From assembly GCF_029714305.1 (NCBI RefSeq), contig NZ_CP121647.1, positions 3,740,501 through 3,804,500 of the forward strand: a stretch of DNA of 64,000 bases. Reading direction: 5' to 3'. This document shows positions 1 to 64,000 of this stretch, one piece after another (position 1 is the first letter of the stretch; each line of letters starts with the position of its first letter). This DNA comes from Bradyrhizobium sp. CB3481. Lineage in GTDB: Bacteria > Pseudomonadota > Alphaproteobacteria > Rhizobiales > Xanthobacteraceae. A program made the translations under genes and the position numbers. Under the pieces are notes generated by a model. The model worked only from the letters and a program-made list of their open reading frames with translations. It did not search any database and was not told the origin of the DNA.

Positions 1-136
1 CGCCGCTCAGATGCCATTCCGGAATCAGGAATGCGGCGAGAATGGAAGGCACGACGACATGCGGGAGCAGGCTGCCGAGCTGCCCCACGCACATTGCGAT
101 AATAACGGATCGGCCCTCCAGATAGATTCTGCTCAC
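1..136 (-). CDS. MFS transporter, N-terminal fragment (runs off the left edge)
   Basis: Reading leftwards from a GTG at 136-134, or from the in-frame ATG at 94-92, the frame is open to the window edge. It gives a hydrophobic start containing CVGQLGSLLPHVVVPSILAA, which looks like the first membrane helix of a major facilitator transporter. It begins 10 bases after the flavoprotein stop codon, so it is probably the last gene of an arsR-flavoprotein-MFS operon and may export an arsenic compound. Only about 45 residues are visible. The family call is an inference from hydrophobic pattern and context, and the start codon is unsettled because no clear Shine-Dalgarno sequence precedes either candidate. 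Confidence 0.55.
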   Translation of the reverse strand, partial: MSRIYLEGRSVIIAMCVGQLGSLLPHVVVPSILAAFLIPEWHLSG

Positions 137-146
137 TCCCGATCGA

Positions 147-1511
147 TCAGGCCGCGCAGCCGCAGCCTGCTTTGCCTTGCTGCTTTGCTTTTTCATCCGC
201 GACGCAACACGCGTCAACATCCGATAATGCAGGGCCGCCGCAACAATTGCTGACCTCTGGCGCGAGCGAGCGACTGCAGACGCCGGTCTCCGGCAGCACC
301 AGCTCGACCCGTTCCGCCGCCGCACGGTCGCCGGCGATGTCGGCGGCGATCGAACGCACCTGTTCGTAACCTGTCAGCATCAGGAAAGTCGGCGCGCGGC
401 CGTAGGATTTCATGCCGGCGAAATAGAAGCCGGGCTCATCCTGCGCCAGTTCGCGCGCGCCATGCGGGCGCACGGTGCCGCAGCTATGCTCGTTCGGATC
501 GATCAGCCGCGCCAGCGCAACCGGGCATTCGATCGCCGGGTCGAGCCGGATGCGCAGCTCGCGCACGAAATCGAGATCGGGGCGGAAACCCGTCGCCACG
601 ATCAGTTCATCGGCCATGATTCGCCGGGCGCTGCAGTTCGACATGGCTGCGATGATGAGGCGAGGGCCCTCGGCGATCAGATGCGAAACGCGAAATTCGC
701 TTTGCAGCTCGATCCGGCCGGCGGCCACCAGCGCGGCAAACGCCTCGCCAAGCTGGCCGCGCGCCACCAGCCTGTCGTTGGCGCCGCCGCCGAATGCCTT
801 GGCGGGATCACTGCCGCGCAATAGCCAGATCGGCCGGGTGCTGGGTGCCTGCTCGGCGAGTTTCGCCAGATCGATCAGCGCGCCCACAGCAGAATGGCCC
901 GCGCCGAGCACGGCGACCGTCTTGCCAGCATAGCGCGCGCGTTCCTTGCCGAGCACGTCAGGCATGCCGTAGGCGATTTTGCCCGCGACATCCTGCTCAC
1001 CGATCGCGGGAAGGCCATTGGCCCCTGCGGGGTTCGGCGAATGCCAGGTGCCGGTTGCATCGATCACCGCATCAGCCTTGATGACCTTGGGGCCCAGTCC
1101 GTTCTGGTACCTGATCTCGAACGGCGCCGCTTCGCGGCCCCTGGTCTTCATCTTGTCGAAGCCGGTGCGGCTGATGCCCGTGACGCGGCTTGAGGTCTGG
1201 ATGTGAGGGGCGAGCGCGGCGTGGGCCGCAAGCGGCTCGAGATAGCGTTCGACCAGTTCGGCGCCGGTTGGGTACTGCTGCGGTTCGGGAGAATTCCAGC
1301 CGGTTGTTGCCAGAAGCCGCGCCGCGGCCTTGTCGATGTTGTACTCCCATGGCGAGAACAGCTGGACATGGCCCCATTGCCGCATGGCGTGGCCGACATT
1401 TTCTCCAGCTTCCAAAACGATCGGTTGCAAGCCGCGCTCCAGCACATGGGCGGCGGCGGCAAGGCCAACCGGCCCGGCTCCGATGATCGCAACAGTCTTG
1501 GCTTCGCTCAT
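147..1511 (-). CDS. FAD/NAD(P)-binding oxidoreductase of the arsenic locus (ArsO-like) with a cysteine-rich tail
   Basis: A flavin-dependent oxidoreductase of 454 residues. It has an FAD-binding GAGPVG at 11-16, a second Rossmann motif GAGHSAVG at 203-210 for NAD(P)H, and the DATG and VATGFRPD motifs of the flavoprotein monooxygenase/thioredoxin-reductase fold. The ATG at 1511 is chosen because GGAGG lies just upstream and the GxGxxG follows at the usual distance; the frame is open further upstream but the extra residues look like noise. The last 40 residues carry seven cysteines (CC, CC and CGC clusters), which could bind As(III) or another soft metal. It follows arsR and precedes an MFS gene, the setting of ArsO-type proteins. 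Its substrate is unproven. Confidence 0.8.
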   Translation of the reverse strand: MSEAKTVAIIGAGPVGLAAAAHVLERGLQPIVLEAGENVGHAMRQWGHVQLFSPWEYNIDKAAARLLATTGWNSPEPQQYPTGAELVERYLEPLAAHAALAPHIQTSSRVTGISRTGFDKMKTRGREAAPFEIRYQNGLGPKVIKADAVIDATGTWHSPNPAGANGLPAIGEQDVAGKIAYGMPDVLGKERARYAGKTVAVLGAGHSAVGALIDLAKLAEQAPSTRPIWLLRGSDPAKAFGGGANDRLVARGQLGEAFAALVAAGRIELQSEFRVSHLIAEGPRLIIAAMSNCSARRIMADELIVATGFRPDLDFVRELRIRLDPAIECPVALARLIDPNEHSCGTVRPHGARELAQDEPGFYFAGMKSYGRAPTFLMLTGYEQVRSIAADIAGDRAAAERVELVLPETGVCSRSLAPEVSNCCGGPALSDVDACCVADEKAKQQGKAGCGCAA

Positions 1512-1520
1512 AAGTCCTCC

Positions 1521-1538
1521 CATATAACTAGAAATACC
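1521..1538 (-). promoter_or_regulatory. Candidate ArsR half-operator ahead of the flavoprotein gene
   Basis: Read on the minus strand this site contains GTATTTCTAG, the same ten bases that form the left arm of the palindrome in the arsR intergenic region (1937-1946). It sits in the 55-bp gap between the arsR stop and the flavoprotein start, beside its Shine-Dalgarno sequence. This suggests that the regulator also acts between the two genes. Only one arm is conserved, so binding is an inference. Confidence 0.4.
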
Positions 1539-1566
1539 GAAATAGAAGCCGAGAAAAAAGCGGCTG

Positions 1567-1899
1567 CTAGGCCGCGGTCTTGGTATCAGCGGTCTTGGTA
1601 TCAGGGCTTTCGGCGCTCTCCGTGCAGCATTCGGCAACCAGAAACCCCACAAGCTCCCGCATCACTTCGTAGTTGGCATGGCAAACCAGCGTCGTCCCCT
1701 CGCGCACTTGGTTGATCAGCCCCACCACCATCAGCGCCTTGATGTGGTGGGAGAGGGTGGATGGCGCGATCTTCAGCTTCTCCTGCAGGCGGCCGACGGC
1801 GAGGCCGGCGCCGCCGGCGCGGATCAGCGCGCGGTAGATCTTGAGCCGGGTCGGATTGCCCAGTGCTTCGAGATGAGCGGCTGCGTCATCGATTTTCAT
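1567..1899 (-). CDS. arsR: ArsR/SmtB-family repressor (first copy)
   Basis: A 110-residue winged-helix metalloregulator. The recognition helix lies around APSTLSHHIKAL (45-56), as in ArsR proteins that leave DNA when As(III) binds. The thiols nearest the C-terminus are Cys91-Cys92, the usual vicinal pair of one ArsR subgroup. The ATG at 1899 matches the family N-terminus; upstream in-frame codons run into the divergent promoter. The tail ends in DTKTADTKTA, encoded by an exact 15-bp tandem duplication (1574-1603). It probably represses its own promoter, whose -10 lies inside a palindrome, and the flavoprotein and MFS genes downstream. Confidence 0.9.
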   Translation of the reverse strand: MKIDDAAAHLEALGNPTRLKIYRALIRAGGAGLAVGRLQEKLKIAPSTLSHHIKALMVVGLINQVREGTTLVCHANYEVMRELVGFLVAECCTESAESPDTKTADTKTAA

Positions 1900-1938
1900 A
1901 ACGGCAGGATGACAGCGCGCGGCAAGTCTGTCAACCGT

Positions 1939-1976
1939 ATTTCTAGAATTATAGAAATATGGCGGCGCGCACACAA
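1939..1976 (-). promoter_or_regulatory. Promoter and operator of the first arsR
   Basis: ATTTCTA-N6-TAGAAAT (1939-1958) is a perfect inverted repeat. Read on the minus strand it contains TATAAT (1948-1953), preceded with a 17-base spacer by TTGTGT (1971-1976), a good sigma70-type promoter. A repressor on the palindrome would cover the -10, as expected for ArsR autoregulation. The assignment to this ArsR rather than the divergent one is an inference. Confidence 0.6.
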
Positions 1977-1979
1977 AGA

Positions 1980-2016
1980 TTGACAGCGACAAATATATCG
2001 ATAAATCTCGATATAT
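1980..2016 (+). promoter_or_regulatory. Promoter and operator of the second arsR, overlapping its start codon
   Basis: TTGACA at 1980-1985 is a consensus -35. ATATATCGA-TAAATC-TCGATATAT (1993-2016) is a perfect 9-bp inverted repeat whose right arm runs into the ATG at 2015. A weak -10 (TAAATC, 2002-2007) would place the transcript start at or next to the ATG, and there is no Shine-Dalgarno sequence, so the mRNA may be leaderless. The palindrome differs in sequence from the one at 1939-1958, suggesting that each ArsR has its own operator. Confidence 0.55.
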
Positions 2017-2377
2017 GGATTCTGAACGAACCATTCTTGCGCTGGCCGCGCTGGCCCAGTCGACGCGCCTCGATGTGTTTCGGCTGCTGGCGAAGCATGA
2101 GCCCGACGGGCTGGCTGCCGGCGACATCGCCAAGAAGCTGGCGGTCCCGCAGAACACCATGTCTTCGCACCTGTCGATCCTGTCTCGGGCGAAGCTCGTG
2201 ACGGCGCGCCGCGTCAGCCGCTCGATCTTCTATCGTGCCGATCTCAAGGCCTTTCAGGCCGTGGTCGTGTTCATGCTGCGCGATTGCTGCGACGGACGCC
2301 CCGAAATCTGCGGGCCATTGATTGAAGACCTCACGCCTTGTTGTCCGCCGAAGACAAGGAGGAAAGCCCATGTCTGA
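2015..2377 (+). CDS. arsR: ArsR/SmtB-family repressor (second copy)
   Basis: A 120-residue winged-helix regulator with the recognition helix around VPQNTMSSHLSIL (44-56). Its cysteines lie at the C-terminus: Cys91-Cys92, Cys99 and Cys109-Cys110, an As(III)-sensing arrangement different from the neighbouring ArsR. The ATG at 2015 fits the family N-terminus but lacks a ribosome-binding site and overlaps an operator-like palindrome. Its 3' end overlaps arsC by 8 bases, so it heads the arsR-arsC-aqpS-arsC operon and should control it. Confidence 0.9.
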   Translation: MDSERTILALAALAQSTRLDVFRLLAKHEPDGLAAGDIAKKLAVPQNTMSSHLSILSRAKLVTARRVSRSIFYRADLKAFQAVVVFMLRDCCDGRPEICGPLIEDLTPCCPPKTRRKAHV

Positions 2378-2897
2378 ACGCCTCTACAACGTGCTCTTCC
2401 TGTGTACTGGAAACACAGCTCGTTCGATTCTGGCGGAATCGATCCTGCGCAAGGAGGGCCGCCGCAATTTTCGCGCATTCTCCGCAGGGAGCCAGCCGAA
2501 GGGCGTGGTCAATCCGTTCGCGATCAAGGTGCTCAACCGCCTCGATTACCCGACGGAAGGGTTGCGTTCGAAGAGTTGGGAGGAGTTCGCCCGCAGCGAT
2601 GCGCCCGTGATGGATTTCGTCTTCACGGTTTGCGACAATGCCGCGGGCGAATCCTGTCCGGTTTGGCCCGGACAGCCGATGACCGCGCATTGGGGCATCG
2701 AAGATCCGGCGGCGGTCGAGGGAACGAATATCGAGAAAGAATCGGCCTTCGTCGCGGCGTTTCGCTATCTCAAGAATCGAATTGCCGCCTTCACCAGCCT
2801 GCCGCTGCAAAGCATCGACAAATTGTCGCTTGGCACCAGGCTGCGCGACATTGGCCGCGGCGAGGGCGCTACCTCTGGTCGGAACAGGGCATCCTGA
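2370..2897 (+). CDS. arsC: Arsenate reductase, thioredoxin/LMW-phosphatase type
   Basis: Reduces arsenate to arsenite in the cytoplasm through a phosphatase-like active site and a thiol relay. The P-loop CTGNTARS starts at Cys12 with the invariant Arg18, and Cys88 and Cys96 (in TVCDNAAGESCPVWPG) match the two relay cysteines that thioredoxin re-reduces. It has 175 residues, about 35 more than the common 140-residue forms, with the extra residues at the C-terminus. ATG 2370 is chosen because AAGGAGG lies at 2356-2362. It overlaps arsR upstream and shares one base with the channel gene downstream, implying translational coupling. Confidence 0.9.
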   Translation: MSERLYNVLFLCTGNTARSILAESILRKEGRRNFRAFSAGSQPKGVVNPFAIKVLNRLDYPTEGLRSKSWEEFARSDAPVMDFVFTVCDNAAGESCPVWPGQPMTAHWGIEDPAAVEGTNIEKESAFVAAFRYLKNRIAAFTSLPLQSIDKLSLGTRLRDIGRGEGATSGRNRAS

Positions 2898-3580
2898 TGC
2901 AGGAATTCGATCTGCCACGCCGGCTCGCAGCCGAAGCATTGGGGACCGCGATTTTAGTCGCAACCGTGGTCGGCTCCGGCGTAATGGCCGAGACCTTGAC
3001 CAAGGATGTTGCGCTGGCGCTGCTCGGCAACACGCTGCCGACCGGCGCCATCCTCGTCGTGCTCATCACCATTCTCGGACCTGTTTCCGGCGCGCATTTC
3101 AATCCGGCCGTATCGCTGGTCTTTGCCTTGAAGGGCGAGCTGACCCCGCGCGAGACGCCGCTTTACATCCTTGCGCAGATTGCCGGCGGCATTGCCGGGA
3201 CCGTGATCGCGCATGGGATGTTCGCGCTGCCTTTGATCGACGTCTCGCTGAAGATGCGAACCGGCGGTGCGCAATGGTTTGCCGAAGCTGTCGCGGCGTT
3301 CGGCTTGATCGCGACTATTTTGGGCGGCATCAGGTTCAATCTCGCCGCTGTGCCCTGGCTGGTCGGTCTCTATATCACCGCGGCCTATTGGTTCACGGCA
3401 TCCACCTCGTTCGCCAATCCGGCCGTGGCAATCGCCCGCGCCTTGACCAACACGTTCTCGGGCATTCGTCCCGTGGACCTTCCCGGTTTCATCGTGGCCG
3501 AAACCTGTGGGGCGCTTGTTGCGTTGGCGGTCATGGGCTGGCTGCTCGGTGGGTCAGCAATCAAGGAGGCGCGGCCATGA
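2897..3580 (+). CDS. aqpS: Aquaglyceroporin of the arsenic operon (AqpS-like)
   Basis: A 227-residue MIP-family channel in the inner membrane with both pore signatures, NPA at 69-71 and NPA at 174-176, and six hydrophobic segments. In Sinorhizobium meliloti AqpS replaces ArsB and lets arsenite made from arsenate leave the cell down its gradient; the same role is inferred here because the gene lies between two arsenate reductase genes and no ArsB or Acr3 pump is present. ATG 2897 overlaps the arsC stop by one base, and the stop overlaps the next start (ATGA). The frame is open upstream, but those residues are out-of-frame arsC. Confidence 0.88.
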   Translation: MQEFDLPRRLAAEALGTAILVATVVGSGVMAETLTKDVALALLGNTLPTGAILVVLITILGPVSGAHFNPAVSLVFALKGELTPRETPLYILAQIAGGIAGTVIAHGMFALPLIDVSLKMRTGGAQWFAEAVAAFGLIATILGGIRFNLAAVPWLVGLYITAAYWFTASTSFANPAVAIARALTNTFSGIRPVDLPGFIVAETCGALVALAVMGWLLGGSAIKEARP

Positions 3581-3987
3581 CCGTCACGATCTATCACAAC
3601 CCCGCCTGCGGCACCTCGCGCAACACGCTCGCCATGATCCGGCAGAGCGGCGAGGAGCCGGAGATAATCGAGTATCTGAAGACGCCGCCGGGCCGCGCAC
3701 GGCTGGTCGAATTGATCAACGCGCTCGGCATTACGCCGCGTGAGCTGCTTCGCGAGAAGGGCACGCCCTATGCCGAGCTGGGCCTTGCCGATCCCAAGTG
3801 GAGCGACGACGAGCTGATCGATTTCATGCTGGCGCATCCGATCCTGATCCAGCGGCCGATCGTGGTGACGGCCAAGGGCGTGCGCGTGTGCCGGCCGTCG
3901 GAGCTGGTGCTCGACCTGCTCGATAAGCCCGTCGAGTCCTTCGTCAAGGAAGACGGCGAGGCGGTGACGCGCGCAAAGCCGGTCTGA
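3577..3987 (+). CDS. arsC: Arsenate reductase, glutaredoxin-coupled type
   Basis: A 136-residue ArsC of the E. coli plasmid R773/Spx fold, unrelated to the upstream phosphatase-type enzyme. The catalytic Cys11 lies in NPACGTSRN, and the arginines expected to hold arsenate are present (Arg93 in IQRPIVV and Arg106). It takes electrons from glutathione and glutaredoxin, so the operon carries two chemically distinct arsenate reductases. Its start overlaps the channel gene stop (ATGA at 3577-3580). The next 200 bases hold a repeat, so the operon probably ends here. Confidence 0.9.
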   Translation: MTVTIYHNPACGTSRNTLAMIRQSGEEPEIIEYLKTPPGRARLVELINALGITPRELLREKGTPYAELGLADPKWSDDELIDFMLAHPILIQRPIVVTAKGVRVCRPSELVLDLLDKPVESFVKEDGEAVTRAKPV

Positions 3988-3994
3988 TGTTTCT

Positions 3995-4142
3995 CGCGTC
4001 CCGGACGCGGTGCGGCACGCAGTGACGCGCCGCAGAGCCGGGACCCGTGCCTGACACATGGACCCCGGATCAGCAGCGCATCACCACAGCGCGTCTAAGA
4101 CGCGCGTAAACGCGCTTACGGCGCTGCGCAGAGTCCGGGGAA
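3995..4142 (+). repeat. Dispersed palindromic repeat, two arms
   Basis: The stretch 3997-4050 (cccggacgcgg then cgcagagccgggaccc) recurs with changes at 5789-5840 and, inverted, at 5851-5907. A related arm follows at 4061-4140, rich in nested GCGC inverted repeats. It lies just after the ars operon and could fold as a terminator. It resembles the short palindromic elements scattered through Bradyrhizobium genomes. Confidence 0.6.
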
Positions 4143-4195
4143 TGTTGGCCGGCATCAGCCTTCCACCCGTCACGATTGCACGGCATAATGGCCGC

Positions 4196-5455
4196 ATGGA
4201 ACTCACGCCCCGTCTACGCCTGACGAACTGGCTGGTCAGCCAGGGCCTCACCGGCTTGCCCGAAAACGATTTGATCCGCGGCTTCTGCGAGCGCTGCTGC
4301 GCCGAAGGTCTGCACGTCTCGCGCGGCATGGTCTTCATCGACACGCTGCACCCGATCTTCGAAGGGCGCGGCTTTCGCTGGAACGATGCCGAAACCAACG
4401 AGAGCGACGTCTTCGAATATGGTTCGACCAATGAGGGCGAAGCCGCGGAGGCCTGGCGCAGCTCGATCTTCTATCACATGCTCGAACAGGGCTTTTCCGA
4501 GTTGCCGATCGACCTCGCTGACCGGGCGGTCCAGCGCTTCAAGTTCGTCAACGAACTCGCCGACAAGGGGCATAAGCACCTCGTCGCCTATGTGCACCAG
4601 TTCGGCGAGGCCGGCACCATGGGGCAGATGGACTGCGTCTATTCCTATTGGGTGACCCGGCGCGACGAGGGGTTTGGTACGCAGGGGCTGGCGGCGCTGC
4701 GCGACCTCGTGCCCGTGCTCGGGCTCGCGATCAAATCCGCAGCACAGGCCGACATCACCAAGACACTGGGGCGGGTCTATCTCGGGCGCGACACCGCCGA
4801 GCAGGTGCTGCGCGGCCGCATGACGCGCGGTATCACCGAGCAGATCAACACGGTGCTGTGGTTCTCCGATCTGCGCGGCTCGACCGCGATCAGCGAGAGC
4901 ATCGATCCCGGCGAGATCATTCCGTTCCTGAACGATTATGCGGAGGCCTCGATCGACGCCATCCATGACGCCGGCGGCGAGGTGCTGAAACTGATCGGCG
5001 ATGGCGTGCTGGCGATGTTCACCCATGAGAACATGGCAAAGGCCAAGCGCGCCGCGCTGCGCGCCGAGCATCGCTTCCGCCGCAACATGAGGACGCTCAA
5101 CGCCCGCCGCAGCGCGGAGGGCCGCCCCGCGACCTCGGCCCATGTCGGGCTGCATGTCGGCGAGGTCTTTTATGGCAATATCGGCAGCGACGACCGGCTC
5201 GACTTTACCGTGGTGGGGCCGGCGGTGAACGAGGTCAGCCGCATCGCCTCGATGTGCCGTTCGGTCGACCGTGAGCTCCTGGTGTCATCGGCATTCCGCA
5301 ACGGGCTCGACGCCGCCGGACGAAACTACCTGGTCTCTACCGGCCGCTATGCGCTACGCGGCATCGGCCGCGCGCAGGATTTGTATACGCTCGATCCTGA
5401 CATCGCGGCGGACGAGGTCGTGGCGGGGAAGTACGAGCGGTATCTGACGTCATAG
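4196..5455 (+). CDS. Adenylate cyclase (class III) with an unidentified N-terminal domain
   Basis: A 419-residue predicted soluble cyclase. The catalytic domain covers about residues 215-395: the first metal aspartate in LWFSDLRGST, the second in LIGDGVLAMF, and the transition-state region GNIGSDDRLDFTVVGPAVNEVSR. The Lys in LKLIGDG and the Asp in RLDFTVVG are the pair that selects ATP over GTP in this class, so cyclic AMP is the expected product. Residues 1-200 have no transmembrane segment and no domain I can name; this arrangement is common among rhizobial cyclases and may be a sensor. ATG 4196 is preferred because the frame upstream lies in repeat sequence. Confidence 0.85.
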   Translation: MELTPRLRLTNWLVSQGLTGLPENDLIRGFCERCCAEGLHVSRGMVFIDTLHPIFEGRGFRWNDAETNESDVFEYGSTNEGEAAEAWRSSIFYHMLEQGFSELPIDLADRAVQRFKFVNELADKGHKHLVAYVHQFGEAGTMGQMDCVYSYWVTRRDEGFGTQGLAALRDLVPVLGLAIKSAAQADITKTLGRVYLGRDTAEQVLRGRMTRGITEQINTVLWFSDLRGSTAISESIDPGEIIPFLNDYAEASIDAIHDAGGEVLKLIGDGVLAMFTHENMAKAKRAALRAEHRFRRNMRTLNARRSAEGRPATSAHVGLHVGEVFYGNIGSDDRLDFTVVGPAVNEVSRIASMCRSVDRELLVSSAFRNGLDAAGRNYLVSTGRYALRGIGRAQDLYTLDPDIAADEVVAGKYERYLTS

Positions 5456-5530
5456 CTCCTTTCGGCATTGATGCACGTCAAGGCATGTGACTCCGCTGCG
5501 GTCTTAACTGGCGAGAGAGGTGCAAACCGC

Positions 5531-5746
5531 ATGTCAGCAACTGAGATCGCTACACGTCATTTCTCCACCGCCATTGCGGATGCGGAGGGCGCGGGCCTCG
5601 GGCCCGACAGCGTCTTTCGCGCGCTGCTCGGCCTTCTGGTCGCGAAATATCTCGAGAGCCGCTCGGTCGCCGACGTTCAGTCGGAGCTGCGCTTTGTCGC
5701 CGACAATTGCGATCCCGACACCGATTTCATGTTCATGCGGCCGTGA
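5531..5746 (+). CDS. Small conserved-looking protein of unknown function
   Basis: A 71-residue acidic protein (starts MSATEIATRHF, ends DTDFMFMRP) with a central amphipathic helix around ALLGLLVAKYLESRS. GAGAGGTG lies about 10 bases before ATG 5531. No signal peptide, membrane segment or known motif is visible. It lies downstream of the cyclase in the same direction, 75 bases away, but a shared function is only a guess. Confidence 0.6.
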   Translation: MSATEIATRHFSTAIADAEGAGLGPDSVFRALLGLLVAKYLESRSVADVQSELRFVADNCDPDTDFMFMRP

Positions 5747-5784
5747 GCGCGCTTAACGACGCTCGGCAAAGCCGCTTGGTGTCT

Positions 5785-5910
5785 CCCGTGCCCCGGACGC
5801 GGCGCAGCACGAAGTGATGCGCTGCAGAGCCGGGGCCCATTTTAACGGGCTCTGGGTCCCGGCTCTGCGGTGCATCGCTGCAGAAGCGCTGCACCGCGTC
5901 CGGGACACCA
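5785..5910. repeat. Inverted pair of the dispersed palindromic repeat
   Basis: The arm 5789-5840 and its inverted partner 5851-5907 share ccccggacgcgg/ccgcgtccggg and cagagccggg/cccggctctg, so the transcript would form a long hairpin. It lies between two convergent genes and may end both transcripts. It is the same family as 3995-4142. Confidence 0.65.
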
Positions 5911-5923
5911 ACACTCTCCTCGG

Positions 5924-7168
5924 CTAGCACCCTGCCGGTTCGCCGACCATCTCCGGCTGCTGCGCCAGCGCGACGGCGGGCGACACCCAGATCACCAGCG
6001 CCTGCGCGGCGAAGATCGCGGCGGCCAGATAGAGGCAGGCTTCTGCGCCATAGAGTCCGCCGACGATGGCCCCTAACGCCGAGCCGAGCGGCCGGGCGCC
6101 ATAGCTCATGATGTTGATGGCGGAGACGCGGCCGAGCAGCGATGGCGGCGTCACCGATTGCCGCAGCGTCGTCGTCGAGATCACCCACAGGATCGGGCCG
6201 GCGCCGAGCAGGAAGAAGCTGAGGCCCGCGAGCCACGGCACCGGCAGAAGCGTGGTCAGCGCCATGATGGCGGCGGCGATGAAGCCAGTGATCGGGCCGA
6301 GCCCGATCACGGTGCCGAAGGCGAGCCGCGCCATCACCCGCGTCGCCGCGAGCGCGCCGACCACCATGCCGACGCCATACATCCCAAGCGTCACGCCGAC
6401 GCCGGTGGCGGACAGTCCGAGATGGCGCACGGCATAGGGCACGAACACCGCCAGCAGCAGGAACGACGCCGTATTGAAGATGAACTGCGTGATGAACACC
6501 GGCCGCAGCAACGCATGGTGCAGCACGAAAGCGGCGCCTTCCCTGATCTCCTGCAGCGGATGGCGGCGTGGGGCCGGCGCGCGCGCCGGCTCATGGATCC
6601 CCGACAGCAGCACGACGGCAATCACCGATAGCGCCGCGGCAACGCCGAAGGCCGGTGCGGCGCCGACCCAGCCGACCAGTACGCCGCCGAGCGCCGGGCC
6701 GCTGGCGAATGCGATAGTGCGCGCCAGCTCGATCCGTGCATTGGCCGCCGGCAATTGCTCAGATGTCACCAGCGACGGCACCAGCGCCGGCGCGGCGACG
6801 CTGTAGGCGACTGTGCCGCAGACCGCGATGAAGCCGAGCAGCGATAGCAGCGGCAGCGTCATCGACCCGAGCCAGAGCAGGAGCAGGATTCCGGCAAGCG
6901 CCGCGGCCCGCAGCGCCTCGGAGGCGACCATCACAAAGCGCCGCGAAATGCGGTCGGCGAGGAGGCCGGCGGGGATCGCGAACAGGATGAAGGGCAGCGT
7001 CAACGCGGTCTGCAACAGGCCGGTCTGGCCTTCGCCGACCTCGAGCAGCAGCACCGCCACGATTGGCGCCGCGGCCAGCGCAATCTGCTCGGCCGATTGG
7101 GCCGCGAGGTTGGACCAGGCCAGGCGGTTGAAGGTTTTCGGCAGGCGCGGCGTGTCGACAGTGGACAT
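5924..7168 (-). CDS. MFS transporter (drug or metabolite exporter type)
   Basis: A 414-residue inner-membrane carrier with about twelve hydrophobic segments. The loop GLLADRISRRFVM between helices 2 and 3 is the major-facilitator signature. Its layout resembles the MFS group annotated as enterobactin exporter or macrolide efflux-like, but the substrate cannot be read from the sequence. The start at 7168 (MSTVDTPRLP) has an AGGGA upstream; an in-frame ATG at 7198 is less likely. It is transcribed away from the flotillin operon and separated from it by a terminator. Confidence 0.82.
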   Translation of the reverse strand: MSTVDTPRLPKTFNRLAWSNLAAQSAEQIALAAAPIVAVLLLEVGEGQTGLLQTALTLPFILFAIPAGLLADRISRRFVMVASEALRAAALAGILLLLWLGSMTLPLLSLLGFIAVCGTVAYSVAAPALVPSLVTSEQLPAANARIELARTIAFASGPALGGVLVGWVGAAPAFGVAAALSVIAVVLLSGIHEPARAPAPRRHPLQEIREGAAFVLHHALLRPVFITQFIFNTASFLLLAVFVPYAVRHLGLSATGVGVTLGMYGVGMVVGALAATRVMARLAFGTVIGLGPITGFIAAAIMALTTLLPVPWLAGLSFFLLGAGPILWVISTTTLRQSVTPPSLLGRVSAINIMSYGARPLGSALGAIVGGLYGAEACLYLAAAIFAAQALVIWVSPAVALAQQPEMVGEPAGC

Positions 7169-7267
7169 GGCAAATTCCCTGAGATTCGATACCTCCATTG
7201 TCCGAGCTCAGGAGGATCGAACCCACCCGTTTCCCGACAAAGGCAGAGGCGCGCCAACGCAAGAAAA

Positions 7268-7296
7268 AGGCCCGCCGCGAAAAATGCGGCAGGCCT
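7268..7296 (-). terminator. Rho-independent terminator of the pspA-yqiJ-flotillin operon
   Basis: AGGCCCGCCGC (7268-7278) and GCGGCAGGCCT (7286-7296) form an 11-bp stem with one mismatch and a 7-base loop. On the minus strand it is followed by CCTTTTTCTT. It lies 39 bases beyond the flotillin stop codon. Confidence 0.8.
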
Positions 7297-7334
7297 CTTT
7301 CGATTTGATGGAACGATCGAAGTTCCCGGAGGCC

Positions 7335-9104
7335 TTACGATTTCGGACCGAGCGTGGCCTTGCCCGTTCCCGAGATCGTCGTGGGCGGGGATATCACGTC
7401 ATCATCAAGATCAGATTCGATCGCGGGCGGTTCGGCCGGATTGGCCAATTGCTGCGCAGCCAACGCATTCGTCAGGCTGGTCAGCGCGTCCGGGCCTGCG
7501 GCAAAGCCGCCTTCGGCGAGGATCTTGTCGATGATCGGCTTGAAGGCCGAGACCGACAACAACTGCGCCGCAAGGCCATCGCCGAGGCCAAGGCCATTGC
7601 TGTGACCGTTCATCGCGCCGTTTCCGCCGCCACGGCCGAGCATGCCGCCGGTGTCGAAAATGCGGATGTCCGAAATCTTCTCGATCGGCTTGACCGCTTC
7701 GGCGAGCGCGCTCGGGATCACGTTGATGCGCGCCATGGTGAGATCGTAGTCGACCAGCGCCTGGCTGAGCTTGTTGCGCGCTTCCGCCTTCAGCGCGGCG
7801 ACCTCGGCCTCGGCCTGACCGAGCGATTTGACGCCGGCGGCGCGGGTGGTCGCGGCATCGGCGTCGGCTTTGGCCAGCATGGTGATGGCTTCCGCTTTGT
7901 TGGTCGCGGCCTGGTTCTCGGCTTCCGCCATCACGGTGATCGGCATCGCCTCGGTCTCGGCCGCCTTGCGCGCCGCGATCACGTTGATGATCTTGTCGCG
8001 CTCGGCGATTTCGACCGCCTTGGCGGTGGTGACCTTTTCCTCCGCCGCAATCGCCAGCGCCCGCGCGGTTTCGGCAACCGTCTGCGCCTCTGACTGCTCC
8101 TTGCTCTTGTTGGCGACCGCAATGGCGCTTTCCTGCGCCACGATTTGCAGGTCGCGCTCCATTTCGGTGTTGCGGCGCTTCACCGCCAGATCGGCCTCGA
8201 TCTTGCGGGTGTCGCGCGCCTGGTTGGCCTCGGTCTGCTTGTTGGCGACCGCCAGCTCCTGTTGAATGCGATACTCCGCCTCGTTTTGCAGCGCGGTCTG
8301 CTCGACCTGCGCGGTCTGCGCGCGCATCGCCGCCGTCTTGTTGGCGATGTCGCGCTGCTGCGCCAGCTCCGCCTCGCGCTTGGTGGCCTCGATGGTCAGC
8401 GTGGTCTGGCGTGCCACGAGGTCCTGCTGCGCGATGTTGACCTCGGTGGTGCGGACGATCTGGTTGCGCTCCTGCTCACGCTCCCTTGTGATCTTGGTCA
8501 GCGTCGTCAGGCCGTGGGCGTCGAAGAAATTGCTCGGGTTGAAATGCTTGATGTCGCTCTGGTCGAGCCGGGTCAGCGACACCGATTCAAGCTCGAGGCC
8601 GTTGTTCTGGATGTCGGCGCCGACCGCGTCCTGCACCGATTTGACGAAGGTGGCGCGCTGCTCCTGCAGCTCTTCGAGATGCATGGTGGCCGCGACCGAG
8701 CGCAGGCCGTCGACGAACTTGGCTTCGATCAGCTCGCGCAGCTCGCCGGCATTGTTGGTGCGGCTGCCGAGCGTCTGCGCGGCGAGCGCGATCGAGGAGG
8801 TGTCGGGTTTGACGCGCAGGTAGAATTCGGCGCCGATGTCGACGCGCATGCGGTCCTTGGTGATCATCGAATCCGGACCGCCGCGGGCGACTTCCAGCCG
8901 CAGCGTCTTCAGATTGACCGCGGCGACCGAGTGGAACACCGGCAGCACGATCGAGCCGCCGTCGAGCACGACCTTCTGTCCGCCGAGACCGGTGCGGACA
9001 TAGGCTTCGTCACGGGTGGAGCGGCGATAAAGTTTGGCAAGCAGCAGGCCGATAACAAGAACGACGATGACGCCAATGGTGACGGGTATTGCAAGTTCCC
9101 ACAT
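7335..9104 (-). CDS. Flotillin/YqiK family membrane-scaffold protein
   Basis: A 589-residue SPFH-domain protein. A single membrane segment lies at about 5-25, the SPFH/band-7 domain at about 27-200, then a long Ala/Glu/Lys-rich coiled coil at about 200-450, typical of flotillins. The tail has a glycine/asparagine-rich linker near 490 and a short helical end. Bacterial flotillins form membrane microdomains and are often encoded beside NfeD/YqiJ-like proteins. Here the yqiJ-like gene is 3 bases upstream and a PspA-family gene precedes that, so the three products probably act together on membrane integrity. The name yqiK is used by analogy only. Confidence 0.88.
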   Translation of the reverse strand: MWELAIPVTIGVIVVLVIGLLLAKLYRRSTRDEAYVRTGLGGQKVVLDGGSIVLPVFHSVAAVNLKTLRLEVARGGPDSMITKDRMRVDIGAEFYLRVKPDTSSIALAAQTLGSRTNNAGELRELIEAKFVDGLRSVAATMHLEELQEQRATFVKSVQDAVGADIQNNGLELESVSLTRLDQSDIKHFNPSNFFDAHGLTTLTKITREREQERNQIVRTTEVNIAQQDLVARQTTLTIEATKREAELAQQRDIANKTAAMRAQTAQVEQTALQNEAEYRIQQELAVANKQTEANQARDTRKIEADLAVKRRNTEMERDLQIVAQESAIAVANKSKEQSEAQTVAETARALAIAAEEKVTTAKAVEIAERDKIINVIAARKAAETEAMPITVMAEAENQAATNKAEAITMLAKADADAATTRAAGVKSLGQAEAEVAALKAEARNKLSQALVDYDLTMARINVIPSALAEAVKPIEKISDIRIFDTGGMLGRGGGNGAMNGHSNGLGLGDGLAAQLLSVSAFKPIIDKILAEGGFAAGPDALTSLTNALAAQQLANPAEPPAIESDLDDDVISPPTTISGTGKATLGPKS

Positions 9105-9107
9105 GTG

Positions 9108-9767
9108 TTAGGCCCTGTCTGAATGTTGTTGCGCAATGAGGTCGGCGGGGGCGGAAATGGCAATAAAGCTCTTGGCGTCACGGTCGACCAGCAGCACGCT
9201 GGCGCCGACCGGGAGCGGTGCGGAATTGGGACTGGCGCGCGCCACCAGAGAATGCCAGTTGCCGAAGACATCCTTGAGACGGACGCGGCCGGGCAATCCC
9301 TGGTCGAGCGGCCCGACCGAGACCTCGGCGACCTTGCCGACGAAGTCGGCGTTATCAACCGCATAGGTCTCGTCGCGCGGGATGATGCGGGCGATGCCGC
9401 GGCTGGTGACGCGGATGGCCGGAAGGCTGACGGCCGCGGCAGCCAGCGCCGCGATCGGGGCCGGGAGGGAGAGCCCCGCACCATGGGCGAGACCCTGCAG
9501 GAAGAAGCCTGCGATCGAGAATAGGCCGAGTGCGAGGATGATCAGGACCAGCAGCGGCAACCGGCCCGCGTTGACCCACAGAAACATGCCACCGAGGCCG
9601 CTGTCGCTGTCGGCTTCGACCGCAAAATCCTTGCCGAGGAGTTCGCTGATCGAAAATCCGACCAGCGTCGTCAGCAATTCGATGCCGCCGAGCGCCAGCA
9701 TGATTCCGGCGGCAATTGCAAAGGGACGTACATCGGGCGCCAGCAGCAGGTCGGATACTGCACTCAT
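9108..9767 (-). CDS. YqiJ-like membrane protein with a C-terminal OB fold (NfeD-type partner of flotillin)
   Basis: A 219-residue protein. Hydrophobic segments lie at about 17-37, 70-95 and 98-118. A soluble C-terminal domain at about 135-205 (GKVAEVSVGPLDQGLPGRVR onward) has the beta-rich OB-like pattern of YqiJ/NfeD proteins. Its start overlaps the upstream pspA stop (ATGA, 9764-9767) and it ends 3 bases before the flotillin start. This tight spacing fits partners made in fixed ratio. It probably anchors or regulates the flotillin scaffold. Confidence 0.8.
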   Translation of the reverse strand: MSAVSDLLLAPDVRPFAIAAGIMLALGGIELLTTLVGFSISELLGKDFAVEADSDSGLGGMFLWVNAGRLPLLVLIILALGLFSIAGFFLQGLAHGAGLSLPAPIAALAAAAVSLPAIRVTSRGIARIIPRDETYAVDNADFVGKVAEVSVGPLDQGLPGRVRLKDVFGNWHSLVARASPNSAPLPVGASVLLVDRDAKSFIAISAPADLIAQQHSDRA

Positions 9768-10906
9768 TGCTGCGATTTGATCCTTTCAAGTCTTGCTGCG
9801 ATTTCCTTTTCGCGATGCAGCCGGTCGAGTTCGTCGAGCTCCTTGTCGCCGAGCACGCTGGAAGCGGGCACACCCGTTACGCGTGCAATCGCTGCCATCG
9901 CGCGGTCGGCGCTTACCGTTTTAGTCGTGGGAACCCCGCGTCCGGTTTCAAGAGGCGCTTGCTGCACAAGGCTCGCCTCGAGATCGGCGAGGCGGACCTC
10001 CGCTTCACGTCGCGCGCCAAGCATCGCCTGCAAGGCCTTGGTCTGCTCATCGATTTCGAGTTCGACGAAATCCATCGCGCGCTCGAGCGCGATGGTCTGC
10101 GATTCCAGATCAATTTGCCGTGCGACGCCGGCGCGCGCGAGATCCTCGCGATTTTCTGCAATCGCGAGACGGATTTTTTCCGTTAACGCCGACACTTCGG
10201 CGTCGAGCTCCTCGCGCCGCCGCTTCAGGCGGAATTCCTCGGCACGCGATTTGCCGAGCGCGTAACGCGCTTCGTCGGCGCCAGCATCGATTTCGCGGAT
10301 CGCCTGCTTGACCAGCGCGACCTTGTTGCTGTTCTCGGCGTTGTCGATGGTCTGGCTGGCAATGGCGGCAAGAAGCCGGCCCATACGTGCAAGAATGCCT
10401 TCGTGAAGCATGGTCTTCTCCTCCGGTTGGACTGATTTCGATTTGACGGCGATCTGAATTTCGTAGTCATGACCGTCCGAGACCAGGTGAGCCGGGAAGG
10501 GGCTTTCCCAGCCGGCAACGTAGCCCGGCACATCGAACGGCACCAAGACACGTCCTTGGACAGTGCTAATGGTCAGTGAAGTTGGTCCCTTGATCGCAAA
10601 CAACTTGTCGTCGAGCGGAATCCTGCGCACCGCTGCGTCAGCCACGTAGCTGGCGCGGTCGCGCAGCCCGAGCGTCACAAGGCGCGCCGGCAGGCCGGTC
10701 TCGGTGCGGATTCTTTCGTAAGCCTGGGCGTGAAGGGCCACGAGGTTGGCGCCGACGGGCGCGACCTCGGCAAGGATCGCCATCATCCGGTCGTAGGCGG
10801 CAAAGGTCGCCTCGATGGCGGCGATGCCGGCCTCGTCGGGGGTGAGGGCGTATCGCAGCGTGGCCGTTGGGGTTTCGACCGGGAGCTTGATCATGGCAAC
10901 GATCAT
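9764..10906 (-). CDS. PspA/IM30 family protein in one open frame with a TnpB-like N-terminal domain
   Basis: The open frame is 380 codons. The last 215 residues, from MLHEGILARMG, are a PspA/IM30 protein: a long coiled coil and a helical C-terminus ending LDRLHREKEIAARLERIKSQQ. This kind protects the inner membrane and is often encoded with YqiJ and flotillin, as here. The first 165 residues are not PspA. They contain TLRYALTP, YERIRTETGLPARLV and a block from PLDDKLF to GRVLVPF, a pattern I know from the N-terminal half of TnpB/IS605 OrfB. No stop separates the parts, but a strong internal ribosome site precedes the PspA start at 10411, so a 215-residue form is probably also or only made. 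In-frame alternatives for the long form are 10906 and 10894. Confidence 0.75.
   Translation of the reverse strand: MIVAMIKLPVETPTATLRYALTPDEAGIAAIEATFAAYDRMMAILAEVAPVGANLVALHAQAYERIRTETGLPARLVTLGLRDRASYVADAAVRRIPLDDKLFAIKGPTSLTISTVQGRVLVPFDVPGYVAGWESPFPAHLVSDGHDYEIQIAVKSKSVQPEEKTMLHEGILARMGRLLAAIASQTIDNAENSNKVALVKQAIREIDAGADEARYALGKSRAEEFRLKRRREELDAEVSALTEKIRLAIAENREDLARAGVARQIDLESQTIALERAMDFVELEIDEQTKALQAMLGARREAEVRLADLEASLVQQAPLETGRGVPTTKTVSADRAMAAIARVTGVPASSVLGDKELDELDRLHREKEIAARLERIKSQQ
10409..10424 (-). promoter_or_regulatory. Internal ribosome-binding site and start codon for the PspA-only form
   Basis: On the minus strand GGAGGAG (10424-10418) precedes ATG (10411-10409) by seven bases, the best such signal in the locus. 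Translation from here gives 215 residues, the normal PspA length. Confidence 0.7.
10412..10894 (-). other. TnpB/IS605 OrfB N-terminal-like segment without its RuvC nuclease half
   Basis: The product of this part has the order expected of the first half of many TnpB proteins: a basic beta strand with a Pro turn, an Asn/Ala-type helix, the YxxIRxxxGLPAR helix, and a DD-LF...S-LTIST-x-GRVLVPF strand pair. The RuvC motifs and the zinc finger that should follow are absent; the frame passes straight into pspA. It could be a remnant left when a transposon end was lost, or a domesticated domain. The homology call is from recognised pattern, not from a search. Confidence 0.5.
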
Positions 10907-10927
10907 AAAGTACTTCCCCAGTACTTT
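10907..10927. promoter_or_regulatory. Perfect palindrome abutting the pspA-fusion start codon
   Basis: AAAGTACT-N5-AGTACTTT is an exact 8-bp inverted repeat whose edge touches the ATG at 10906. On the transcript the loop holds GGGGA, the only Shine-Dalgarno-like bases for the long form. It may be a repressor operator or an RNA hairpin that controls translation. Confidence 0.5.
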
Positions 10928-10970
10928 CTAGCCGAGGCGCCGGTATCATTTTCGTGATCGCTAGATGCAG

Positions 10971-10987
10971 TTGCAAATGAGTTGCAA
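10971..10987 (+). promoter_or_regulatory. Candidate Mur (manganese-responsive Fur-family) box upstream of mntH
   Basis: TTGCAAATGAGTTGCAA consists of two self-complementary TTGCAA units 5 bases apart. Rhizobial Mur/MRS sites have this TGCAAAT-type layout, and mntH is a known Mur target in Bradyrhizobium. It lies 30 bases before the first ATG of mntH. Confidence 0.6.
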
Positions 10988-11016
10988 TAAGGACGAATAT
11001 CGGCCATCTTGTCGCA

Positions 11017-12411
11017 ATGGACGCCCGAACGCCCGGATTGGGCCCAAAGACCACGGCCGAGAGTTTACCGATGACTGACACGACTGCCGCCGGATGGCGC
11101 GCGGATGCCGCCGCTGGCGCGCAGCGCAGCCTGCCCGAAGTGAATTCGACCATCAGAGTGCCCTTTGGCGGGCATTGGTCGCGGCGGCTCCTGGCCTTCC
11201 TCGGACCCGGCTATTTGGTTTCGGTCGGTTACATGGACCCCGGCAACTGGGCCACCGATCTCGCCGGCGGCTCGAAGTTCGGCTACACGCTGCTGTCGGT
11301 GATCCTGCTGTCGAACCTGATGGCGATCCTGCTGCAGGCACTCGCCGCACGCCTTGGCATCGTCACCGACCGCGACCTTGCGCAGGCCTGCCGCGCCAGT
11401 TTCTCGCGTCCCGTGAACTTCCTGCTCTGGGTGGCCTGCGAGGCCGCGATCATCGCCTGCGATCTGGCGGAAGTGATCGGCACCGCGATTGCGCTAAAAC
11501 TTCTGTTCGGCATTCCCCTGATCGGCGGCGCGCTGATCACCGCGCTCGACGCCTTCCTGCTGCTGCTGCTGATGAACAAGGGCTTTCGCTTCCTCGAAGC
11601 CTTCGTCATCTCGCTATTGATCGTGATCGCGATCTGCTTTGCGATCCAGATCACCGCCGCCGCGCCGCCGGTCGCCGCGGTGCTGCAGGGCTTTATGCCC
11701 TCGACCGAAATCGTCACCAATCCGGAGATGCTTTACATCGCGATCGGAATCATCGGCGCCACCGTGATGCCGCATAACCTCTATCTGCACTCCTCGATCG
11801 TGCAGACCCGCGCGTATGAGCGCAACGACCAGGGCCGCCGCGAGGCGATCAAATGGGCGACCACGGATTCGACGATCGCCCTGATGCTGGCGCTGTTCAT
11901 CAACGCCGCGATCCTGATCGTTGCCGCCGCTACTTTCCATGCCACCGGCAAGACCGAGGTCGCCGAGATCGGCCAGGCGTTTGAATTGTTATCGCCGCTG
12001 CTCGGGCTGGGCATCGCCTCGACCCTGTTCGCGGTGGCGCTGCTCGCCTCCGGCCTCAACTCGACGGTGACAGCGACGCTGGCCGGCCAGATCGTGATGG
12101 AAGGTTTTCTGGATCTGCGGCTGCCGAGCTGGGCGCGGCGGCTGTTGACCCGCGGCATCGCCATCGTGCCGGTCGTAATCGTCACCGCGCTCTATGGCGA
12201 GCGCGGCACCAGCCAGCTCCTGGTGTTCAGCCAGGTCATCCTGTCGATGCAGTTGCCGTTCGCGGTCATTCCGCTGGTCAAGTTCGTCTCCGACAAGCGC
12301 AAGATGGGCAAGTTCGTCATCCCGCGCTGGGTTTCAGCCATCGCCTGGATCGTCGCCGGCGTGATCGTCGCACTGAACGTGAAGCTGCTGTTCGAGACGT
12401 TCTTCGGATAG
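11017..12411 (+). CDS. mntH: NRAMP-family divalent metal transporter, probably for manganese
   Basis: A 464-residue proton-coupled Mn(II)/Fe(II) importer of the inner membrane with about eleven hydrophobic segments. The two metal-site motifs of the family are present: DPGN at 74-77 in helix 1 and MPHN at about residue 250 in helix 6. The first 50 residues are polar and variable. An alternative start at 11071 (MTDTTAAGW) has GAGAG at a good distance and may be the real one. A Mur-type box upstream predicts repression when manganese is sufficient. It is divergent from the pspA operon, with which it shares a 110-bp intergenic region. Confidence 0.9.
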
Positions 12412-12425
12412 TGCCGCACTCCCGC

Positions 12426-12532
12426 TGTCGTCGCCCGACCTTGATCGGGCGACCCAGTACGCCGAGGCGTCTCATTTCATCACTGCTGTCTCTGGAATAC
12501 TGGATCACCCGCCTGCGCGGGTGATGACAGGT
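12426..12532. repeat. Dispersed palindromic repeat after mntH
   Basis: It contains gtcgtcgcccgac, a central arm with ggaatactgg, and a hairpin ATCACCCGC-CTGC-GCGGGTGAT (12503-12524). The same architecture recurs at 30650-30753. The hairpin may end the mntH transcript. Confidence 0.6.
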
Positions 12533-12549
12533 GGCGTTGTGGTGACAGC

Positions 12550-12959
12550 CTAATCCTGCGGCTCGGACAGCATCTCGCCTGTCGCATCCACCCGCAGCCA
12601 GCCGGACGGCGCCAGCCGCTGCTGCGGCAGGAAGCGGCCCTTGTAGTCCATCTTCTTGGAGCCCTCGATCCAGTAGCCGAGATAGACGTAAGGCAGTCCC
12701 AGCCGGCGGGCAAGGGTGATGTGGTCGAGGATCATGAAGGTGCCGAGCGAGCGGCTCTGCTGCGACGGCTCGAAGAACGAGTACACCATCGACAGCCCGT
12801 CGCTGAGCACGTCGGTGAGCGCCACCGCGATCAGCTCCTCGCCGCGGCCGGTGATGCCGGTGTCGACGCCGCGCTTGCGGTATTCGACGATGCGGGTCTC
12901 GACATGGCTGTCTTCCACCATCATGGCGTAGTCGAGCACGGTCATGTCGGCCATGCCGC
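12550..12959 (-). pseudogene. Truncated copy of bpt (C-terminal half only)
   Basis: This segment encodes the last 136 or so residues of a leucyl/arginyl-tRNA-protein transferase-like protein and stops at the same codon as the intact bpt at 18862-19638. It is nearly identical to that gene over its whole length, without length change. The N-terminal half, including the CDQCRAC cysteines, is missing. The frame is open to 13023, but the added residues do not belong to the family. The truncated protein is unlikely to be an active transferase. Confidence 0.85.
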
Positions 12960-13023
12960 TCTGCGAGACGTTCTTCGGGTGAACATCGCTGTGAACGCAC
13001 GAAAACGCGGCCATTTTATCCAA

Positions 13024-13049
13024 GATTGTAATTTATTTGTAGAACAATC
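13024..13049. promoter_or_regulatory. AT-rich inverted repeat upstream of the permease operon
   Basis: GATTGT-N14-ACAATC encloses TTGTAGAACAA (TTGT-N3-ACAA), the shape of a GntR-type operator. It stands out in GC-rich surroundings and lies 223 bases before the permease start. The remainder of 12960-13271 holds no gene that I can support. Confidence 0.35.
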
Positions 13050-13271
13050 GAAAGTAGTGATGACGAGTTGCAAGGGAGGCGCCATCGGGTGTATATGCCT
13101 GAGAAAATTGCTCGCCTAGGTAGGCGGAAACGTCCGGTCACGCATCGCGTTTCACCGTCCGAACGGTTCGAAGCCTACCCTGCATACCCTCAACGTGGAG
13201 GCCGGCGTTGAGTGAATGGCGAACAAGAGAAGATCCCGCGAAGCCGCGATGGGGCAAGCAGGACGAAGTAG

Positions 13272-14906
13272 ATGCAAACCACGCAGGTTCCGGTTGATCT
13301 TCTGCATTGGGTATTGGCGGTCTTACCGATTATCGCACTGCTCGTATTTCTTGTTCCGCTTCGCTGGCGCGCTCCCGAAGCGGGACCCATGGCGATGTTC
13401 ACCGCCGCCATCGTGGCGGTGCTCGCCTTTCGGACGCCGTGGGAGACGCTGGCAGTTGCAAGCGCGAAGGGCGTGTGGGACGCCGTCTTCATTCTGTATG
13501 TGATCTGGCCGGCGTTGTTGCTTTACCAGATCACCAAGCAGGCCGGCGCCTACGACGCGTTGCGAAAAGGCATAGCCAGATTCAGCCGCAATGACCTCTT
13601 CATCATTCTGGCGCTCTCCTGGGTGTTCGCGTCGTTCCTGCAAGGCATTGCCGGCTTCGGTGCCCCCGTTGCCGTGGTCGTGCCGCTGCTCATCACGGTC
13701 GGTGTAAAGCCGATCCATGCCGTGGCGATGGGCGTTCTCGCACATGCCTGGGCGAGGTTCTTCGGCACCCTTGGGGTCGGCTGGCTGGCACTGGTGCGAG
13801 TCTCCAATCTCGAAGACGTCGTTAGGGCCGCCTATGAGTCCGCACTGCTGATCCTCATACCGACCTATCTGGGCGGTTTCCTTGTCGTGTGGCTTTACGG
13901 CAAGGGACCGGCAGTGCGTCATGCGTGGCCGCTGGTACTGATCCTCGGCACCATTCTCGGCGTCGGGCAGCTTTTGACGGCCCTCTTTAGTCCCGAGCTT
14001 TCGACCTTCCTGGCCGGAGCCGTCGCGCTTCTCGCGCTTTATCCATTATCGCGCTGGAAGAAATACGGCGAGCCGATACCGATCGAGGAGATTCCAGAAC
14101 GGCCGGGCATGATGGAAACACGGGGGAGCGAACAAAAAGAGGAGGCGCCGGTGATGAGCCTCTCGATGTCGTTCCTGCCTTATATTGTGCTGACGGCCGT
14201 GACCCTTGGCGTCCTCCTGATTCCGGCGATCAACGAATTGATGCGGCAGATTCAGGTCGGGCTGCCGTTTCCGGCCGTTGAGACCGGCTTTGGCGTCCAG
14301 AATGCCGCGGTCGAGCGCTATGCGCCCATTACGGTCTTTACGCATCCCGGCATGATGTTGCTGATCACCGCCGTGATCGTCTGGATTGTGTATAGCGCCG
14401 GCGGTTACTATCGCGCCTGGGCAACGCGCCACCAGCCGGAGAGCATCTGGGCCGCACTACTCGTCGATGCCGTGCCTGCTTCGGTGCCGGTGATCGCGTT
14501 CCTGGTGACGAGCCGTATCCTGGATCATAGCGGCCAGGTGTTGACTCTCGCCTACGGCATTGCCGCGGCGTCGCCGCCGCTGGTGTACGCCGGCATCGCC
14601 AGTGTTATCGGCGCGCTCGGCGCCTTCATGACATCCAGCAGCACCGCTTCCTGCGTGCTGTTCGGTGCTGTGCAGAGCAGCGTCGCTCAGCTGCACGGGA
14701 TGTCCAAAGAGACCATTATTGCCGCGCAAGCGGCCGGCAGTGCCTATGGCAATGCAATCGCGCCAGCCAACATCGTGCTCGGCACAAGCATCGCCGGCGT
14801 AAAGGGCCAGGAGGGTGCGGTTCTGCGCATCACCATGCCCTGGACGGTCCTCGTTGCCGTCCTGACGGGCGCGGCAACGATCGCACTGGTTGTTTGGGCG
14901 CGATAG
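13272..14906 (+). CDS. LctP-family permease (lactate/glycolate permease type)
   Basis: A 544-residue membrane protein with about thirteen hydrophobic segments. The glycine/alanine-rich blocks SFLQGIAGFGAPVAVVVPLL and TSSSTASCVLFGAVQSSVAQ, followed by GSAYGNAIAPANIVLGTSIAG, are the conserved cores of the L-lactate permease family. Family members carry lactate, glycolate and similar small hydroxy- or oxo-acids with protons. No lactate dehydrogenase gene is nearby; instead a small membrane protein and an Ntn hydrolase follow, so the true substrate may differ. It is the first gene of the module lying between the two bpt copies. Confidence 0.85.
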   Translation: MQTTQVPVDLLHWVLAVLPIIALLVFLVPLRWRAPEAGPMAMFTAAIVAVLAFRTPWETLAVASAKGVWDAVFILYVIWPALLLYQITKQAGAYDALRKGIARFSRNDLFIILALSWVFASFLQGIAGFGAPVAVVVPLLITVGVKPIHAVAMGVLAHAWARFFGTLGVGWLALVRVSNLEDVVRAAYESALLILIPTYLGGFLVVWLYGKGPAVRHAWPLVLILGTILGVGQLLTALFSPELSTFLAGAVALLALYPLSRWKKYGEPIPIEEIPERPGMMETRGSEQKEEAPVMSLSMSFLPYIVLTAVTLGVLLIPAINELMRQIQVGLPFPAVETGFGVQNAAVERYAPITVFTHPGMMLLITAVIVWIVYSAGGYYRAWATRHQPESIWAALLVDAVPASVPVIAFLVTSRILDHSGQVLTLAYGIAAASPPLVYAGIASVIGALGAFMTSSSTASCVLFGAVQSSVAQLHGMSKETIIAAQAAGSAYGNAIAPANIVLGTSIAGVKGQEGAVLRITMPWTVLVAVLTGAATIALVVWAR

Positions 14907-14917
14907 CGGAGGGCGCC

Positions 14918-15139
14918 ATGGACAAAAAGCTGAAGGCCGAGACTCTCGCGCTGGTGCTTCTGCTCGCCGCATTCCCGATCACGAGTTGGGGCACGGCGGC
15001 CGGCAATTATCTGGTTTGGTGGATCGGCTTCCTCAATCTTGTCGCCGGCGGCGTGCTGCCCGTCTGGACACGCTACATGGATCACTCCGCCGACAGGATC
15101 AGGGACGTCGGCATGGAGTTCGATGACCGGACGTCGTAG
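14918..15139 (+). CDS. Small two-helix membrane protein linked to the permease
   Basis: A 73-residue protein with hydrophobic segments at about 8-25 and 29-47 and a charged tail (RYMDHSADRIRDVGMEFDDR). CGGAGGG is 5-9 bases before the ATG at 14918, and the gene starts 11 bases after the permease stop. Its size and position suggest an accessory subunit of the permease. I do not recognise a family. Confidence 0.65.
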   Translation: MDKKLKAETLALVLLLAAFPITSWGTAAGNYLVWWIGFLNLVAGGVLPVWTRYMDHSADRIRDVGMEFDDRTS

Positions 15140-15223
15140 CGCCCGCAAGGGCCGCGGTCGTCACGTTTGCGGCCGGAGAAATTGATGCCTTCGGCGGTCG
15201 CTGCTGAGTATCAGGAGGCGAAG

Positions 15224-16885
15224 ATGAGTCATCCCAATGGCCCGCGCAGCGGGCGTCCCCCGACCTACGCGCCACACGGCGTGGTCTCAACGCCGCATTA
15301 TCTTGCCAGTGCGGCCGGGCTCAACATGCTGCAGCACGGAGGTAGCGCCGTGGATGCCGCCATCGCGGCGAACGCCGTCCTTTGCGTTGTCTATCCTCAC
15401 ATGGCGGGATTGGGGGGCGATGGCTTCTGGTTGATCGCAGAGCCGCAAGCCGGCCAGGTCCATGGAATAAATGCAAGCGGGCCGGCCGCGCGCAAGGCAA
15501 CGCTCGACTATTATCGCGCACGGAGCAAGGACAACGAGATTCCGGCGCGCGGCGCGCTGAGCGCTCTGACCGTCCCCGGCGCAATCGACGGCTGGCGTTT
15601 GGCGCATGAACGGTTTGGTCGGCTTCCCTGGGACAAGCTGTTCGACGCTGCCATTGAGTATGCACGCGACGGCATGACCGTTACCCGTTCGCTCGCCGAC
15701 TGGCTGGCGCAGGACGAACCTATACTGGCCGCCTACGCGGCGACCGCAGCGATTTTCCTGCCCAACAAGCGCGTTCCTCGCGAAGGCCAACGTTTGGTGC
15801 AGGGCGATGTTGCCCGTTCGCTCCAGCAGATCGCCAGCCGGGGCCCACGGAAGGGCTTTTATGAAGGGGAGATTGCCGACCGCATCTGTGCGGGCTTGCA
15901 GCCCCACGGCTCACCGCTGACGGCCGATGACTTTGCCGCCTTCCACGCGGAATGGGTCGAGCCCATCACGGCCAGCTACCGTGGCTACGATGCATACGAA
16001 CTACCGCCCAACACTCAAGGATTCACTGCATTGCAGATCCTCAAGCTGATCGAGGGTTACGATGTGATCGCTTGGGGGGACGGAACGGCCGACTATTACC
16101 ACCACATGGCCGAGGCGGTTAAGGTTGCATTTGCCGATCGAGAGGAGTGGTTGACCGATCCGAATTTCGTGAAGATTCCGGTGCAGCAACTCATCAGCCC
16201 GGCTTACGTCAATGAGCGCCGGCGTTTGATCGATTCCGAGCGGGCGCTCGATGTCGGCAAGGTGCCGGCGGGTATCGCTTACGCCCATCCACACGAGCGG
16301 CGAGCGCCTGACGGCGACACGTGCTATTTCTGCGCCGCCGACCGCGACGGTATGGTCGTGTCGCTGATCCAGTCCATCTATCACGACTTCGGCAGCGCGA
16401 TGATGGGCGGCGACACCGGCATCATCCTGCAGAACCGCGGCGCCTTCTTTGCGCTTGACGAGAAGCATCCCAACCATTTGCAGCCGGGCAAACGGACGTT
16501 CCACACCCTGATCCCCGCGCTGCTCATGCGGGGCGGCCAGCCCTACCTCGCGTTTGGATCGATGGGCGGCGAAGGGCAGCCGCAATCACAGGCCGCGCTC
16601 GCCACCCGCATCATTGATTTCGGCTATGACGTGCAGCAGGCGATCGAGGCGCCGCGTTGGCTGATGGGCCGCACGTGGGGTGTGCGGTCGCGCAATCTGT
16701 CGCTTGAAGGCCGCATCTCGGATGAGGTCGCCCGGGAACTGAAACGGCGAGGCCAGCCGGTTCAGATGGTCACCGATTGGAACGACAATCTGGGGCACGC
16801 ACAGGCCATCCGCGTCAATCGCGATCAGGGGCACCTCGAGGGTGGAGCCGATCCGCGGGGCGACGGCGCTGCCTTGGGCTATTGA
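15224..16885 (+). CDS. Gamma-glutamyltransferase-family Ntn hydrolase
   Basis: A 553-residue proenzyme of the GGT fold that cleaves itself before a threonine to give two chains. The likely nucleophile is the Thr in GDTCYFCAADRDG, about residue 365, and GGGG-type substrate loops are seen as GLGGDGFW and SMGGEGQPQ. It has no signal peptide, so it should act in the cytoplasm, unlike classic periplasmic GGT. Members without export signals include YwrD-like proteins and oxamate amidohydrolase (HpxW), so the substrate may be a small amide rather than glutathione. ATG 15224 follows AGGAGG. It lies 84 bases after the small membrane protein gene. Confidence 0.82.
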   Translation: MSHPNGPRSGRPPTYAPHGVVSTPHYLASAAGLNMLQHGGSAVDAAIAANAVLCVVYPHMAGLGGDGFWLIAEPQAGQVHGINASGPAARKATLDYYRARSKDNEIPARGALSALTVPGAIDGWRLAHERFGRLPWDKLFDAAIEYARDGMTVTRSLADWLAQDEPILAAYAATAAIFLPNKRVPREGQRLVQGDVARSLQQIASRGPRKGFYEGEIADRICAGLQPHGSPLTADDFAAFHAEWVEPITASYRGYDAYELPPNTQGFTALQILKLIEGYDVIAWGDGTADYYHHMAEAVKVAFADREEWLTDPNFVKIPVQQLISPAYVNERRRLIDSERALDVGKVPAGIAYAHPHERRAPDGDTCYFCAADRDGMVVSLIQSIYHDFGSAMMGGDTGIILQNRGAFFALDEKHPNHLQPGKRTFHTLIPALLMRGGQPYLAFGSMGGEGQPQSQAALATRIIDFGYDVQQAIEAPRWLMGRTWGVRSRNLSLEGRISDEVARELKRRGQPVQMVTDWNDNLGHAQAIRVNRDQGHLEGGADPRGDGAALGY

Positions 16886-16946
16886 TCGCGGCCGGACCAT
16901 GAGGCGCTGGCAGTAATCGAACTGCGCGTCCGATGGAGCAAGTCAC

Positions 16947-18761
16947 ATGACGACGCAGATAATCATGACGCTGGCGATCATCGCCGCGGCCATGGTGCTC
17001 TTCGCGTGGAACCCCGTGCCCGCGGCGGTGGTCGCAGTCTGCGCGTCGCTGGCGCTGTATTTCACGGGCATACTAACGATGCAGGAAACCCTCGCCGGTT
17101 TTGGCGATCCGGTGGTCATTCTGATTGCGGCGTTGCTCGCGATCGGAGCGGGACTTGAAACAGCTGGAGTGGGCGCTTGGGCCGGTCAACTCCTGATTCG
17201 CCACACCGGCGGGAACGAAACGTGGCGCATGGTCGCCATCATGATCGTGGCTGCTGTCTTTAGCGGAATGATCGGCATGAACGGCGCGGTGGCAGCAATG
17301 TTGCCCATCATCGTGGTGGTCGCGGTGAGGACCGGCGTCGCACCGTCTCGCCTCATGATTCCGCTCGCATTCGCATGCCTGACCGGCTCCAAGCTGACCT
17401 TGCTGGGTACCCCCGTCAACGTGATTGCGGCGACGCAGGCCGACGAGGCAGGCGTGGGGCATATCGGCTTCCTCGAGTGGTCGGTGCTGGGTATCCCGCT
17501 CCTCGCGGGCACGATTGTCATTACTCTGTTCTTTGGGCGGTGGTTGTTGCCGGAAAGACGGAGTCTGTCGATCCCCTCCGATTTCAGCGCCCACGCACAA
17601 ACCCTCGTCGAACAATACCGTCTCGAAGACGGGCTGCATCATCTTCGCGTTCGCTCGACATCACCCTATATCGGCAAGGCGCGTGCCGACGTCGACCTGA
17701 AGGACTATGTGGGCCTCCATCTGGTCGCTCTGCTGGAGGGCGATCGTGCGACCCCGCTGCAACGTGCAGAGATCGCCGAAGGTGACCTGGTGCTCGTCCG
17801 CGGTGATGCCGAGACGGCCGGGCGGTTTGCGCTCGATATGCACCTCGCCGTTCGCGAATACGAGAAGGCAGACCCCATTGCCGACGTGCTGCTTAGTCGC
17901 GCTTCCGGGCTGGCGGAAGTCGTTATCCCGTTGCGCTCCAAGATGATCGGACAATCAGTGTTCCCCGGGATGACGACGGAGGACGGCGATCTCATGATCC
18001 TGGCGTTACAACGAGGCGGCATCGAAATGCGCCGGGAGCCCGTTGCATTGCGCGCCGGCGATCACCTTCTGCTGCAGGGAACGTGGAAAGCCCTGGACAA
18101 GTACCTTTCCGATCCAAAGGTATTGGTCGTCGATTCCCCCGAAGTCGTGCAGAAGCAGGCTGTGGCTCTGGGCCAAGGCGCGCCCGCGGCGATTGCCATC
18201 CTGCTGCTGCTCTTCATCCTGCTTGCCTTCGAAATTGTTCCCCCGCCGATCGCCGCGGTGCTTTGCGCGGCCCTCATGGTTATTACCCGGGTATTGACGC
18301 TTCCGCAGTTTTATCGAGGCATCGACTGGAATACATGCATCCTGATCGGGGCGATGATACCGCCCGCGACCGCGATGACCAAAACCGGCGCAGCCGCCCT
18401 GATCGGAGACTATGTCGTTGGTGCGCTGGGCTTTGCCGGCCCGCTTGCCGTGCTGGCGGGAATCTTTCTGGTATCGGCAGTCATGACTCAATTCATTTCC
18501 AACACTTCGTCAGCGCTGGTCATGATGCCGATCGGCTTGGCCACCGCTTCTGAATTGGGCGTTTCTGCGCTTCCCATGATGCTGGGTGTCGCCATGGGGG
18601 CGAGCGCATCCTTCCTGACGCCTTTCGCCAATGGCGTAAGCCTGATGGTCTATGGGCCAGGAGGATACCGGTTCGGCGATTTTTGGAAGCTCGGCCTCAT
18701 TGTCACGGCTTGGGCATTCGTCGTTACCGTGGTCGTCATTCCGCTTTACTGGGCGTTCTGA
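16947..18761 (+). CDS. SLC13/DASS-type permease with two RCK-C (TrkA-C) domains
   Basis: A 604-residue anion permease. Two membrane halves (about 1-200 and 405-604) flank a cytoplasmic insert with two RCK-C-like repeats (about 215-300 and 305-390). The helix-loop signatures SGMIGMNGAVAAMLPI and KLTLLGTPVNVIA, and in the second half TQFISNTSSALVMMPIGLA, are typical of the divalent anion:Na+ symporter group, which takes dicarboxylates, sulfate or related anions. The RCK-C pair may sense a nucleotide or ion. Shine-Dalgarno GGAG is about 9 bases before ATG 16947. It closes the module next to bpt. Confidence 0.85.
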   Translation: MTTQIIMTLAIIAAAMVLFAWNPVPAAVVAVCASLALYFTGILTMQETLAGFGDPVVILIAALLAIGAGLETAGVGAWAGQLLIRHTGGNETWRMVAIMIVAAVFSGMIGMNGAVAAMLPIIVVVAVRTGVAPSRLMIPLAFACLTGSKLTLLGTPVNVIAATQADEAGVGHIGFLEWSVLGIPLLAGTIVITLFFGRWLLPERRSLSIPSDFSAHAQTLVEQYRLEDGLHHLRVRSTSPYIGKARADVDLKDYVGLHLVALLEGDRATPLQRAEIAEGDLVLVRGDAETAGRFALDMHLAVREYEKADPIADVLLSRASGLAEVVIPLRSKMIGQSVFPGMTTEDGDLMILALQRGGIEMRREPVALRAGDHLLLQGTWKALDKYLSDPKVLVVDSPEVVQKQAVALGQGAPAAIAILLLLFILLAFEIVPPPIAAVLCAALMVITRVLTLPQFYRGIDWNTCILIGAMIPPATAMTKTGAAALIGDYVVGALGFAGPLAVLAGIFLVSAVMTQFISNTSSALVMMPIGLATASELGVSALPMMLGVAMGASASFLTPFANGVSLMVYGPGGYRFGDFWKLGLIVTAWAFVVTVVVIPLYWAF

Positions 18762-18860
18762 ACGGCACCGAAGCACCCCTTGCCGAAGGGACTGGCCGCG
18801 GCAGATGATGCGATGGCCTGCGATGGCCACTCCCGCATTCAAGGCGGATGAGGGGGTCTC

Positions 18861-19271
18861 CCTAATCCTGCGGCTCGGCCAGCGCTTCGCCGGTAGCATC
18901 CACGCGCAGCCAGCCGGACGGCGCCAGCCGCTGCTGCGGGAGGAAGCGGCCCTTGTAGTCCATCTTCTTGGAGCCCTCGATCCAGTAGCCGAGATAGACG
19001 TAAGGCAGCCCGAGCCGGCGGGCACGGGTGATGTGGTCGAGGATCATGAAGGTGCCGAGCGAGCGGCTCGCCTGCGACGGCTCGAAGAACGAGTACACCA
19101 TCGACAGCCCGTCGCTGAGCACGTCGGTGAGCGCCACCGCGATCAGCTCCTCGCCACGCCCGGTGATGCCGGTATCGACGCCGCGCTTGCGGTATTCAAT
19201 GATGCGGGTCTCGACATGGCTGTCTTCCACCATCATGGCGTAGTCGAGCACGGTCATGTCGGCCATGCCGC
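18861..19271. repeat. Direct repeat of the bpt 3' end (partner at 12549-12959)
   Basis: 411 bases are repeated in the same orientation at 12549-12959 with the same length and only scattered changes. Similarity starts at cctaatcctgcggctcgg and ends at ccatgccgc in both copies. The copies are 6,312 bases apart and enclose the four-gene transport module. Confidence 0.9.
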
Positions 19272-19638
19272 CGTGGCGGTGCCGCTTGTCGAGATAGGCG
19301 CGGAACACCGAATATTGCTCGGATGTCGGCACCGCGCTGCGCTGCTCGCCGATGATGTCGGCGTTGCGGGCCAGAACCTTCTTGAAGTTGCGCGAGGGGC
19401 GGAATTCATTGGCGATGACGCGCACCGAAACGCAGGCGCGGCACTGGTCGCAGGCCGGACGGTAGGCGATCGACTGGCTGCGGCGGAAACCGCCATGGGT
19501 CAGGAGGTCGTTGAGGTCGCCGGCCTTGTCGCCGACCAGATGCGTGAACACCTTGCGCTCGTGCCGGCCCGGCAGGTAGGGGCAGGGCGAGGGCGCCGTC
19601 AGGTAGAATTGCGGGGTATCACGCGAGTGCTGGGTCAC
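18862..19638 (-). CDS. bpt: Leucyl/arginyl-tRNA-protein transferase family (aspartate/glutamate leucyltransferase)
   Basis: Transfers leucine from Leu-tRNA to proteins with N-terminal Asp or Glu, marking them for ClpS/ClpAP in the N-degron pathway. At 258 residues it is full length. Conserved blocks CPYLPGR (19-25) and [16 protein letters not shown] (59-74) carry the essential cysteines, and [18 protein letters not shown] starts the GNAT-like half. It is the intact partner of the truncated copy at 12550-12959. The gene is monocistronic, 188 bases from the RDD gene. Confidence 0.92.
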
Positions 19639-19826
19639 GTCGGGTCGTCACGCCTCCGAAACAAGTCAACCATAGCGCTTTCGAGCCCAGTAGACACCGG
19701 TTCCCGTTAAGAAAGCGCGTCAACGAATCAAAAACGCCGGCCCGGCCCCGGTTCATTTCAATTCGGGGACGGATCGGCTCTAGCATTGCGCTCCGAAGGC
19801 GGGCGGTCAATCGGTTTGCTGCTCGC

Positions 19827-20369
19827 TCAATAGCTGCTGCGCGGGGCGGGCGCTACCTGAGTACGGACCGAGCTGTTAACGATCACGGTTCCCAGGATCA
19901 TGTCGTGCAACAGCCGGCGGCGGCCGTTGAACAGGCCGATCAAGAGTACCAGCGGCGTCAGGAAGGAGATCGAGACCCAGTACAGCACGGCATGGCAGGC
20001 GCCGAGCACGAAATAGCCCGGCGCGCCGTACCAGGTCCGCAGCTCCAGGTCCATGGCACGCATGCCCATGGTGGCCGAATGCGGGCCGCCGATCGAGGCG
20101 CCGTAATAGACGATCGCCCAGACGATGGTGGCCGGCCATGCCAGCCAGAACAGCATCCAGCCGAGGGTGAGCGTGATGATGCCGAACAGGAAGATGAAGA
20201 TGTAGCCGAGGATCACGGGCACCGAGAGCACGACGATGTCGATCAGGAAGGCAAAAACCCGCCGCGTCAGCACGCCGCGAAACAGCTCCGGCTGCAGATC
20301 CGGATCGAACGCATGCGGCGGCACCCCGCCGTCGTTCCGCCAGGCGCCGCCAGTGTTGCTATAAGACAT
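19827..20369 (-). CDS. RDD-family membrane protein
   Basis: A 180-residue protein with three or four membrane segments (about 45-70, 75-95, 130-155). It begins with a Ser/Asn/Gly-rich tail and has the RDD signature pattern around RRVFAFLIDIVVLS, where the Arg and first Asp occur, and SATMGMRAMDLELR with the second. RDD proteins are poorly characterised; some act in ion exchange. ATG 20369 follows GGAGGA. It lies upstream of hemB in the same direction order but is separated from it by a palindromic repeat. Confidence 0.8.
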   Translation of the reverse strand: MSYSNTGGAWRNDGGVPPHAFDPDLQPELFRGVLTRRVFAFLIDIVVLSVPVILGYIFIFLFGIITLTLGWMLFWLAWPATIVWAIVYYGASIGGPHSATMGMRAMDLELRTWYGAPGYFVLGACHAVLYWVSISFLTPLVLLIGLFNGRRRLLHDMILGTVIVNSSVRTQVAPAPRSSY

Positions 20370-20495
20370 GATCCGTCCTCCAGGCCGAATGAATGCAGGG
20401 ATCACATGGGAACCGGCAGGGTTCGCGCCAAGGCCCTGCGACCATTAACAGCGCGCAATATTCGAGTGCGAGCGGAACGGATCACAACGTTTCCG

Positions 20496-20612
20496 TCGTC
20501 CCTGCGAACGCAGGGACCCATAACCACCGCTGCACATTGTAGCAAAGGCAACTGGCCCCATCGTCTATTGATAAGCCGCGGCGTATGGGTCCCTGCGTTC
20601 GCAGGGACGACA
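20496..20612. repeat. Long inverted repeat between hemB and the RDD gene
   Basis: GTCCCTGCGAACGCAGGGAC (about 20500-20519) and its inverted counterpart at about 20590-20609 are joined by 70 bases that include a gataagccgcggcgta core. That core is also found at 30650-30753. The element ends 9 bases from the hemB stop and may act as a hemB terminator. Confidence 0.7.
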
Positions 20613-20620
20613 GGGAAGAC

Positions 20621-21748
<1,128 letters not shown>

Positions 21749-21888
21749 TCACCGCGACCCGTTCGATCTCATCGGCAATTGATTTTGCCGCCCCGGCAGG
21801 CCAAGAGATGAGGCCATGAGGCCATTCCAGCACCCGTTGCGCCGCCATGCCGAGATCGGCGGCCAGGATATCCGCCAGGACAAGTGCC

Positions 21889-22368
21889 ATGTCTGACATG
21901 TCGGCGCGCGATGCTGCGCGGGACAAGGCCAGGGACCGGGACGGCGCGATGTCCATGGCGGGCATGTCGTCGGAGCGGATCGAGTCCGACGAGAATGTGT
22001 GGACCCGGCGCCTCGTCACGTTCCTGCGCATCATGGCCGTCATCTCGATCATGAAGGGCCTGTATCACTGGGCGCAGGTCACCGGTTTCATCGGCGGCGA
22101 GGAGGAGGCGTTCGAGAACCAGTCGATGGCCTGGCAGACCGCGACGGTCTATTTCGCTGTCATCGAACTCGTCGCCGCCGTCGGGCTCTGGCTCGCCACG
22201 CCCTGGGGCGCGGTGGTGTGGCTCACCACCGTGGTGTCGATGGCGGTGATCGAGCTGATGTTTCCGGGGATCTATGGCGGCAGCCTGACGATCGTCGCGC
22301 TGGAAGCCGTGATGCTCGGTGCCTATCTCGCGCTCGCCTGGATGGCCGCGCGCGAACGCCCGCCGTAG
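21889..22368 (+). CDS. DUF6163-like integral membrane protein
   Basis: A 159-residue protein with a charged N-terminus (Asp/Arg repeats) and four hydrophobic segments from about 45 onward, including FLRIMAVISIMKGLYHWAQV and ATPWGAVVWLTTVVSMAVIEL. The pattern is one I associate with DUF6163 proteins of Bradyrhizobium, whose function is unknown. The start is uncertain: ATG 21889, ATG 21898 and one at 21847 are all in frame without a strong ribosome site. It is divergent from hemB. Confidence 0.65.
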   Translation: MSDMSARDAARDKARDRDGAMSMAGMSSERIESDENVWTRRLVTFLRIMAVISIMKGLYHWAQVTGFIGGEEEAFENQSMAWQTATVYFAVIELVAAVGLWLATPWGAVVWLTTVVSMAVIELMFPGIYGGSLTIVALEAVMLGAYLALAWMAARERPP

Positions 22369-22822
22369 GAGGCTTGCTTCAACCTGCACCGCGAAGAGCG
22401 GGGCGAGGGAGCAGCAGCGCCGCCCAACGTGTCAGTTTTCCGCCATAATCCGTCCGCGTGCAGAAATCGCGACGTCATCCCTTACAATTTTCCAAGATTT
22501 CGCCCGTTAACATTTCGCTCACGGTTAAGGGCCGTAAAGGTTCCACCACACTTATTACGCGAGAGTTGCCATTCCGGCCGCACCTGTTTCCGAATGCGAC
22601 AACCCTTGCAGACGAAGCGTGAACATCGCGCTTCCAGCGTCAATGAAACATTGCAAAAGGCCTTGATCCGCCGGGCTTAATCCACAATTCACTCTGTTAA
22701 ATTCATGATCTCTTTATTGTCTTATTTAAGCGGATGTTCAATCCGCCCCCTTAAGTTGAACCTATCAGGCGGGACAGAAGTTTCGTCGAAATAAGTCGAA
22801 AAACGACGACAGGGGAAGTGTC
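22369..22822. promoter_or_regulatory. Gene-free region with the ldtR promoter and an inverted repeat
   Basis: 454 bases hold no gene I can support. AT content rises from 22670 on, as in promoters. GCGGAT-GTTCA-ATCCGC (22730-22746) is a perfect hairpin, flanked by CTTA and TAAG that extend the symmetry. It lies about 75 bases before the MarR-family start and could be its operator. Confidence 0.4.
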
Positions 22823-23338
22823 ATGATCAAAGCCGTTGCAACGGCGGTGGAAACCGCTGAACGTTCTGCCGGTCAAACTGCCGTGCAGCCGCTCTATCTC
22901 GAAGCGTTGACGCTCGTGGAGCGTCTGCATCGCCGGCTGCTCGATGTCATCAAGGACGAATTCGATCGCCGCGGTCGCGCGGACATCAATTCGGTGCAGG
23001 CCTTGCTGCTCTATAATATCGGCGACAAGGAGCTGACCGCGGGCGAACTGCGCACGCGCGGTTACTATCTCGGCTCCAACGTCTCCTATAACCTGAAGAA
23101 GCTTGTCGAGCTCGGCTTCCTCGATCATCAGCGCTCGCGCGTTGATCGCCGTTCGGTCCGCATTCGCCTGACCCCGCAGGGCCAGGAGATCCGCAAGATC
23201 GTCGACGCGCTCTACCAGAAGCACGTCAAAACGGTCGAGCAGGTCGGCGGCATCTCGAACGAGGAGTTCGCGACGCTGAACAAGTCGCTGCACCGCCTCG
23301 AGCGGTTCTGGACCGACCAGATCCTGTATCGGCTCTGA
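22823..23338 (+). CDS. ldtR: MarR-family regulator of the LdtR type
   Basis: A 171-residue winged-helix protein. The DNA-binding part covers about 55-125, with the recognition helix near GSNVSYNLKKLVELGFL and the wing at RSRVDRRSVRIRLTPQG. Its long N-terminus and strong similarity in pattern to LdtR of Liberibacter and rhizobia suggest control of L,D-transpeptidase genes and cell-wall stress. The gene is monocistronic. GGGGAAG is 8 bases before the ATG at 22823. The symbol is based on remembered family sequence, not on a search. Confidence 0.75.
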   Translation: MIKAVATAVETAERSAGQTAVQPLYLEALTLVERLHRRLLDVIKDEFDRRGRADINSVQALLLYNIGDKELTAGELRTRGYYLGSNVSYNLKKLVELGFLDHQRSRVDRRSVRIRLTPQGQEIRKIVDALYQKHVKTVEQVGGISNEEFATLNKSLHRLERFWTDQILYRL

Positions 23339-23460
23339 GAAAAGCGTTGTGGCGCGTGGGGGCGCGCCATCAAACGTTTCAGGAGAAGACTTCAGTCCGC
23401 CTGAGGGCCAAGCCGGCCGTATCGACAAGACCGGCAGCCGACAAGCGGACAAATGAACTG

Positions 23461-23525
23461 GCAAGGCAGTAAGCCTTGCTCAAAGCGCATCGGCGCCGGT
23501 CTTCCGGCACCGGTGCGTTTTGCTT
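23461..23525 (+). terminator. Two tandem hairpins, the second terminator-like
   Basis: GCAAGGC-AGTAA-GCCTTGC (23461-23479) is a perfect hairpin. It is followed by a 14-bp imperfect stem CGCATCGGCGCCGG/CCGGCACCGGTGCG (23486-23517) and then TTTTGCTTTTT. The second probably ends the ldtR transcript. The 338-base gap 23339-23676 has no supportable coding sequence; a small RNA ending here is possible. Confidence 0.55.
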
Positions 23526-23676
23526 TTTGCCCGCGAAAGCGGCGTGCATGGGGCATCGGCGCTGGCCCGTTTCGCAAATCCGGATTGACGAGCCTTCGAC
23601 GGCCCGCCCATAATCCCCGAAAATAAAGGCGTCACGCGCGTAGCGGCCGCAAGAGTCGTGACGGCTTGATGCCCAA

Positions 23677-24585
23677 ATGGGGAAAACGGGCTTGTCGGCA
23701 TCACGGCGTCCCATGTTCGGCGAGCAACAGCGCTTCGTGCTGCTTCTGATCGCGCCGGCTGCGCTGCTGCTGCTGTTGTTTCAGGTCGTGCCGATCGTGA
23801 TCGGCGCCAATGCCAGCTTTCGCGACTGGGCGCTCTATAATCCCAAGAAGACCTGGATCGGCTTCGACCATTACGCGGCCGTGATAACGGATCCCGCGTT
23901 TCTTTACGTCGTGCTGCCGAATACCTTCCTGTTCATGATCCTCAGCGTCGCCGGCGCGCTGGTCGTTGGGCTCGCGCTGGCGCTGCTGCTCAACCGTCCG
24001 TTTCGCGGGCAGAAGCTGGTGCAGACGATCCTGCTGGTGCCGCTGATGGTGGCCCCCGTGATCGCCGCGATCATGATCCGCTGGATCTTCAACGACCAGT
24101 TCGGCATCGTGAATGTGGTGCTCGAGGCGATCGGCCTCGAGGGCCAGCCCTGGCTGGTGCAGCGCTGGAGCGCGTTCGGCGTCATCCTTTTGACGGACAT
24201 CTGGCTGTGGACGCCGTGGTTCACGCTGCTGCTTCTCGCCGGCCTGCAGAGCCTGCCGAAGGAGCCGTTCGAGGCCGCCGCCATCGACGGCACCTCGACC
24301 TGGCGCGTGTTCCGCTATTTGACGCTGCCAATGTTGCGCCCGGTGATCGTGGTCTGCGTCGTGATCCGCGCCATCGACGCGTTCCGCACCTTCGACATCG
24401 TGTGGACCTTGACGGGCGGCGGACCGGGCCGCTCGACCGAATTGTTCAGCCTCTATGCCTATGTCCACGCCTTCCTCAACCTCGATCTCGGCCGCGGCTC
24501 GGCAGCGGCGATCATCGGCGGGCTGATCATCCTCGTGATCGGCATCGCGCTCTATCGTCTCGTCGACCGCATCGCAAAGGCTTGA
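23677..24585 (+). CDS. Carbohydrate ABC transporter permease (MalF/UgpA type)
   Basis: A 302-residue inner-membrane subunit with six hydrophobic segments. The cytoplasmic coupling loop EAAAIDGTSTWRVFRYLTLPML has the EAA-x3-G signature that docks on the ATPase. It starts a four-gene importer, permease-permease-binding protein-ATPase, with 4 bases to the next gene. Two starts are possible: ATG 23677 and ATG 23713 (MFGEQQRF). Neither has a clear Shine-Dalgarno sequence. The sugar or polyol imported cannot be told from sequence. Confidence 0.88.
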   Translation: MGKTGLSASRRPMFGEQQRFVLLLIAPAALLLLLFQVVPIVIGANASFRDWALYNPKKTWIGFDHYAAVITDPAFLYVVLPNTFLFMILSVAGALVVGLALALLLNRPFRGQKLVQTILLVPLMVAPVIAAIMIRWIFNDQFGIVNVVLEAIGLEGQPWLVQRWSAFGVILLTDIWLWTPWFTLLLLAGLQSLPKEPFEAAAIDGTSTWRVFRYLTLPMLRPVIVVCVVIRAIDAFRTFDIVWTLTGGGPGRSTELFSLYAYVHAFLNLDLGRGSAAAIIGGLIILVIGIALYRLVDRIAKA

Positions 24586-24589
24586 CCCG

Positions 24590-25426
24590 ATGGCCATGGT
24601 GACCCGCCCACAATTCCTGCCATGGCTGCCCGCAATGGGACACAAGACGCTGTTCGCGCTCGCAGTTGCCTTCATCTGCTTCGCGTTCGCCTTTCCGGTA
24701 CTGTGGCTGATCCTGACCTCGCTGCGGCCGGAATCCGGCGTCTATTACGTCCACCGCGGCACCGAGTTCACGCTCGGCAGTTTTGCCGAAGTGCTGAGCG
24801 ACGAGCGGATCGTTGCAGCCTTCCTCAACAGCGCGCTGATCGCGACGCTTGCCACCGGGTTCTCGCTGCTCGTCACCGTATCGAGCGGCTACATGCTGTC
24901 GCGCTTCACCGGGCCGGCCTCGCGGCTCTGGTTCGGGACCATCTACGTGTTCCGCTGCGTGCCCTACATCTCCTGGGTGCTGCCGCTCTATTTCGTGACG
25001 CAAAGCTGGGGCCTCTACGACACCTATACCGGGCTGCTGCTGCCGCACGTGGCCGTGCACATCTGCTTCTTCTCCTGGCTGATGAAAGGCTTTTTCGACG
25101 GCATCGATCCCTCGATGGAATATGCCGCCATGATCGACGGCTGCACCCGGTGGGGCGCCTTCATCCGCGTCGCGGTGCCCTCGGCGCTTCCGGCGATATC
25201 GGCGCTCGCCGTGCTGTGCTGGCTGTTCACCTGGAACGAGTTCCTGTTTGCGCTGATCCTGACCGGTAACCGCGTGCCTGTCATCACGGTGGTGATGGCG
25301 CAGTTCGTCACCGAGATGGGGCTGCGCTGGAATCTGATGGCGGCGACCGCCGTGCTGGCGCTGGTGCCGGCCTTCCTGATCGCGCTGTTCGGCCAGAAAT
25401 ACGTGATCAGGGGACTGAGGATCTGA
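24590..25426 (+). CDS. Carbohydrate ABC transporter permease (MalG/UgpE type)
   Basis: The second membrane subunit, 278 residues with six hydrophobic segments, forms the channel with the preceding permease. The coupling loop is MEYAAMIDGCTRWGAFIRVAVP. It has a typical long periplasmic loop after helix 1 (ESGVYYVHRGTEFTLGSF). The 4-base gap to the upstream gene implies one transcript and coupled translation. Confidence 0.9.
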   Translation: MAMVTRPQFLPWLPAMGHKTLFALAVAFICFAFAFPVLWLILTSLRPESGVYYVHRGTEFTLGSFAEVLSDERIVAAFLNSALIATLATGFSLLVTVSSGYMLSRFTGPASRLWFGTIYVFRCVPYISWVLPLYFVTQSWGLYDTYTGLLLPHVAVHICFFSWLMKGFFDGIDPSMEYAAMIDGCTRWGAFIRVAVPSALPAISALAVLCWLFTWNEFLFALILTGNRVPVITVVMAQFVTEMGLRWNLMAATAVLALVPAFLIALFGQKYVIRGLRI

Positions 25427-25483
25427 CGGAAGGAAAGACCAAGCCTAGGCAACGAAACAACGACAAAAACAGGAGGAGAGGCG

Positions 25484-26773
25484 ATGCAGGGACTGGCAAG
25501 ATGGTTGATGGCGGCGGCCGCGGCCCTGGTGGCCGTAACAGGCAGTGCCGCCGCACAGGTGAAAGAGCTGCGGATCGGCTATCAGCCGAGCCCGATCCAG
25601 GACGCTTCGATCGCGATGTTCGAGGCCTGGGGCGCCAAGAACGGCGTCAAGATCGTCAAGGTGCCGAACTCCTACGGCGTCTACGTCGAGAAGATGACGG
25701 CCTCGCTAACCTCGAACGCCGACCAGTACGACGTCATCTGGCACAATGACGATTGGGGCCAGACCTGGGCGCATCTGCTGGAACCGATGGACGACGTCGA
25801 GGCCAACAAGTTTGGCTCCAAATGGAGCATGTCGCCCATCGTGTTCGCCAATGCGCAAGGACAAAATACCGTCGTGCCGATGGGCCAGACCTTCAGCGTG
25901 TTCTTCTACCGCTCCGATCTCGTCAAGCCGGAGGAGGTGCCGAAGACGCTCGAAGAGCTCGTCACCGTGAGCAAGAAGCTTCAGGCCGACGGCAAGGTCA
26001 AGTTCGGCTATGTCGGCGGCATGTCGATGAACCACTCCTGGTTCTCCTGGTTCTGGTCGATGTGGGCCAATAATTGCGACGTCCTGCTGCCGGCCTATGA
26101 GCGCGACAACAAGAAGCTCGCCGAAGCCGGCTGGAAGTCGAGCCTGACCGATCCCTGCATGCAGAAGACGGTTGAGTACTGGTGGGACGCGATCAACACC
26201 CACAAGATCGTGCCGCGCGGCATGCCGGCCTATGACCGCAACGAAGCCAACGCCATCTTCATGGCTGGCGACGCCGCATTCACGGTGGCCGATACGTTGT
26301 GGTGGGGCACCTTCAACGATCCCAACAAGTCGAAGGTCGCAGGCAAGATTGCCGCCGCGCGCTTCCCGCTCGGCCCCGACCGGAAGAAGCCGTTTGGCTG
26401 GGACGACATCTGGGGCTGGGCCATCCCGAAATCGATACCGGAAGAGCGCAAGAAGCTCGCCAAGCAGATGCTGAATGCGATGATGCTGGACGAGGAAGGC
26501 CAGACCAAGCTGTTCAAGTCGACCGGCGCGCCGCCGCCCAATACGACATTCTGGCCGAAGATCGCCGAGCAGGATCCCTTCATGAAGCTGCTCAAGGAAG
26601 CGGTACTCGACTCTCCGGACAAGGTGCGCGGCGCCTATTACTTCCCGCAATGGCCCGCCGTGCACAAGGCGTTCAACGACGCCGTCACCAAGGCGGTCAC
26701 CGGCAAGCGCGAGGACATCGCAAAAGTGCTCGCCGAGAATGCGCCGCTGGTCAGCAAGGCGGCACAGCAGTGA
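25484..26773 (+). CDS. ABC transporter extracellular solute-binding protein
   Basis: A 429-residue periplasmic protein of the family-1 solute-binding type that delivers substrate to the permeases. The signal peptide (residues 1-25) ends in TGSAAAQ. Aromatic residues (WFSWFWSMW near 184-192, DDIWGW) are abundant, as in carbohydrate binders. Shine-Dalgarno AGGAGGAG is placed well before ATG 25484. A hairpin follows its stop, which may raise the level of this gene product relative to the ATPase, as expected for a binding protein. Confidence 0.9.
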   Translation: MQGLARWLMAAAAALVAVTGSAAAQVKELRIGYQPSPIQDASIAMFEAWGAKNGVKIVKVPNSYGVYVEKMTASLTSNADQYDVIWHNDDWGQTWAHLLEPMDDVEANKFGSKWSMSPIVFANAQGQNTVVPMGQTFSVFFYRSDLVKPEEVPKTLEELVTVSKKLQADGKVKFGYVGGMSMNHSWFSWFWSMWANNCDVLLPAYERDNKKLAEAGWKSSLTDPCMQKTVEYWWDAINTHKIVPRGMPAYDRNEANAIFMAGDAAFTVADTLWWGTFNDPNKSKVAGKIAAARFPLGPDRKKPFGWDDIWGWAIPKSIPEERKKLAKQMLNAMMLDEEGQTKLFKSTGAPPPNTTFWPKIAEQDPFMKLLKEAVLDSPDKVRGAYYFPQWPAVHKAFNDAVTKAVTGKREDIAKVLAENAPLVSKAAQQ

Positions 26774-26780
26774 ATGAGCG

Positions 26781-26814
26781 AAGCCCGCTGCGTGACTTGC
26801 GGCGGGCTTGTTTT
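26781..26814 (+). terminator. Hairpin with U-tract between binding-protein and ATPase genes
   Basis: AAGCCCGC (26781-26788) pairs with GCGGGCTT (26802-26809) and is followed by GTTTTG. It lies within the 72-base gap in the operon. It could partly terminate transcription or protect the 3' end of the upstream message. Confidence 0.6.
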
Positions 26815-26845
26815 GAATAGGCATCAGGTTGGCTACGGCGGGGCA

Positions 26846-27943
26846 ATGGCAGCAATTTCACTGAGCAAGCTCAACAAGCATTATGGCTCGCTGTTCCACG
26901 CCGTGAAGGACGTCGACCTCGAGATATCAGACAAGGAGTTCGTGGCCCTGGTCGGCCCGTCCGGCTGCGGCAAGTCAACGACGCTGCGCATGATCGCAGG
27001 GCTCGAGGACGTCACCAGCGGCGATATCCGGATCGGCGACCGGTTGGTCAACCACCTGCCGCCGCGCGACCGCGACGTCGCCATGGTGTTCCAGAACTAT
27101 GCGCTCTACCAGCACATGAGCGTCTATGACAATCTGGCGTTCGGCCTGCGCAACAAGAAGACTGCGGAAGCAGAGATCAAGGCGGCGATCGACCGCGCCG
27201 CCGGCATGCTCGGGCTGCATGATCTGCTCGAGCGCAAGCCGAAACAGCTCTCCGGCGGCCAGCAGCAGCGCGTCGCGCTCGGCCGCTGCATCGTGCGCAA
27301 CCCGCAGGTATTCTTGTTTGACGAGCCGCTGTCGAACCTCGACGCCAAGCTGCGCGCGCAGATGCGCATCGAGATCAAGCGGCTGCATGCGGAGATTCCG
27401 ACCACCTCTGTTTTCGTCACCCACGACCAGGTCGAGGCTATGACGCTGGGGGACCGCGTCGTCATCATGCGCGACGGCAGGGTGCAGCAGATCGGCACGC
27501 CGCTCGAGGTCTATGGCAAGCCGGCCAACAAGTTCGTCGCCGGCTTCATCGGCGCGCCCGCGATGAACTTCATCGAGATCACCGTCCGTAGCGCGGCTGG
27601 TGTGACGTCGATCGAGGCGGAGGGCCTGCGGCTGACGGTCGGGCTTGCGGATGCGTCCCTGCTCGCGCCCTATAGTGGCCGCCGGGTGATCATGGGGCTA
27701 CGGCCGGAGCATCTCCTGCTCGGCAACGGGGCGCCGGGCCTTGGTTTCGACGCCCGCGTCGAGGTCGTCGAGCAGCTCGGCTCCGAGATCCTGCTGGAGA
27801 CGAGGGTGGGTGGCGCCAGCATCACCGCCGCCCGCGTGCCGGCAGAAAGTGCCGTCGCCCGCGGCGATCAGGTCCGCCTTTCGGCGCAGACCGGCCGGTT
27901 GCATTTCTTCGATCCCGAGACCGAACTGCCGATTGCCAGATAA
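26846..27943 (+). CDS. ABC transporter ATP-binding protein (UgpC/MalK type)
   Basis: A 365-residue ATPase that drives the importer. The Walker A motif GPSGCGKST, the signature LSGGQQQR, the Walker B VFLFDEPLSNLD and the switch His in VFVTHDQVEAMT are all intact. The C-terminal 120 residues form the regulatory MOBE/OB domain of the sugar-importer ATPases. ATG 26846 (MAAISLSKLNK) is chosen because the family starts here; the frame opens earlier at 26774 but passes through the hairpin. Confidence 0.92.
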   Translation: MAAISLSKLNKHYGSLFHAVKDVDLEISDKEFVALVGPSGCGKSTTLRMIAGLEDVTSGDIRIGDRLVNHLPPRDRDVAMVFQNYALYQHMSVYDNLAFGLRNKKTAEAEIKAAIDRAAGMLGLHDLLERKPKQLSGGQQQRVALGRCIVRNPQVFLFDEPLSNLDAKLRAQMRIEIKRLHAEIPTTSVFVTHDQVEAMTLGDRVVIMRDGRVQQIGTPLEVYGKPANKFVAGFIGAPAMNFIEITVRSAAGVTSIEAEGLRLTVGLADASLLAPYSGRRVIMGLRPEHLLLGNGAPGLGFDARVEVVEQLGSEILLETRVGGASITAARVPAESAVARGDQVRLSAQTGRLHFFDPETELPIAR

Positions 27944-27959
27944 ATTCCGGGTTATTTTC

Positions 27960-28325
27960 ATGGAAATTTCCAAAGGCGGGGAATTTCCAAGTAAAATCAG
28001 CGAATGCACCCACCGTTATCCCAGTACCCGGGTTCCAAAAAAGTGGAACCATCCAGCACCGTTGCGCATTGTCGGCCCGGCCATAAAACGGGTGAGGGGC
28101 ATGCTCGTCGAACGCGGGATCCAGGTGATGAATTTTGAGGTGGTGGGCGATGCCTACGCGATAGCCTCAAACTACCTGCGCAAGACCGGCGCCATCACCC
28201 ACAGCATGGTCACGGACGAGCGGTTGCTCAGGATCATCATCAGGATGTTTCAGCACGGCGAATACAACAGGCTCAAGCTAGCCAACAAGGCGATCGCCGA
28301 ATTCGAAGCGCGCGTAGCGGCCTGA
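27960..28325 (+). CDS. Hypothetical protein
   Basis: A frame of 121 codons with a variable N-terminus and a regular helical C-terminal part from about residue 48 (MLVERGIQVMNFEVVGDAYA onward), rich in Arg and Ile. A start at 28101 would give a 75-residue protein limited to this better-looking half. No domain, signal or membrane segment is seen. It lies 16 bases after the ABC ATPase but reads as an unrelated gene. Confidence is low for the exact start. Confidence 0.5.
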   Translation: MEISKGGEFPSKISECTHRYPSTRVPKKWNHPAPLRIVGPAIKRVRGMLVERGIQVMNFEVVGDAYAIASNYLRKTGAITHSMVTDERLLRIIIRMFQHGEYNRLKLANKAIAEFEARVAA

Positions 28326-28365
28326 CCGTATCATCCGCATTACCCCTGCATCAGGAGAAATTTCC

Positions 28366-28587
28366 ATGGAAGCCGCGATCGACCGGATCATGCAGACCTA
28401 TGACCTGCTGCTGAACTGCAGCAAGGCGGCGAGCGATGAGGCGCGCGCCAAGGTCACCGCCTATCTCACCACGCTGGTCGAGGCCGGCGAGAAGGATCCG
28501 CACCGCCTCACGGTGTGCGGGCTGACGTATTTGCGCCAGCTCGACGGCAGCAACGATCCGGTGAAGGCGGGGTATACGGGCTTGTAG
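28366..28587 (+). CDS. Small hypothetical helical protein
   Basis: A 73-residue protein made of two predicted helices (MEAAIDRIMQTYDLLLNC and DEARAKVTAYLTTLVEAG), with two cysteines and no membrane segment. AGGAG is 9 bases before ATG 28366. It follows the previous hypothetical gene by 40 bases in the same direction. I do not recognise the family. Confidence 0.6.
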   Translation: MEAAIDRIMQTYDLLLNCSKAASDEARAKVTAYLTTLVEAGEKDPHRLTVCGLTYLRQLDGSNDPVKAGYTGL

Positions 28588-28704
28588 CGGAAGGGCGCTC
28601 AGCCGCGGCGCTGCGAAGGCGACAGCGCTGATCTCGATCCTGCTGTGGCTCTGTGCCGTCTGCGCGGGGCGCCTGATCGGCTATTTCTGACGAGGGCCGC
28701 CGCC

Positions 28705-29274
28705 ATGGGCCTCATGCATGTTGCGATCGTTGCATTGCTCCTGTTTGGCACGGCAGGGACCGCCGCCGCCGATCAGGCGGCCGATGCCTGGAGCGCGCTG
28801 CGCGCAGGCGCTCATGTTGCGCTGATGCGTCATGCCGACGCGCCGGGTGGCGTCGGCGATCCACCCGGCTTCCGCGTCGAGAACTGCGCCACCCAGCGCA
28901 ACCTCAGCCCGAAGGGAAGGGCGGATGCGGAGAAGATCGGATCGCAGCTCAAGCAGGAGGGGGTTGCGTTCGAAAAGATCGTCAGCTCGCCGTGGTGCCG
29001 ATGCGTGGACACGGCCAAATTGCTCGATCTCGGGACGGTCGAGACCGAGCCGACATTCGGCAACGTCGTCGTGCTACGCGATCAAAGGGAAGCGCTGACA
29101 GCGGGCGCCCGTGCGCTCATCGCCGGATGGAAGGCGCGCGGAAACCTGCTCGTCGTCACGCACGGCGCGAACATTTTCGCGCTGACCGGCGTCTCGCCGG
29201 CGAGCGGTGAGATCGTCATCGTCAAGGGCGGCAGCGATCGCGCCGCCCCCGTCGGCCGGCTGCTGCTCGATTGA
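28705..29274 (+). CDS. Exported histidine phosphatase family protein
   Basis: A 189-residue protein with a signal peptide (1-22, ending GTAAA) and the phosphoglycerate-mutase-like fold. The catalytic LMRHADAPG holds Arg42-His43, a second Arg lies in SSPWCRC, and the second histidine is in VTHGANI. It is similar in size to SixA and other small phosphatases, but here it seems periplasmic. The substrate is unknown. The frame is open from 28645, but the signal peptide supports ATG 28705. Confidence 0.78.
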   Translation: MGLMHVAIVALLLFGTAGTAAADQAADAWSALRAGAHVALMRHADAPGGVGDPPGFRVENCATQRNLSPKGRADAEKIGSQLKQEGVAFEKIVSSPWCRCVDTAKLLDLGTVETEPTFGNVVVLRDQREALTAGARALIAGWKARGNLLVVTHGANIFALTGVSPASGEIVIVKGGSDRAAPVGRLLLD

Positions 29275-29286
29275 GCCAGCTTAACA

Positions 29287-29538
29287 CTACCGCGCGTCGG
29301 CTCTCGCGACCTTACCGCGGTAGCGGTTCCAGTTGGCGATGACGGCTTCGTATCTGCCAGGCTTGGCGGCCGCCACGGCACCCGTCTTGTCGACAGCTGC
29401 CTCGTGGATGACGTCGTCAGAATAAATTGCAAAGTATCCCAGAAGCCCGAAGACCATCATGCCGTAAATCAGGAAGGACGTTATCAGCCAGCGTCGCGTA
29501 CTGGCTCGATGCTTCTGCTGTGGCAATGAGCTTTCCAT
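29287..29538 (-). CDS. Small single-pass membrane protein
   Basis: An 83-residue protein with a basic N-terminus (QQKHRASTRRW), one membrane segment at about 20-42 (TSFLIYGMMVFGLLGYFAIY) and an outside or periplasmic Lys/Arg-rich tail. ATG 29538 lacks a strong ribosome site; the frame extends to 29610. Its stop lies 12 bases from the convergent phosphatase gene. The function is unknown. Confidence 0.55.
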   Translation of the reverse strand: MESSLPQQKHRASTRRWLITSFLIYGMMVFGLLGYFAIYSDDVIHEAAVDKTGAVAAAKPGRYEAVIANWNRYRGKVARADAR

Positions 29539-29662
29539 GTCGGGAAATCCATCTGTCAGCCCCAGGGGTTTATGAACCCGCCCAGGACATTGCGCTGTGA
29601 ACTGGATCACGTAGAGCCGATTTCAACGATGGCCGTTTAAGGCGGCGAGCGCAGCCGCGCGC

Positions 29663-29875
29663 TTAGTTTCGCTTCGCCGAATAGACCAGCGACTGATCGT
29701 CATACTCGTCGGTTGCAAGCCTGTTCACGTCACCGGCCAATTCGCTGACCGAAATTGTGCCGGCAGGTGCGTTCGGATGGTGCTTCGATGGCAGCGGCCG
29801 CGAGGTGACAGCCGTTACGGCGACGGCCAGCAAAGCGACGGCTACGAAACTGATGATCGTTCGATGCTTCGTCAT
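29663..29875 (-). CDS. Small exported or membrane-anchored protein
   Basis: A 70-residue protein. An N-terminal hydrophobic stretch (IISFVAVALLAVAVTAV) is followed by a Pro/His segment and an acidic tail with Tyr (DEYDDQSLVYSAKRN). CGGAGG is 8 bases before the ATG at 29875. It could be a secreted peptide or a bitopic membrane protein. It shares direction and vicinity with the small membrane protein at 29287-29538. Confidence 0.55.
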   Translation of the reverse strand: MTKHRTIISFVAVALLAVAVTAVTSRPLPSKHHPNAPAGTISVSELAGDVNRLATDEYDDQSLVYSAKRN

Positions 29876-30089
29876 TGGGAAACCTCCGTCCCCCAGCCCT
29901 TGATGTACGTCAGCGGCATCGCACGGCGGTTCAACGCCGGGTCAAATAAATGAGCGTCAGGGTTCATGTCAGAATTGCAGGTCCGCTTGATGTGAGCGGG
30001 CACTGTCCGTGCGGGTAACCATGTCACACCAAGCGGCAATTGAGACACACCCGGTTGCCTATGCGAGTGCCAGCTGATTTCGCGTGCAA

Positions 30090-30600
30090 AGCGCGATTGC
30101 GGATGGTGGCTTGCGACAAATCAACCCGACGGGCAAATCACTTCTGATTTTCAGAAGTGATGTCAAGTCGAGAATTTCTGGGAATCAGAAATATTGTGCT
30201 TCCATTCTGACCCAAATCGGCGGCATAACTGCGCCCGTCTCACCGCGAGATGAGGGGCGTTGGCCATCGTCACTGACGCGCGGGGAGATGCGATGGACGC
30301 CGAGGCCGTAACTGACGAGTGTGGCTGACGCGTACGGTGAAGTCGTGTGGTTCTGGCGCCGTGGTGCTGGCGTTAAGTCCGTTGGAAGCGAAAGCTGCTT
30401 GCGGGCGACGGAGGCAAAAGAGCCGTTCTCCGGGGAGAGCACGAAGTAAGCCGTAAAGCCATTGCGCAGGGAAGGCCGGGATGCTCCCGCCGAACCTGTA
30501 TGCTCGTGTGCACCGCTTGCTATACGCAACAGCACACGAGACCGCGGGTGCGGCGCGCACCCGGTCTTCCCTGCGCCCTCATTTCGATGGGGGCAAATAA
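30090..30600. repeat. Long Bradyrhizobium-type dispersed repeat (degenerate)
   Basis: This stretch matches, from memory, a long repeat present many times in Bradyrhizobium genomes. It includes a perfect 11-bp hairpin ATCACTTCTGA-TTT-TCAGAAGTGAT (30137-30161) and the segment around gcggcgcgcacccggtcttc near its end. Open frames across it (for example 30185-30607 on the minus strand) have no protein-like features. 29876-30089 holds nothing I can identify. Confidence 0.6.
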
Positions 30601-30649
30601 GATGCAAACCTCGGGCAATTCGTGTCGCGGGAACGCCGCCTCACACTCA

Positions 30650-30753
30650 GTCGTCGTCCTCCGCGAAGGCGGGGGACCCAGTATTCCAGAGACGCCAATG
30701 ATTGAACCGATAAGCCGCGGCGTACTGGATCCCCGCCTTCGCGGGGATGACGA
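30650..30753. repeat. Dispersed palindromic repeat
   Basis: The outer arms gtcgtcctccgcgaaggcgg and ccgccttcgcggggatgac are inverted copies around ccgataagccgcggcgtact. It is related to 12426-12532 and 20496-20612. Confidence 0.7.
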
Positions 30754-30777
30754 TCGCGTGTTGGGGCGCTACCTCAG

Positions 30778-30878
30778 CGTCATTGCGAGCCACCCGGTCG
30801 GCGCGAAGCGCCGCCGGATGACAGGCTCCGCATCCATCGCGCAGCACGATGGATTGCTTCGCTACGCGCGCAATGACA
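30778..30878. repeat. Dispersed repeat with cgtcattgcga ends
   Basis: Starts cgtcattgcgag and ends gcgcaatgac, with ggattgcttcg inside. It is the same family as 40506-40625, 56598-56680 and 59311-59429. Confidence 0.7.
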
Positions 30879-30925
30879 GTCTCACGGGAGCCGTTTATGC
30901 TCCAACAACAACCCGAGGAAACCTC

Positions 30926-31561
30926 ATGCTCACGCTTCATCACCTCAACGACTCCCGTTCGCAGCGAATTCTCTGGCTGCTGGAGGAGCTCGGCACGCCC
31001 TATGAGATGAAGCGCTACCAGCGCAACGCCGAGACTCGGCTGGCGCCGCCGGAATTGAAGGCGGTGCATCCGCTCGGCAAGTCACCTGTTATCACCGACG
31101 GCGACAGGACGATCGCGGAGTCCGGGGCGATCGTCGACTACATCATCCGCCGCTACGGCCAAGGAAAAGATGGACCCGCGATGATGCCGGAGGCGGGGAG
31201 CGCCGACTACGAGGCCTACAACGAGTGGTTGCATTATTCGGAGGGTTCGGCGATGCTGCCGCTGATGCTCAATCTCTATGTCGGGCGGTTGAAGGAGGCG
31301 GGCGCACCGCTGCATCCGCGCATCGACAGCGAACTGGCCAACCATCTCGGCTATGTCGACGCCGCGCTGAAGGGCCGCGACTTCTTCGTCGGGCCGTCGC
31401 TATCAGGGGCCGACATCCAGATGAGCTTTGTCGGCGAGATGGCCAAGGTGTTTGGCAAGCTGGAACCTTACCCGAACCTTGCCACCTGGCTGGAACGCAT
31501 GCACGCCCGGCCGGCGTTCCAGCGCTCGATCGCCAAGGGCGGGCCGTATCGCTTTGCGTAA
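30926..31561 (+). CDS. Glutathione S-transferase family protein
   Basis: A 211-residue protein of thioredoxin-like plus all-helical GST domains. The N-terminal HLNDSRSQRILWLLEELG has the Ser/Asn-Ser-type active region that binds glutathione, PLGKSPVI carries the cis-proline, and ESGAIVDYI is the gamma-glutamyl contact. It resembles the bacterial GSTs close to yeast Gtt1. ATG 30926 is selected from GAGGAAAC upstream and the family N-terminus; the frame is open much further upstream through repeat DNA. Confidence 0.88.
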   Translation: MLTLHHLNDSRSQRILWLLEELGTPYEMKRYQRNAETRLAPPELKAVHPLGKSPVITDGDRTIAESGAIVDYIIRRYGQGKDGPAMMPEAGSADYEAYNEWLHYSEGSAMLPLMLNLYVGRLKEAGAPLHPRIDSELANHLGYVDAALKGRDFFVGPSLSGADIQMSFVGEMAKVFGKLEPYPNLATWLERMHARPAFQRSIAKGGPYRFA

Positions 31562-31567
31562 TTTCCC

Positions 31568-31697
31568 CGATGTCGTCCCGGCGAACGCCGGGGCCCATAC
31601 GCCGCGGCGGCGGAAAGGGGCACCTTGGCAGACGTCCCGCCGCCGGTGGCTCTGGGCCTCGGCTCAAGGCCGGGGCGACGATGGGAGGGGGCTTCCA
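31568..31697. repeat. Dispersed palindromic repeat after the GST gene
   Basis: The left end has gtcgtcccggcgaacgccgg and the right end caaggccggggcgacgatgg. The centre has cgccgcggcggcgg and ccgccgccggtgg as opposing arms. It lies in the 288-base gap before glyA, which also contains the glyA promoter. Confidence 0.6.
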
Positions 31698-31849
31698 CCC
31701 CACCATATGTTGCATAAATATCAGCCGGATACCGCAAACCCTTGGCCATTCCGGCCCGGATGTGGTATCTCGCAGGCTTCTTTCGACCGCCACACCAGAC
31801 CCGCCCGCTTCGCCCCTAAGGGCCTGCGGCGGTGGAGATATTTCGCCCA

Positions 31850-33151
31850 ATGACCTCCAGCGCCAAGACCGCCTCTGCACCCGACTCGTTCTTTACGGCC
31901 ACGCTGGCCGAGGCCGACCCGGAAATCGCCGCCGCGATCAAGGGCGAGCTCGGCCGCCAGCGGCATGAGATCGAGCTGATTGCGTCGGAAAACATCGTCA
32001 GCCGGGCCGTGCTGGAAGCGCAGGGTTCGGTAATGACCAACAAATATGCGGAGGGCTATCCGGGCGCCCGCTACTATGGCGGCTGCGAATGGGTCGACGT
32101 CGCCGAGACGCTGGCGATCGAGCGCGCCAAGAAGCTGTTCGGGGCAGGGTTCGCCAACGTGCAGCCGAACTCCGGCAGCCAGATGAACCAGGCGGCGTTT
32201 CTGGCGCTGCTGCAGCCCGGCGACACCTTCATGGGCCTCGACCTTGCCGCCGGCGGCCATCTCACCCACGGCTCACCGGTCAACATGTCCGGCAAGTGGT
32301 TCAAGGCCTCGCACTACACGGTACGGCGCGAGGACCAGATCATCGATATGGACGAGGTCGCCAAGCAGGCCGAGCAGGTGAAGCCCAAGCTGATCATCGC
32401 TGGCGGCTCGGCCTATTCGCGCGCCTGGGACTTCAAGCGCTTCCGCGAGATCGCCGACAGCGTAGGCGCCTATCTGTTGGTCGACATGGCGCATTTCGCC
32501 GGTCTCGTCGCCGGCGGCGTTCATGCCTCGCCGGTGCCGCACGCTCACGTCACGACGACCACGACGCATAAATCGCTGCGCGGCCCGCGTGGCGGCCTGA
32601 TCCTCACCAATGACGAAGCGCTCGCCAAGAAGCTGAATTCGGCGATCTTCCCTGGCCTGCAGGGCGGTCCGCTGATGCACGTCATTGCCGCCAAGGCGGT
32701 GGCGTTCGGCGAGGCGCTGCGGCCGGACTTCAAGGTCTACGCCAAGAACGTCGTCGAGAACGCCAAGGCGCTGGCGGAAACGTTGCGCGGCCACGGCCTC
32801 GACATCGTCTCCGGCGGCACCGACAACCATTTGATGCTGGTCGACCTTCGGCCGAAGGGGTTGAAGGGCAACGTCTCGGAGAAGGCGTTGGTACGCGCCG
32901 GCATCACCTGCAACAAGAACGGCATCCCGTTCGATCCCGAAAAGCCGTTCGTCACCTCGGGCCTGCGTCTCGGCACGCCGGCGGCGACCACGCGCGGCTT
33001 CGGCGTTGCCGAATTCAAGCAGGTCGGCGGCATGATCGCCGAGGTGCTCAACGCGCTGGCACAGTCGGAAGACGGCAAGGCACCGCTGGTGGAAGCCGCG
33101 ATCAAGGAACGCGTGAAGGCGCTGACCGACCGCTTCCCGATCTACCAGTAA
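31850..33151 (+). CDS. glyA: Serine hydroxymethyltransferase
   Basis: A PLP enzyme that converts serine and tetrahydrofolate to glycine and 5,10-methylene-THF. It has 433 residues. The PLP lysine is in [17 protein letters not shown], and substrate-site motifs SENIVSRAV and [13 protein letters not shown] are complete. ATG 31850 (MTSSAK) is favoured; 31832 is in frame. It precedes nrdR by 13 bases, an order common in alphaproteobacteria, and so probably heads the long glyA-nrdR-rib-nusB-thiL transcript. Confidence 0.96.
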
Positions 33152-33164
33152 AGGACGCGAGTGG

Positions 33165-33647
33165 ATGCGCTGTCCGAGCTGCAACAGTCTCGATACGCAG
33201 GTGAAGGATTCGCGGCCGACCGAGGATTCGGCCGTGATCCGGCGGCGGCGCGTGTGCATCGCCTGCAACTTCCGCTTCACTACCTTCGAGCGGGTGCAGC
33301 TGCGCGAATTGACGGTGATCAAGCGTAACGGCCGCCGCGTGCCGTTCGACCGCGACAAGTTGGTCCGCTCGGTGCAGATCTCCTTGCGCAAGCGGCCGGT
33401 CGACCCTGAGCGAGTCGAGAAGATGGTCTCGGCCATCGTGCGCGAGCTCGAAAGCGGCGGCGAGGCCGAAGTCTCCTCGGAGGCGATCGGCGAGATCGTG
33501 ATGGAGCATCTGCGCCAGCTCGACGACGTCGCCTATGTGCGCTTCGCCTCGGTCTACCGCAACTTCCGCGAAGCCAAGGACTTCGAGACCCTGATCGGCG
33601 AGCTCTCGGGCGAGGACGAAGCGCGGATCGCCACGTTGCGCAAATGA
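33165..33647 (+). CDS. nrdR: Transcriptional repressor NrdR
   Basis: A 160-residue regulator of ribonucleotide reductase genes. The zinc ribbon has CPSC (3-6) and CIAC (31-34), followed by an ATP-cone domain at about 50-140 ([16 protein letters not shown]) that senses ATP and dATP. Its stop overlaps the ribD start (ATGA), so the two are translationally coupled. Confidence 0.96.
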
Positions 33648-34807
33648 TCTTCCGCATCCTGGAAGACCAGTACGGGCAGAAACTCAAGGACGCCAAGGAA
33701 GCGGCGCGGGCGGCCGACCAGCGCTTCATGCAGCTCGCGCTCGCGCTCGGCCGGCGCGGGTTGGGGCGCACCTGGCCGAATCCCGCCGTCGGCGCGGTCG
33801 TGGTGAAGGACGGCGTCATCGTCGGCCGCGGCTGGACCCAACCGGGCGGACGTCCCCATGCCGAGCCCGAGGCGCTGAAGCGGGCGGGTGAAGCCGCGCG
33901 CGGCGCCACGCTCTATGTGACGCTTGAGCCATGCTCGCATTTCGGCAAGTCGCCGCCCTGCGTCGATGCCGTGATCGCGTCAGGCATCGCGCGCGTGGTG
34001 TCGGCGATCGAGGACCCCAATCCGGAGGTCGCCGGGCAGGGGCATGCCAAACTCCGCGCGGCCGGAATCGCAGTCGATGTCGGCCTTGGCGCTGAGCAAG
34101 CTGCGCGCGATCACGCCGGCCATTTCCGCCGGATCCGCGACAAGCGCCCACATGTGATCCTCAAGCTGGCGGTGTCGGCCGACGACAAGATCGCCGCCAA
34201 AGGTGGCAAGCCGGTCGCGATCACGGGCGAGGCGGCGCGAACGCGGGTGCACTTGTTGCGCGCGCAATGCGACGCCATCCTGGTCGGCATCGGCACCGTG
34301 CTGGCGGACGATCCGCTGCTGACCTGCCGCCTGCCGGGAATGGAAGCGCGCTCGCCGGTGCGGGTGGTGCTGGACCGGGCCCTGCGCCTGCCGGGCGCGA
34401 GCAGGCTGGTTCATTCCGCGCGTAAGACGCCACTCTGGGTGATGACGTCGGACTTTGCCGAGGCACCGGCGGCCATGAAGCTCGGGGCGGCCGGCGCGCA
34501 GGTGCTGCGTGTTGCGGCGACCGCCAAGCCGCCGGGGCTCGATCCGGCGGCCGTGCTGCGCGCGCTGTCGGACAAGGGCATCACCAGGCTGATGGTAGAG
34601 GGTGGCTCGCGGGTTGCCTCGTCCTTCGTCGCGAGCGGCCTCGTCGATGAAATATGGCTGCTGCGCGGGGCGGAAGCCATCGGCGCCGACGGCATTCCCG
34701 CGCTGGACGCATTGCCGCTCTCGTCAATCACCGGCTCGCCCACATTCAAGGCACGTGCTAGCGAAAGCCTGGATAAGGATACTCTGACCGTGTACGAGCG
34801 CGCGTAA
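33644..34807 (+). CDS. ribD: Riboflavin biosynthesis bifunctional deaminase/reductase
   Basis: A 387-residue enzyme that deaminates and then reduces the pyrimidine intermediate in flavin synthesis. The deaminase zinc site is in HAEPEALK and [11 protein letters not shown]; the NADPH reductase domain begins about 165 ([20 protein letters not shown]). An N-terminal helix of about 25 residues is added ahead of the deaminase. Its stop codon overlaps the ribE start (taATG). Confidence 0.95.
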
Positions 34808-35415
34808 TGTTTACCGGAATTGTCACCGATATCGGCGAGATCATTGGCTTCACGCCAACGGCGCAGGGGCAGTTGCACCGCATGCGGATCGCCTGCCGCT
34901 ACGACCGGGCGACGATTGCCGACGGCGCCTCGATCGCCTGCAACGGCGTCTGCTTGACGGTCGTGGCTTCCGGCGTCGAGGGCGGCAAGACCTGGTTCGA
35001 TGTCGATGCCGCCGCCGAAACGCTCGGCATGACGACGGCCAAACACTGGATCAAGGGCACTAGGCTCAATCTCGAGCGGGCGCTCAAGATCGGCGACGAG
35101 CTTGGCGGCCATATCGTCGCGGGGCATGCCGACGGCGTTGCGACCATCGTCAGGCGCGATGATCTGCCCGACATGGCGCGGTTCGAGCTGCGTACCGCCC
35201 GCGAGCTCGCCCGCTTCATTGCCGCCAAGGGCTCGGTGACGCTGGATGGCGTGTCATTGACGGTGAATACGGTCGACGATGTCACATTTTCGGTGCTGAT
35301 CATTCCGCATACGCTCAGTGTCACGACGCTCAGCGGATGGGCTGCAGGCAGCGAGGCCAATATCGAGGTCGATCTGATGGCCCGCTATGCGGCGCGGCTG
35401 TCGGAAATGAAGTGA
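34807..35415 (+). CDS. ribE: Riboflavin synthase, alpha subunit
   Basis: Converts two lumazines to riboflavin and a pyrimidine. The 202-residue protein has the two-barrel repeat: [12 protein letters not shown] starts the first half, and HIVAGHADGVATI the second, with catalytic region CNGVCLTVV. It starts one base inside the ribD stop. A repeat element separates it from ribH. Confidence 0.95.
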   Translation: MFTGIVTDIGEIIGFTPTAQGQLHRMRIACRYDRATIADGASIACNGVCLTVVASGVEGGKTWFDVDAAAETLGMTTAKHWIKGTRLNLERALKIGDELGGHIVAGHADGVATIVRRDDLPDMARFELRTARELARFIAAKGSVTLDGVSLTVNTVDDVTFSVLIIPHTLSVTTLSGWAAGSEANIEVDLMARYAARLSEMK

Positions 35416-35435
35416 CAGGGTAACATACGGCGCTT

Positions 35436-35555
35436 AAAACGCCGGCCCAACCCCTCATGGTGAGGAGGCGCACTTGCGCCGTCTCGAACCATAAGGCCCG
35501 GAAGTAACCGCATCCTTCGAGACGCGGCCAAGAGGCCGCTCCTCAGGATGAGGAC
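35436..35555. repeat. Dispersed repeat between ribE and ribH
   Basis: Arms cctcatggtgaggag and ctcctcaggatgagga bracket gccgtctcgaacc and ccttcgagacgcgg. This is a familiar short interspersed palindrome of rhizobia. It lies in the rib operon, so it is transcribed and could fold between ribE and ribH. Confidence 0.65.
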
Positions 35556-35577
35556 CGAGCAAGACGGAAGATAATTG

Positions 35578-36069
35578 ATGGCAGACGCACGGCGCGCACC
35601 GCTGAAGGACCAGACTGACATTTCAGGCGCGCGCGCCCTGATCGTCGAGGCGCGATTTTATGACGATATTCAGGACGCGCTGCTGGAGGGCGCGGTGGCC
35701 GAGCTGAAGGCCGCCGGCGTGACCCACGACCTCATCACCGTGCCCGGCGCGCTGGAAATTCCTGCCGCAATCGCGATCGCGCTCGATGCTGCCGAAAACA
35801 ACGGCAAGCCCTATGATGCGGCAATCGCGCTCGGCTGCGTGGTGCGCGGCGACACCATCCATTTCGAGATCGTGTCGATCGAATCCTCACGCGCGCTGAT
35901 GGATCTTTCGGTGGCGCGAAAGGTTCCACTCGGCAACGGCATCATTACCGTCAATACGGACGCGCAGGCCTGGGCGAGGGCGCGCGCCAGCGAACTCAAC
36001 AAGGGCGGTGATGCCGCGCGTGCTGCGCTGGCGATGCTGCGGATCAAACGGCGGCTGACGAAGGCTTAA
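35578..36069 (+). CDS. ribH: 6,7-dimethyl-8-ribityllumazine synthase
   Basis: A 163-residue enzyme making lumazine from the pyrimidine and dihydroxybutanone phosphate. Motifs [25 protein letters not shown] (with the catalytic His) and GNGIITVN are intact. ATG 35578 is used; a TTG at 35575 is a less likely start. It ends 4 bases before nusB. Confidence 0.95.
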
Positions 36070-36073
36070 GGTG

Positions 36074-36568
36074 ATGGCGGATCAAAAGAAGCCGGCCAAA
36101 GGCCCTGAAAGGAAAGCCAACCGCCGCGGCGCGGCGCGGTTAGCTGCCGTGCAGGCGCTCTACCAAATGGATATCGCGGGTGCCGGCATCAACGACATCT
36201 TCGCTGAGTTCGAGAGCCACTGGCTCGGCAACGAGGTCGAGGGCGACAAATATCTGCCCGCGGAAGCCGCATTTTTTCGCGACGTGGTGTCGGGCGTGGT
36301 CCGTGACCAGGCAAGGCTCGATCCGCTGATCGACGATGCGCTCTCCAAGGGCTGGCCGCTGAAGCGGATCGACGCGATCCTGCGCGCGGTGCTGCGGGCC
36401 GGTTCCTACGAGCTGGAGCATCGCAAGGACGTGCCGGGCCGCGTCGTGGTGTCGGAATATGTCGATGTCGCGCATGCCTTCGTCGAAAAGGACGAGACCG
36501 GCATGGTGAACGCGGTGCTCGACCAGATCGCGCGCCAGTTCCGCGCCGACGAGTTCGCGCGTGGCTAG
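36074..36568 (+). CDS. nusB: Transcription antitermination factor NusB
   Basis: A 164-residue all-helical protein that works with NusE on boxA RNA in ribosomal RNA transcription. It shows RRGAARLAAVQALYQMDI near the start and RIDAILRAVLRAGSYEL in the core. A GTG at 36071 precedes the ATG at 36074. The last 8 bases overlap thiL. Confidence 0.94.
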   Translation: MADQKKPAKGPERKANRRGAARLAAVQALYQMDIAGAGINDIFAEFESHWLGNEVEGDKYLPAEAAFFRDVVSGVVRDQARLDPLIDDALSKGWPLKRIDAILRAVLRAGSYELEHRKDVPGRVVVSEYVDVAHAFVEKDETGMVNAVLDQIARQFRADEFARG

Positions 36569-37553
36569 CGCAAAACCCGCGTCCGGCGAGGACTCGCTGA
36601 TCGCGCGCTATTTCCGGCCGCTTGCGACCGATCCAGGTGCTTACAGCCTCGACGACGACGCCGCGGCGTTGAAGCCTTCGGGTGACGATATCGTGGTGAC
36701 GATGGACGCCATCGTCGAAGGCGTGCATTTCCTGGCCGACGATCCCCCCGATACCGTCGCGCGCAAGGCGCTGCGGGTCAATCTGAGCGATCTCGCGGCG
36801 AAGGGGGCAACGCCTGCCGGCTTCGTGCTGACGCTGGCGCTACGCAGCGTGGATGAGGCCTGGCTAAAGCCGTTCGCGGCGGCGCTCGGCGAGGACGCGT
36901 CGCAATTCGGCTGTCCGCTATTGGGGGGCGATACCGTATCGACGCCCGGCCCGCTGATGATCTCGGTTACGGCGTTCGGCCGGGTGCCGCCGGGCAAAAT
37001 GGTTCATCGCAGTGGCGCCAAGGTCGGTGAGCGCGTAATGGTCACGGGCACGATCGGCGACGCCGCGCTTGGGCTGGCGGTCCTGAGGGGCGGAAAAGTC
37101 CACGCTGCTGCTGATACTGCCGCGCGCGAGGCGCTGGTGGGGCGCTACCGCATCCCGCAGCCGCGCGTGGCGATGGCCGAGATCATCAGCGAATACACCA
37201 GCGCGTCGATGGATGTATCGGATGGTTTGGCGGGCGATCTGGCAAAGCTCTGCCGGGTGTCGGGTGTATCTGCTGTGATTGATCTGGCGCAGGTGCCGTT
37301 GTCCGACTCAGCGCGGGACCTGGTGTCGCGCGGGGTTGTCGGGTTGGAAACCTTGATCGTCGGAGGCGACGATTACGAGATCCTCTGCACGATTCCAGAA
37401 GACCGTGTTGAAGCCTTCGAAGCTGCTGCGCAGCGCGCAGGGGTTGCGCTTAGTTCCATTGGAACGATCGTCACGGGCAGTTCAATACCGAAGTTCGTCA
37501 ACGATGAGGGTAAGGAAATCGCGCTGGAACGGCTGTCCTACAGCCATTTTTGA
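36561..37553 (+). CDS. thiL: Thiamine-monophosphate kinase
   Basis: A 330-residue ATP-dependent kinase giving thiamine diphosphate. The N-terminal metal-binding DDDAAAL (in frame after SL), TMDAIVEGVHFL, and LLGGDTVSTPGP are conserved. It begins with GTG inside nusB. It is the last gene of the run, followed by 207 bases before the cold-shock gene. Confidence 0.93.
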   Translation: MASAKPASGEDSLIARYFRPLATDPGAYSLDDDAAALKPSGDDIVVTMDAIVEGVHFLADDPPDTVARKALRVNLSDLAAKGATPAGFVLTLALRSVDEAWLKPFAAALGEDASQFGCPLLGGDTVSTPGPLMISVTAFGRVPPGKMVHRSGAKVGERVMVTGTIGDAALGLAVLRGGKVHAAADTAAREALVGRYRIPQPRVAMAEIISEYTSASMDVSDGLAGDLAKLCRVSGVSAVIDLAQVPLSDSARDLVSRGVVGLETLIVGGDDYEILCTIPEDRVEAFEAAAQRAGVALSSIGTIVTGSSIPKFVNDEGKEIALERLSYSHF

Positions 37554-37760
37554 AAGCTTCGCATAATGCCGTCGGCTTTATTTCCTGTCAGCCATTGCAA
37601 TCCAGCGGAAAACCTATAGGTTGTACGCATTCGATTGCCGCCGTGCCTTTTTGAACGCGCCCCTAAGGGGCTTCTTCCAGAGACATCGTCGAGATTGGAT
37701 TTTTGAATCTGCGCGATCGTCGCGTGGAATGAAAAGCCTATGTGCTTTGGAGAAGAGAAA
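37554..37760 (+). promoter_or_regulatory. Promoter and 5' leader of the cold-shock gene
   Basis: This 207-base gap has no ORF of its own. It contains GCCCC-TAA-GGGGC (37659-37671) followed by TTCTT, which may end thiL transcripts. It also contains tcgagattgg and ccaatg-like short arms. Long structured leaders are known for cold-shock mRNAs, but the exact transcript start is not visible. Confidence 0.4.
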
Positions 37761-37970
37761 ATGGCTACGGGAACAGTGAAGTGGTTCAACGGTCAAAAGG
37801 GTTTCGGTTTCATTGAACCGAGCGATGGCAGCAAGGATGTGTTCGTGCACATCTCCGCCGTCGAGCGCGCCGGCCTCGGCGGGCTGGCCGAAGGTCAGAA
37901 GGTTCAATTCGAACTCAAGACCGACAAGATGCGGGGCAAGGTAAGCGCGGAAAACCTGTCGCTGGCCTAA
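37761..37970 (+). CDS. Cold-shock protein (CspA family)
   Basis: A 69-residue single-stranded nucleic-acid-binding protein. Its RNP1 motif is KGFGFI and RNP2 is VFVHIS. ATG 37761 is preceded by GGAGAAGAG. The C-terminal [14 protein letters not shown] is typical of rhizobial copies. It probably acts as an RNA chaperone and is followed by a terminator. Confidence 0.94.
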
Positions 37971-38016
37971 AGCCTCGAAACGGTCGTTTCACGGATGTAC
38001 TGGAATGGCTGATGAG

Positions 38017-38052
38017 CCCGCTCGATCCCGACAGGATTGGGCGGGTTTTGTA
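38017..38052 (+). terminator. Terminator of the cold-shock gene
   Basis: CCCGC (38017-38021) pairs with GCGGG (38041-38045), with an inner ATCC/GGAT pair, then TTTTGTATTT. The remainder of 37971-38311 holds no supportable gene and should contain the hppA promoter. Confidence 0.65.
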
Positions 38053-38311
38053 TTTGGGTTGAGCCGCAACCTCCGGGCAAATGCCTTCCTGCCGCGCAGG
38101 CAAAAGCTTGCCCCGGGGGCCGCTTACCGGTGAATGCTTTCAAAAATCGACGGATTCTGGCTTCGGTGGCGTTGCGCCGCGGGGGCGATTTTGGCATGGT
38201 CCGGGCCGATTTGAGGTCACCCTTTGGGCAGGGAAGGCCTCCTTCAATAAATGCGCCGGCCGCGCTCGCGGGATGGCGTGGGGCGGAAAACGAGCATCTG
38301 AGGCAACTTCA

Positions 38312-40426
<2,115 letters not shown>

Positions 40427-40450
40427 GCGGCGAGAAGTTGATCGAATAAA

Positions 40451-40478
40451 AAACCCCGCGGTGCGAGCCGCGGGGTTT
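40451..40478 (+). terminator. Rho-independent terminator of hppA
   Basis: AAACCCCGCGG (40451-40461) and CCGCGGGGTTT (40468-40478) form a perfect 11-bp stem with a 6-base loop, preceded by A-run and followed by GTGTTT. Confidence 0.85.
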
Positions 40479-40505
40479 GTGTTTGACGTCCGTAAATTCT
40501 CACCA

Positions 40506-40625
40506 CGTCATTGCGAGGAGCGAAGCGACGAAGCAATCCATGCTTCGGCAAGCGGACAGAATGGATTGCTTCGCGGAGCCTGTCATCGGGCGCGCGTTCG
40601 CGCGACCCGTTGGCTCGCAATGACG
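40506..40625. repeat. Dispersed repeat with cgtcattgcga ends
   Basis: Starts cgtcattgcgaggagcgaag and ends ggctcgcaatgacg; inner arms are cgaagcaatcca and tggattgcttcg. Almost the same copy lies at 59311-59429. It stands between convergent genes. Confidence 0.8.
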
Positions 40626-40631
40626 CCTGCG

Positions 40632-41636
40632 TTAATTCACATCCATCTGCAGGCCTTCGCGCTTGATGATCTCGGCGAATTTCGTCGTCTCGGCCTGCAC
40701 GAAATCGGAGAACTGCTGCGGCGTGCCCCAATCGGCGGTGGCGCCCATGTTGCCGATTGTCTTCTTGACGTCATCGCGCGCCAGCATCGCCTTGATTTCC
40801 TTGTTGAGGGCATCGACGGCGGGAGCGGGCGTTGCCTTCGGCAGGAAGATGCCGAACCAGGAGGAGACGTCGAATTTTGCCAGCTCAGGTACGCCCTCGC
40901 GTATGCTTGGGATGTTGGGTGCCGCCGGGCTGCGTTCGGGCGTGGTGACGCAGAGTGCGGTGAGCTTGCCATCCTGCGTCTGCGGCAGTGACGGATAGAG
41001 ATTGTCGAACAGGATCTGGATATCGCCCGCGAGCGCAGCCTGCAGCGCTGGCCCCGCGCCGCGGAACGGCACGTGCACCATCTTCAGGCCGGTGAGCTGC
41101 AGGAACCAGGCGCCGGTGAGGTGAGGGCTCTGCCCGACGCCGGAGGAAGCGTAGGTTAGCTTGTCCGGATTGGCTTTGATGTAGGCGATCAATTCGGGGA
41201 TCGACTTGATACCGGTCGACGGATGCGCCGACACGATATTCGGAATCCGGATCATGTTGCTGACCGGCTGCAACTGGTCGGCCTTGTAGGTCATGTTGCG
41301 GAAGATGCTGTAGGCGATCGCGTTCGGACCGGGATTGCCGACCAGAATGACATGGCCGTCAGCCTTGCCGCGCACGACTTCGGCGGTGCCGATCGTGCCG
41401 CCGCCGCCGGAGCGATTTTCGACGACTGCCGACTGGCCCCATGCAGTCTGCAGATGCGCGGCCAGCAGCCGCCCCATCACGTCGGTGCTGCCGCCGGCTG
41501 CTGCAGGTACGATGAGACGGACGGTCTCGGTCGGACGCCAGTCGGAGCCGAAGCTCGTGCGTGGCAAAATCGCTGCGGCAGAAATGCCTGCGGCTCCGGC
41601 CAGCACGCGGCGTCGAGAAAAGGCTTTAATCGTCAC
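40632..41636 (-). CDS. Tripartite tricarboxylate transporter substrate-binding protein (Bug/TctC family)
   Basis: A 334-residue periplasmic binding protein. The N-terminus RRRVLAGAAGISAAAILP is a Tat-type signal with the Arg pair, and cleavage is likely after TSFGS. Family marks include VPAAAGGSTDVMGRLLA, GGGGTIGT and VPFRGAGPAL. Such proteins bind carboxylates, but many are orphans in Bradyrhizobium with no TctAB genes beside them; that is the case here. The ligand is unknown. Confidence 0.88.
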   Translation of the reverse strand: MTIKAFSRRRVLAGAAGISAAAILPRTSFGSDWRPTETVRLIVPAAAGGSTDVMGRLLAAHLQTAWGQSAVVENRSGGGGTIGTAEVVRGKADGHVILVGNPGPNAIAYSIFRNMTYKADQLQPVSNMIRIPNIVSAHPSTGIKSIPELIAYIKANPDKLTYASSGVGQSPHLTGAWFLQLTGLKMVHVPFRGAGPALQAALAGDIQILFDNLYPSLPQTQDGKLTALCVTTPERSPAAPNIPSIREGVPELAKFDVSSWFGIFLPKATPAPAVDALNKEIKAMLARDDVKKTIGNMGATADWGTPQQFSDFVQAETTKFAEIIKREGLQMDVN

Positions 41637-41763
41637 AAGTTCACTCCCTGCTTTGGATTCTTGTTGGCAGGGACCGTAGGCAGCGCGCGCGCATGGGGCA
41701 AGCGGCGACTTGGCGCAGGATTTCCGCGCGACGGAACGTAGCGAGCCGGACGTTACCGCGCGC

Positions 41764-42249
41764 TTAGTTGAAGCTGAGCAGCTTGAAGAGCGGCGTGAGG
41801 TAGCTGAGTTCCTGGCCTGACGTCGGCGTGGTGCGGCTGATGAAGTCGAAGATCTTGCCGTCCTGCAATCCGTAATTGGCGAGCCGCGTCACCTGGCGGT
41901 TCTTGTCGAAATAGATCGCGATCACGCGCTGGTCGACCACCTGCTGATTCATGAACGCGACTTTGCGCTCGGAGCGCTGCGAGATGTAGTAGAACACCTC
42001 GCCGTTCAGGGTCGCGACCGTGGATGGTGTGCCCATCACGATCAGCACCTGATCCTGACTGGCGCCGATCGGGATCTGCTCCAGCGCGTTGGGCGGCAGG
42101 ATGTAGCCCTTCTGGAACTGCTCGCCGGTGCACCCCGTGAGCGCCGCGCAGACCAGCGCCACGGCCGCCACCGCGCGAAGGCCGCGCCTTCGTGCGGTCA
42201 TGCGGATCGGCGAGGGCACGCAGGTGCTCAGCTGGCTCATTTCGGTCAT
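41764..42249 (-). CDS. bamE: Outer membrane assembly lipoprotein BamE (SmpA/OmlA family)
   Basis: A 161-residue lipoprotein subunit of the BAM complex that inserts beta-barrel proteins into the outer membrane. It has a lipobox AALTGC, the BamE domain with PIGASQDQVLIVMGTPSTV, and IYFDKNRQVTRLANYGLQDG. Starts at 42249 and 42201 are both possible; the later one gives a shorter signal. It is divergent from the UQCC1-like gene, as in other rhizobia. Confidence 0.85.
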   Translation of the reverse strand: MTEMSQLSTCVPSPIRMTARRRGLRAVAAVALVCAALTGCTGEQFQKGYILPPNALEQIPIGASQDQVLIVMGTPSTVATLNGEVFYYISQRSERKVAFMNQQVVDQRVIAIYFDKNRQVTRLANYGLQDGKIFDFISRTTPTSGQELSYLTPLFKLLSFN

Positions 42250-42371
42250 ATCAGGAATTAGCCCGTCCTCTTGCATCGCGCGGTGCGTTGACGTACCGGG
42301 CACCACACTGGATTGCAACACGCGTGGCCTCTGGACAAAGAATCTAGGAGGGCCCGCTTGCGGAACCCACA

Positions 42372-42917
42372 ATGCTTTGGCCGTTCAATCACTTCAGGAA
42401 ACCCCGGACGCCGTTGCGCGGCACCATCGAGGCCATCTATGGCATGATCGTGACGCAGGCGCGAGAACCGTCGTTTTACCGGGACCTTGCGGTTCCCGAC
42501 ACGGTTAACGGCCGTTTTGACCTGCTTCTGCTGCATTTGTGGCTGGTCCTGCGGCGCCTGAGGTCGGTGGAGGGCGGCGGGGCCCTGTCGCAGGGGCTGT
42601 TCGATCATTTTTGCAACGATATGGACGACAATCTGCGCGAAATGGGGGTCAGCGACCTCAAGGTGCCCAAGCGCATGCAGGCTTTCGGCGAGGCCTTTTA
42701 TGGCCGGACCGCCGCTTACGACATGGCGCTGACGGAAGGCCAGGAGGCGCTGGCGCAGGCGATCTGCAAGAATATCATGAACGGCGAGAACCTCGAAAAG
42801 GCCCGCCGGGTGGCGGCCTATGCCGAGGCGGCGATGATCGCCCTGGACGGTATCGACGAGGCGGCGCTGATCAGCGGTTCGGCCAGGTTTCCCGTGCCCG
42901 AGAAGGTGCAACCATGA
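42372..42917 (+). CDS. Ubiquinol-cytochrome c chaperone family protein (CBP3/UQCC1-like)
   Basis: A 181-residue soluble protein. The RFDLLLLHLWLVLRRLR and DNLREMGVSDLKVPKRM blocks are those of the bacterial relatives of yeast Cbp3, which helps assemble cytochrome bc1. A conserved rhizobial order bamE-this-yceD-plsX-fabH supports the call. Its stop overlaps the next start (ATGA). Confidence 0.85.
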   Translation: MLWPFNHFRKPRTPLRGTIEAIYGMIVTQAREPSFYRDLAVPDTVNGRFDLLLLHLWLVLRRLRSVEGGGALSQGLFDHFCNDMDDNLREMGVSDLKVPKRMQAFGEAFYGRTAAYDMALTEGQEALAQAICKNIMNGENLEKARRVAAYAEAAMIALDGIDEAALISGSARFPVPEKVQP

Positions 42918-43501
42918 TCAAGACCGGCACGACAGAAAAGCCAGATCCTTGGCGCGTCCCCATAGCGGTCGCGCAGATCCCCGAGACCGGCCTGCATCGC
43001 GATATCGCGGCCGATCAGGCGGTTCGGCAGGCGCTGGCCGAAATGGGCGGCTTGCGCGAGGTAAAGTCGGCGCAGGCATCGCTCGACGTCACACCCAGGA
43101 GCGGCGGCCGATTCCACGTGACTGGCAACGTCCGGGCGCGAATCGGACAGACCTGCGTGGTGACGCTGGAGGAGATCGAAAACGACATCGATGAGCCGGT
43201 CGACCTGATCTTCGCGCCTTCAGAACAGGTCCCGCAGATGGCCGCTCTCGTCGATGAGGCCGAGGCGAGCGACGAGGAGACGCCCGATCCGCTGGAGCCG
43301 ATCGACAACGGCATGATCGATCTTGGCAAGGTTGCCACCGATGCCCTGTATCTCGCGGTCGATCCATATCCGCGCAAGCCGGGTGCTCGATTTGAACCGA
43401 TGGTTGAAGCCACTGATCCCGAGGATCACCCATTCGCGGCACTGAGGGCGTTGAAAGCAGAACCGAAAAAGTCGCGAGCCAGGAAGCCCAAGGGCAAATA
43501 A
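42914..43501 (+). CDS. YceD/DUF177 family protein
   Basis: A 195-residue protein, with a Cys-containing VTLEEIENDIDEP motif in the centre and an acidic middle followed by a Lys/Arg-rich end. In many bacteria yceD lies before rpmF and plsX and is linked to ribosomal RNA processing or 23S accumulation; here rpmF is absent and plsX follows after 311 bases. ATG 42914 overlaps the upstream gene. The long frame that starts further upstream is out-of-frame chaperone gene. Confidence 0.85.
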   Translation: MIKTGTTEKPDPWRVPIAVAQIPETGLHRDIAADQAVRQALAEMGGLREVKSAQASLDVTPRSGGRFHVTGNVRARIGQTCVVTLEEIENDIDEPVDLIFAPSEQVPQMAALVDEAEASDEETPDPLEPIDNGMIDLGKVATDALYLAVDPYPRKPGARFEPMVEATDPEDHPFAALRALKAEPKKSRARKPKGK

Positions 43502-43812
43502 AGGGCAGATAGCAGGGAGCTAAAGCGGTCGCTGAAGCTGCCATCGCTTCGAGGTCGCTGCGGTGTTTCGCCAAGAGTCGTACCTAAGGCATTGATTATC
43601 AATTGGATATTGCATATCCTTGATTTCGGGCCACAGCGCTCCGCTTTCGCCAAAAGACCGTGGTCAAGAGGTTGTGTCGGGACGGGGACACGCTATTGTC
43701 GCGGCCCGATGGGGGCGCGAGTTGCGTTTCGCCAGGCACCGCCTAACGGTGCCGTTCCAACTGCGGTCGGGCTCGATGAGGGCCGCAAAAGATCAGGTTT
43801 TCCGGGACGTTC
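43502..43812. other. Gene-free region before plsX
   Basis: 311 bases without a convincing gene. An AT-rich block around 43590-43625 (attgattatcaattggatat) is a likely promoter for plsX-fabH. No hairpin terminator is evident after yceD. Confidence 0.4.
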
Positions 43813-44868
43813 ATGCCGCAAAAGGTTCGAATCGCGCTTGACGCCATGGGCGGCGATGTCGGCGCATCGGTCGTCATTCCCGGCGCTGCTATTTCTTTGA
43901 AGCGGCATCCCGACAGCGAGTTTCTGCTCTATGGCGACAGCAAGCGGATTGATGCTGAATTGGCGAGGCATCCCGCACTGAAGGCGGCTTCGCGCGTTAT
44001 CCATACCGATGTGGCCATCAGCAATGACGACAAGCCGAGCCATGCGCTGCGGCGCGGCCGCAAGACTTCCTCGATGTGGCTTGCCATCGATGCGGTGAAG
44101 CGGGGCGAGGCGGATGTCGCGGTCTCCGCCGGCAACACCGGTGCGCTGATGGCGATGGCGCGGCTCCATTTGCGCACGCTGCCCGGGATCGACCGCCCGG
44201 CACTCGCCGCGCTCTGGCCGACCGTGCGCGGTGATACCGTCGTGCTCGATCTCGGCGCCTCGATCGGCGGCGATGCGCACCATCTGGTGACGCTTGCGGA
44301 GATGGGCAGCGCGATGGCGAGTGTCCTGTTCAATATCGAGCGTCCGACAGTCGGTCTGCTCAATATCGGCAAGGAAGAGATAAAGGGACACGAGGAAATC
44401 CGCGAGGCAGCAGAGCAGTTGCGGGCGATGAACCTGCCACAGCTCAACTATGTCGGTTTCGTCGAGAGCGACGACATCGGCAGGGGGGTGGCCGACGTGG
44501 TCGTGACCGAGGGCTTTTCCGGCAATATCGCGCTGAAGGCGGCCGAAGGGACTGCACGGCAGATGTCGGAATTCCTGCGCAATGCCCTGACGAAAAACTG
44601 GTTGAGACGTCTCGGCTATCTCCTTGCCCGCGGCGCCTTCCAGTCGCTGCGCGACAAGATGGACCCTAACAAATCCAATGGTGGTGTGCTGCTTGGACTG
44701 AAAGGTGTGGTAGTGAAGAGCCATGGCGGAATCAGCGCCGAGGGCTTTGCCTACGCAGTCGACGTTGGCTATGAGATGGTCCGCTGCGATCTCCTCACCA
44801 AGATCACTCAGATGATAAATAGCGACGGCGGTGCGCTGGCACAGACCGCGCAGGAGGCTGTCTCGTGA
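43813..44868 (+). CDS. plsX: Phosphate acyltransferase PlsX
   Basis: Makes acyl-phosphate from acyl-ACP, the first step of phospholipid synthesis with PlsY. It has 351 residues. The start [13 protein letters not shown] and [12 protein letters not shown], along with GFVESDDI, are diagnostic. Its stop overlaps fabH (GTGA at 44865-44868), an operon conserved in many bacteria. Confidence 0.95.
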
Positions 44869-45842
44869 CTGCGAAACGTTCGGTCGTGCTGGGTTGCGGC
44901 TCCTATCTGCCGCAGAAGGTGCTGACCAATGCGGAACTCGCCGCCCGGATCGATACGTCGGACGAGTGGATCGTGCAGCGTACCGGTATCCGGGAGCGCC
45001 ACATCGCCGCCGAAGGCGAGTTCACATCGCATCTTGCAGTCAACGCCGCGCGCGCGGCGCTGGAACATGCCGGCCTCGATGCGCAGGCGATCGATCTTAT
45101 CGTGCTAGCAACCTCGACGCCCGACAACACCTTTCCGGCAACCGCCGTGGCGGTCCAGAATGAGCTCGGAATTCATCACGGCGTTGCCTTCGATCTGCAG
45201 GCGGTATGTTCCGGCTTCATCTTCGCGCTTGCGACCGCCGACAAATTCCTGCGCTCCGGGGCCTACAAGCGTGCGCTGGTGATCGGCGCCGAGACGTTTT
45301 CGCGCATTCTCGACTGGAACGACCGCGGTACCTGCGTGCTGTTCGGTGACGGCGCGGGCGCGGTCGTGCTCGAGGCGCAGGACCAGCCGGGAGCTACTTC
45401 CGACCGAGGCGTGCTCACGACCCATCTGCGCTCCGATGGCCGGCACAAGGCAAAGCTGTTCGTCGACGGCGGTCCTTCCACCACCCAGACCGTCGGGCAC
45501 CTGCGAATGGAAGGCCGCGAGGTGTTCAAGCACGCGGTCGGCATGATCACAGACGTGATCGTGGACGCTTTCAATGCGACCGGTGCAACCGCCGAGGACA
45601 TCGACTGGTTCATCCCCCACCAGGCCAATAAGCGAATCATCGATGCTTCAGCGCACAAGCTTCATATTGCACCGCAGAAAGTGGTGCTGACCGTCGATCT
45701 GCATGGCAACACGTCGGCGGCCTCGATCCCGCTGGCGCTCAATGTGGCGGTCCAGGACGGGCGGGTGAAGAAAGGCGATCTGGTGCTGTTCGAGGCCATG
45801 GGCGGTGGCTTCACCTGGGGTTCCGCGCTGGTGCGCTGGTGA
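44865..45842 (+). CDS. fabH: Beta-ketoacyl-ACP synthase III
   Basis: A 325-residue enzyme that condenses acetyl-CoA with malonyl-ACP to begin fatty acid synthesis. The catalytic triad is visible: Cys in LQAVCSGF, His in [10 protein letters not shown] and Asn in HGNTSAAS. It starts with GTG inside plsX. A 133-base gap precedes ihfA. Confidence 0.96.
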
Positions 45843-45975
45843 ACGTCACATAAGGTAGATCGATTAGAATTGTAGCTTGTTCCATGCTTCTGCATGATGG
45901 TCGCTGTTGACCATTGCGAGCTAACCGCTTAATTTCAGGCAATAAATTTTGTTCGCCGAGAGTGCGGGGCAGGCG

Positions 45976-46311
45976 ATGACCGGGACCGGAAAAACAGTCA
46001 CACGCGTCGATTTGTGCGAGGCCGTCTACCAGAAGGTGGGGCTTTCGCGAACGGAATCTTCAGCGTTTGTCGAACTCGTTCTGAAGGAGATCACCGATTG
46101 CCTGGAGAAGGGCGAGACGGTGAAACTGTCGTCGTTCGGCTCGTTCATGGTGCGCAAGAAGGGTCAGCGTATCGGACGTAACCCGAAGACCGGTACTGAA
46201 GTGCCGATCTCGCCGCGCCGTGTGATGGTGTTCAAGCCGTCAGCTATCCTGAAGCAGCGGATCAACGGGCACGCGCCCGGCAATGGCGAAAGCAAGACCG
46301 ACATCGAGTAA
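45976..46311 (+). CDS. ihfA: Integration host factor alpha subunit
   Basis: A 111-residue DNA-bending protein that pairs with IhfB. It has the HU/IHF fold with [19 protein letters not shown], whose proline inserts between base pairs. ATG 45976 follows GGGGCAGG; a TTG at 45949 is in frame but unlikely. It lies 66 bases before the merR gene, an order usual in alphaproteobacteria. Confidence 0.94.
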
Positions 46312-46377
46312 GGACGGCCGCGTAGCAAGGCGAGTACCGCGTCTTCCCCAACGAGATAAGTTGAGAGGAGCTGGCCT

Positions 46378-46947
46378 TTGGATAAAGCGCCGGATGCGTT
46401 CCGCACCATCAGCGAAGTCGCTGAAGAACTCGATATCCCCCAGCACGTGCTGCGGTTCTGGGAGACGCGCTTCGCGCAGATCAAGCCGATGAAGCGAAGT
46501 GGTGGGCGGCGCTATTACCGCCCCGACGACGTCGACCTGCTCAAGGGCATCCGCCGCCTTTTGTACGGCGAAGGCTACACCATCCGCGGCGTGCAGCGGA
46601 TCCTGAAAGAGCACGGCATCAAATCGGTTCAGGGACTTGCCGACCAGACCTCCGCCGTCACCTTCGGCGCGGTCGAAGAGGCGATCGGTCTCAGCCTGCA
46701 GGAGCCCGATGAGGGCGAGATACCGGTCGCTGCCGAGGCTGAGGACGAGGATGCGGACGCCGATTACGAGAGCGAAGACAAGGAAATCGATTACCGCTTC
46801 GTCGATACTGATGACGACGGCATTTTGCTGCCTTTCGTGAAGGGCAAGCCGGGGCCTTCGGATGCCGACCGCGAGCGCCTGGAGCGGGTCCTGCAGGACC
46901 TTGTCGCGTGCCGGCAATTGCTGGACAATGCGATGAAGGATAGCTGA
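46378..46947 (+). CDS. MerR-family transcriptional regulator downstream of ihfA
   Basis: A 189-residue regulator. The winged helix is at about 5-75, with the start [23 protein letters not shown], the wing [12 protein letters not shown], and a long acidic C-terminal region (about 95-150, rich in Asp/Glu) with no metal-binding cysteines. It starts at TTG 46378, supported by GAGAGGAG just upstream. The target genes are unknown. Confidence 0.88.
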
Positions 46948-46975
46948 GCGCCAGGCCCGAGCTCGATGGAAATGA

Positions 46976-47053
46976 TGGTCGGAGCGAGAGGATTTGAACC
47001 TCCGACCCCTAGTCTCCCAGACTAGTGCGCTAACCGGGCTGCGCCACGCTCCG
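46976..47053 (-). tRNA. tRNA-Pro, anticodon GGG
   Basis: Read on the minus strand the gene starts CGGAGCGTGGCGCAGCC and ends in CGCTCCG, a discriminator base A, then encoded CCA. The acceptor arms CGGAGCG/CGCTCCG pair fully, the D-loop has GGTTAGCGC, the anticodon loop CTGGGAG gives GGG, and the T arm contains GGTTCAAATCC. It is 78 nt including CCA. Confidence 0.97.
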
Positions 47054-47268
47054 ATGCCGTTCCATTAGCTGCGATCAGCGCTCGGCGCAAGGCGCGCGAA
47101 TGATGGGCCGACGCTGAGGGTACCTTGCGGTTCCAGTGGCTTCTTTGCGGGTGAAAAGGCCGCAGCCGCATCGGTAAGGGCGTCTTAACCCACATTTCGC
47201 CTTCGATCCGCCATTAACGTTCCTGGCATACTAAAGGTATTAATCTACGTTCATGCAACCTATGAAGG

Positions 47269-47859
47269 ATGTTGAACGTGGATTTCCTCAAGCGCGCGGC
47301 CTTTGTTGTGGGGGGCATCGTTCTGGGTATCAACCTGATCAACTACTTCGTTCTCGGTCACACCGGGGATTACCTGCCGGGCGGAGAACGTATGGGCGAA
47401 TGGAAACAGGCCAATATTCGCGAGGCGTGCTATCCCGCGCTTGAGAGCCCCGAGCGTGATCCGCTGCTGCCCCAGCTCACGACCACTCAGCATCGCATCG
47501 ACTGGCAAGACCTCACTCGCGCGAAGGAAATGACGGCGGCGCTGAATTGCTATCTCGTCATCCATCCCAACGCCGTCTGCGAGCGAAACAATCGCGCTTA
47601 CATCGTCGACTATATCAATCGCTATTTCGCGAAGGTAGATGAAATGATGAGTACCGCCAAGCGATATGGCGAAGGTGAGGTGTCTACGGTCAGGAATCTC
47701 TGGGACAGTCCGCGCAACCAGGCGATCAATGCGGCCTTGATGTACGACACCAGCAACGGCCGTCTGATCAAGGCCGATTTCGGCTGGTCGGTCCCCGCGG
47801 CAATGAAGCCGATGCTCGATCGGTACAAGGGCACGACTGACAATTGCCCGAGAGCCTAG
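47269..47859 (+). CDS. Membrane-anchored protein of unknown function, first of a tandem pair
   Basis: A 196-residue protein with an N-terminal membrane segment (about 9-30) and an outside domain with Cys54, Cys94, Cys104 and Cys193. The core CYLVIHPNAVCERNNRAYIV and GRLIKADFG have equivalents in the next gene, so the two appear to be old paralogues. No known domain is recognised. The gap to the next gene is 16 bases. Confidence 0.7.
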   Translation: MLNVDFLKRAAFVVGGIVLGINLINYFVLGHTGDYLPGGERMGEWKQANIREACYPALESPERDPLLPQLTTTQHRIDWQDLTRAKEMTAALNCYLVIHPNAVCERNNRAYIVDYINRYFAKVDEMMSTAKRYGEGEVSTVRNLWDSPRNQAINAALMYDTSNGRLIKADFGWSVPAAMKPMLDRYKGTTDNCPRA

Positions 47860-47875
47860 CAGGGGAGCTCGAAAA

Positions 47876-48541
47876 GTGGTCCGTCAGTTTCTCACGCTCC
47901 TGCTGGCGTTCGCCGGGGGCTTCCTCGCAGTCGGTGCGTGGATCTGGGCTCCGAAAATCTCGAATGCCATGTCAGGTCTCGTCTCGGTCGGGCCGCCCAG
48001 CGTCTCGTGGTTCGCTGACGCCAATCGTATCGGTCGGCCGGAAGTCGCGCCGGTCATCAAAAACTGTATTTTCCGTGTAGTAGACGTCGGCCCGGACGCG
48101 GCGAAGATGCAGCCGAGTGCCGGGTACTTCATCCTGAAGGCTGGCAGCATGCAGACGAATATTTCTGCCTTGGCCGGCAAGCCGGAAGATTCGAGGTCGG
48201 ACTACCGCACGGTTTCCTTGGCTATCAAATGGGCAGAGTTGGCAGACTGCATTTATGCGCAGGATGATCGCGAACTCTGCGATCCCGATAACCGCGCGGC
48301 GATGGTCGAGGCCACCACGAAGTTTTTTGCTTTCGCGCAGCAGGCGGAAGCGTCCAAGCCGCCAATCTCAGCCGGCGAGGCACAGGTCATCGAAAATTCC
48401 AAAGGTAAATTGTTGGGCGCGCTCAAGAATCATCGCCGTTACGGCACACTTGTTGCTGCTGATTTTAGCAGCTTCGCGTCGCCTGAAATATCGCGCGTTC
48501 TGCGCGAGGAGAAACAGACCCGCGACATCTGCAAGCGCTGA
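47876..48541 (+). CDS. Membrane-anchored protein of unknown function, second of a tandem pair
   Basis: A 221-residue protein with a GTG start, one membrane segment (about 5-25) and Cys64, Cys125, Cys135 and Cys219, which match the order and the 10-residue central spacing in the preceding gene. CIYAQDDRELCDPDNRAAMV and YGTLVAADFS are the counterparts of the shared core. The cysteine pairs could form disulfides in the periplasm. No family is recognised. Confidence 0.7.
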   Translation: MVRQFLTLLLAFAGGFLAVGAWIWAPKISNAMSGLVSVGPPSVSWFADANRIGRPEVAPVIKNCIFRVVDVGPDAAKMQPSAGYFILKAGSMQTNISALAGKPEDSRSDYRTVSLAIKWAELADCIYAQDDRELCDPDNRAAMVEATTKFFAFAQQAEASKPPISAGEAQVIENSKGKLLGALKNHRRYGTLVAADFSSFASPEISRVLREEKQTRDICKR

Positions 48542-48658
48542 CGTCGGCGTCTCGGCGCTCCGGTCGGCCGCGCAGCCCGGGGGGGTCCCATCCCGGTAAA
48601 CCCCGCATTAACCATAGGCCGGTACGATCATATTCGGGGCTTAAATGGAGCCAAGCTT

Positions 48659-49159
48659 ATGCCCATCGAGATGCTGTCGTACGCCGAACTGGGCGAAAGA
48701 CTCAAGATTTCGCCAGAGGCTGCGCGTGCCCTTGTGAAGCGGCATCGCTGGCCACGTACCCGCGCCAACGACGGAAAGACGCTCGTTCAGGTCGATCTCA
48801 CCGAGATCAACCATTCCCCGATATCCCGTCCGCCGCAGGCGCAGGCCAATCAACAGCTGGTCACCGCTCTGAAGCAGCAGATCGAGACCTTGCAGACCGA
48901 ACTGGCGGAGATGAGGGTCGTCGCCACCGGCTACCGGGGCGATTTCGAACGGGAATGCGAGCGTACCAACAAGCTGTTGGCCGAGTTGCTTAAAGCGACC
49001 ACCGACACCATGGGGGCCCGGGAAAAGGCCGCTCTGCTCGAAGGAAAGCTGTCGATGCTGACGCAGCCCTGGCGACGTCGGCTGGTTGATGCTTTCACCC
49101 TAGCCTTGCCGCAGGTCGCATCAAGTCCGCGCGAAAGCGCTGCGCCGTCACCTAACTAA
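48659..49159 (+). CDS. Helix-turn-helix and coiled-coil protein of unknown function
   Basis: A 166-residue protein. The N-terminus (LSYAELGERLKISPEAARALVKRHRWPR, in parts) is shaped like a MerR/excisionase-type DNA-binding motif. A coiled coil follows at about 65-140, and the tail WRRRLVDAFTLALPQ is basic and amphipathic. Proteins of this shape occur in rhizobia and on their plasmids, but no function is known to me. GGAG is 8-12 bases before ATG 48659. Confidence 0.6.
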   Translation: MPIEMLSYAELGERLKISPEAARALVKRHRWPRTRANDGKTLVQVDLTEINHSPISRPPQAQANQQLVTALKQQIETLQTELAEMRVVATGYRGDFERECERTNKLLAELLKATTDTMGAREKAALLEGKLSMLTQPWRRRLVDAFTLALPQVASSPRESAAPSPN

Positions 49160-49191
49160 GCCGCCTTCCGCATGGGCGCGGTATCGGCTTA

Positions 49192-49320
49192 CTAGATGCC
49201 GAGAGCCCAGACCGCAACGATGGTGCCGAGCACCACCAGTCCGCTGACCGTCCATCCGGTCAGGTAAGTCGCGCCATCGGTTTCCGGCTGATCGACCATG
49301 GTATCGCGCCATTGGGGCAT
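49192..49320 (-). CDS. Very small single-pass membrane protein
   Basis: A 42-residue protein: a polar half followed by a membrane segment (GWTVSGLVVLGTIVAVWALG). GGAGAG is 6 bases before ATG 49320. The frame is open to 49467 but the longer version has no ribosome site. Similar short proteins are common in Bradyrhizobium. The role is unknown. Confidence 0.5.
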   Translation of the reverse strand: MPQWRDTMVDQPETDGATYLTGWTVSGLVVLGTIVAVWALGI

Positions 49321-49634
49321 GACGATCTCTCCAAGCCTTGTCTTCAAGTCTTGTCTTCGATGAGTCGCGGCCGGGCCCTGCCGGTTCAAAACGCGCAGTT
49401 GGTCGCAGCCGCGAAGTGCTAATGGACCATCGTCGAAACTGAGAATGCTTTGCCCATCATCGGACATTTGCGTTCATGCGCCGGTGGCGCAGCCTTGATG
49501 CTGCGCGCGTTTGCCGGGGACCTTTTCCTTTCAGCGCCATCCAATGGGGCAGCAAAGAGCGCGCCGGCGTGACGGCACGCTCAGCCGCAGCCGTGCGGGT
49601 CAGATCGGCTGCGAAACCATGATGGAGGAATCCA
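49321..49634. other. Gene-free region before the haemoglobin gene
   Basis: 314 bases that contain the divergent promoters of the small membrane protein and the truncated haemoglobin. I see no repeat, hairpin or coding sequence that I can support. Confidence 0.35.
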
Positions 49635-50213
49635 ATGGCAAGAAATGTTTCGAATTCGATCACACGACGGGGAATGGTAGCCGGGATGGCCGTGGCGGCA
49701 ACGCCGGGGGTTTTGACAGGCACAAACAAGGCTTATGCGCAGGCCGACAAGGCGAAACCTGAGAACCAGGCCAAGTCAGAGAAAAGCCTCTATGATCGGC
49801 TGGGCGGCGTGTTCGCGATCGCCGCGGTGATTGATCACTTCAGCGACGCGGTGGTGAAAAATCCCATCGTCGGTCAGAAATCCAAAAATCCGCAATTGCG
49901 GGAATGGCACACCAAGAACCTGCAACGGCTGCCCGGCCTCAAGTTCATGCGGACGCTATGGGTCTGCAACGCCGCGGGTGGTCCACTTCAGTTCACGGCG
50001 ACACGACCCGGCGCGACGCCGCTCGGCCTCGAGGAAGCCCATCGCAATCTCAAGATTTCGCCAGCGGAGTTCGATGAGGTCGCCGCCGAACTCGGGCGGA
50101 CGTTGGATTTCGCGAAGGTGCCGAAGCGTGAGAAGGCCGAAGTGCTGGCCGCGTTTGCCGCGCACAAGGACGAGGTAACCGCGGGCTACGTCACAGGCGG
50201 CAAACGCGGCTGA
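49635..50213 (+). CDS. Group 1 truncated haemoglobin with a Tat signal
   Basis: A 192-residue protein. Its N-terminus holds ITRRGMVAGMAVAATPG and a cleavage-like AYAQA near 36, a twin-arginine export signal. From about 51 (SLYDRLGG) it follows the group 1 truncated globin fold, with HTKNLQRLPGLKF and the haem-binding His136 in EEAHRNLKI. It would be folded with haem and then sent to the periplasm, which is unusual for a family normally in the cytoplasm. Its possible role is in NO or oxygen chemistry. GGAGG precedes the ATG at 49635. Confidence 0.8.
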   Translation: MARNVSNSITRRGMVAGMAVAATPGVLTGTNKAYAQADKAKPENQAKSEKSLYDRLGGVFAIAAVIDHFSDAVVKNPIVGQKSKNPQLREWHTKNLQRLPGLKFMRTLWVCNAAGGPLQFTATRPGATPLGLEEAHRNLKISPAEFDEVAAELGRTLDFAKVPKREKAEVLAAFAAHKDEVTAGYVTGGKRG

Positions 50214-50370
50214 AGCGTTCCGTGTGTTCAAAGAAAGGTCCGGCGTAGCCGGATCATCTGACCTGCCATGCCAATTCCGCAACTGGATCGTCGCGCCGTG
50301 CTTCGCTAGGCTCGAAGGCGAGTGGGGGAAACACCTCATCGACAGCGGATGGAAACAGCGAGGCAGGCCC

Positions 50371-51276
50371 ATGAAAGTGCGCCCCACAGGCGTGATACCG
50401 CCGATGACGACGCCGTTCCGGAAAGACGGCGAGATTGATTTCAAGCTCGTTGCTCCCCAGGTCGAGTGGCTGATCGGCGCCGGCAGCCACAGCATGGCGG
50501 CCGGCGGCTCGACCGGCGAGGGGCATACGCTCGACCATGAGGAATATCGCGACCTGGTGGCGGCGACGGTCGACGCCGCGAAAGGGCGCGTGCCCGTCAT
50601 CGCCGGCATCATCGTCGATTCCACGCGCGATGCGATCCGGCGCGGCAGACTGGTGCGCGACATGAACGTCGCGGCACTGCAGGTGACGCCGGTGCACTAT
50701 TTGTTCAAGCCGGACGAGCAGGCGATGGTCGATCACTTCCGCCGCATGGCCGATGAAACCGGCATGCCGATCATCATCTACAACGTGGTGCCGTGGTCCT
50801 ACCTCTCGCCGGCGCTGCTGACGCGGATCATGAACGAGGTGCCGCTGGTCGTCGGCGTCAAGCAGAGCGCGGGTGACCTGAAGCTGTTTGCCGATCTGAT
50901 GATGATGGCACCGGACAAACTGATCTACAGCGCCGTCGATGCGCTGATGTATCCGTCGTACACCCTCGGCGCGCACGGTTCGATCGCCGCGATCCTGAGC
51001 GCCGCGCCGCATGCTTCCGTCGAACTGTGGAATGCGGTCAAGGCGGGCGACCACGCCCGAGCGTTAGCGCTGCACAAGAAGCTGCTGACACTGTGGAACG
51101 CGATCGTCTCGGACAATCTGCCGGCATGCACGCGCTACGCGCAGTCGCTGCAGGGGCTGCCGGCCACATGCTCGCGTGCGCCGATGCCGGAAGCATCGCC
51201 CGCGCAACAGACCGCCATCCGAAAGGCGCTCGATGGCTTAGGTGCACTCGGCGGTTCTCGCGAGGCGGCGGAGTAA
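50371..51276 (+). CDS. Dihydrodipicolinate synthase/N-acetylneuraminate lyase family protein
   Basis: A 301-residue Schiff-base aldolase of the DapA fold. GVIPPMTTPF is the start, GSTGEGHTLDHEEY the substrate loop, YNVVPW the catalytic tyrosine, and VVGVKQSAGD the lysine. It is unlikely to be the housekeeping DapA because the context lacks lysine genes and it is followed by an SDR. It may act on a keto-sugar acid or related compound. ATG 50371 is used; the frame opens 147 bases earlier. Confidence 0.85.
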   Translation: MKVRPTGVIPPMTTPFRKDGEIDFKLVAPQVEWLIGAGSHSMAAGGSTGEGHTLDHEEYRDLVAATVDAAKGRVPVIAGIIVDSTRDAIRRGRLVRDMNVAALQVTPVHYLFKPDEQAMVDHFRRMADETGMPIIIYNVVPWSYLSPALLTRIMNEVPLVVGVKQSAGDLKLFADLMMMAPDKLIYSAVDALMYPSYTLGAHGSIAAILSAAPHASVELWNAVKAGDHARALALHKKLLTLWNAIVSDNLPACTRYAQSLQGLPATCSRAPMPEASPAQQTAIRKALDGLGALGGSREAAE

Positions 51277-51423
51277 TTCCGCCGCACGAAAACGGCGGCA
51301 GGACAATCGAGCTGCCCGCATCACGGGCGGCTTTACCGGCAATTCCCACCTGTTACTGTCTGTCCGCGTGGGCGGCATGGTTATGCGAGCCCCAACTCAA
51401 GAAAAATCGAGGTAACGATCTCA

Positions 51424-52392
51424 ATGAAGGATTTTGCCGGAAAGTTTGCCGTCATCACCGGAGGCGGCACGGGTATGGGCCGCGAACTCGCGCGCCAACT
51501 GGTCGCCGAAGGCTGCAACGTCGCAATGTGCGACGTCTCGATGGAGGCGATGGCGGAGACCCAACGGCTGTGCGAGGCGGAAGGGCTGCCGCAGGGGCTG
51601 CGTGTCACCACCCATATCGCCGATGTCTCGATCGAGGCCCATCTGCAGCGTTTTCGCGATGAGCTGATTGAGCAGCAGGCAACCGACAAGATCCATCTAT
51701 TGTTCAACAATGCCGGCATTGGTGGCGGAGGCAGCCTGTTCACCAATACGCGCGAGCAGTGGGAGCGCACCTTCAACATCTGCTGGGGCGGCGTCTATCT
51801 CGGGGTGCGCACCTTTCTGCCGCTGATGATGAAGGCGGACGAGGCCCACATCATCAACACCTCAAGCGTCAACGGCTTCTGGGCCTCGGTCGGCCTCGGC
51901 GTGCCGCACACCGCCTACAGCGCCGCCAAGTTTGCGGTGAAAGGCTTTACCGAGGCGCTGATGACCGATCTGCGGCTCAATGCCCCGCATATCAAGTGCT
52001 CGGTCGTGATGCCCGGGCATATCGGCACCTCGATTGTTTCCAACTCGCGCAAGATCCAGAGCGGGTCGGAATCCGATGAGCTCAGCCCGAATGAAATTGC
52101 GGCGACGCGGCTGCGCCTGAACGGCATGGGCATCGACACCGCGCCGATGTCGGACGACGACATCCAGAAGATCGCACTCGACCGTGCGCGCTCCTTCCGC
52201 GACGAAGCGCCGACCACCGCGGCGGCCGCGGCAAAGATCATCCTGGACGGCGTCAAGGCCGAGCGCTGGCGGATTCTCGTCGGCGACGATGCACACAAGC
52301 TTGATGAGCGGGTGCGGCAGGCCCCGGAAAAGGCCTATACGCCGGAATTTTTCAAGAGCTTTGCGGAAGAGGTCGGCTGGAAGCTTGGCTAG
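51424..52392 (+). CDS. Short-chain dehydrogenase/reductase
   Basis: A 322-residue NAD(P)-dependent oxidoreductase. The cofactor motif TGGGTGMGRELA is at about 13-24, NNAG at about 97, the catalytic Ser in NTSSVNGFWAS and YSAAK (Tyr and Lys) follow. It has an extension of about 60 residues at the C-terminus beyond the classic 250-residue SDR. It follows the DapA-like gene by 147 bases; a common pathway is possible but unproven. Confidence 0.88.
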   Translation: MKDFAGKFAVITGGGTGMGRELARQLVAEGCNVAMCDVSMEAMAETQRLCEAEGLPQGLRVTTHIADVSIEAHLQRFRDELIEQQATDKIHLLFNNAGIGGGGSLFTNTREQWERTFNICWGGVYLGVRTFLPLMMKADEAHIINTSSVNGFWASVGLGVPHTAYSAAKFAVKGFTEALMTDLRLNAPHIKCSVVMPGHIGTSIVSNSRKIQSGSESDELSPNEIAATRLRLNGMGIDTAPMSDDDIQKIALDRARSFRDEAPTTAAAAAKIILDGVKAERWRILVGDDAHKLDERVRQAPEKAYTPEFFKSFAEEVGWKLG

Positions 52393-52394
52393 CG

Positions 52395-52430
52395 GGCAGT
52401 CGGTTCTGATCGAAATCAGAACCGACGCCC
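52395..52430. terminator. Strong hairpin after the SDR gene
   Basis: GTCGGTTCTGAT (52399-52410) and ATCAGAACCGAC (52415-52426) pair perfectly around CGAA; flanking GGGC and GCCC extend the stem. There is no U-tract, so it may stop transcription by another route or stabilise 3' ends of both convergent transcripts. The core is also a common interspersed hairpin in this genus. Confidence 0.6.
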
Positions 52431-52461
52431 TCGCTTTCTCCTGTGTCGCGTTTCAGGAGCA

Positions 52462-52947
52462 CTAAACCTTGTGCGTCGTCATGCGCGAGACGCGGGCGCG
52501 CGTGCCTGGCCGATAGGCGAGGCGGGTGTGTCCGGAGCAATAGGGCATGCCCTCCACCGGCGTGTTGCCGCAGAAGCAGAAATCTTCCGCCCCCGGTGTG
52601 CTGATCGGCCAGCGGCAGCGCTCGTTGCTGAGCTCGAGCAGCGAGCAGCGGCGCTCGCTGATGATCGGCTCTTCCTGGATCGGCTGCGGGTTTTCGTAAA
52701 CGGCCTGCAGGATCTGATACTGCAGTCTGGGAATGGATTTCCTGGAGCGCTCGCGGGCCGCCTTGGTGGGACGCGGTTCGGCCCGGGCGGGGCCGCGCGT
52801 CAATTGCAGGCGCGCGAGTTTGCCGATCACCGCATTGCGGCTGACGCCGATGCTGGCCGCGATCTCGCGACAGGTGAGGCCGGCTTCAAAATGACTCTTC
52901 AGCAGTTCGACGCGATCGGTGGTCCAGGTCGGTAGATTCGTAAGCAT
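52462..52947 (-). CDS. GcrA-family cell-cycle regulator (paralogue)
   Basis: A 161-residue protein. The N-terminal WTTDRVELLKSHFEAGLTCR and VSRNAVIGKLARL match the DNA-binding part of GcrA, which binds methylated sites and sigma70. The C-terminus has CRWPISTPGAEDFCFCG and PYCSGHTRLAYRP, typical of GcrA. It is shorter and more diverged than I expect for the main Caulobacter-type GcrA, so it may be an extra copy. It ends convergent to the SDR gene. Confidence 0.82.
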   Translation of the reverse strand: MLTNLPTWTTDRVELLKSHFEAGLTCREIAASIGVSRNAVIGKLARLQLTRGPARAEPRPTKAARERSRKSIPRLQYQILQAVYENPQPIQEEPIISERRCSLLELSNERCRWPISTPGAEDFCFCGNTPVEGMPYCSGHTRLAYRPGTRARVSRMTTHKV

Positions 52948-52989
52948 TTTCTCGGTTCCACGTTCTGTGAAAACCGCCGCGAGCTCCCG

Positions 52990-53190
52990 TCAGGACGGCC
53001 GGCCGTTGTCGCGGATGGCAAGCAGCCCGTCCTTGATGGCGAGCCGAATGCCTTCCTCGATCAGAGTCCTAGCAACGCCTGGAACGCTAGTGCCGTGGGT
53101 GCCCTGTCTCACCAATCTTTCCATGTACGCGATGGTCGAGAGCGCCAAGGTCACGGGAACGCGGTCGGTTTCGGCTTTTTCTGTAGCCAT
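52990..53190 (-). CDS. Small ribbon-helix-helix-like protein
   Basis: A 66-residue protein: RVPVTLALSTIAYMERLV then HGTSVPGVARTLIEEGIRLAI gives a strand-helix-helix pattern seen in antitoxin-type DNA binders. No toxin gene is next to it. The promoter side (53190-53330) is AT-rich. It is divergent from nothing annotated until the GrlR-like gene at 53481. The fold call is a pattern-level inference. Confidence 0.55.
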   Translation of the reverse strand: MATEKAETDRVPVTLALSTIAYMERLVRQGTHGTSVPGVARTLIEEGIRLAIKDGLLAIRDNGRPS

Positions 53191-53480
53191 GTGGAACGCT
53201 AACTTTTAAACGCTGTACTGAAAAGTGACTATTTCGACTCTATTTAGTTTTGCACACATGAGTCAAACGGCTTGTGGATAGCTCTCTATCCAATTGAAAA
53301 ATAGAATTAAAATCCGGATCCGGGTCTGTGGATCGGCTGCGGCCGTGTTACTCGGCGCGTGCACCCGGCCCGAGTGGCTCTAAATGCCGCGGCAAAACGA
53401 TCCAGACTCGCGACGATTTACGTGATTGCCTCGCGCGGCCTGCGATGACGAAATGCCTTGGGCAGGCGGCAGCGGGCGCG

Positions 53481-53828
53481 ATGACGGTAACGAACGGGCT
53501 CTACACGATTCAGATCGAGATGTCGGACGGCGGGCACGGCCGCGCCCACGGCATCATCGTGCTGCGCGACGGCAAGCTCGCAGGCGGCGATTCGTATTTC
53601 TATTACACGGGATCCTACACCGCCGAGCGCGGCAAATGGCGTGGTGAACTCGCTACCCATGAGCACACGAAATCAGCGGGCGCGCGGCCGCTGTTCGGTG
53701 GCCGCGAAGTGACGTGCGGCTTCAGCGGCTCGTATTCGGCTGATGGCGCGCAGGTGCAGGGCACCGCGCTGGTCGGAAAGACCAGCGTGCTGTTTCATGC
53801 CAGGCTGCAGTTTCTGTCGGAGTTCTGA
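53481..53828 (+). CDS. GrlR-family regulatory protein
   Basis: A 115-residue protein with NGLYTIQIEMSDGGHGRAHG, IIVLRDGKLAGGDSYFYYTG and a beta-rich remainder, matching the lipocalin-like GrlR fold known as a negative regulator of type III secretion in enteropathogens. Its partner GrlA is not present here and no secretion genes are nearby. ATG 53481 is chosen by similarity; codons back to 53328 are not like the family. Confidence 0.7.
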   Translation: MTVTNGLYTIQIEMSDGGHGRAHGIIVLRDGKLAGGDSYFYYTGSYTAERGKWRGELATHEHTKSAGARPLFGGREVTCGFSGSYSADGAQVQGTALVGKTSVLFHARLQFLSEF

Positions 53829-53836
53829 AGCCGGCC

Positions 53837-54778
53837 TCAGCCGTGCACGACCTTCTTGGCAATCATGCAATGAATGCCTTTGGAGCCGTTGACTGTCTGC
53901 GTGACCCGCAGATCGGCGGCGACGCTGCAGAGCGTATAGGCGTCCTCGCGCGACAAATTGCGCTTCTCGCCGAGCAGCACGATCATGTCGCGCAGCGCGC
54001 GCACCGCGCATTGATCGAGGTCGGGGTCCATTGCCATTGTGATGTAATGATCAGGCGTTTCCGCGCGCGGATAAGTGAATTGCAAATCCTTGCGCAGCGT
54101 CAGGCGAAAGCGGCCCTGCAGCGCGGTTTCGATCGCGGTGACGCAGACTTCGCCATCGCCCTGCACGCCGTGTCCGTCGCCGCAGGAGAACAGCGCGCCC
54201 GGCACGAACACCGGCAGGTACAGCTTGGCGCCAGCGCCCAATTCCTTGTTGTCGAGATTGCCGCCCATCGCGCGCGGAATCAGCGAGGTGATGCGGCCCC
54301 AGGCGGGCGGCGGCGCCACGCCCATCACGCCGAAAAACGGCGCCAATGGCAGGTCGAGCCCCCACGGCAGACGCCCCACCATCCGCTCGCGATCGAGCGG
54401 AATGTTCAAAATCCGAGTCTCATGGAAATCGTCGGGCAGGGTGCCCGCCAGCGGGCGGATCAAATTCCAGCCCCAGTCCTGCCGGAGTTGTACGTCGAGG
54501 ATGTCGACTTCCAGCACATCGCCCGGCTCGGCGCCCTCGATGGCCACAGGCCCGGTCAGGATATGGCCCTGCAGCTGCCGTTCGCATCGTGCGTGCACCT
54601 CGTCGAGTTCGGGCGGCACGTGAAACTGCTTGCGGTCCGGCACCACCTCCGGGCCGCCGCTGATCGTATCGATAGTGACTTCATCGCCGCTGGCGATGGT
54701 CAGAACCGGCTTCAAGGTCGCGTCGAAATAGCCCCAGTGGCAGGTTTCGGGGCTGGAATGCAGGTGATGATGGGCCAT
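53837..54778 (-). CDS. Acetamidase/formamidase family protein
   Basis: A 313-residue hydrolase of the FmdA/AmdA family, which releases ammonia from formamide or acetamide. It starts with the HHHLHSSPETCHWGYFD block and has AIEGAEPGDVLEVDI, SCGDGHGVQGDGEVC (metal or active-site loop) and ALRDMIVLLGEKR. The start at 54778 fits; an in-frame ATG at 54820 adds 14 residues. Its 3' end lies 8 bases from the convergent GrlR-like gene. Confidence 0.87.
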   Translation of the reverse strand: MAHHHLHSSPETCHWGYFDATLKPVLTIASGDEVTIDTISGGPEVVPDRKQFHVPPELDEVHARCERQLQGHILTGPVAIEGAEPGDVLEVDILDVQLRQDWGWNLIRPLAGTLPDDFHETRILNIPLDRERMVGRLPWGLDLPLAPFFGVMGVAPPPAWGRITSLIPRAMGGNLDNKELGAGAKLYLPVFVPGALFSCGDGHGVQGDGEVCVTAIETALQGRFRLTLRKDLQFTYPRAETPDHYITMAMDPDLDQCAVRALRDMIVLLGEKRNLSREDAYTLCSVAADLRVTQTVNGSKGIHCMIAKKVVHG

Positions 54779-54817
54779 TGCGAGACTTTCATGCCGAAAA
54801 TGTCGGGCACAATCTGT

Positions 54818-54906
54818 CATTGCCGGGCCTGATCCGGCAATCGATCATTTTCGAATGAGGCCTGTGCGAAGAAGGATGGATACCGGCCGCAAGCCCGCGT
54901 ATGACG
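54818..54906. repeat. Dispersed repeat between the amidase and ydcF-like genes
   Basis: It contains ttgccgggcctgatccggcaa, a near-perfect hairpin, followed by aagaaggatggataccgg and caagcccgcgtatgacg, phrases familiar from Bradyrhizobium intergenic repeats. It precedes the TTG start of the next gene. Confidence 0.55.
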
Positions 54907-54931
54907 AGGATGTCTATTCGCGAGGCTCCCG

Positions 54932-55732
54932 TTGTTTTTCGTGCTCTCCAAGACGCTCGGCGCGCTGTTGCTGCCGACAAATTTCTTGATCGGGGTCGGC
55001 TTCGTCGGCGCCATCCTGATGTTCACGCGCTTCGCATCGCTTGGCCGCAAGCTGGTGATTGCAGCGGTCCTGCTGCTCGTGATCTGCGGGCTGTCGCCGC
55101 TCGGGAACTTGCTGCTCTATCCGCTTGAGCAGCGCTTTCCGCCGTGGGACGCTTCGCGCGGCGCGCCTGATGGCATCATCGTGCTCGGCGCATCGATCGA
55201 GGCTGATCTTTCCACGGCGCATGGCATACCGGTAGTCCGCAGCTCGCCCGACCGTCTGATCGCAGCCGCAGCGCTGGCGCACCGCTATCCGAAGGCACGC
55301 GTCGTCTTCTCCGGGGGTAGCGCGAACCTGATCTCGAATGATGCCAGGGAAGCCGATTTCGCCGGCGCCATCTTCGAGAGCCTCGGCATCGACAAATCGC
55401 GGCTGACCATGGAACGGGCGTCACGCAACACGCAGGAGAATGCGGAATTTTCCAAGGCTTTGCTCGCGCCGAAGGAAGGCGAACGCTGGCTGCTGGTGAC
55501 CTCTGCGTTCCATATGCCGCGTTCGGTCGGACTGTTCCGGAAAGCGGGATTTGCGGTTGAGCCCTATCCGGTCGACTGGCGGGTCGGCGGCCGCAACAAC
55601 ATCTTCAATTTCACCAATATCGCGATCGATGGGCTCGGCCGGACCGATCTTGCGTTGCGCGAATGGATGGGCCTGATTGCCTACCGCGCCACCGGCAAGA
55701 TCGACGAACTGTTGCCGGGGCCTGCGAAGTAG
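54932..55732 (+). CDS. YdcF family protein (DUF218)
   Basis: A 266-residue membrane protein. Two N-terminal hydrophobic segments (about 5-25 and 35-58) precede a periplasmic or cytoplasmic YdcF/SanA-like domain with DGIIVLGASIEADL, RVVFSGGSANL and the nucleotide-like RASRNTQENAEFSK. The family is linked to cell-envelope processes but is not well defined. It starts at TTG 54932 with GAGG upstream. Confidence 0.82.
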   Translation: MFFVLSKTLGALLLPTNFLIGVGFVGAILMFTRFASLGRKLVIAAVLLLVICGLSPLGNLLLYPLEQRFPPWDASRGAPDGIIVLGASIEADLSTAHGIPVVRSSPDRLIAAAALAHRYPKARVVFSGGSANLISNDAREADFAGAIFESLGIDKSRLTMERASRNTQENAEFSKALLAPKEGERWLLVTSAFHMPRSVGLFRKAGFAVEPYPVDWRVGGRNNIFNFTNIAIDGLGRTDLALREWMGLIAYRATGKIDELLPGPAK

Positions 55733-55804
55733 CCGCGGGCAGCCGGCCGGGCTACAATCGCACGAACAGATGCGCGTTCAGCGCACGATTTGGGAGTTTT
55801 CGCC

Positions 55805-56590
55805 ATGCAACAGCAGACGCCGCCGGAAGCCTTCGATTTGGCCGCCATGGTGGCCGACCTGAACAGCCTGCTCAGGCTGAAGACCACGGTCGTCGGCATC
55901 AAGATGTTCGCACGCGCCGAAGACATGATGGCGATCCCGAAAATCCGGCGGCCCTCGGCGGTGCATACCACCGACCAGATTGTCAGCATGGCCTCGCGGC
56001 TCGGCTGGACGGTCGGCATCACCGGCGAGGATCTCGTCGGCGCGCAATGCCGCGCCGTGATTGGGCTGGCGCCGCAGGACGAAAAATGGCTCGCCGGCGA
56101 AAACTATGTCGGCGTCTGGCACGGCACGGCCGAAGACGCGCGCAAGCGCCAGGAAGCGCTCGACATCGTGCCGTTCGGCCAATACCAGGCGATGGCGGTA
56201 AGTCCGCTCACCAGCGGCCGGCTCAATCCGCCGGACATTTGCCTCGTCTACGCGACGCCTGGGCAGATGATCATTCTGATCAACGGCCTGCAATACACCG
56301 GCTACAAGAAATTCGAATGGGGCGTGGTCGGCGAGACCGCCTGCGCGGATTCCTGGGGCAGGGCGCTCAAGACCGGCGAGCCGTCGCTCTCGCTGCCGTG
56401 CTTTGCCGAGCGCCGCTATGGTGGCGTGCCCGATGAAGAGATGCTAATGGCGCTGAGGCCGGAGCACCTCGCCAAAGCCATTGCCGGCATGAAGCAGCTC
56501 GCCAAGAACGGATTGCGTTATCCGATCGCGCCCTACGGCATCCAGGCCGACGTGCGCGCCGGGATGGGTGTGTCGTACGGCAAGAAATAG
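55805..56590 (+). CDS. DUF169 family protein
   Basis: A 261-residue soluble protein. The GIKMFARAEDMMAIPKIRRPS and GAQCRAVIGLAP regions and the Cys in ETACADSWG fit DUF169, a family of unknown role that is common in methanogens and alphaproteobacteria. ATG 55805 follows TTGGGAG. It is about 70 bases downstream of the YdcF-like gene. Confidence 0.75.
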   Translation: MQQQTPPEAFDLAAMVADLNSLLRLKTTVVGIKMFARAEDMMAIPKIRRPSAVHTTDQIVSMASRLGWTVGITGEDLVGAQCRAVIGLAPQDEKWLAGENYVGVWHGTAEDARKRQEALDIVPFGQYQAMAVSPLTSGRLNPPDICLVYATPGQMIILINGLQYTGYKKFEWGVVGETACADSWGRALKTGEPSLSLPCFAERRYGGVPDEEMLMALRPEHLAKAIAGMKQLAKNGLRYPIAPYGIQADVRAGMGVSYGKK

Positions 56591-56597
56591 CCGCAAC

Positions 56598-56680
56598 CGT
56601 CATTGCGAGGAGCAACGCGACGAAGCAATCCATATTTCCACGCAGAGATTATGGATTGCTTCGCTTCGCTCGCAATGACA
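56598..56680. repeat. Dispersed repeat with cgtcattgcga ends, short form
   Basis: Starts cgtcattgcgaggagcaacg and ends gctcgcaatgac, with cgaagcaatccat and atggattgcttcg as inner arms. It lacks the middle section of the longer copies at 40506 and 59311. Confidence 0.8.
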
Positions 56681-56717
56681 AAAGAGACCAAGTTCGTTTC
56701 TGCAGGAAACTTCGCTT

Positions 56718-57896
56718 ATGTCTTCGTCGAAGTTCGACATCGTCGTTTATGGCGCCACCGGCTTCACCGGCCAGCTCGTCGCCGAATATCTCGCCGGGCA
56801 CTACAAGGGCGATGCCAATCTGAAATGGGCGATGGCCGGGCGCAGCAAGGACAAGCTCGCCTCCGTCCGTGACGCGATCGGCGCGCCGGCGGATACACCG
56901 CTGATCGTCGCGGATTCAAGCGACGTAGCGTCGCTGAAGGCTATGGTTGGCCAGACCAAATGCGTGATCAGCACCGTCGGCCCGTACCAGCTCTACGGCA
57001 ATGAGCTGATTACCGCCTGCGTCGAGGCCGGCACCGACTATATCGATCTCTGCGGCGAGCCGGTCTGGATGCGGCAGATGATCGACAAGCACGAGGCGGC
57101 GGCGAAGGCGAGCGGAGCACGCATCGTGTTTTCCTGCGGCTTCGACTCGGTGCCGTTCGAGCTCGGCGCGTTCTTCGTGCAGGAGGAAGCCAGGCGCGTG
57201 TTCGGCGCGCCAGCCACGCGCGTCAAGGGCCGCGTGCGCGACATGCGCGGCACGCTTTCCGGCGGCACGGCGGCAAGCGCCAAGGCGACCTTCGACGCGG
57301 TCGCCAAGGATTTGAGCCTCGTCGCCATTCTCAACGATCCCTTTGCGCTGACGCCGGAATTCAAGGGGCCGAAACAGCCGCGGGGCAACAAGCCCGTCTA
57401 TGAGGAGGACATGCAGTCCTGGGCCGCGCCGTTCATGATGGCCTTGATCAATACGCGCAACGTCCATCGCTCCAACATGCTGATGGGATTCCCCTACGGC
57501 CGCGAGTTCATCTATGACGAGATGGTGCTGACCGGCCCGGGCGAGAAGGGCGAATCCAACGCCAAGCTGGTGATGGCCGCGAACGGCGAAAAGACTGGAC
57601 CTGGCGCGCCGAAGCCGGGCGAGGGCCCGTCCAAGGAAGAGCGCGAGAACGGGCTCTATGATTTGCTCTATGTCGCGATCGCGACCGATGGCCGTCAGGT
57701 CCGCGCCGCGGTGAAGGGCGATCGCGATCCCGGCTACGGCTCGACCTCGAAGATGATCTCCGAATGCGCGATCTGCCTGCTCCGCGATACGCCTGATGTG
57801 CCGCCCGGTTTCTGGACGCCGGGCGCAGCGATGCAGCACAAGCTGATCAAGCGGCTGGTTGATCATGCCGGGTTGACGTTCACGGTGGAGAAGTAG
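56718..57896 (+). CDS. Saccharopine dehydrogenase-like/trans-acting enoyl reductase family protein
   Basis: A 392-residue NAD(P)-binding protein. FDIVVYGATGFTGQLVAEYL is the Rossmann start; GRSKDKL, YQLYGNELITACVEAGTDYIDLCGE and CGFDSVPFELGA follow the family, which includes enoyl reductases that work in lipid synthesis. The substrate is unknown. ATG 56718 is used; repeat DNA precedes it. Confidence 0.85.
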   Translation: MSSSKFDIVVYGATGFTGQLVAEYLAGHYKGDANLKWAMAGRSKDKLASVRDAIGAPADTPLIVADSSDVASLKAMVGQTKCVISTVGPYQLYGNELITACVEAGTDYIDLCGEPVWMRQMIDKHEAAAKASGARIVFSCGFDSVPFELGAFFVQEEARRVFGAPATRVKGRVRDMRGTLSGGTAASAKATFDAVAKDLSLVAILNDPFALTPEFKGPKQPRGNKPVYEEDMQSWAAPFMMALINTRNVHRSNMLMGFPYGREFIYDEMVLTGPGEKGESNAKLVMAANGEKTGPGAPKPGEGPSKEERENGLYDLLYVAIATDGRQVRAAVKGDRDPGYGSTSKMISECAICLLRDTPDVPPGFWTPGAAMQHKLIKRLVDHAGLTFTVEK

Positions 57897-57905
57897 TCAC
57901 AGCCT

Positions 57906-57988
57906 CGTAGGATGGGTGGAGCGAAGCGATACCCATCAAGTTCAGTGCGCGGTATGATGGGTTTCGCTTTCGCTCTACCCATCCTACG
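57906..57988. repeat. Inverted repeat with cgtaggatgggt arms
   Basis: CGTAGGATGGGT (57906-57917) and ACCCATCCTACG (57977-57988) are exact opposite arms, and gcgaagcgatacccatc pairs with gatgggtttcgctttcgc inside. The right arm overlaps the stop codon of the O-antigen ligase gene, so it contributes the last codons of that protein. Confidence 0.8.
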
Positions 57989-59261
57989 CGGCTTTGGACG
58001 GTCTCGCCGGCGACATGAGCGCGGAATTGCCGCTCGCCTTCCAGCGTTCGGCGGCGACGAACATGCCCCACATCACCCCCAGCATCAGCCAGAAGTGCCG
58101 CCAGTGGTCGGTGTCGATGATAAAGCTCTCACCGACGGTGCCGAGGAAGGCGGCGAAGATCGCCAGATAGGTCGGCTGCCAGGGCAGGCGCACGAAGACG
58201 TAGCGGAAGCCCGTCCATACCGTGACGAAGACCAGCGCCGGATAGCAGGCGCCGGAGAGCCAGCCGCCCGACATGAAGGCGTTCAAATAGGAATTGTGGG
58301 TGTCTTCCGGGAAGAAACGGTGGAACTGCAACGGCCCGATACCGAAGGGCAGGCCGAGCGCCATTTCGGCGCCGAGGACGTGTCGGCCGAAACGCCCGAA
58401 GCGGCCGGTGTCGTAGCTCTGGTCGAAGCTGGCGCGCTGCTTGAACAGTTGCGCGACCGAATCGAGCGACAACAGCACCGCCACCAGCGCGGCTGCGATG
58501 ACAGCGGCCACGAGCGCCATCACGATGATGCGCGAGCGCTGCGCGTGCGAGCGGCTGGTCAGCACCATCATGACAAGCATGAAGCCTGCCATGACGACCA
58601 GTTGGCCCCAGGCGGCGCGCGAGAACGACAGCAGGATCGCCAGCGATATCACGCCGAATGCGATGGCGCTACGCAGCGCCTTGCCGAACTTGTCGGAGAC
58701 CACGCTTTGCAGCGTGAACAGCGCGGGGAGGATCAGGAATGCGCCGAGCACGTTCGGATCCTTGAAGGTGCCGCGGGCGCGGTCGTACAGTGTCAAGAGG
58801 TCGCGCCCGCCCGGAATGAGGTTGAAATAACCGGCGATCCCCGCGAGCGAGGCAATCAGCGCACCGACAATGAGGCCGCGGCGGAGCATGTCGAGCCGGG
58901 CGGTGGTATCCTCCGAGATCACCATCGCGAACAGAACGACGGTGACCGCCATGTACCAGGAGGTCAAAATCCAGTTCGGCACGTTGGGCCGGTCGAACAC
59001 GGCGACCGCAGCGATGGTATAGCCGATATTGACCAGGAACAGCAGCAGAAGCAGCGGCATGAACACCAGCCGCATCCGCAGGCCCGTGGCGAAGAACACC
59101 ACGGTGGCGGCCAGCGTGGCGATCTCGTAGGGCGAAGGCTCGATGAAGACGATGGCGACCGATGCGCCGACAAGCCACACCAGCGCGCGCTGCAAGGCCA
59201 GCACGCCCGGCGCGACCGTCACCGGCGCAAGGGAATTCCCGGCTGTTGCCGCATAGCTCAT
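57984..59261 (-). CDS. O-antigen ligase family protein
   Basis: A 425-residue inner-membrane protein with about eleven hydrophobic segments and one large outside loop near 300-330 (FFPEDTHNSYLNAFMSGG), the usual active loop with a conserved His in WaaL-type ligases and polymerases. It may join or polymerise polysaccharide chains. The context (sugar-phosphate transferase, glycosyltransferase, GumC-like) supports an exopolysaccharide or LPS role. The last codons lie in a repeat. Confidence 0.82.
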   Translation of the reverse strand: MSYAATAGNSLAPVTVAPGVLALQRALVWLVGASVAIVFIEPSPYEIATLAATVVFFATGLRMRLVFMPLLLLLFLVNIGYTIAAVAVFDRPNVPNWILTSWYMAVTVVLFAMVISEDTTARLDMLRRGLIVGALIASLAGIAGYFNLIPGGRDLLTLYDRARGTFKDPNVLGAFLILPALFTLQSVVSDKFGKALRSAIAFGVISLAILLSFSRAAWGQLVVMAGFMLVMMVLTSRSHAQRSRIIVMALVAAVIAAALVAVLLSLDSVAQLFKQRASFDQSYDTGRFGRFGRHVLGAEMALGLPFGIGPLQFHRFFPEDTHNSYLNAFMSGGWLSGACYPALVFVTVWTGFRYVFVRLPWQPTYLAIFAAFLGTVGESFIIDTDHWRHFWLMLGVMWGMFVAAERWKASGNSALMSPARPSKAA

Positions 59262-59310
59262 CGACTACTCACACACTCACGCAACGCTACAAAACACTTT
59301 CCAACGCTTC

Positions 59311-59429
59311 CGTCATTGCGAGGAGCGTAGCGACGAAGCAATCCACCTATCCCAGCGCCGCGCCATGGATTGCTTCGCGGAGCCTGTCATCGGGCGCGCA
59401 TTCGCGCGACCCGTTGGCTCGCAATGACG
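59311..59429. repeat. Dispersed repeat with cgtcattgcga ends
   Basis: Nearly the same as 40506-40625, with cgtcattgcgaggagcgtag at one end and ttggctcgcaatgacgg at the other. It lies between two genes read on the minus strand. Confidence 0.8.
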
Positions 59430-59447
59430 GAGGACGGTTCCTTCAAC

Positions 59448-60986
59448 TCAATACGCGTTCTCGCTCTTGGTCATCAGCGCGATCGGGGTCTTGAGCAGAA
59501 TGTAGAGATCGAACAGCACCGACCAGTTCTCGATGTAATAGAGATCGAATTCGACGCGCTTCTGGATCTTCTCGTCGGTATCGACTTCGCCGCGCCAGCC
59601 GTTGATCTGCGCCCAGCCGGTGATCCCGGGCTTGACGCGGTGACGGGCGAAATAGCCATCGACGGCTTCGTCGAACAGGCGGCTCTGCAACTTGCCCTGC
59701 ACGGCATGTGGGCGCGGCCCGACAAGCGAGAGGTTGCTCTTGAACACGACATTGAAGAGCTGCGGCAGCTCGTCGAGGCTGGTCTTGCGGATGAAGCGGC
59801 CGACGCGGGTGACGCGGGGATCGTTCTTGGTCACGACCTTGGAGGCGGTCGGATCGGCCTGATGATGGTACATCGAGCGGAATTTGAAGACGTCGATCCG
59901 CTCGTTGTTGAAGCCGAAGCGCTTTTGTCGGAACAGCACCGGCCCCGGGCTGTCGAGCTTCACCGCCAGCGCGACGAGGCCCATCACGGGCAGGGCCAGC
60001 ACCAGGATCACGAAGCCGACGACGTGGTCGAACAGCCACTTCATCACCAGGTCCCAGTCGGTAATTGGCGCCTCGAACACGTCGAGCGTCGGCACCTCGC
60101 CGACATAGGAATAGGAGCGCGGACGGAAACGCAGCTTGTTGGTGTGCGCCGACAGGCGGATATCGACCGGCAGCACCCAGAGCTTCTTGAGCATCTCTAG
60201 AATGCGCGTCTCGGCCGAGATCGGCAGTGCGAACAGCACGAGGTCGATGCGGGTACGGCGGGCGAACTCGACAATGTCGTCGACCTTGCCGAGCTTCGGG
60301 CTGCCGGCGCAGGTGTCCATCGCGCGGTCGTCGTTGCGGTCGTCGAACACGCCGAGCACCTTGATGTCGGAATCCTCCTGCGCATTGAGCGCCTGGACGA
60401 GCTGCTCGCCGCTCTGATCGGCGCCGACGATGATGGTGCGGCGGTCGAGCCGGCCCTGGCGGGCCCAGCCGCGCACCAGCGTGCGCAGGATAAGGCGACT
60501 AATGACCAGCACCGCGAGCCCGCCCACGAAAAACTCGGTCAGCCATACCCGCGAGATTTCGCTGCCGAGCTTGACGATGAAGGATGCGCCGATGAACAGC
60601 AGGAACACGAAGGCCCAGGATGAAACCATCCGCGTCATCTGGCGGAGATGGCCGCGAAAGAGCTGCACCTGGTAGATATCGGCGGCCTGGAAGCAGATTA
60701 CCGCCGTGACGGCGACGCCGAAGATGGCCGCGATGAATTCCCAATGAAATCCCTTGAGCGGGACCATGTATCCGAAATAGAGCGCGATGCCGATCGCGCT
60801 CAGCAGCACGAAATCGATCAGGCGAACCACGCCCGCGATCACGATCGGCGAATAGGCGCGGCCGACTTTCTCATTGGCAACGGCGAGCGCGGCAGGTGTA
60901 AGCCTGCGGCGCCGTTCGACGGGCGGGCGGGCGGCGGTCGCAGTCGCCGCGGCCTCGAGCATCGAGCGTGCGTTAATCTGTTCCAC
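59448..60986 (-). CDS. Undecaprenyl-phosphate sugar-phosphate transferase (WcaJ/PssY-like)
   Basis: A 512-residue initiating enzyme of exopolysaccharide synthesis. About five membrane segments, then a CoA-binding-like domain ([18 protein letters not shown]) and the C-terminal bacterial sugar transferase domain (from [16 protein letters not shown]) with [22 protein letters not shown] and SLVGPRPHA. It would move glucose-1-phosphate or a similar sugar to the lipid carrier. It is the middle gene of the cluster. Confidence 0.92.
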
Positions 60987-61101
60987 TGTCCACGTCCGTT
61001 CTTATGGCAGGCACATAGGCAAGCGCCCGCCGGTGCGGAATTCCCCACACCACCGGCTTACGGGACAAATCGGAAGAAACAGTTACGTTGGTAAAGAACG
61101 G

Positions 61102-62235
61102 TTAACGAGTGGCAAATGCCTCGCGGTAGCCGGCAAAGACGCCCTCGACCATTGCCTTCTGCGAAAAATGCATGAAGATCCGTTCGCGCAGTGATCTGGC
61201 CCGTTCCTGCGCCGCGGCCGGATCCTTCAGCGCGGCTTCGATCGCATCGGCCATGGCAGCGGCGTTGCTCGGCTTGAACAGGGCATCGCCATGCGGGCCG
61301 AAAATCTCGGGGATGCCGCCGACATTGGCGGCGACCATTGGAATGCCGGCGGCTGCCGCCTCGATCACGACATAGGGCATCGAATCGCCGCGCGAGGGAA
61401 CCACCAGCAGCGAGCCCTTGGAGAAACCGAAGCGCGCCTTGACGTGGCCGATGAAGCGGACGGCGTCGCCGAGGCCGAGCCGCTCGACCAGCGCCTTCAG
61501 GGTCGCGCTTTCCTCGCCGTCGCCGGCCAGCGTGAGCGTCACCGGGCGGCCGCCGCTGCGCAGCCGCGCCACCGCGTCGATCAAAAGATCGGCGCCTTTG
61601 ATGTGGCGGAACTCGCCGACATAGATCAGGTCGGTCGCGTCGTCGGCCTTCGCGACGGGATCGAATTCGCTGGCAGTGACGCCGTTGAATACGCAGCGCA
61701 CCAGTCCCCTCGGGGTGCCGATGGTGCGCTGATAGGTATCGCGTGCAAATGCGCTTTCGAACAGGAATAGGTCGGTGTCGTTCATCAATGCGCGTTCGAC
61801 GCGGGCGTAGATGTTGCCCTTCAGCGTCGACAGCGGATAGTGCAGCGAACCGCCGTGCGGGGTGTAGACCCGGATACGGTCGCGGGAGGCGGTCCGCAGA
61901 CGCATGAAGGTGCCGGCCTTGGCACCGTGACCATGCAGCACGTCCGGCTTCAACTCGCCGATCATGCGCTGAAACCGCGCCCACACCAGGATATCGCTCG
62001 GCAACGGCTCGCGGCGGATCGCCGTGCGGTGAACGCCGAGCTTGAGTCTTGGCGCGATTTCCGCCAGCGCCTGCTCGGCGCGTTCGCCGCCGGTCAGGCT
62101 GTCGGCAATGATACCGACATGGTGGCCGCGTTCGGCCTGGCCGTTGGCGAGATCGAGGATGTGACGAAATATGCCGCCGACCGGGGCGCGTGTCGCGTGC
62201 AGGATCCGGAGCGGTTGACCGTCAACGAGCGGCAT
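61102..62235 (-). CDS. Glycosyltransferase family 4 protein
   Basis: A 377-residue GT-B glycosyltransferase. The N-terminus has ILHATRAPVGGIFRHILDL, the C-terminal donor site has VGEFRHIKGADLLIDAV and VPSRGDSMPYVVIEAAAAGIP, with the EX7E-type motif. It adds a sugar during polysaccharide synthesis. A start at 62235 is preferred; the frame is open to 62298. It lies 115 bases upstream of the transferase gene on the same strand. Confidence 0.85.
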   Translation of the reverse strand: MPLVDGQPLRILHATRAPVGGIFRHILDLANGQAERGHHVGIIADSLTGGERAEQALAEIAPRLKLGVHRTAIRREPLPSDILVWARFQRMIGELKPDVLHGHGAKAGTFMRLRTASRDRIRVYTPHGGSLHYPLSTLKGNIYARVERALMNDTDLFLFESAFARDTYQRTIGTPRGLVRCVFNGVTASEFDPVAKADDATDLIYVGEFRHIKGADLLIDAVARLRSGGRPVTLTLAGDGEESATLKALVERLGLGDAVRFIGHVKARFGFSKGSLLVVPSRGDSMPYVVIEAAAAGIPMVAANVGGIPEIFGPHGDALFKPSNAAAMADAIEAALKDPAAAQERARSLRERIFMHFSQKAMVEGVFAGYREAFATR

Positions 62236-62512
62236 CGATACCGCCTTCAGACGCGGGTGCGACCGGCGCGGTGCAGCCCGCGAGCGCCGGCGCGGCAACC
62301 AGACATGGAGTTCGGAAAAATACGCCGCGCATGACGGGAGTCCTGAAAAACTATGCCGCGATTAAGGGCGTTGATGGTTAACAAAAAATGACCGGACTTG
62401 CACGCTGCGCTGTTTCGCGGCGCAAACAGGGCGAATTAACCCGGCGGCAACCATAATCAAGTGTAATCGCGCCAGTTGGGTGGACCAGTCGTTGCGTCCA
62501 CGGGAGTGTGCG

Positions 62513-64000
62513 ATGCGTTTGGCGTTCTGGCGTGCAGGCAAGGACAAGCCGGTGGTGCAGCGGGTGAAGACAAGCCCCGCGCCTGCGGCGCCTAAGCCCG
62601 TCGCGGCGACCGCATCCGAAACCGGCGATCTCGATCTGCGCGCGCTCGGTCCGGCGCTGATGCGCAAGCGGAACTGGATCATCGTTCCGACTGTGCTGGC
62701 ATTGGTGGTCTCGCTCGCCGCCGTCAGCATGATCACGCCACGCTACAAGTCGGAAGCACGCATCCTGATCGACGGGCGCGAGAACGTGTTCCTGCGGCCG
62801 AGCGGCGAGCGCAGCGAGGAGCGCGCCGCACTCGATCCCGAGGCCGTCACCAGCCAGGTGCAACTGGTGCAGTCGCGCGATCTCGCGCGCGAGATCATCA
62901 GGAAGAACAAGCTTGCCGAGCTGCCCGAATTCGATCCCGTGCTGCGCGGCTTTTCGCCGCTCAAGTCGCTGCTGGCGCTGGTCGGCATCGGGCGCGACCC
63001 GTTTTCGCAGACGCCGGAAGAGCGGGTACTGGAATCCTATTACGAACGCTTCACGGCGTACGCTGTCGACAAGTCGCGCGTCATTGTCGTCGAATTCCAG
63101 TCGCGCGATCCCGAGCTTGCCGCACGCGTCGCCAATTCGATCGCCGAGGGTTATCTGGTGCTGCAGCAGGACGCGCGGCAGGACCAGGCGAAGGCCGCGG
63201 GCCAATGGCTTTCCGGCAGGATCGACGATTTGCGCAAGGAGGTTTCGCAGGCCGAATCGCGGGTCGAGGAGTTTCGTTCCAAGTCGAGCCTATTCGTTGG
63301 CACCAACAATACCACGCTCTCCAACCAACAGATGGGTGAACTCAACACGCAGCTCAACAATGCGCGTGCACTGAAATCGGATGCGGAAACCAAGGCACGT
63401 CTGATCAGGGAAATGCTTGACAGCGGCCGGCCGATCGAGGCATCCGAAGTTCTTAATTCGGAGCTGATCCGCCGGCTGTCGGAGCAGCGTGTGACGTTGC
63501 GCGCCCAGCTTGCCGAACAGTCTTCCACGCTGCTCGGCGGCCACCCCCGCATCAAGGAATTGAAGGCGCAGCTTGCCGATCTCGATCGGCAGCTGCGCGA
63601 GGAAGCGGGCAAGGTGTCCCGCTCGCTGGAGAACGACGCGCGTATCGCCGGCGGCCGGGTCGACAGTGCCATGGCAAGCCTCGAACAGTCGAAGAAGCAG
63701 GCGTCCTCGACCAACAGCCAGGACGTCCAGCTCCGCGCGCTTGAGCGCGATGCCAAGGCGAAGCGCGATCAGCTCGAATCCTTTCTTGCCAAGTACCGCG
63801 ACGCGAGCGCGCGCGAAAACCTCGAGGCGACGCCGACGGACGGCCGCATCATCTCGCGCGCCACCGTTTCCAATACGCCGGCCTATCCGAAGAAGCTGCC
63901 GATCGTGCTGATCGCGACGCTGGCGACCCTGCTGCTTACCTCGGGCGCGATCGCGACGGGTGAACTGCTGCGCATGACCGCTCCGCGGGCCGGCGCAGCG
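62513..64000 (+). CDS. GumC/Wzc-type polysaccharide chain-length protein (cut by the right edge)
   Basis: At least 496 residues are visible and the frame runs off the window. The N-terminal Wzz domain starts after a proline/alanine linker: KRNWIIVPTVLALVVSLAAV is the first membrane segment. Long coiled-coil regions (about 215-410) follow, and the second membrane segment is at about 465-485 (KKLPIVLIATLATLLLTSGA). A kinase domain, if present, would lie beyond the edge. CGGGAG lies 5-9 bases before ATG 62513. The gene is divergent from the glycosyltransferase. Confidence 0.85.
   Translation, partial: MRLAFWRAGKDKPVVQRVKTSPAPAAPKPVAATASETGDLDLRALGPALMRKRNWIIVPTVLALVVSLAAVSMITPRYKSEARILIDGRENVFLRPSGERSEERAALDPEAVTSQVQLVQSRDLAREIIRKNKLAELPEFDPVLRGFSPLKSLLALVGIGRDPFSQTPEERVLESYYERFTAYAVDKSRVIVVEFQSRDPELAARVANSIAEGYLVLQQDARQDQAKAAGQWLSGRIDDLRKEVSQAESRVEEFRSKSSLFVGTNNTTLSNQQMGELNTQLNNARALKSDAETKARLIREMLDSGRPIEASEVLNSELIRRLSEQRVTLRAQLAEQSSTLLGGHPRIKELKAQLADLDRQLREEAGKVSRSLENDARIAGGRVDSAMASLEQSKKQASSTNSQDVQLRALERDAKAKRDQLESFLAKYRDASARENLEATPTDGRIISRATVSNTPAYPKKLPIVLIATLATLLLTSGAIATGELLRMTAPRAGAA

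Follow-up and report, generated by a model that had tools for sequence, protein, structure and literature searches.

The window, by which we mean the whole stretch of 64,000 nucleotides analysed here from Bradyrhizobium sp. CB3481, contains on its reverse strand an open frame of 380 codons (9764–10906) that joins an N-terminal domain resembling part of TnpB to a PspA/IM30 protein, and the genes for a YqiJ-like protein and a flotillin adjoin it (Table 1). The last 215 residues of the frame match PF04012 above its curated cut-off (E 1.9e-12; 47.7 bits vs 33.9). A sequence-only reading made earlier had described the same frame and had placed its start at ATG 10906. This codon lies inside a promoter-like −10 box, and the start codon of relatives corresponds to ATG 10894. 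We therefore corrected the start to ATG 10894, which makes a protein of 376 residues with an N-terminal domain of 161 residues the likely product. The structure model of the full-length protein contains two domains joined by low-confidence stretches (residues 152–169 and 177–189; mean pLDDT 72.7, pTM 0.42), and its helices 191–246 and 250–311 (block pLDDT 77–95) form the long paired helices, a coiled-coil hairpin, of PspA/IM30.

Table 1. Features of the fusion locus, with positions in the window
Feature	Position	Strand	Basis
Flotillin / SPFH protein	7335..9104	-	PF15975 E 1.2e-25, PF01145 E 9.3e-18
YqiJ-like OB-fold membrane protein; ATG overlaps PspA stop	9108..9767	-	PF21001 E 3.8e-18, PF07290 E 8.3e-9
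PspA/IM30 domain, 215 aa + stop; also predicted short isoform	9764..10411	-	PF04012 E 1.1e-12, this part alone; long helices in full-length model
TnpB-derived WED/REC domain, 161 aa	10412..10894	-	Likely start ATG 10894 up to just before PspA methionine
Internal Shine–Dalgarno GGAGGAG, 6 nt before ATG 10411	10418..10424	-	Sequence; match of at least 5 nt here in 103/103 distinct loci
−10-like box TATGAT; implies transcription start near ATG 10894	10902..10907	-	Consensus match
Palindromic operator candidate AAAGTACT-N5-AGTACTTT, full site AAAGTACTGGGGAAGTACTTT	10907..10927	-	Unique in 8.04-Mb genome at up to 1 mismatch; one exact site beside each of 55 intact fusions (98 genomes of genus)
−35-like box TAGAAA	10925..10930	-	Consensus match; TTGAAA in many relatives

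YqiJ directly follows PspA in all 55 genomes of the genus that carry an intact fusion, and was found in 59 of the 98 genomes of the genus, namely these 55 and G033, G003, G020 and G085. When 15 loci from nine lineages were compared, every frame of at least 80 codons common between lineages lay downstream, in the YqiJ–flotillin stretch; no upstream frame of this size was common between lineages. A search of this genome for PspF gave nine matches, none of them over the cut-off. The operons described in the available part of a PspA survey (PMC11237479) likewise combine PspA with a membrane protein of the YqiJ/YuaF type and a band-7/flotillin protein. In contrast to the present operon they include a CesT/Tir partner, and the PspA fusions named there are NlpC/P60 and PspAA; TnpB is not mentioned in the main text of that survey.

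The N-terminal domain and its relation to TnpB

It is nearly certain that the N-terminal domain is homologous to the WED/REC half of TnpB and is fused to PspA. An HMM of the domain was searched against seven proteins and 700 shuffled versions. At E values up to 1000 the sole matches were the seven real proteins, by which we can reject a chance resemblance to TnpB. A profile–profile alignment with the TnpB subfamily closest in sequence (that of Allomeiothermus, Rhodovastum, Bacillus carboniphilus and Parageobacillus, IS200/IS605 family) also gave a signal and ends before RuvC-I, and in 15 alignment columns nine fusions and six TnpBs have the majority residue in common. By fold, the closest TnpB is that of ISDra2. 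With eight ISDra2-like TnpBs from proteobacteria the alignment showed no signal (hhalign Prob 0.1), and sequence searches of Pfam, NCBIfam, PHROGs and PDB returned no significant TnpB match for the domain. The NCBIfam model TIGR01765 (transposase N-terminal domain) matched two of 25 members (best E 0.025) and, separately, L116 (E 0.041), and gave no match in 100 genomes of the phylum. Another NCBIfam model, ABC_BMP_B6, matched eight of the 25 members, at best with E 0.0009, and hit the whole protein with E 0.0046; we judged this to be chance, since at about 17 bits the match lies far below the cut-off of 400.

The RuvC catalytic domain is absent from the fusion protein, in which the last WED strand is followed by a linker and then by PspA. 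Nor did we find the TNB/zinc-finger domain PF07282, either in the fusion protein or, at E 0.001, in the genome. The sequence-only reading had recognised the first half of TnpB without its RuvC and zinc-finger parts and had suggested a structural comparison with WED/REC; domain search, alignments and fold agree with it in each respect. In ISDra2 TnpB the TAM duplex is held in the WED/REC cleft, while WED and RuvC together bind the RNA scaffold (PMC10097598, in excerpt). The half retained in the fusion is therefore the one that accommodates duplex DNA in ISDra2 TnpB, and we infer that the N-terminal domain binds nucleic acid.

Matches to the domain occur in 58 of the 98 genomes of the genus: 55 in frames of at least 377 codons, one cut by the end of a contig (G033) and two as decayed relics (G003, G085). 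They were also found in at least 6 of 385 genomes of the class and at least 15 of 297 of the order, all inside open frames of 369–477 codons; these counts are lower bounds, since at most 9 or 12 candidates were scored per genome, and some genomes occur in more than one of the sets. The N-terminal domains of relatives are 32–95% identical, and no stop interrupts their frame across the domain and PspA. Searching the 98 genomes for PspA gave matches in 57; apart from the fusions and G033, these are distant proteins only (in G050, and a second one in G090). Among 120 homologous proteins listed of 474, PF04012 is present in 113 and no domain is listed for seven; in the L122 group it is present in 17 of 17 homologues, two of them named Reyranella and Vineibacter. 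A pattern search of named genomes gave 266 matches; a relative is encoded at 199 of them, and the best 80 are mostly from Bradyrhizobium and Rhizobium. The domain also occurs on 11 plasmid records (Agrobacterium, Shinella, Rhizobium, Bosea), with the same three-gene order in all six that were opened.

The dN/dS ratio of the N-terminal domain is 0.06–0.19 in ten comparisons with the gene of the window and 0.08–0.21 in seven other pairs (PspA part: 0.04–0.15 and 0.05–0.14, respectively). The open frames and these ratios reject random decay of a TnpB remnant; judged from sequence conservation, the fusion is old and retained. Retention instead of decay had already been suggested by the earlier reading, together with a search for the same fusion in other Bradyrhizobium genomes, and we find it intact in 55 of the 98 genomes of the genus.

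In a decaying copy (L196, genome G085) the N-domain remnant runs into what appear to be the last PspA residues, with YqiJ and flotillin still there. A stand-alone protein of 176 residues, encoded beside an S-layer gene on the Thermobacillus composti plasmid pTHECO01 (L185:2501-3031), resembles the WED/REC half of TnpB without RuvC. It may have arisen by a separate halving of the same kind, or it may be a TnpB that was truncated.

Putative promoter, palindrome and internal start

The frame is preceded by a promoter-like pair, TAGAAA-17-TATGAT (10930–10902), in which both boxes are consensus matches and the spacer is filled by a palindrome (10907–10927); the palindrome that the earlier reading noted beside the start of the frame is present as a candidate operator. 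Transcription is predicted to start at ATG 10894, the start common to relatives, and a leaderless mRNA is therefore likely. A Shine–Dalgarno sequence of at least 5 nt precedes the long start in none of 103 distinct loci.

Counted over related genomes, which are not independent of one another, the pattern AAAGYAC-N7-GTRCTTT is present in 58 of the 98 genomes of the genus, once in each, and the reversed control pattern in seven. The 58 comprise all 55 genomes with an intact fusion, where the pattern lies at most 35 bp from the matched domain, and three genomes without a fusion (G027, G048, G093), where a search of the 4 kb around it revealed no remnant of a fusion. The exact palindrome thus occurs elsewhere in 3 of the 43 genomes that lack an intact fusion. 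G003, G020 and G085 keep YqiJ and flotillin and have neither an intact fusion nor the palindrome. Among 123 loci (103 of them distinct, the window's own genome being present more than once), the exact motif stands 10–13 nt before the ATG in 119, and it was found in seven of a further 14 loci, some of which come from genomes already in the set. In the 11 of 137 loci where it is missing, L222 and L216 have clear dyads with both arms changed (8/8 arm pairs, 0/5000 shuffles; and 7/8 arm pairs, 8/5000 shuffles), seven others have weaker dyads in the same place that are individually weak (6/8 arm pairs; 187–344 of 5000 shuffles), and L220 and L123 have no dyad better than shuffled sequence (5/8 arm pairs; 996 and 1141 of 5000 shuffles).

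These observations bear on our reading of the fusion, which occurs in rhizobia and some soil bacteria related to them, as a probable self-regulating stress sensor bound to a single palindrome within its own promoter. The space between a −35 and a −10 box is open to any repressor, and the palindrome might belong to an unlinked conventional regulator with a single target, with the TnpB-derived domain serving, for example, as a protein–protein or assembly module on PspA. OB folds bind varied ligands. The WED domain is such a fold (PMC10097598, in excerpt), and L123 has the fusion without a dyad. With an unlinked regulator, however, it would be unusual to find one exact site in each of 55/55 intact-fusion genomes, and equally none in G003, G020 and G085, which lack an intact fusion but retain YqiJ and flotillin; nor was an upstream frame common to the 15 loci found. 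We regard this explanation as rather unlikely.

We give a lower probability, a small one, to the idea that the palindrome serves translational autoregulation as an RNA hairpin close to the 5' end of the transcript, which the TnpB-derived domain would hold as TnpB holds its guide-RNA stems. Palindromes could fold into a stem with a short loop, and TnpB does bind RNA, with its WED domain contacting stem 4 (PMC10097598, in excerpt). Yet transcription is predicted to start downstream of the palindrome, and at the variable fifth pair of the 119 motif loci C–A mismatches (13) are as common as T–G pairs (12), so that the two arms lack the covariation of RNA pairs. Rfam gave no match in 9000–11300 up to E 1.

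The 215-residue PspA, lacking the putative DNA-binding domain, should be made from the same mRNA via an internal ribosome-binding site, as the sequence predicts. The match at this site (Table 1) compares with a background of 4.3% of 38,159 other in-frame codons and 8 of 545 other methionines; where several methionines stand near the fusion point the script picked the better Shine–Dalgarno match, which biases the count slightly towards a positive result. The residues encoded at the internal Shine–Dalgarno sequence vary between lineages. In a later set the match is at least 5 nt long in 13 of 14 loci and 4 nt long in L215. The two forms of 380 and 215 residues proposed from the sequence can accordingly be specified further: the long form has 376 residues instead of 380 and probably comes from a leaderless mRNA, and the 215-residue form would arise through the conserved internal site.

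Proposed autoregulation and known systems

According to the mechanism that we propose, the half of a TnpB that carries the RuvC nuclease and the zinc finger was lost, and what was left, the WED/REC half, for which homology, fold and fusion are documented above, became joined to PspA. The fusion would be expressed from the promoter-like sequence, whose spacer is a dyad unique in the genome. Dimerised or polymerised through PspA, the WED/REC domain would bind this dyad and repress its own PspA–YqiJ–flotillin operon; envelope damage would pull the PspA domain to the membrane and off the DNA, turning the operon on, and the short PspA would act as the membrane-repair effector. We assign a probability of about 60% to this whole chain of halved TnpB fused to PspA, dyad-binding autorepression, relief at the membrane and short PspA effector. 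In its favour we count the location of the palindrome in the −35/−10 spacer, the one exact site per intact-fusion genome (55/55), the joint change of both dyad arms in L216 and L222, the lack of the palindrome in G003, G020 and G085, which have YqiJ and flotillin but no intact fusion, the lack of an upstream frame common to 15 loci and of a PspF over the cut-off, and the internal Shine–Dalgarno sequence (103/103). Against it we count that the palindrome is not universal (11/137 loci lack the exact form, and 3/43 no-fusion genomes have it).

We see an even chance that the WED/REC half is a guide-free, protein-only dyad-binding repressor, such that one frame gives a membrane-stress sensor, a transcription factor and, by the internal start, an effector, and a damaged membrane titrates the repressor off a single genomic site. 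Protein-only binding to a dyad would be a gain of function, since the TAM is read by TnpB in complex with a guide RNA, and the ISDra2 protein works as a monomer (PMC10097598, in excerpt). From TnpB of IS200/IS605, to which its WED/REC half is homologous, the fusion differs by the absence of RuvC and of the zinc-finger/TNB domain and by its junction with PspA. In the enterobacterial PspA–PspF system, PspA responds to envelope stress by regulating the transcription of the operon it belongs to. The proposed self-control of the pspA operon by the fusion would be analogous, except that its putative DNA-binding part lies in the same chain and would act as a repressor. PspF is a separate enhancer-binding activator (PMC11237479, available part).

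TnpB-derived RNA-guided repressors exist (TldR; PMC13418256, in excerpt), and the fusion resembles them as a domesticated TnpB derivative that is proposed to repress at a promoter. In TldR, RuvC is inactivated by mutation and a guide RNA is used, whereas the fusion has no RuvC and is associated with a dyad site. That the N-terminal domain is itself a guide-RNA-dependent repressor of this kind seems to us very improbable. A TTGAA stretch that adjoins the palindrome in many relatives does resemble the TTGAT motif of ISDra2, but RuvC, which in TnpB shares in binding the guide RNA and the heteroduplex (PMC10097598, in excerpt), is absent, and the dyad symmetry of the site points to a dimeric protein. 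The 9000–11300 region is also devoid of Rfam matches, although an RNA of a new kind would not be in Rfam.

The literature searched on domesticated TnpB and TnpB structure, including the available parts of PMC10097598 and PMC13418256, contained no TnpB–PspA fusion, and "TnpB" and "PspA" occurred together as whole words only in work on pneumococcal vesicles. If the proposed autoregulation is true, the DNA-reading half of the parent family of Cas12 would be usable alone as an ordinary transcription-factor domain, without the nuclease and perhaps without guide RNA, and the PspA system of this genome, where no PspF match passes the cut-off, would have a regulator. With the candidate DNA target defined to 21 bp, this idea is directly testable.

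Further sites were seen near the palindromes. In a second Bradyrhizobium group (L021–L031) a third half-site (AGTGCTTT) stands right after the palindrome, upstream of the fusion, and G027 also has a third half-site after its palindrome. In G027 (L198 at 2017) and G093 (L200 at 1993), both without a fusion, a palindrome of the same type lies between a gene of 213 codons and one that we take to be enoyl-CoA hydratase-like. In the window, a TTGCAAATGAGTTGCAA repeat at 10960–10990, which we take to resemble a Mur/Irr-type box, lies between the fusion and the divergent frame 11017–12411(+), presumably an MntH transporter.
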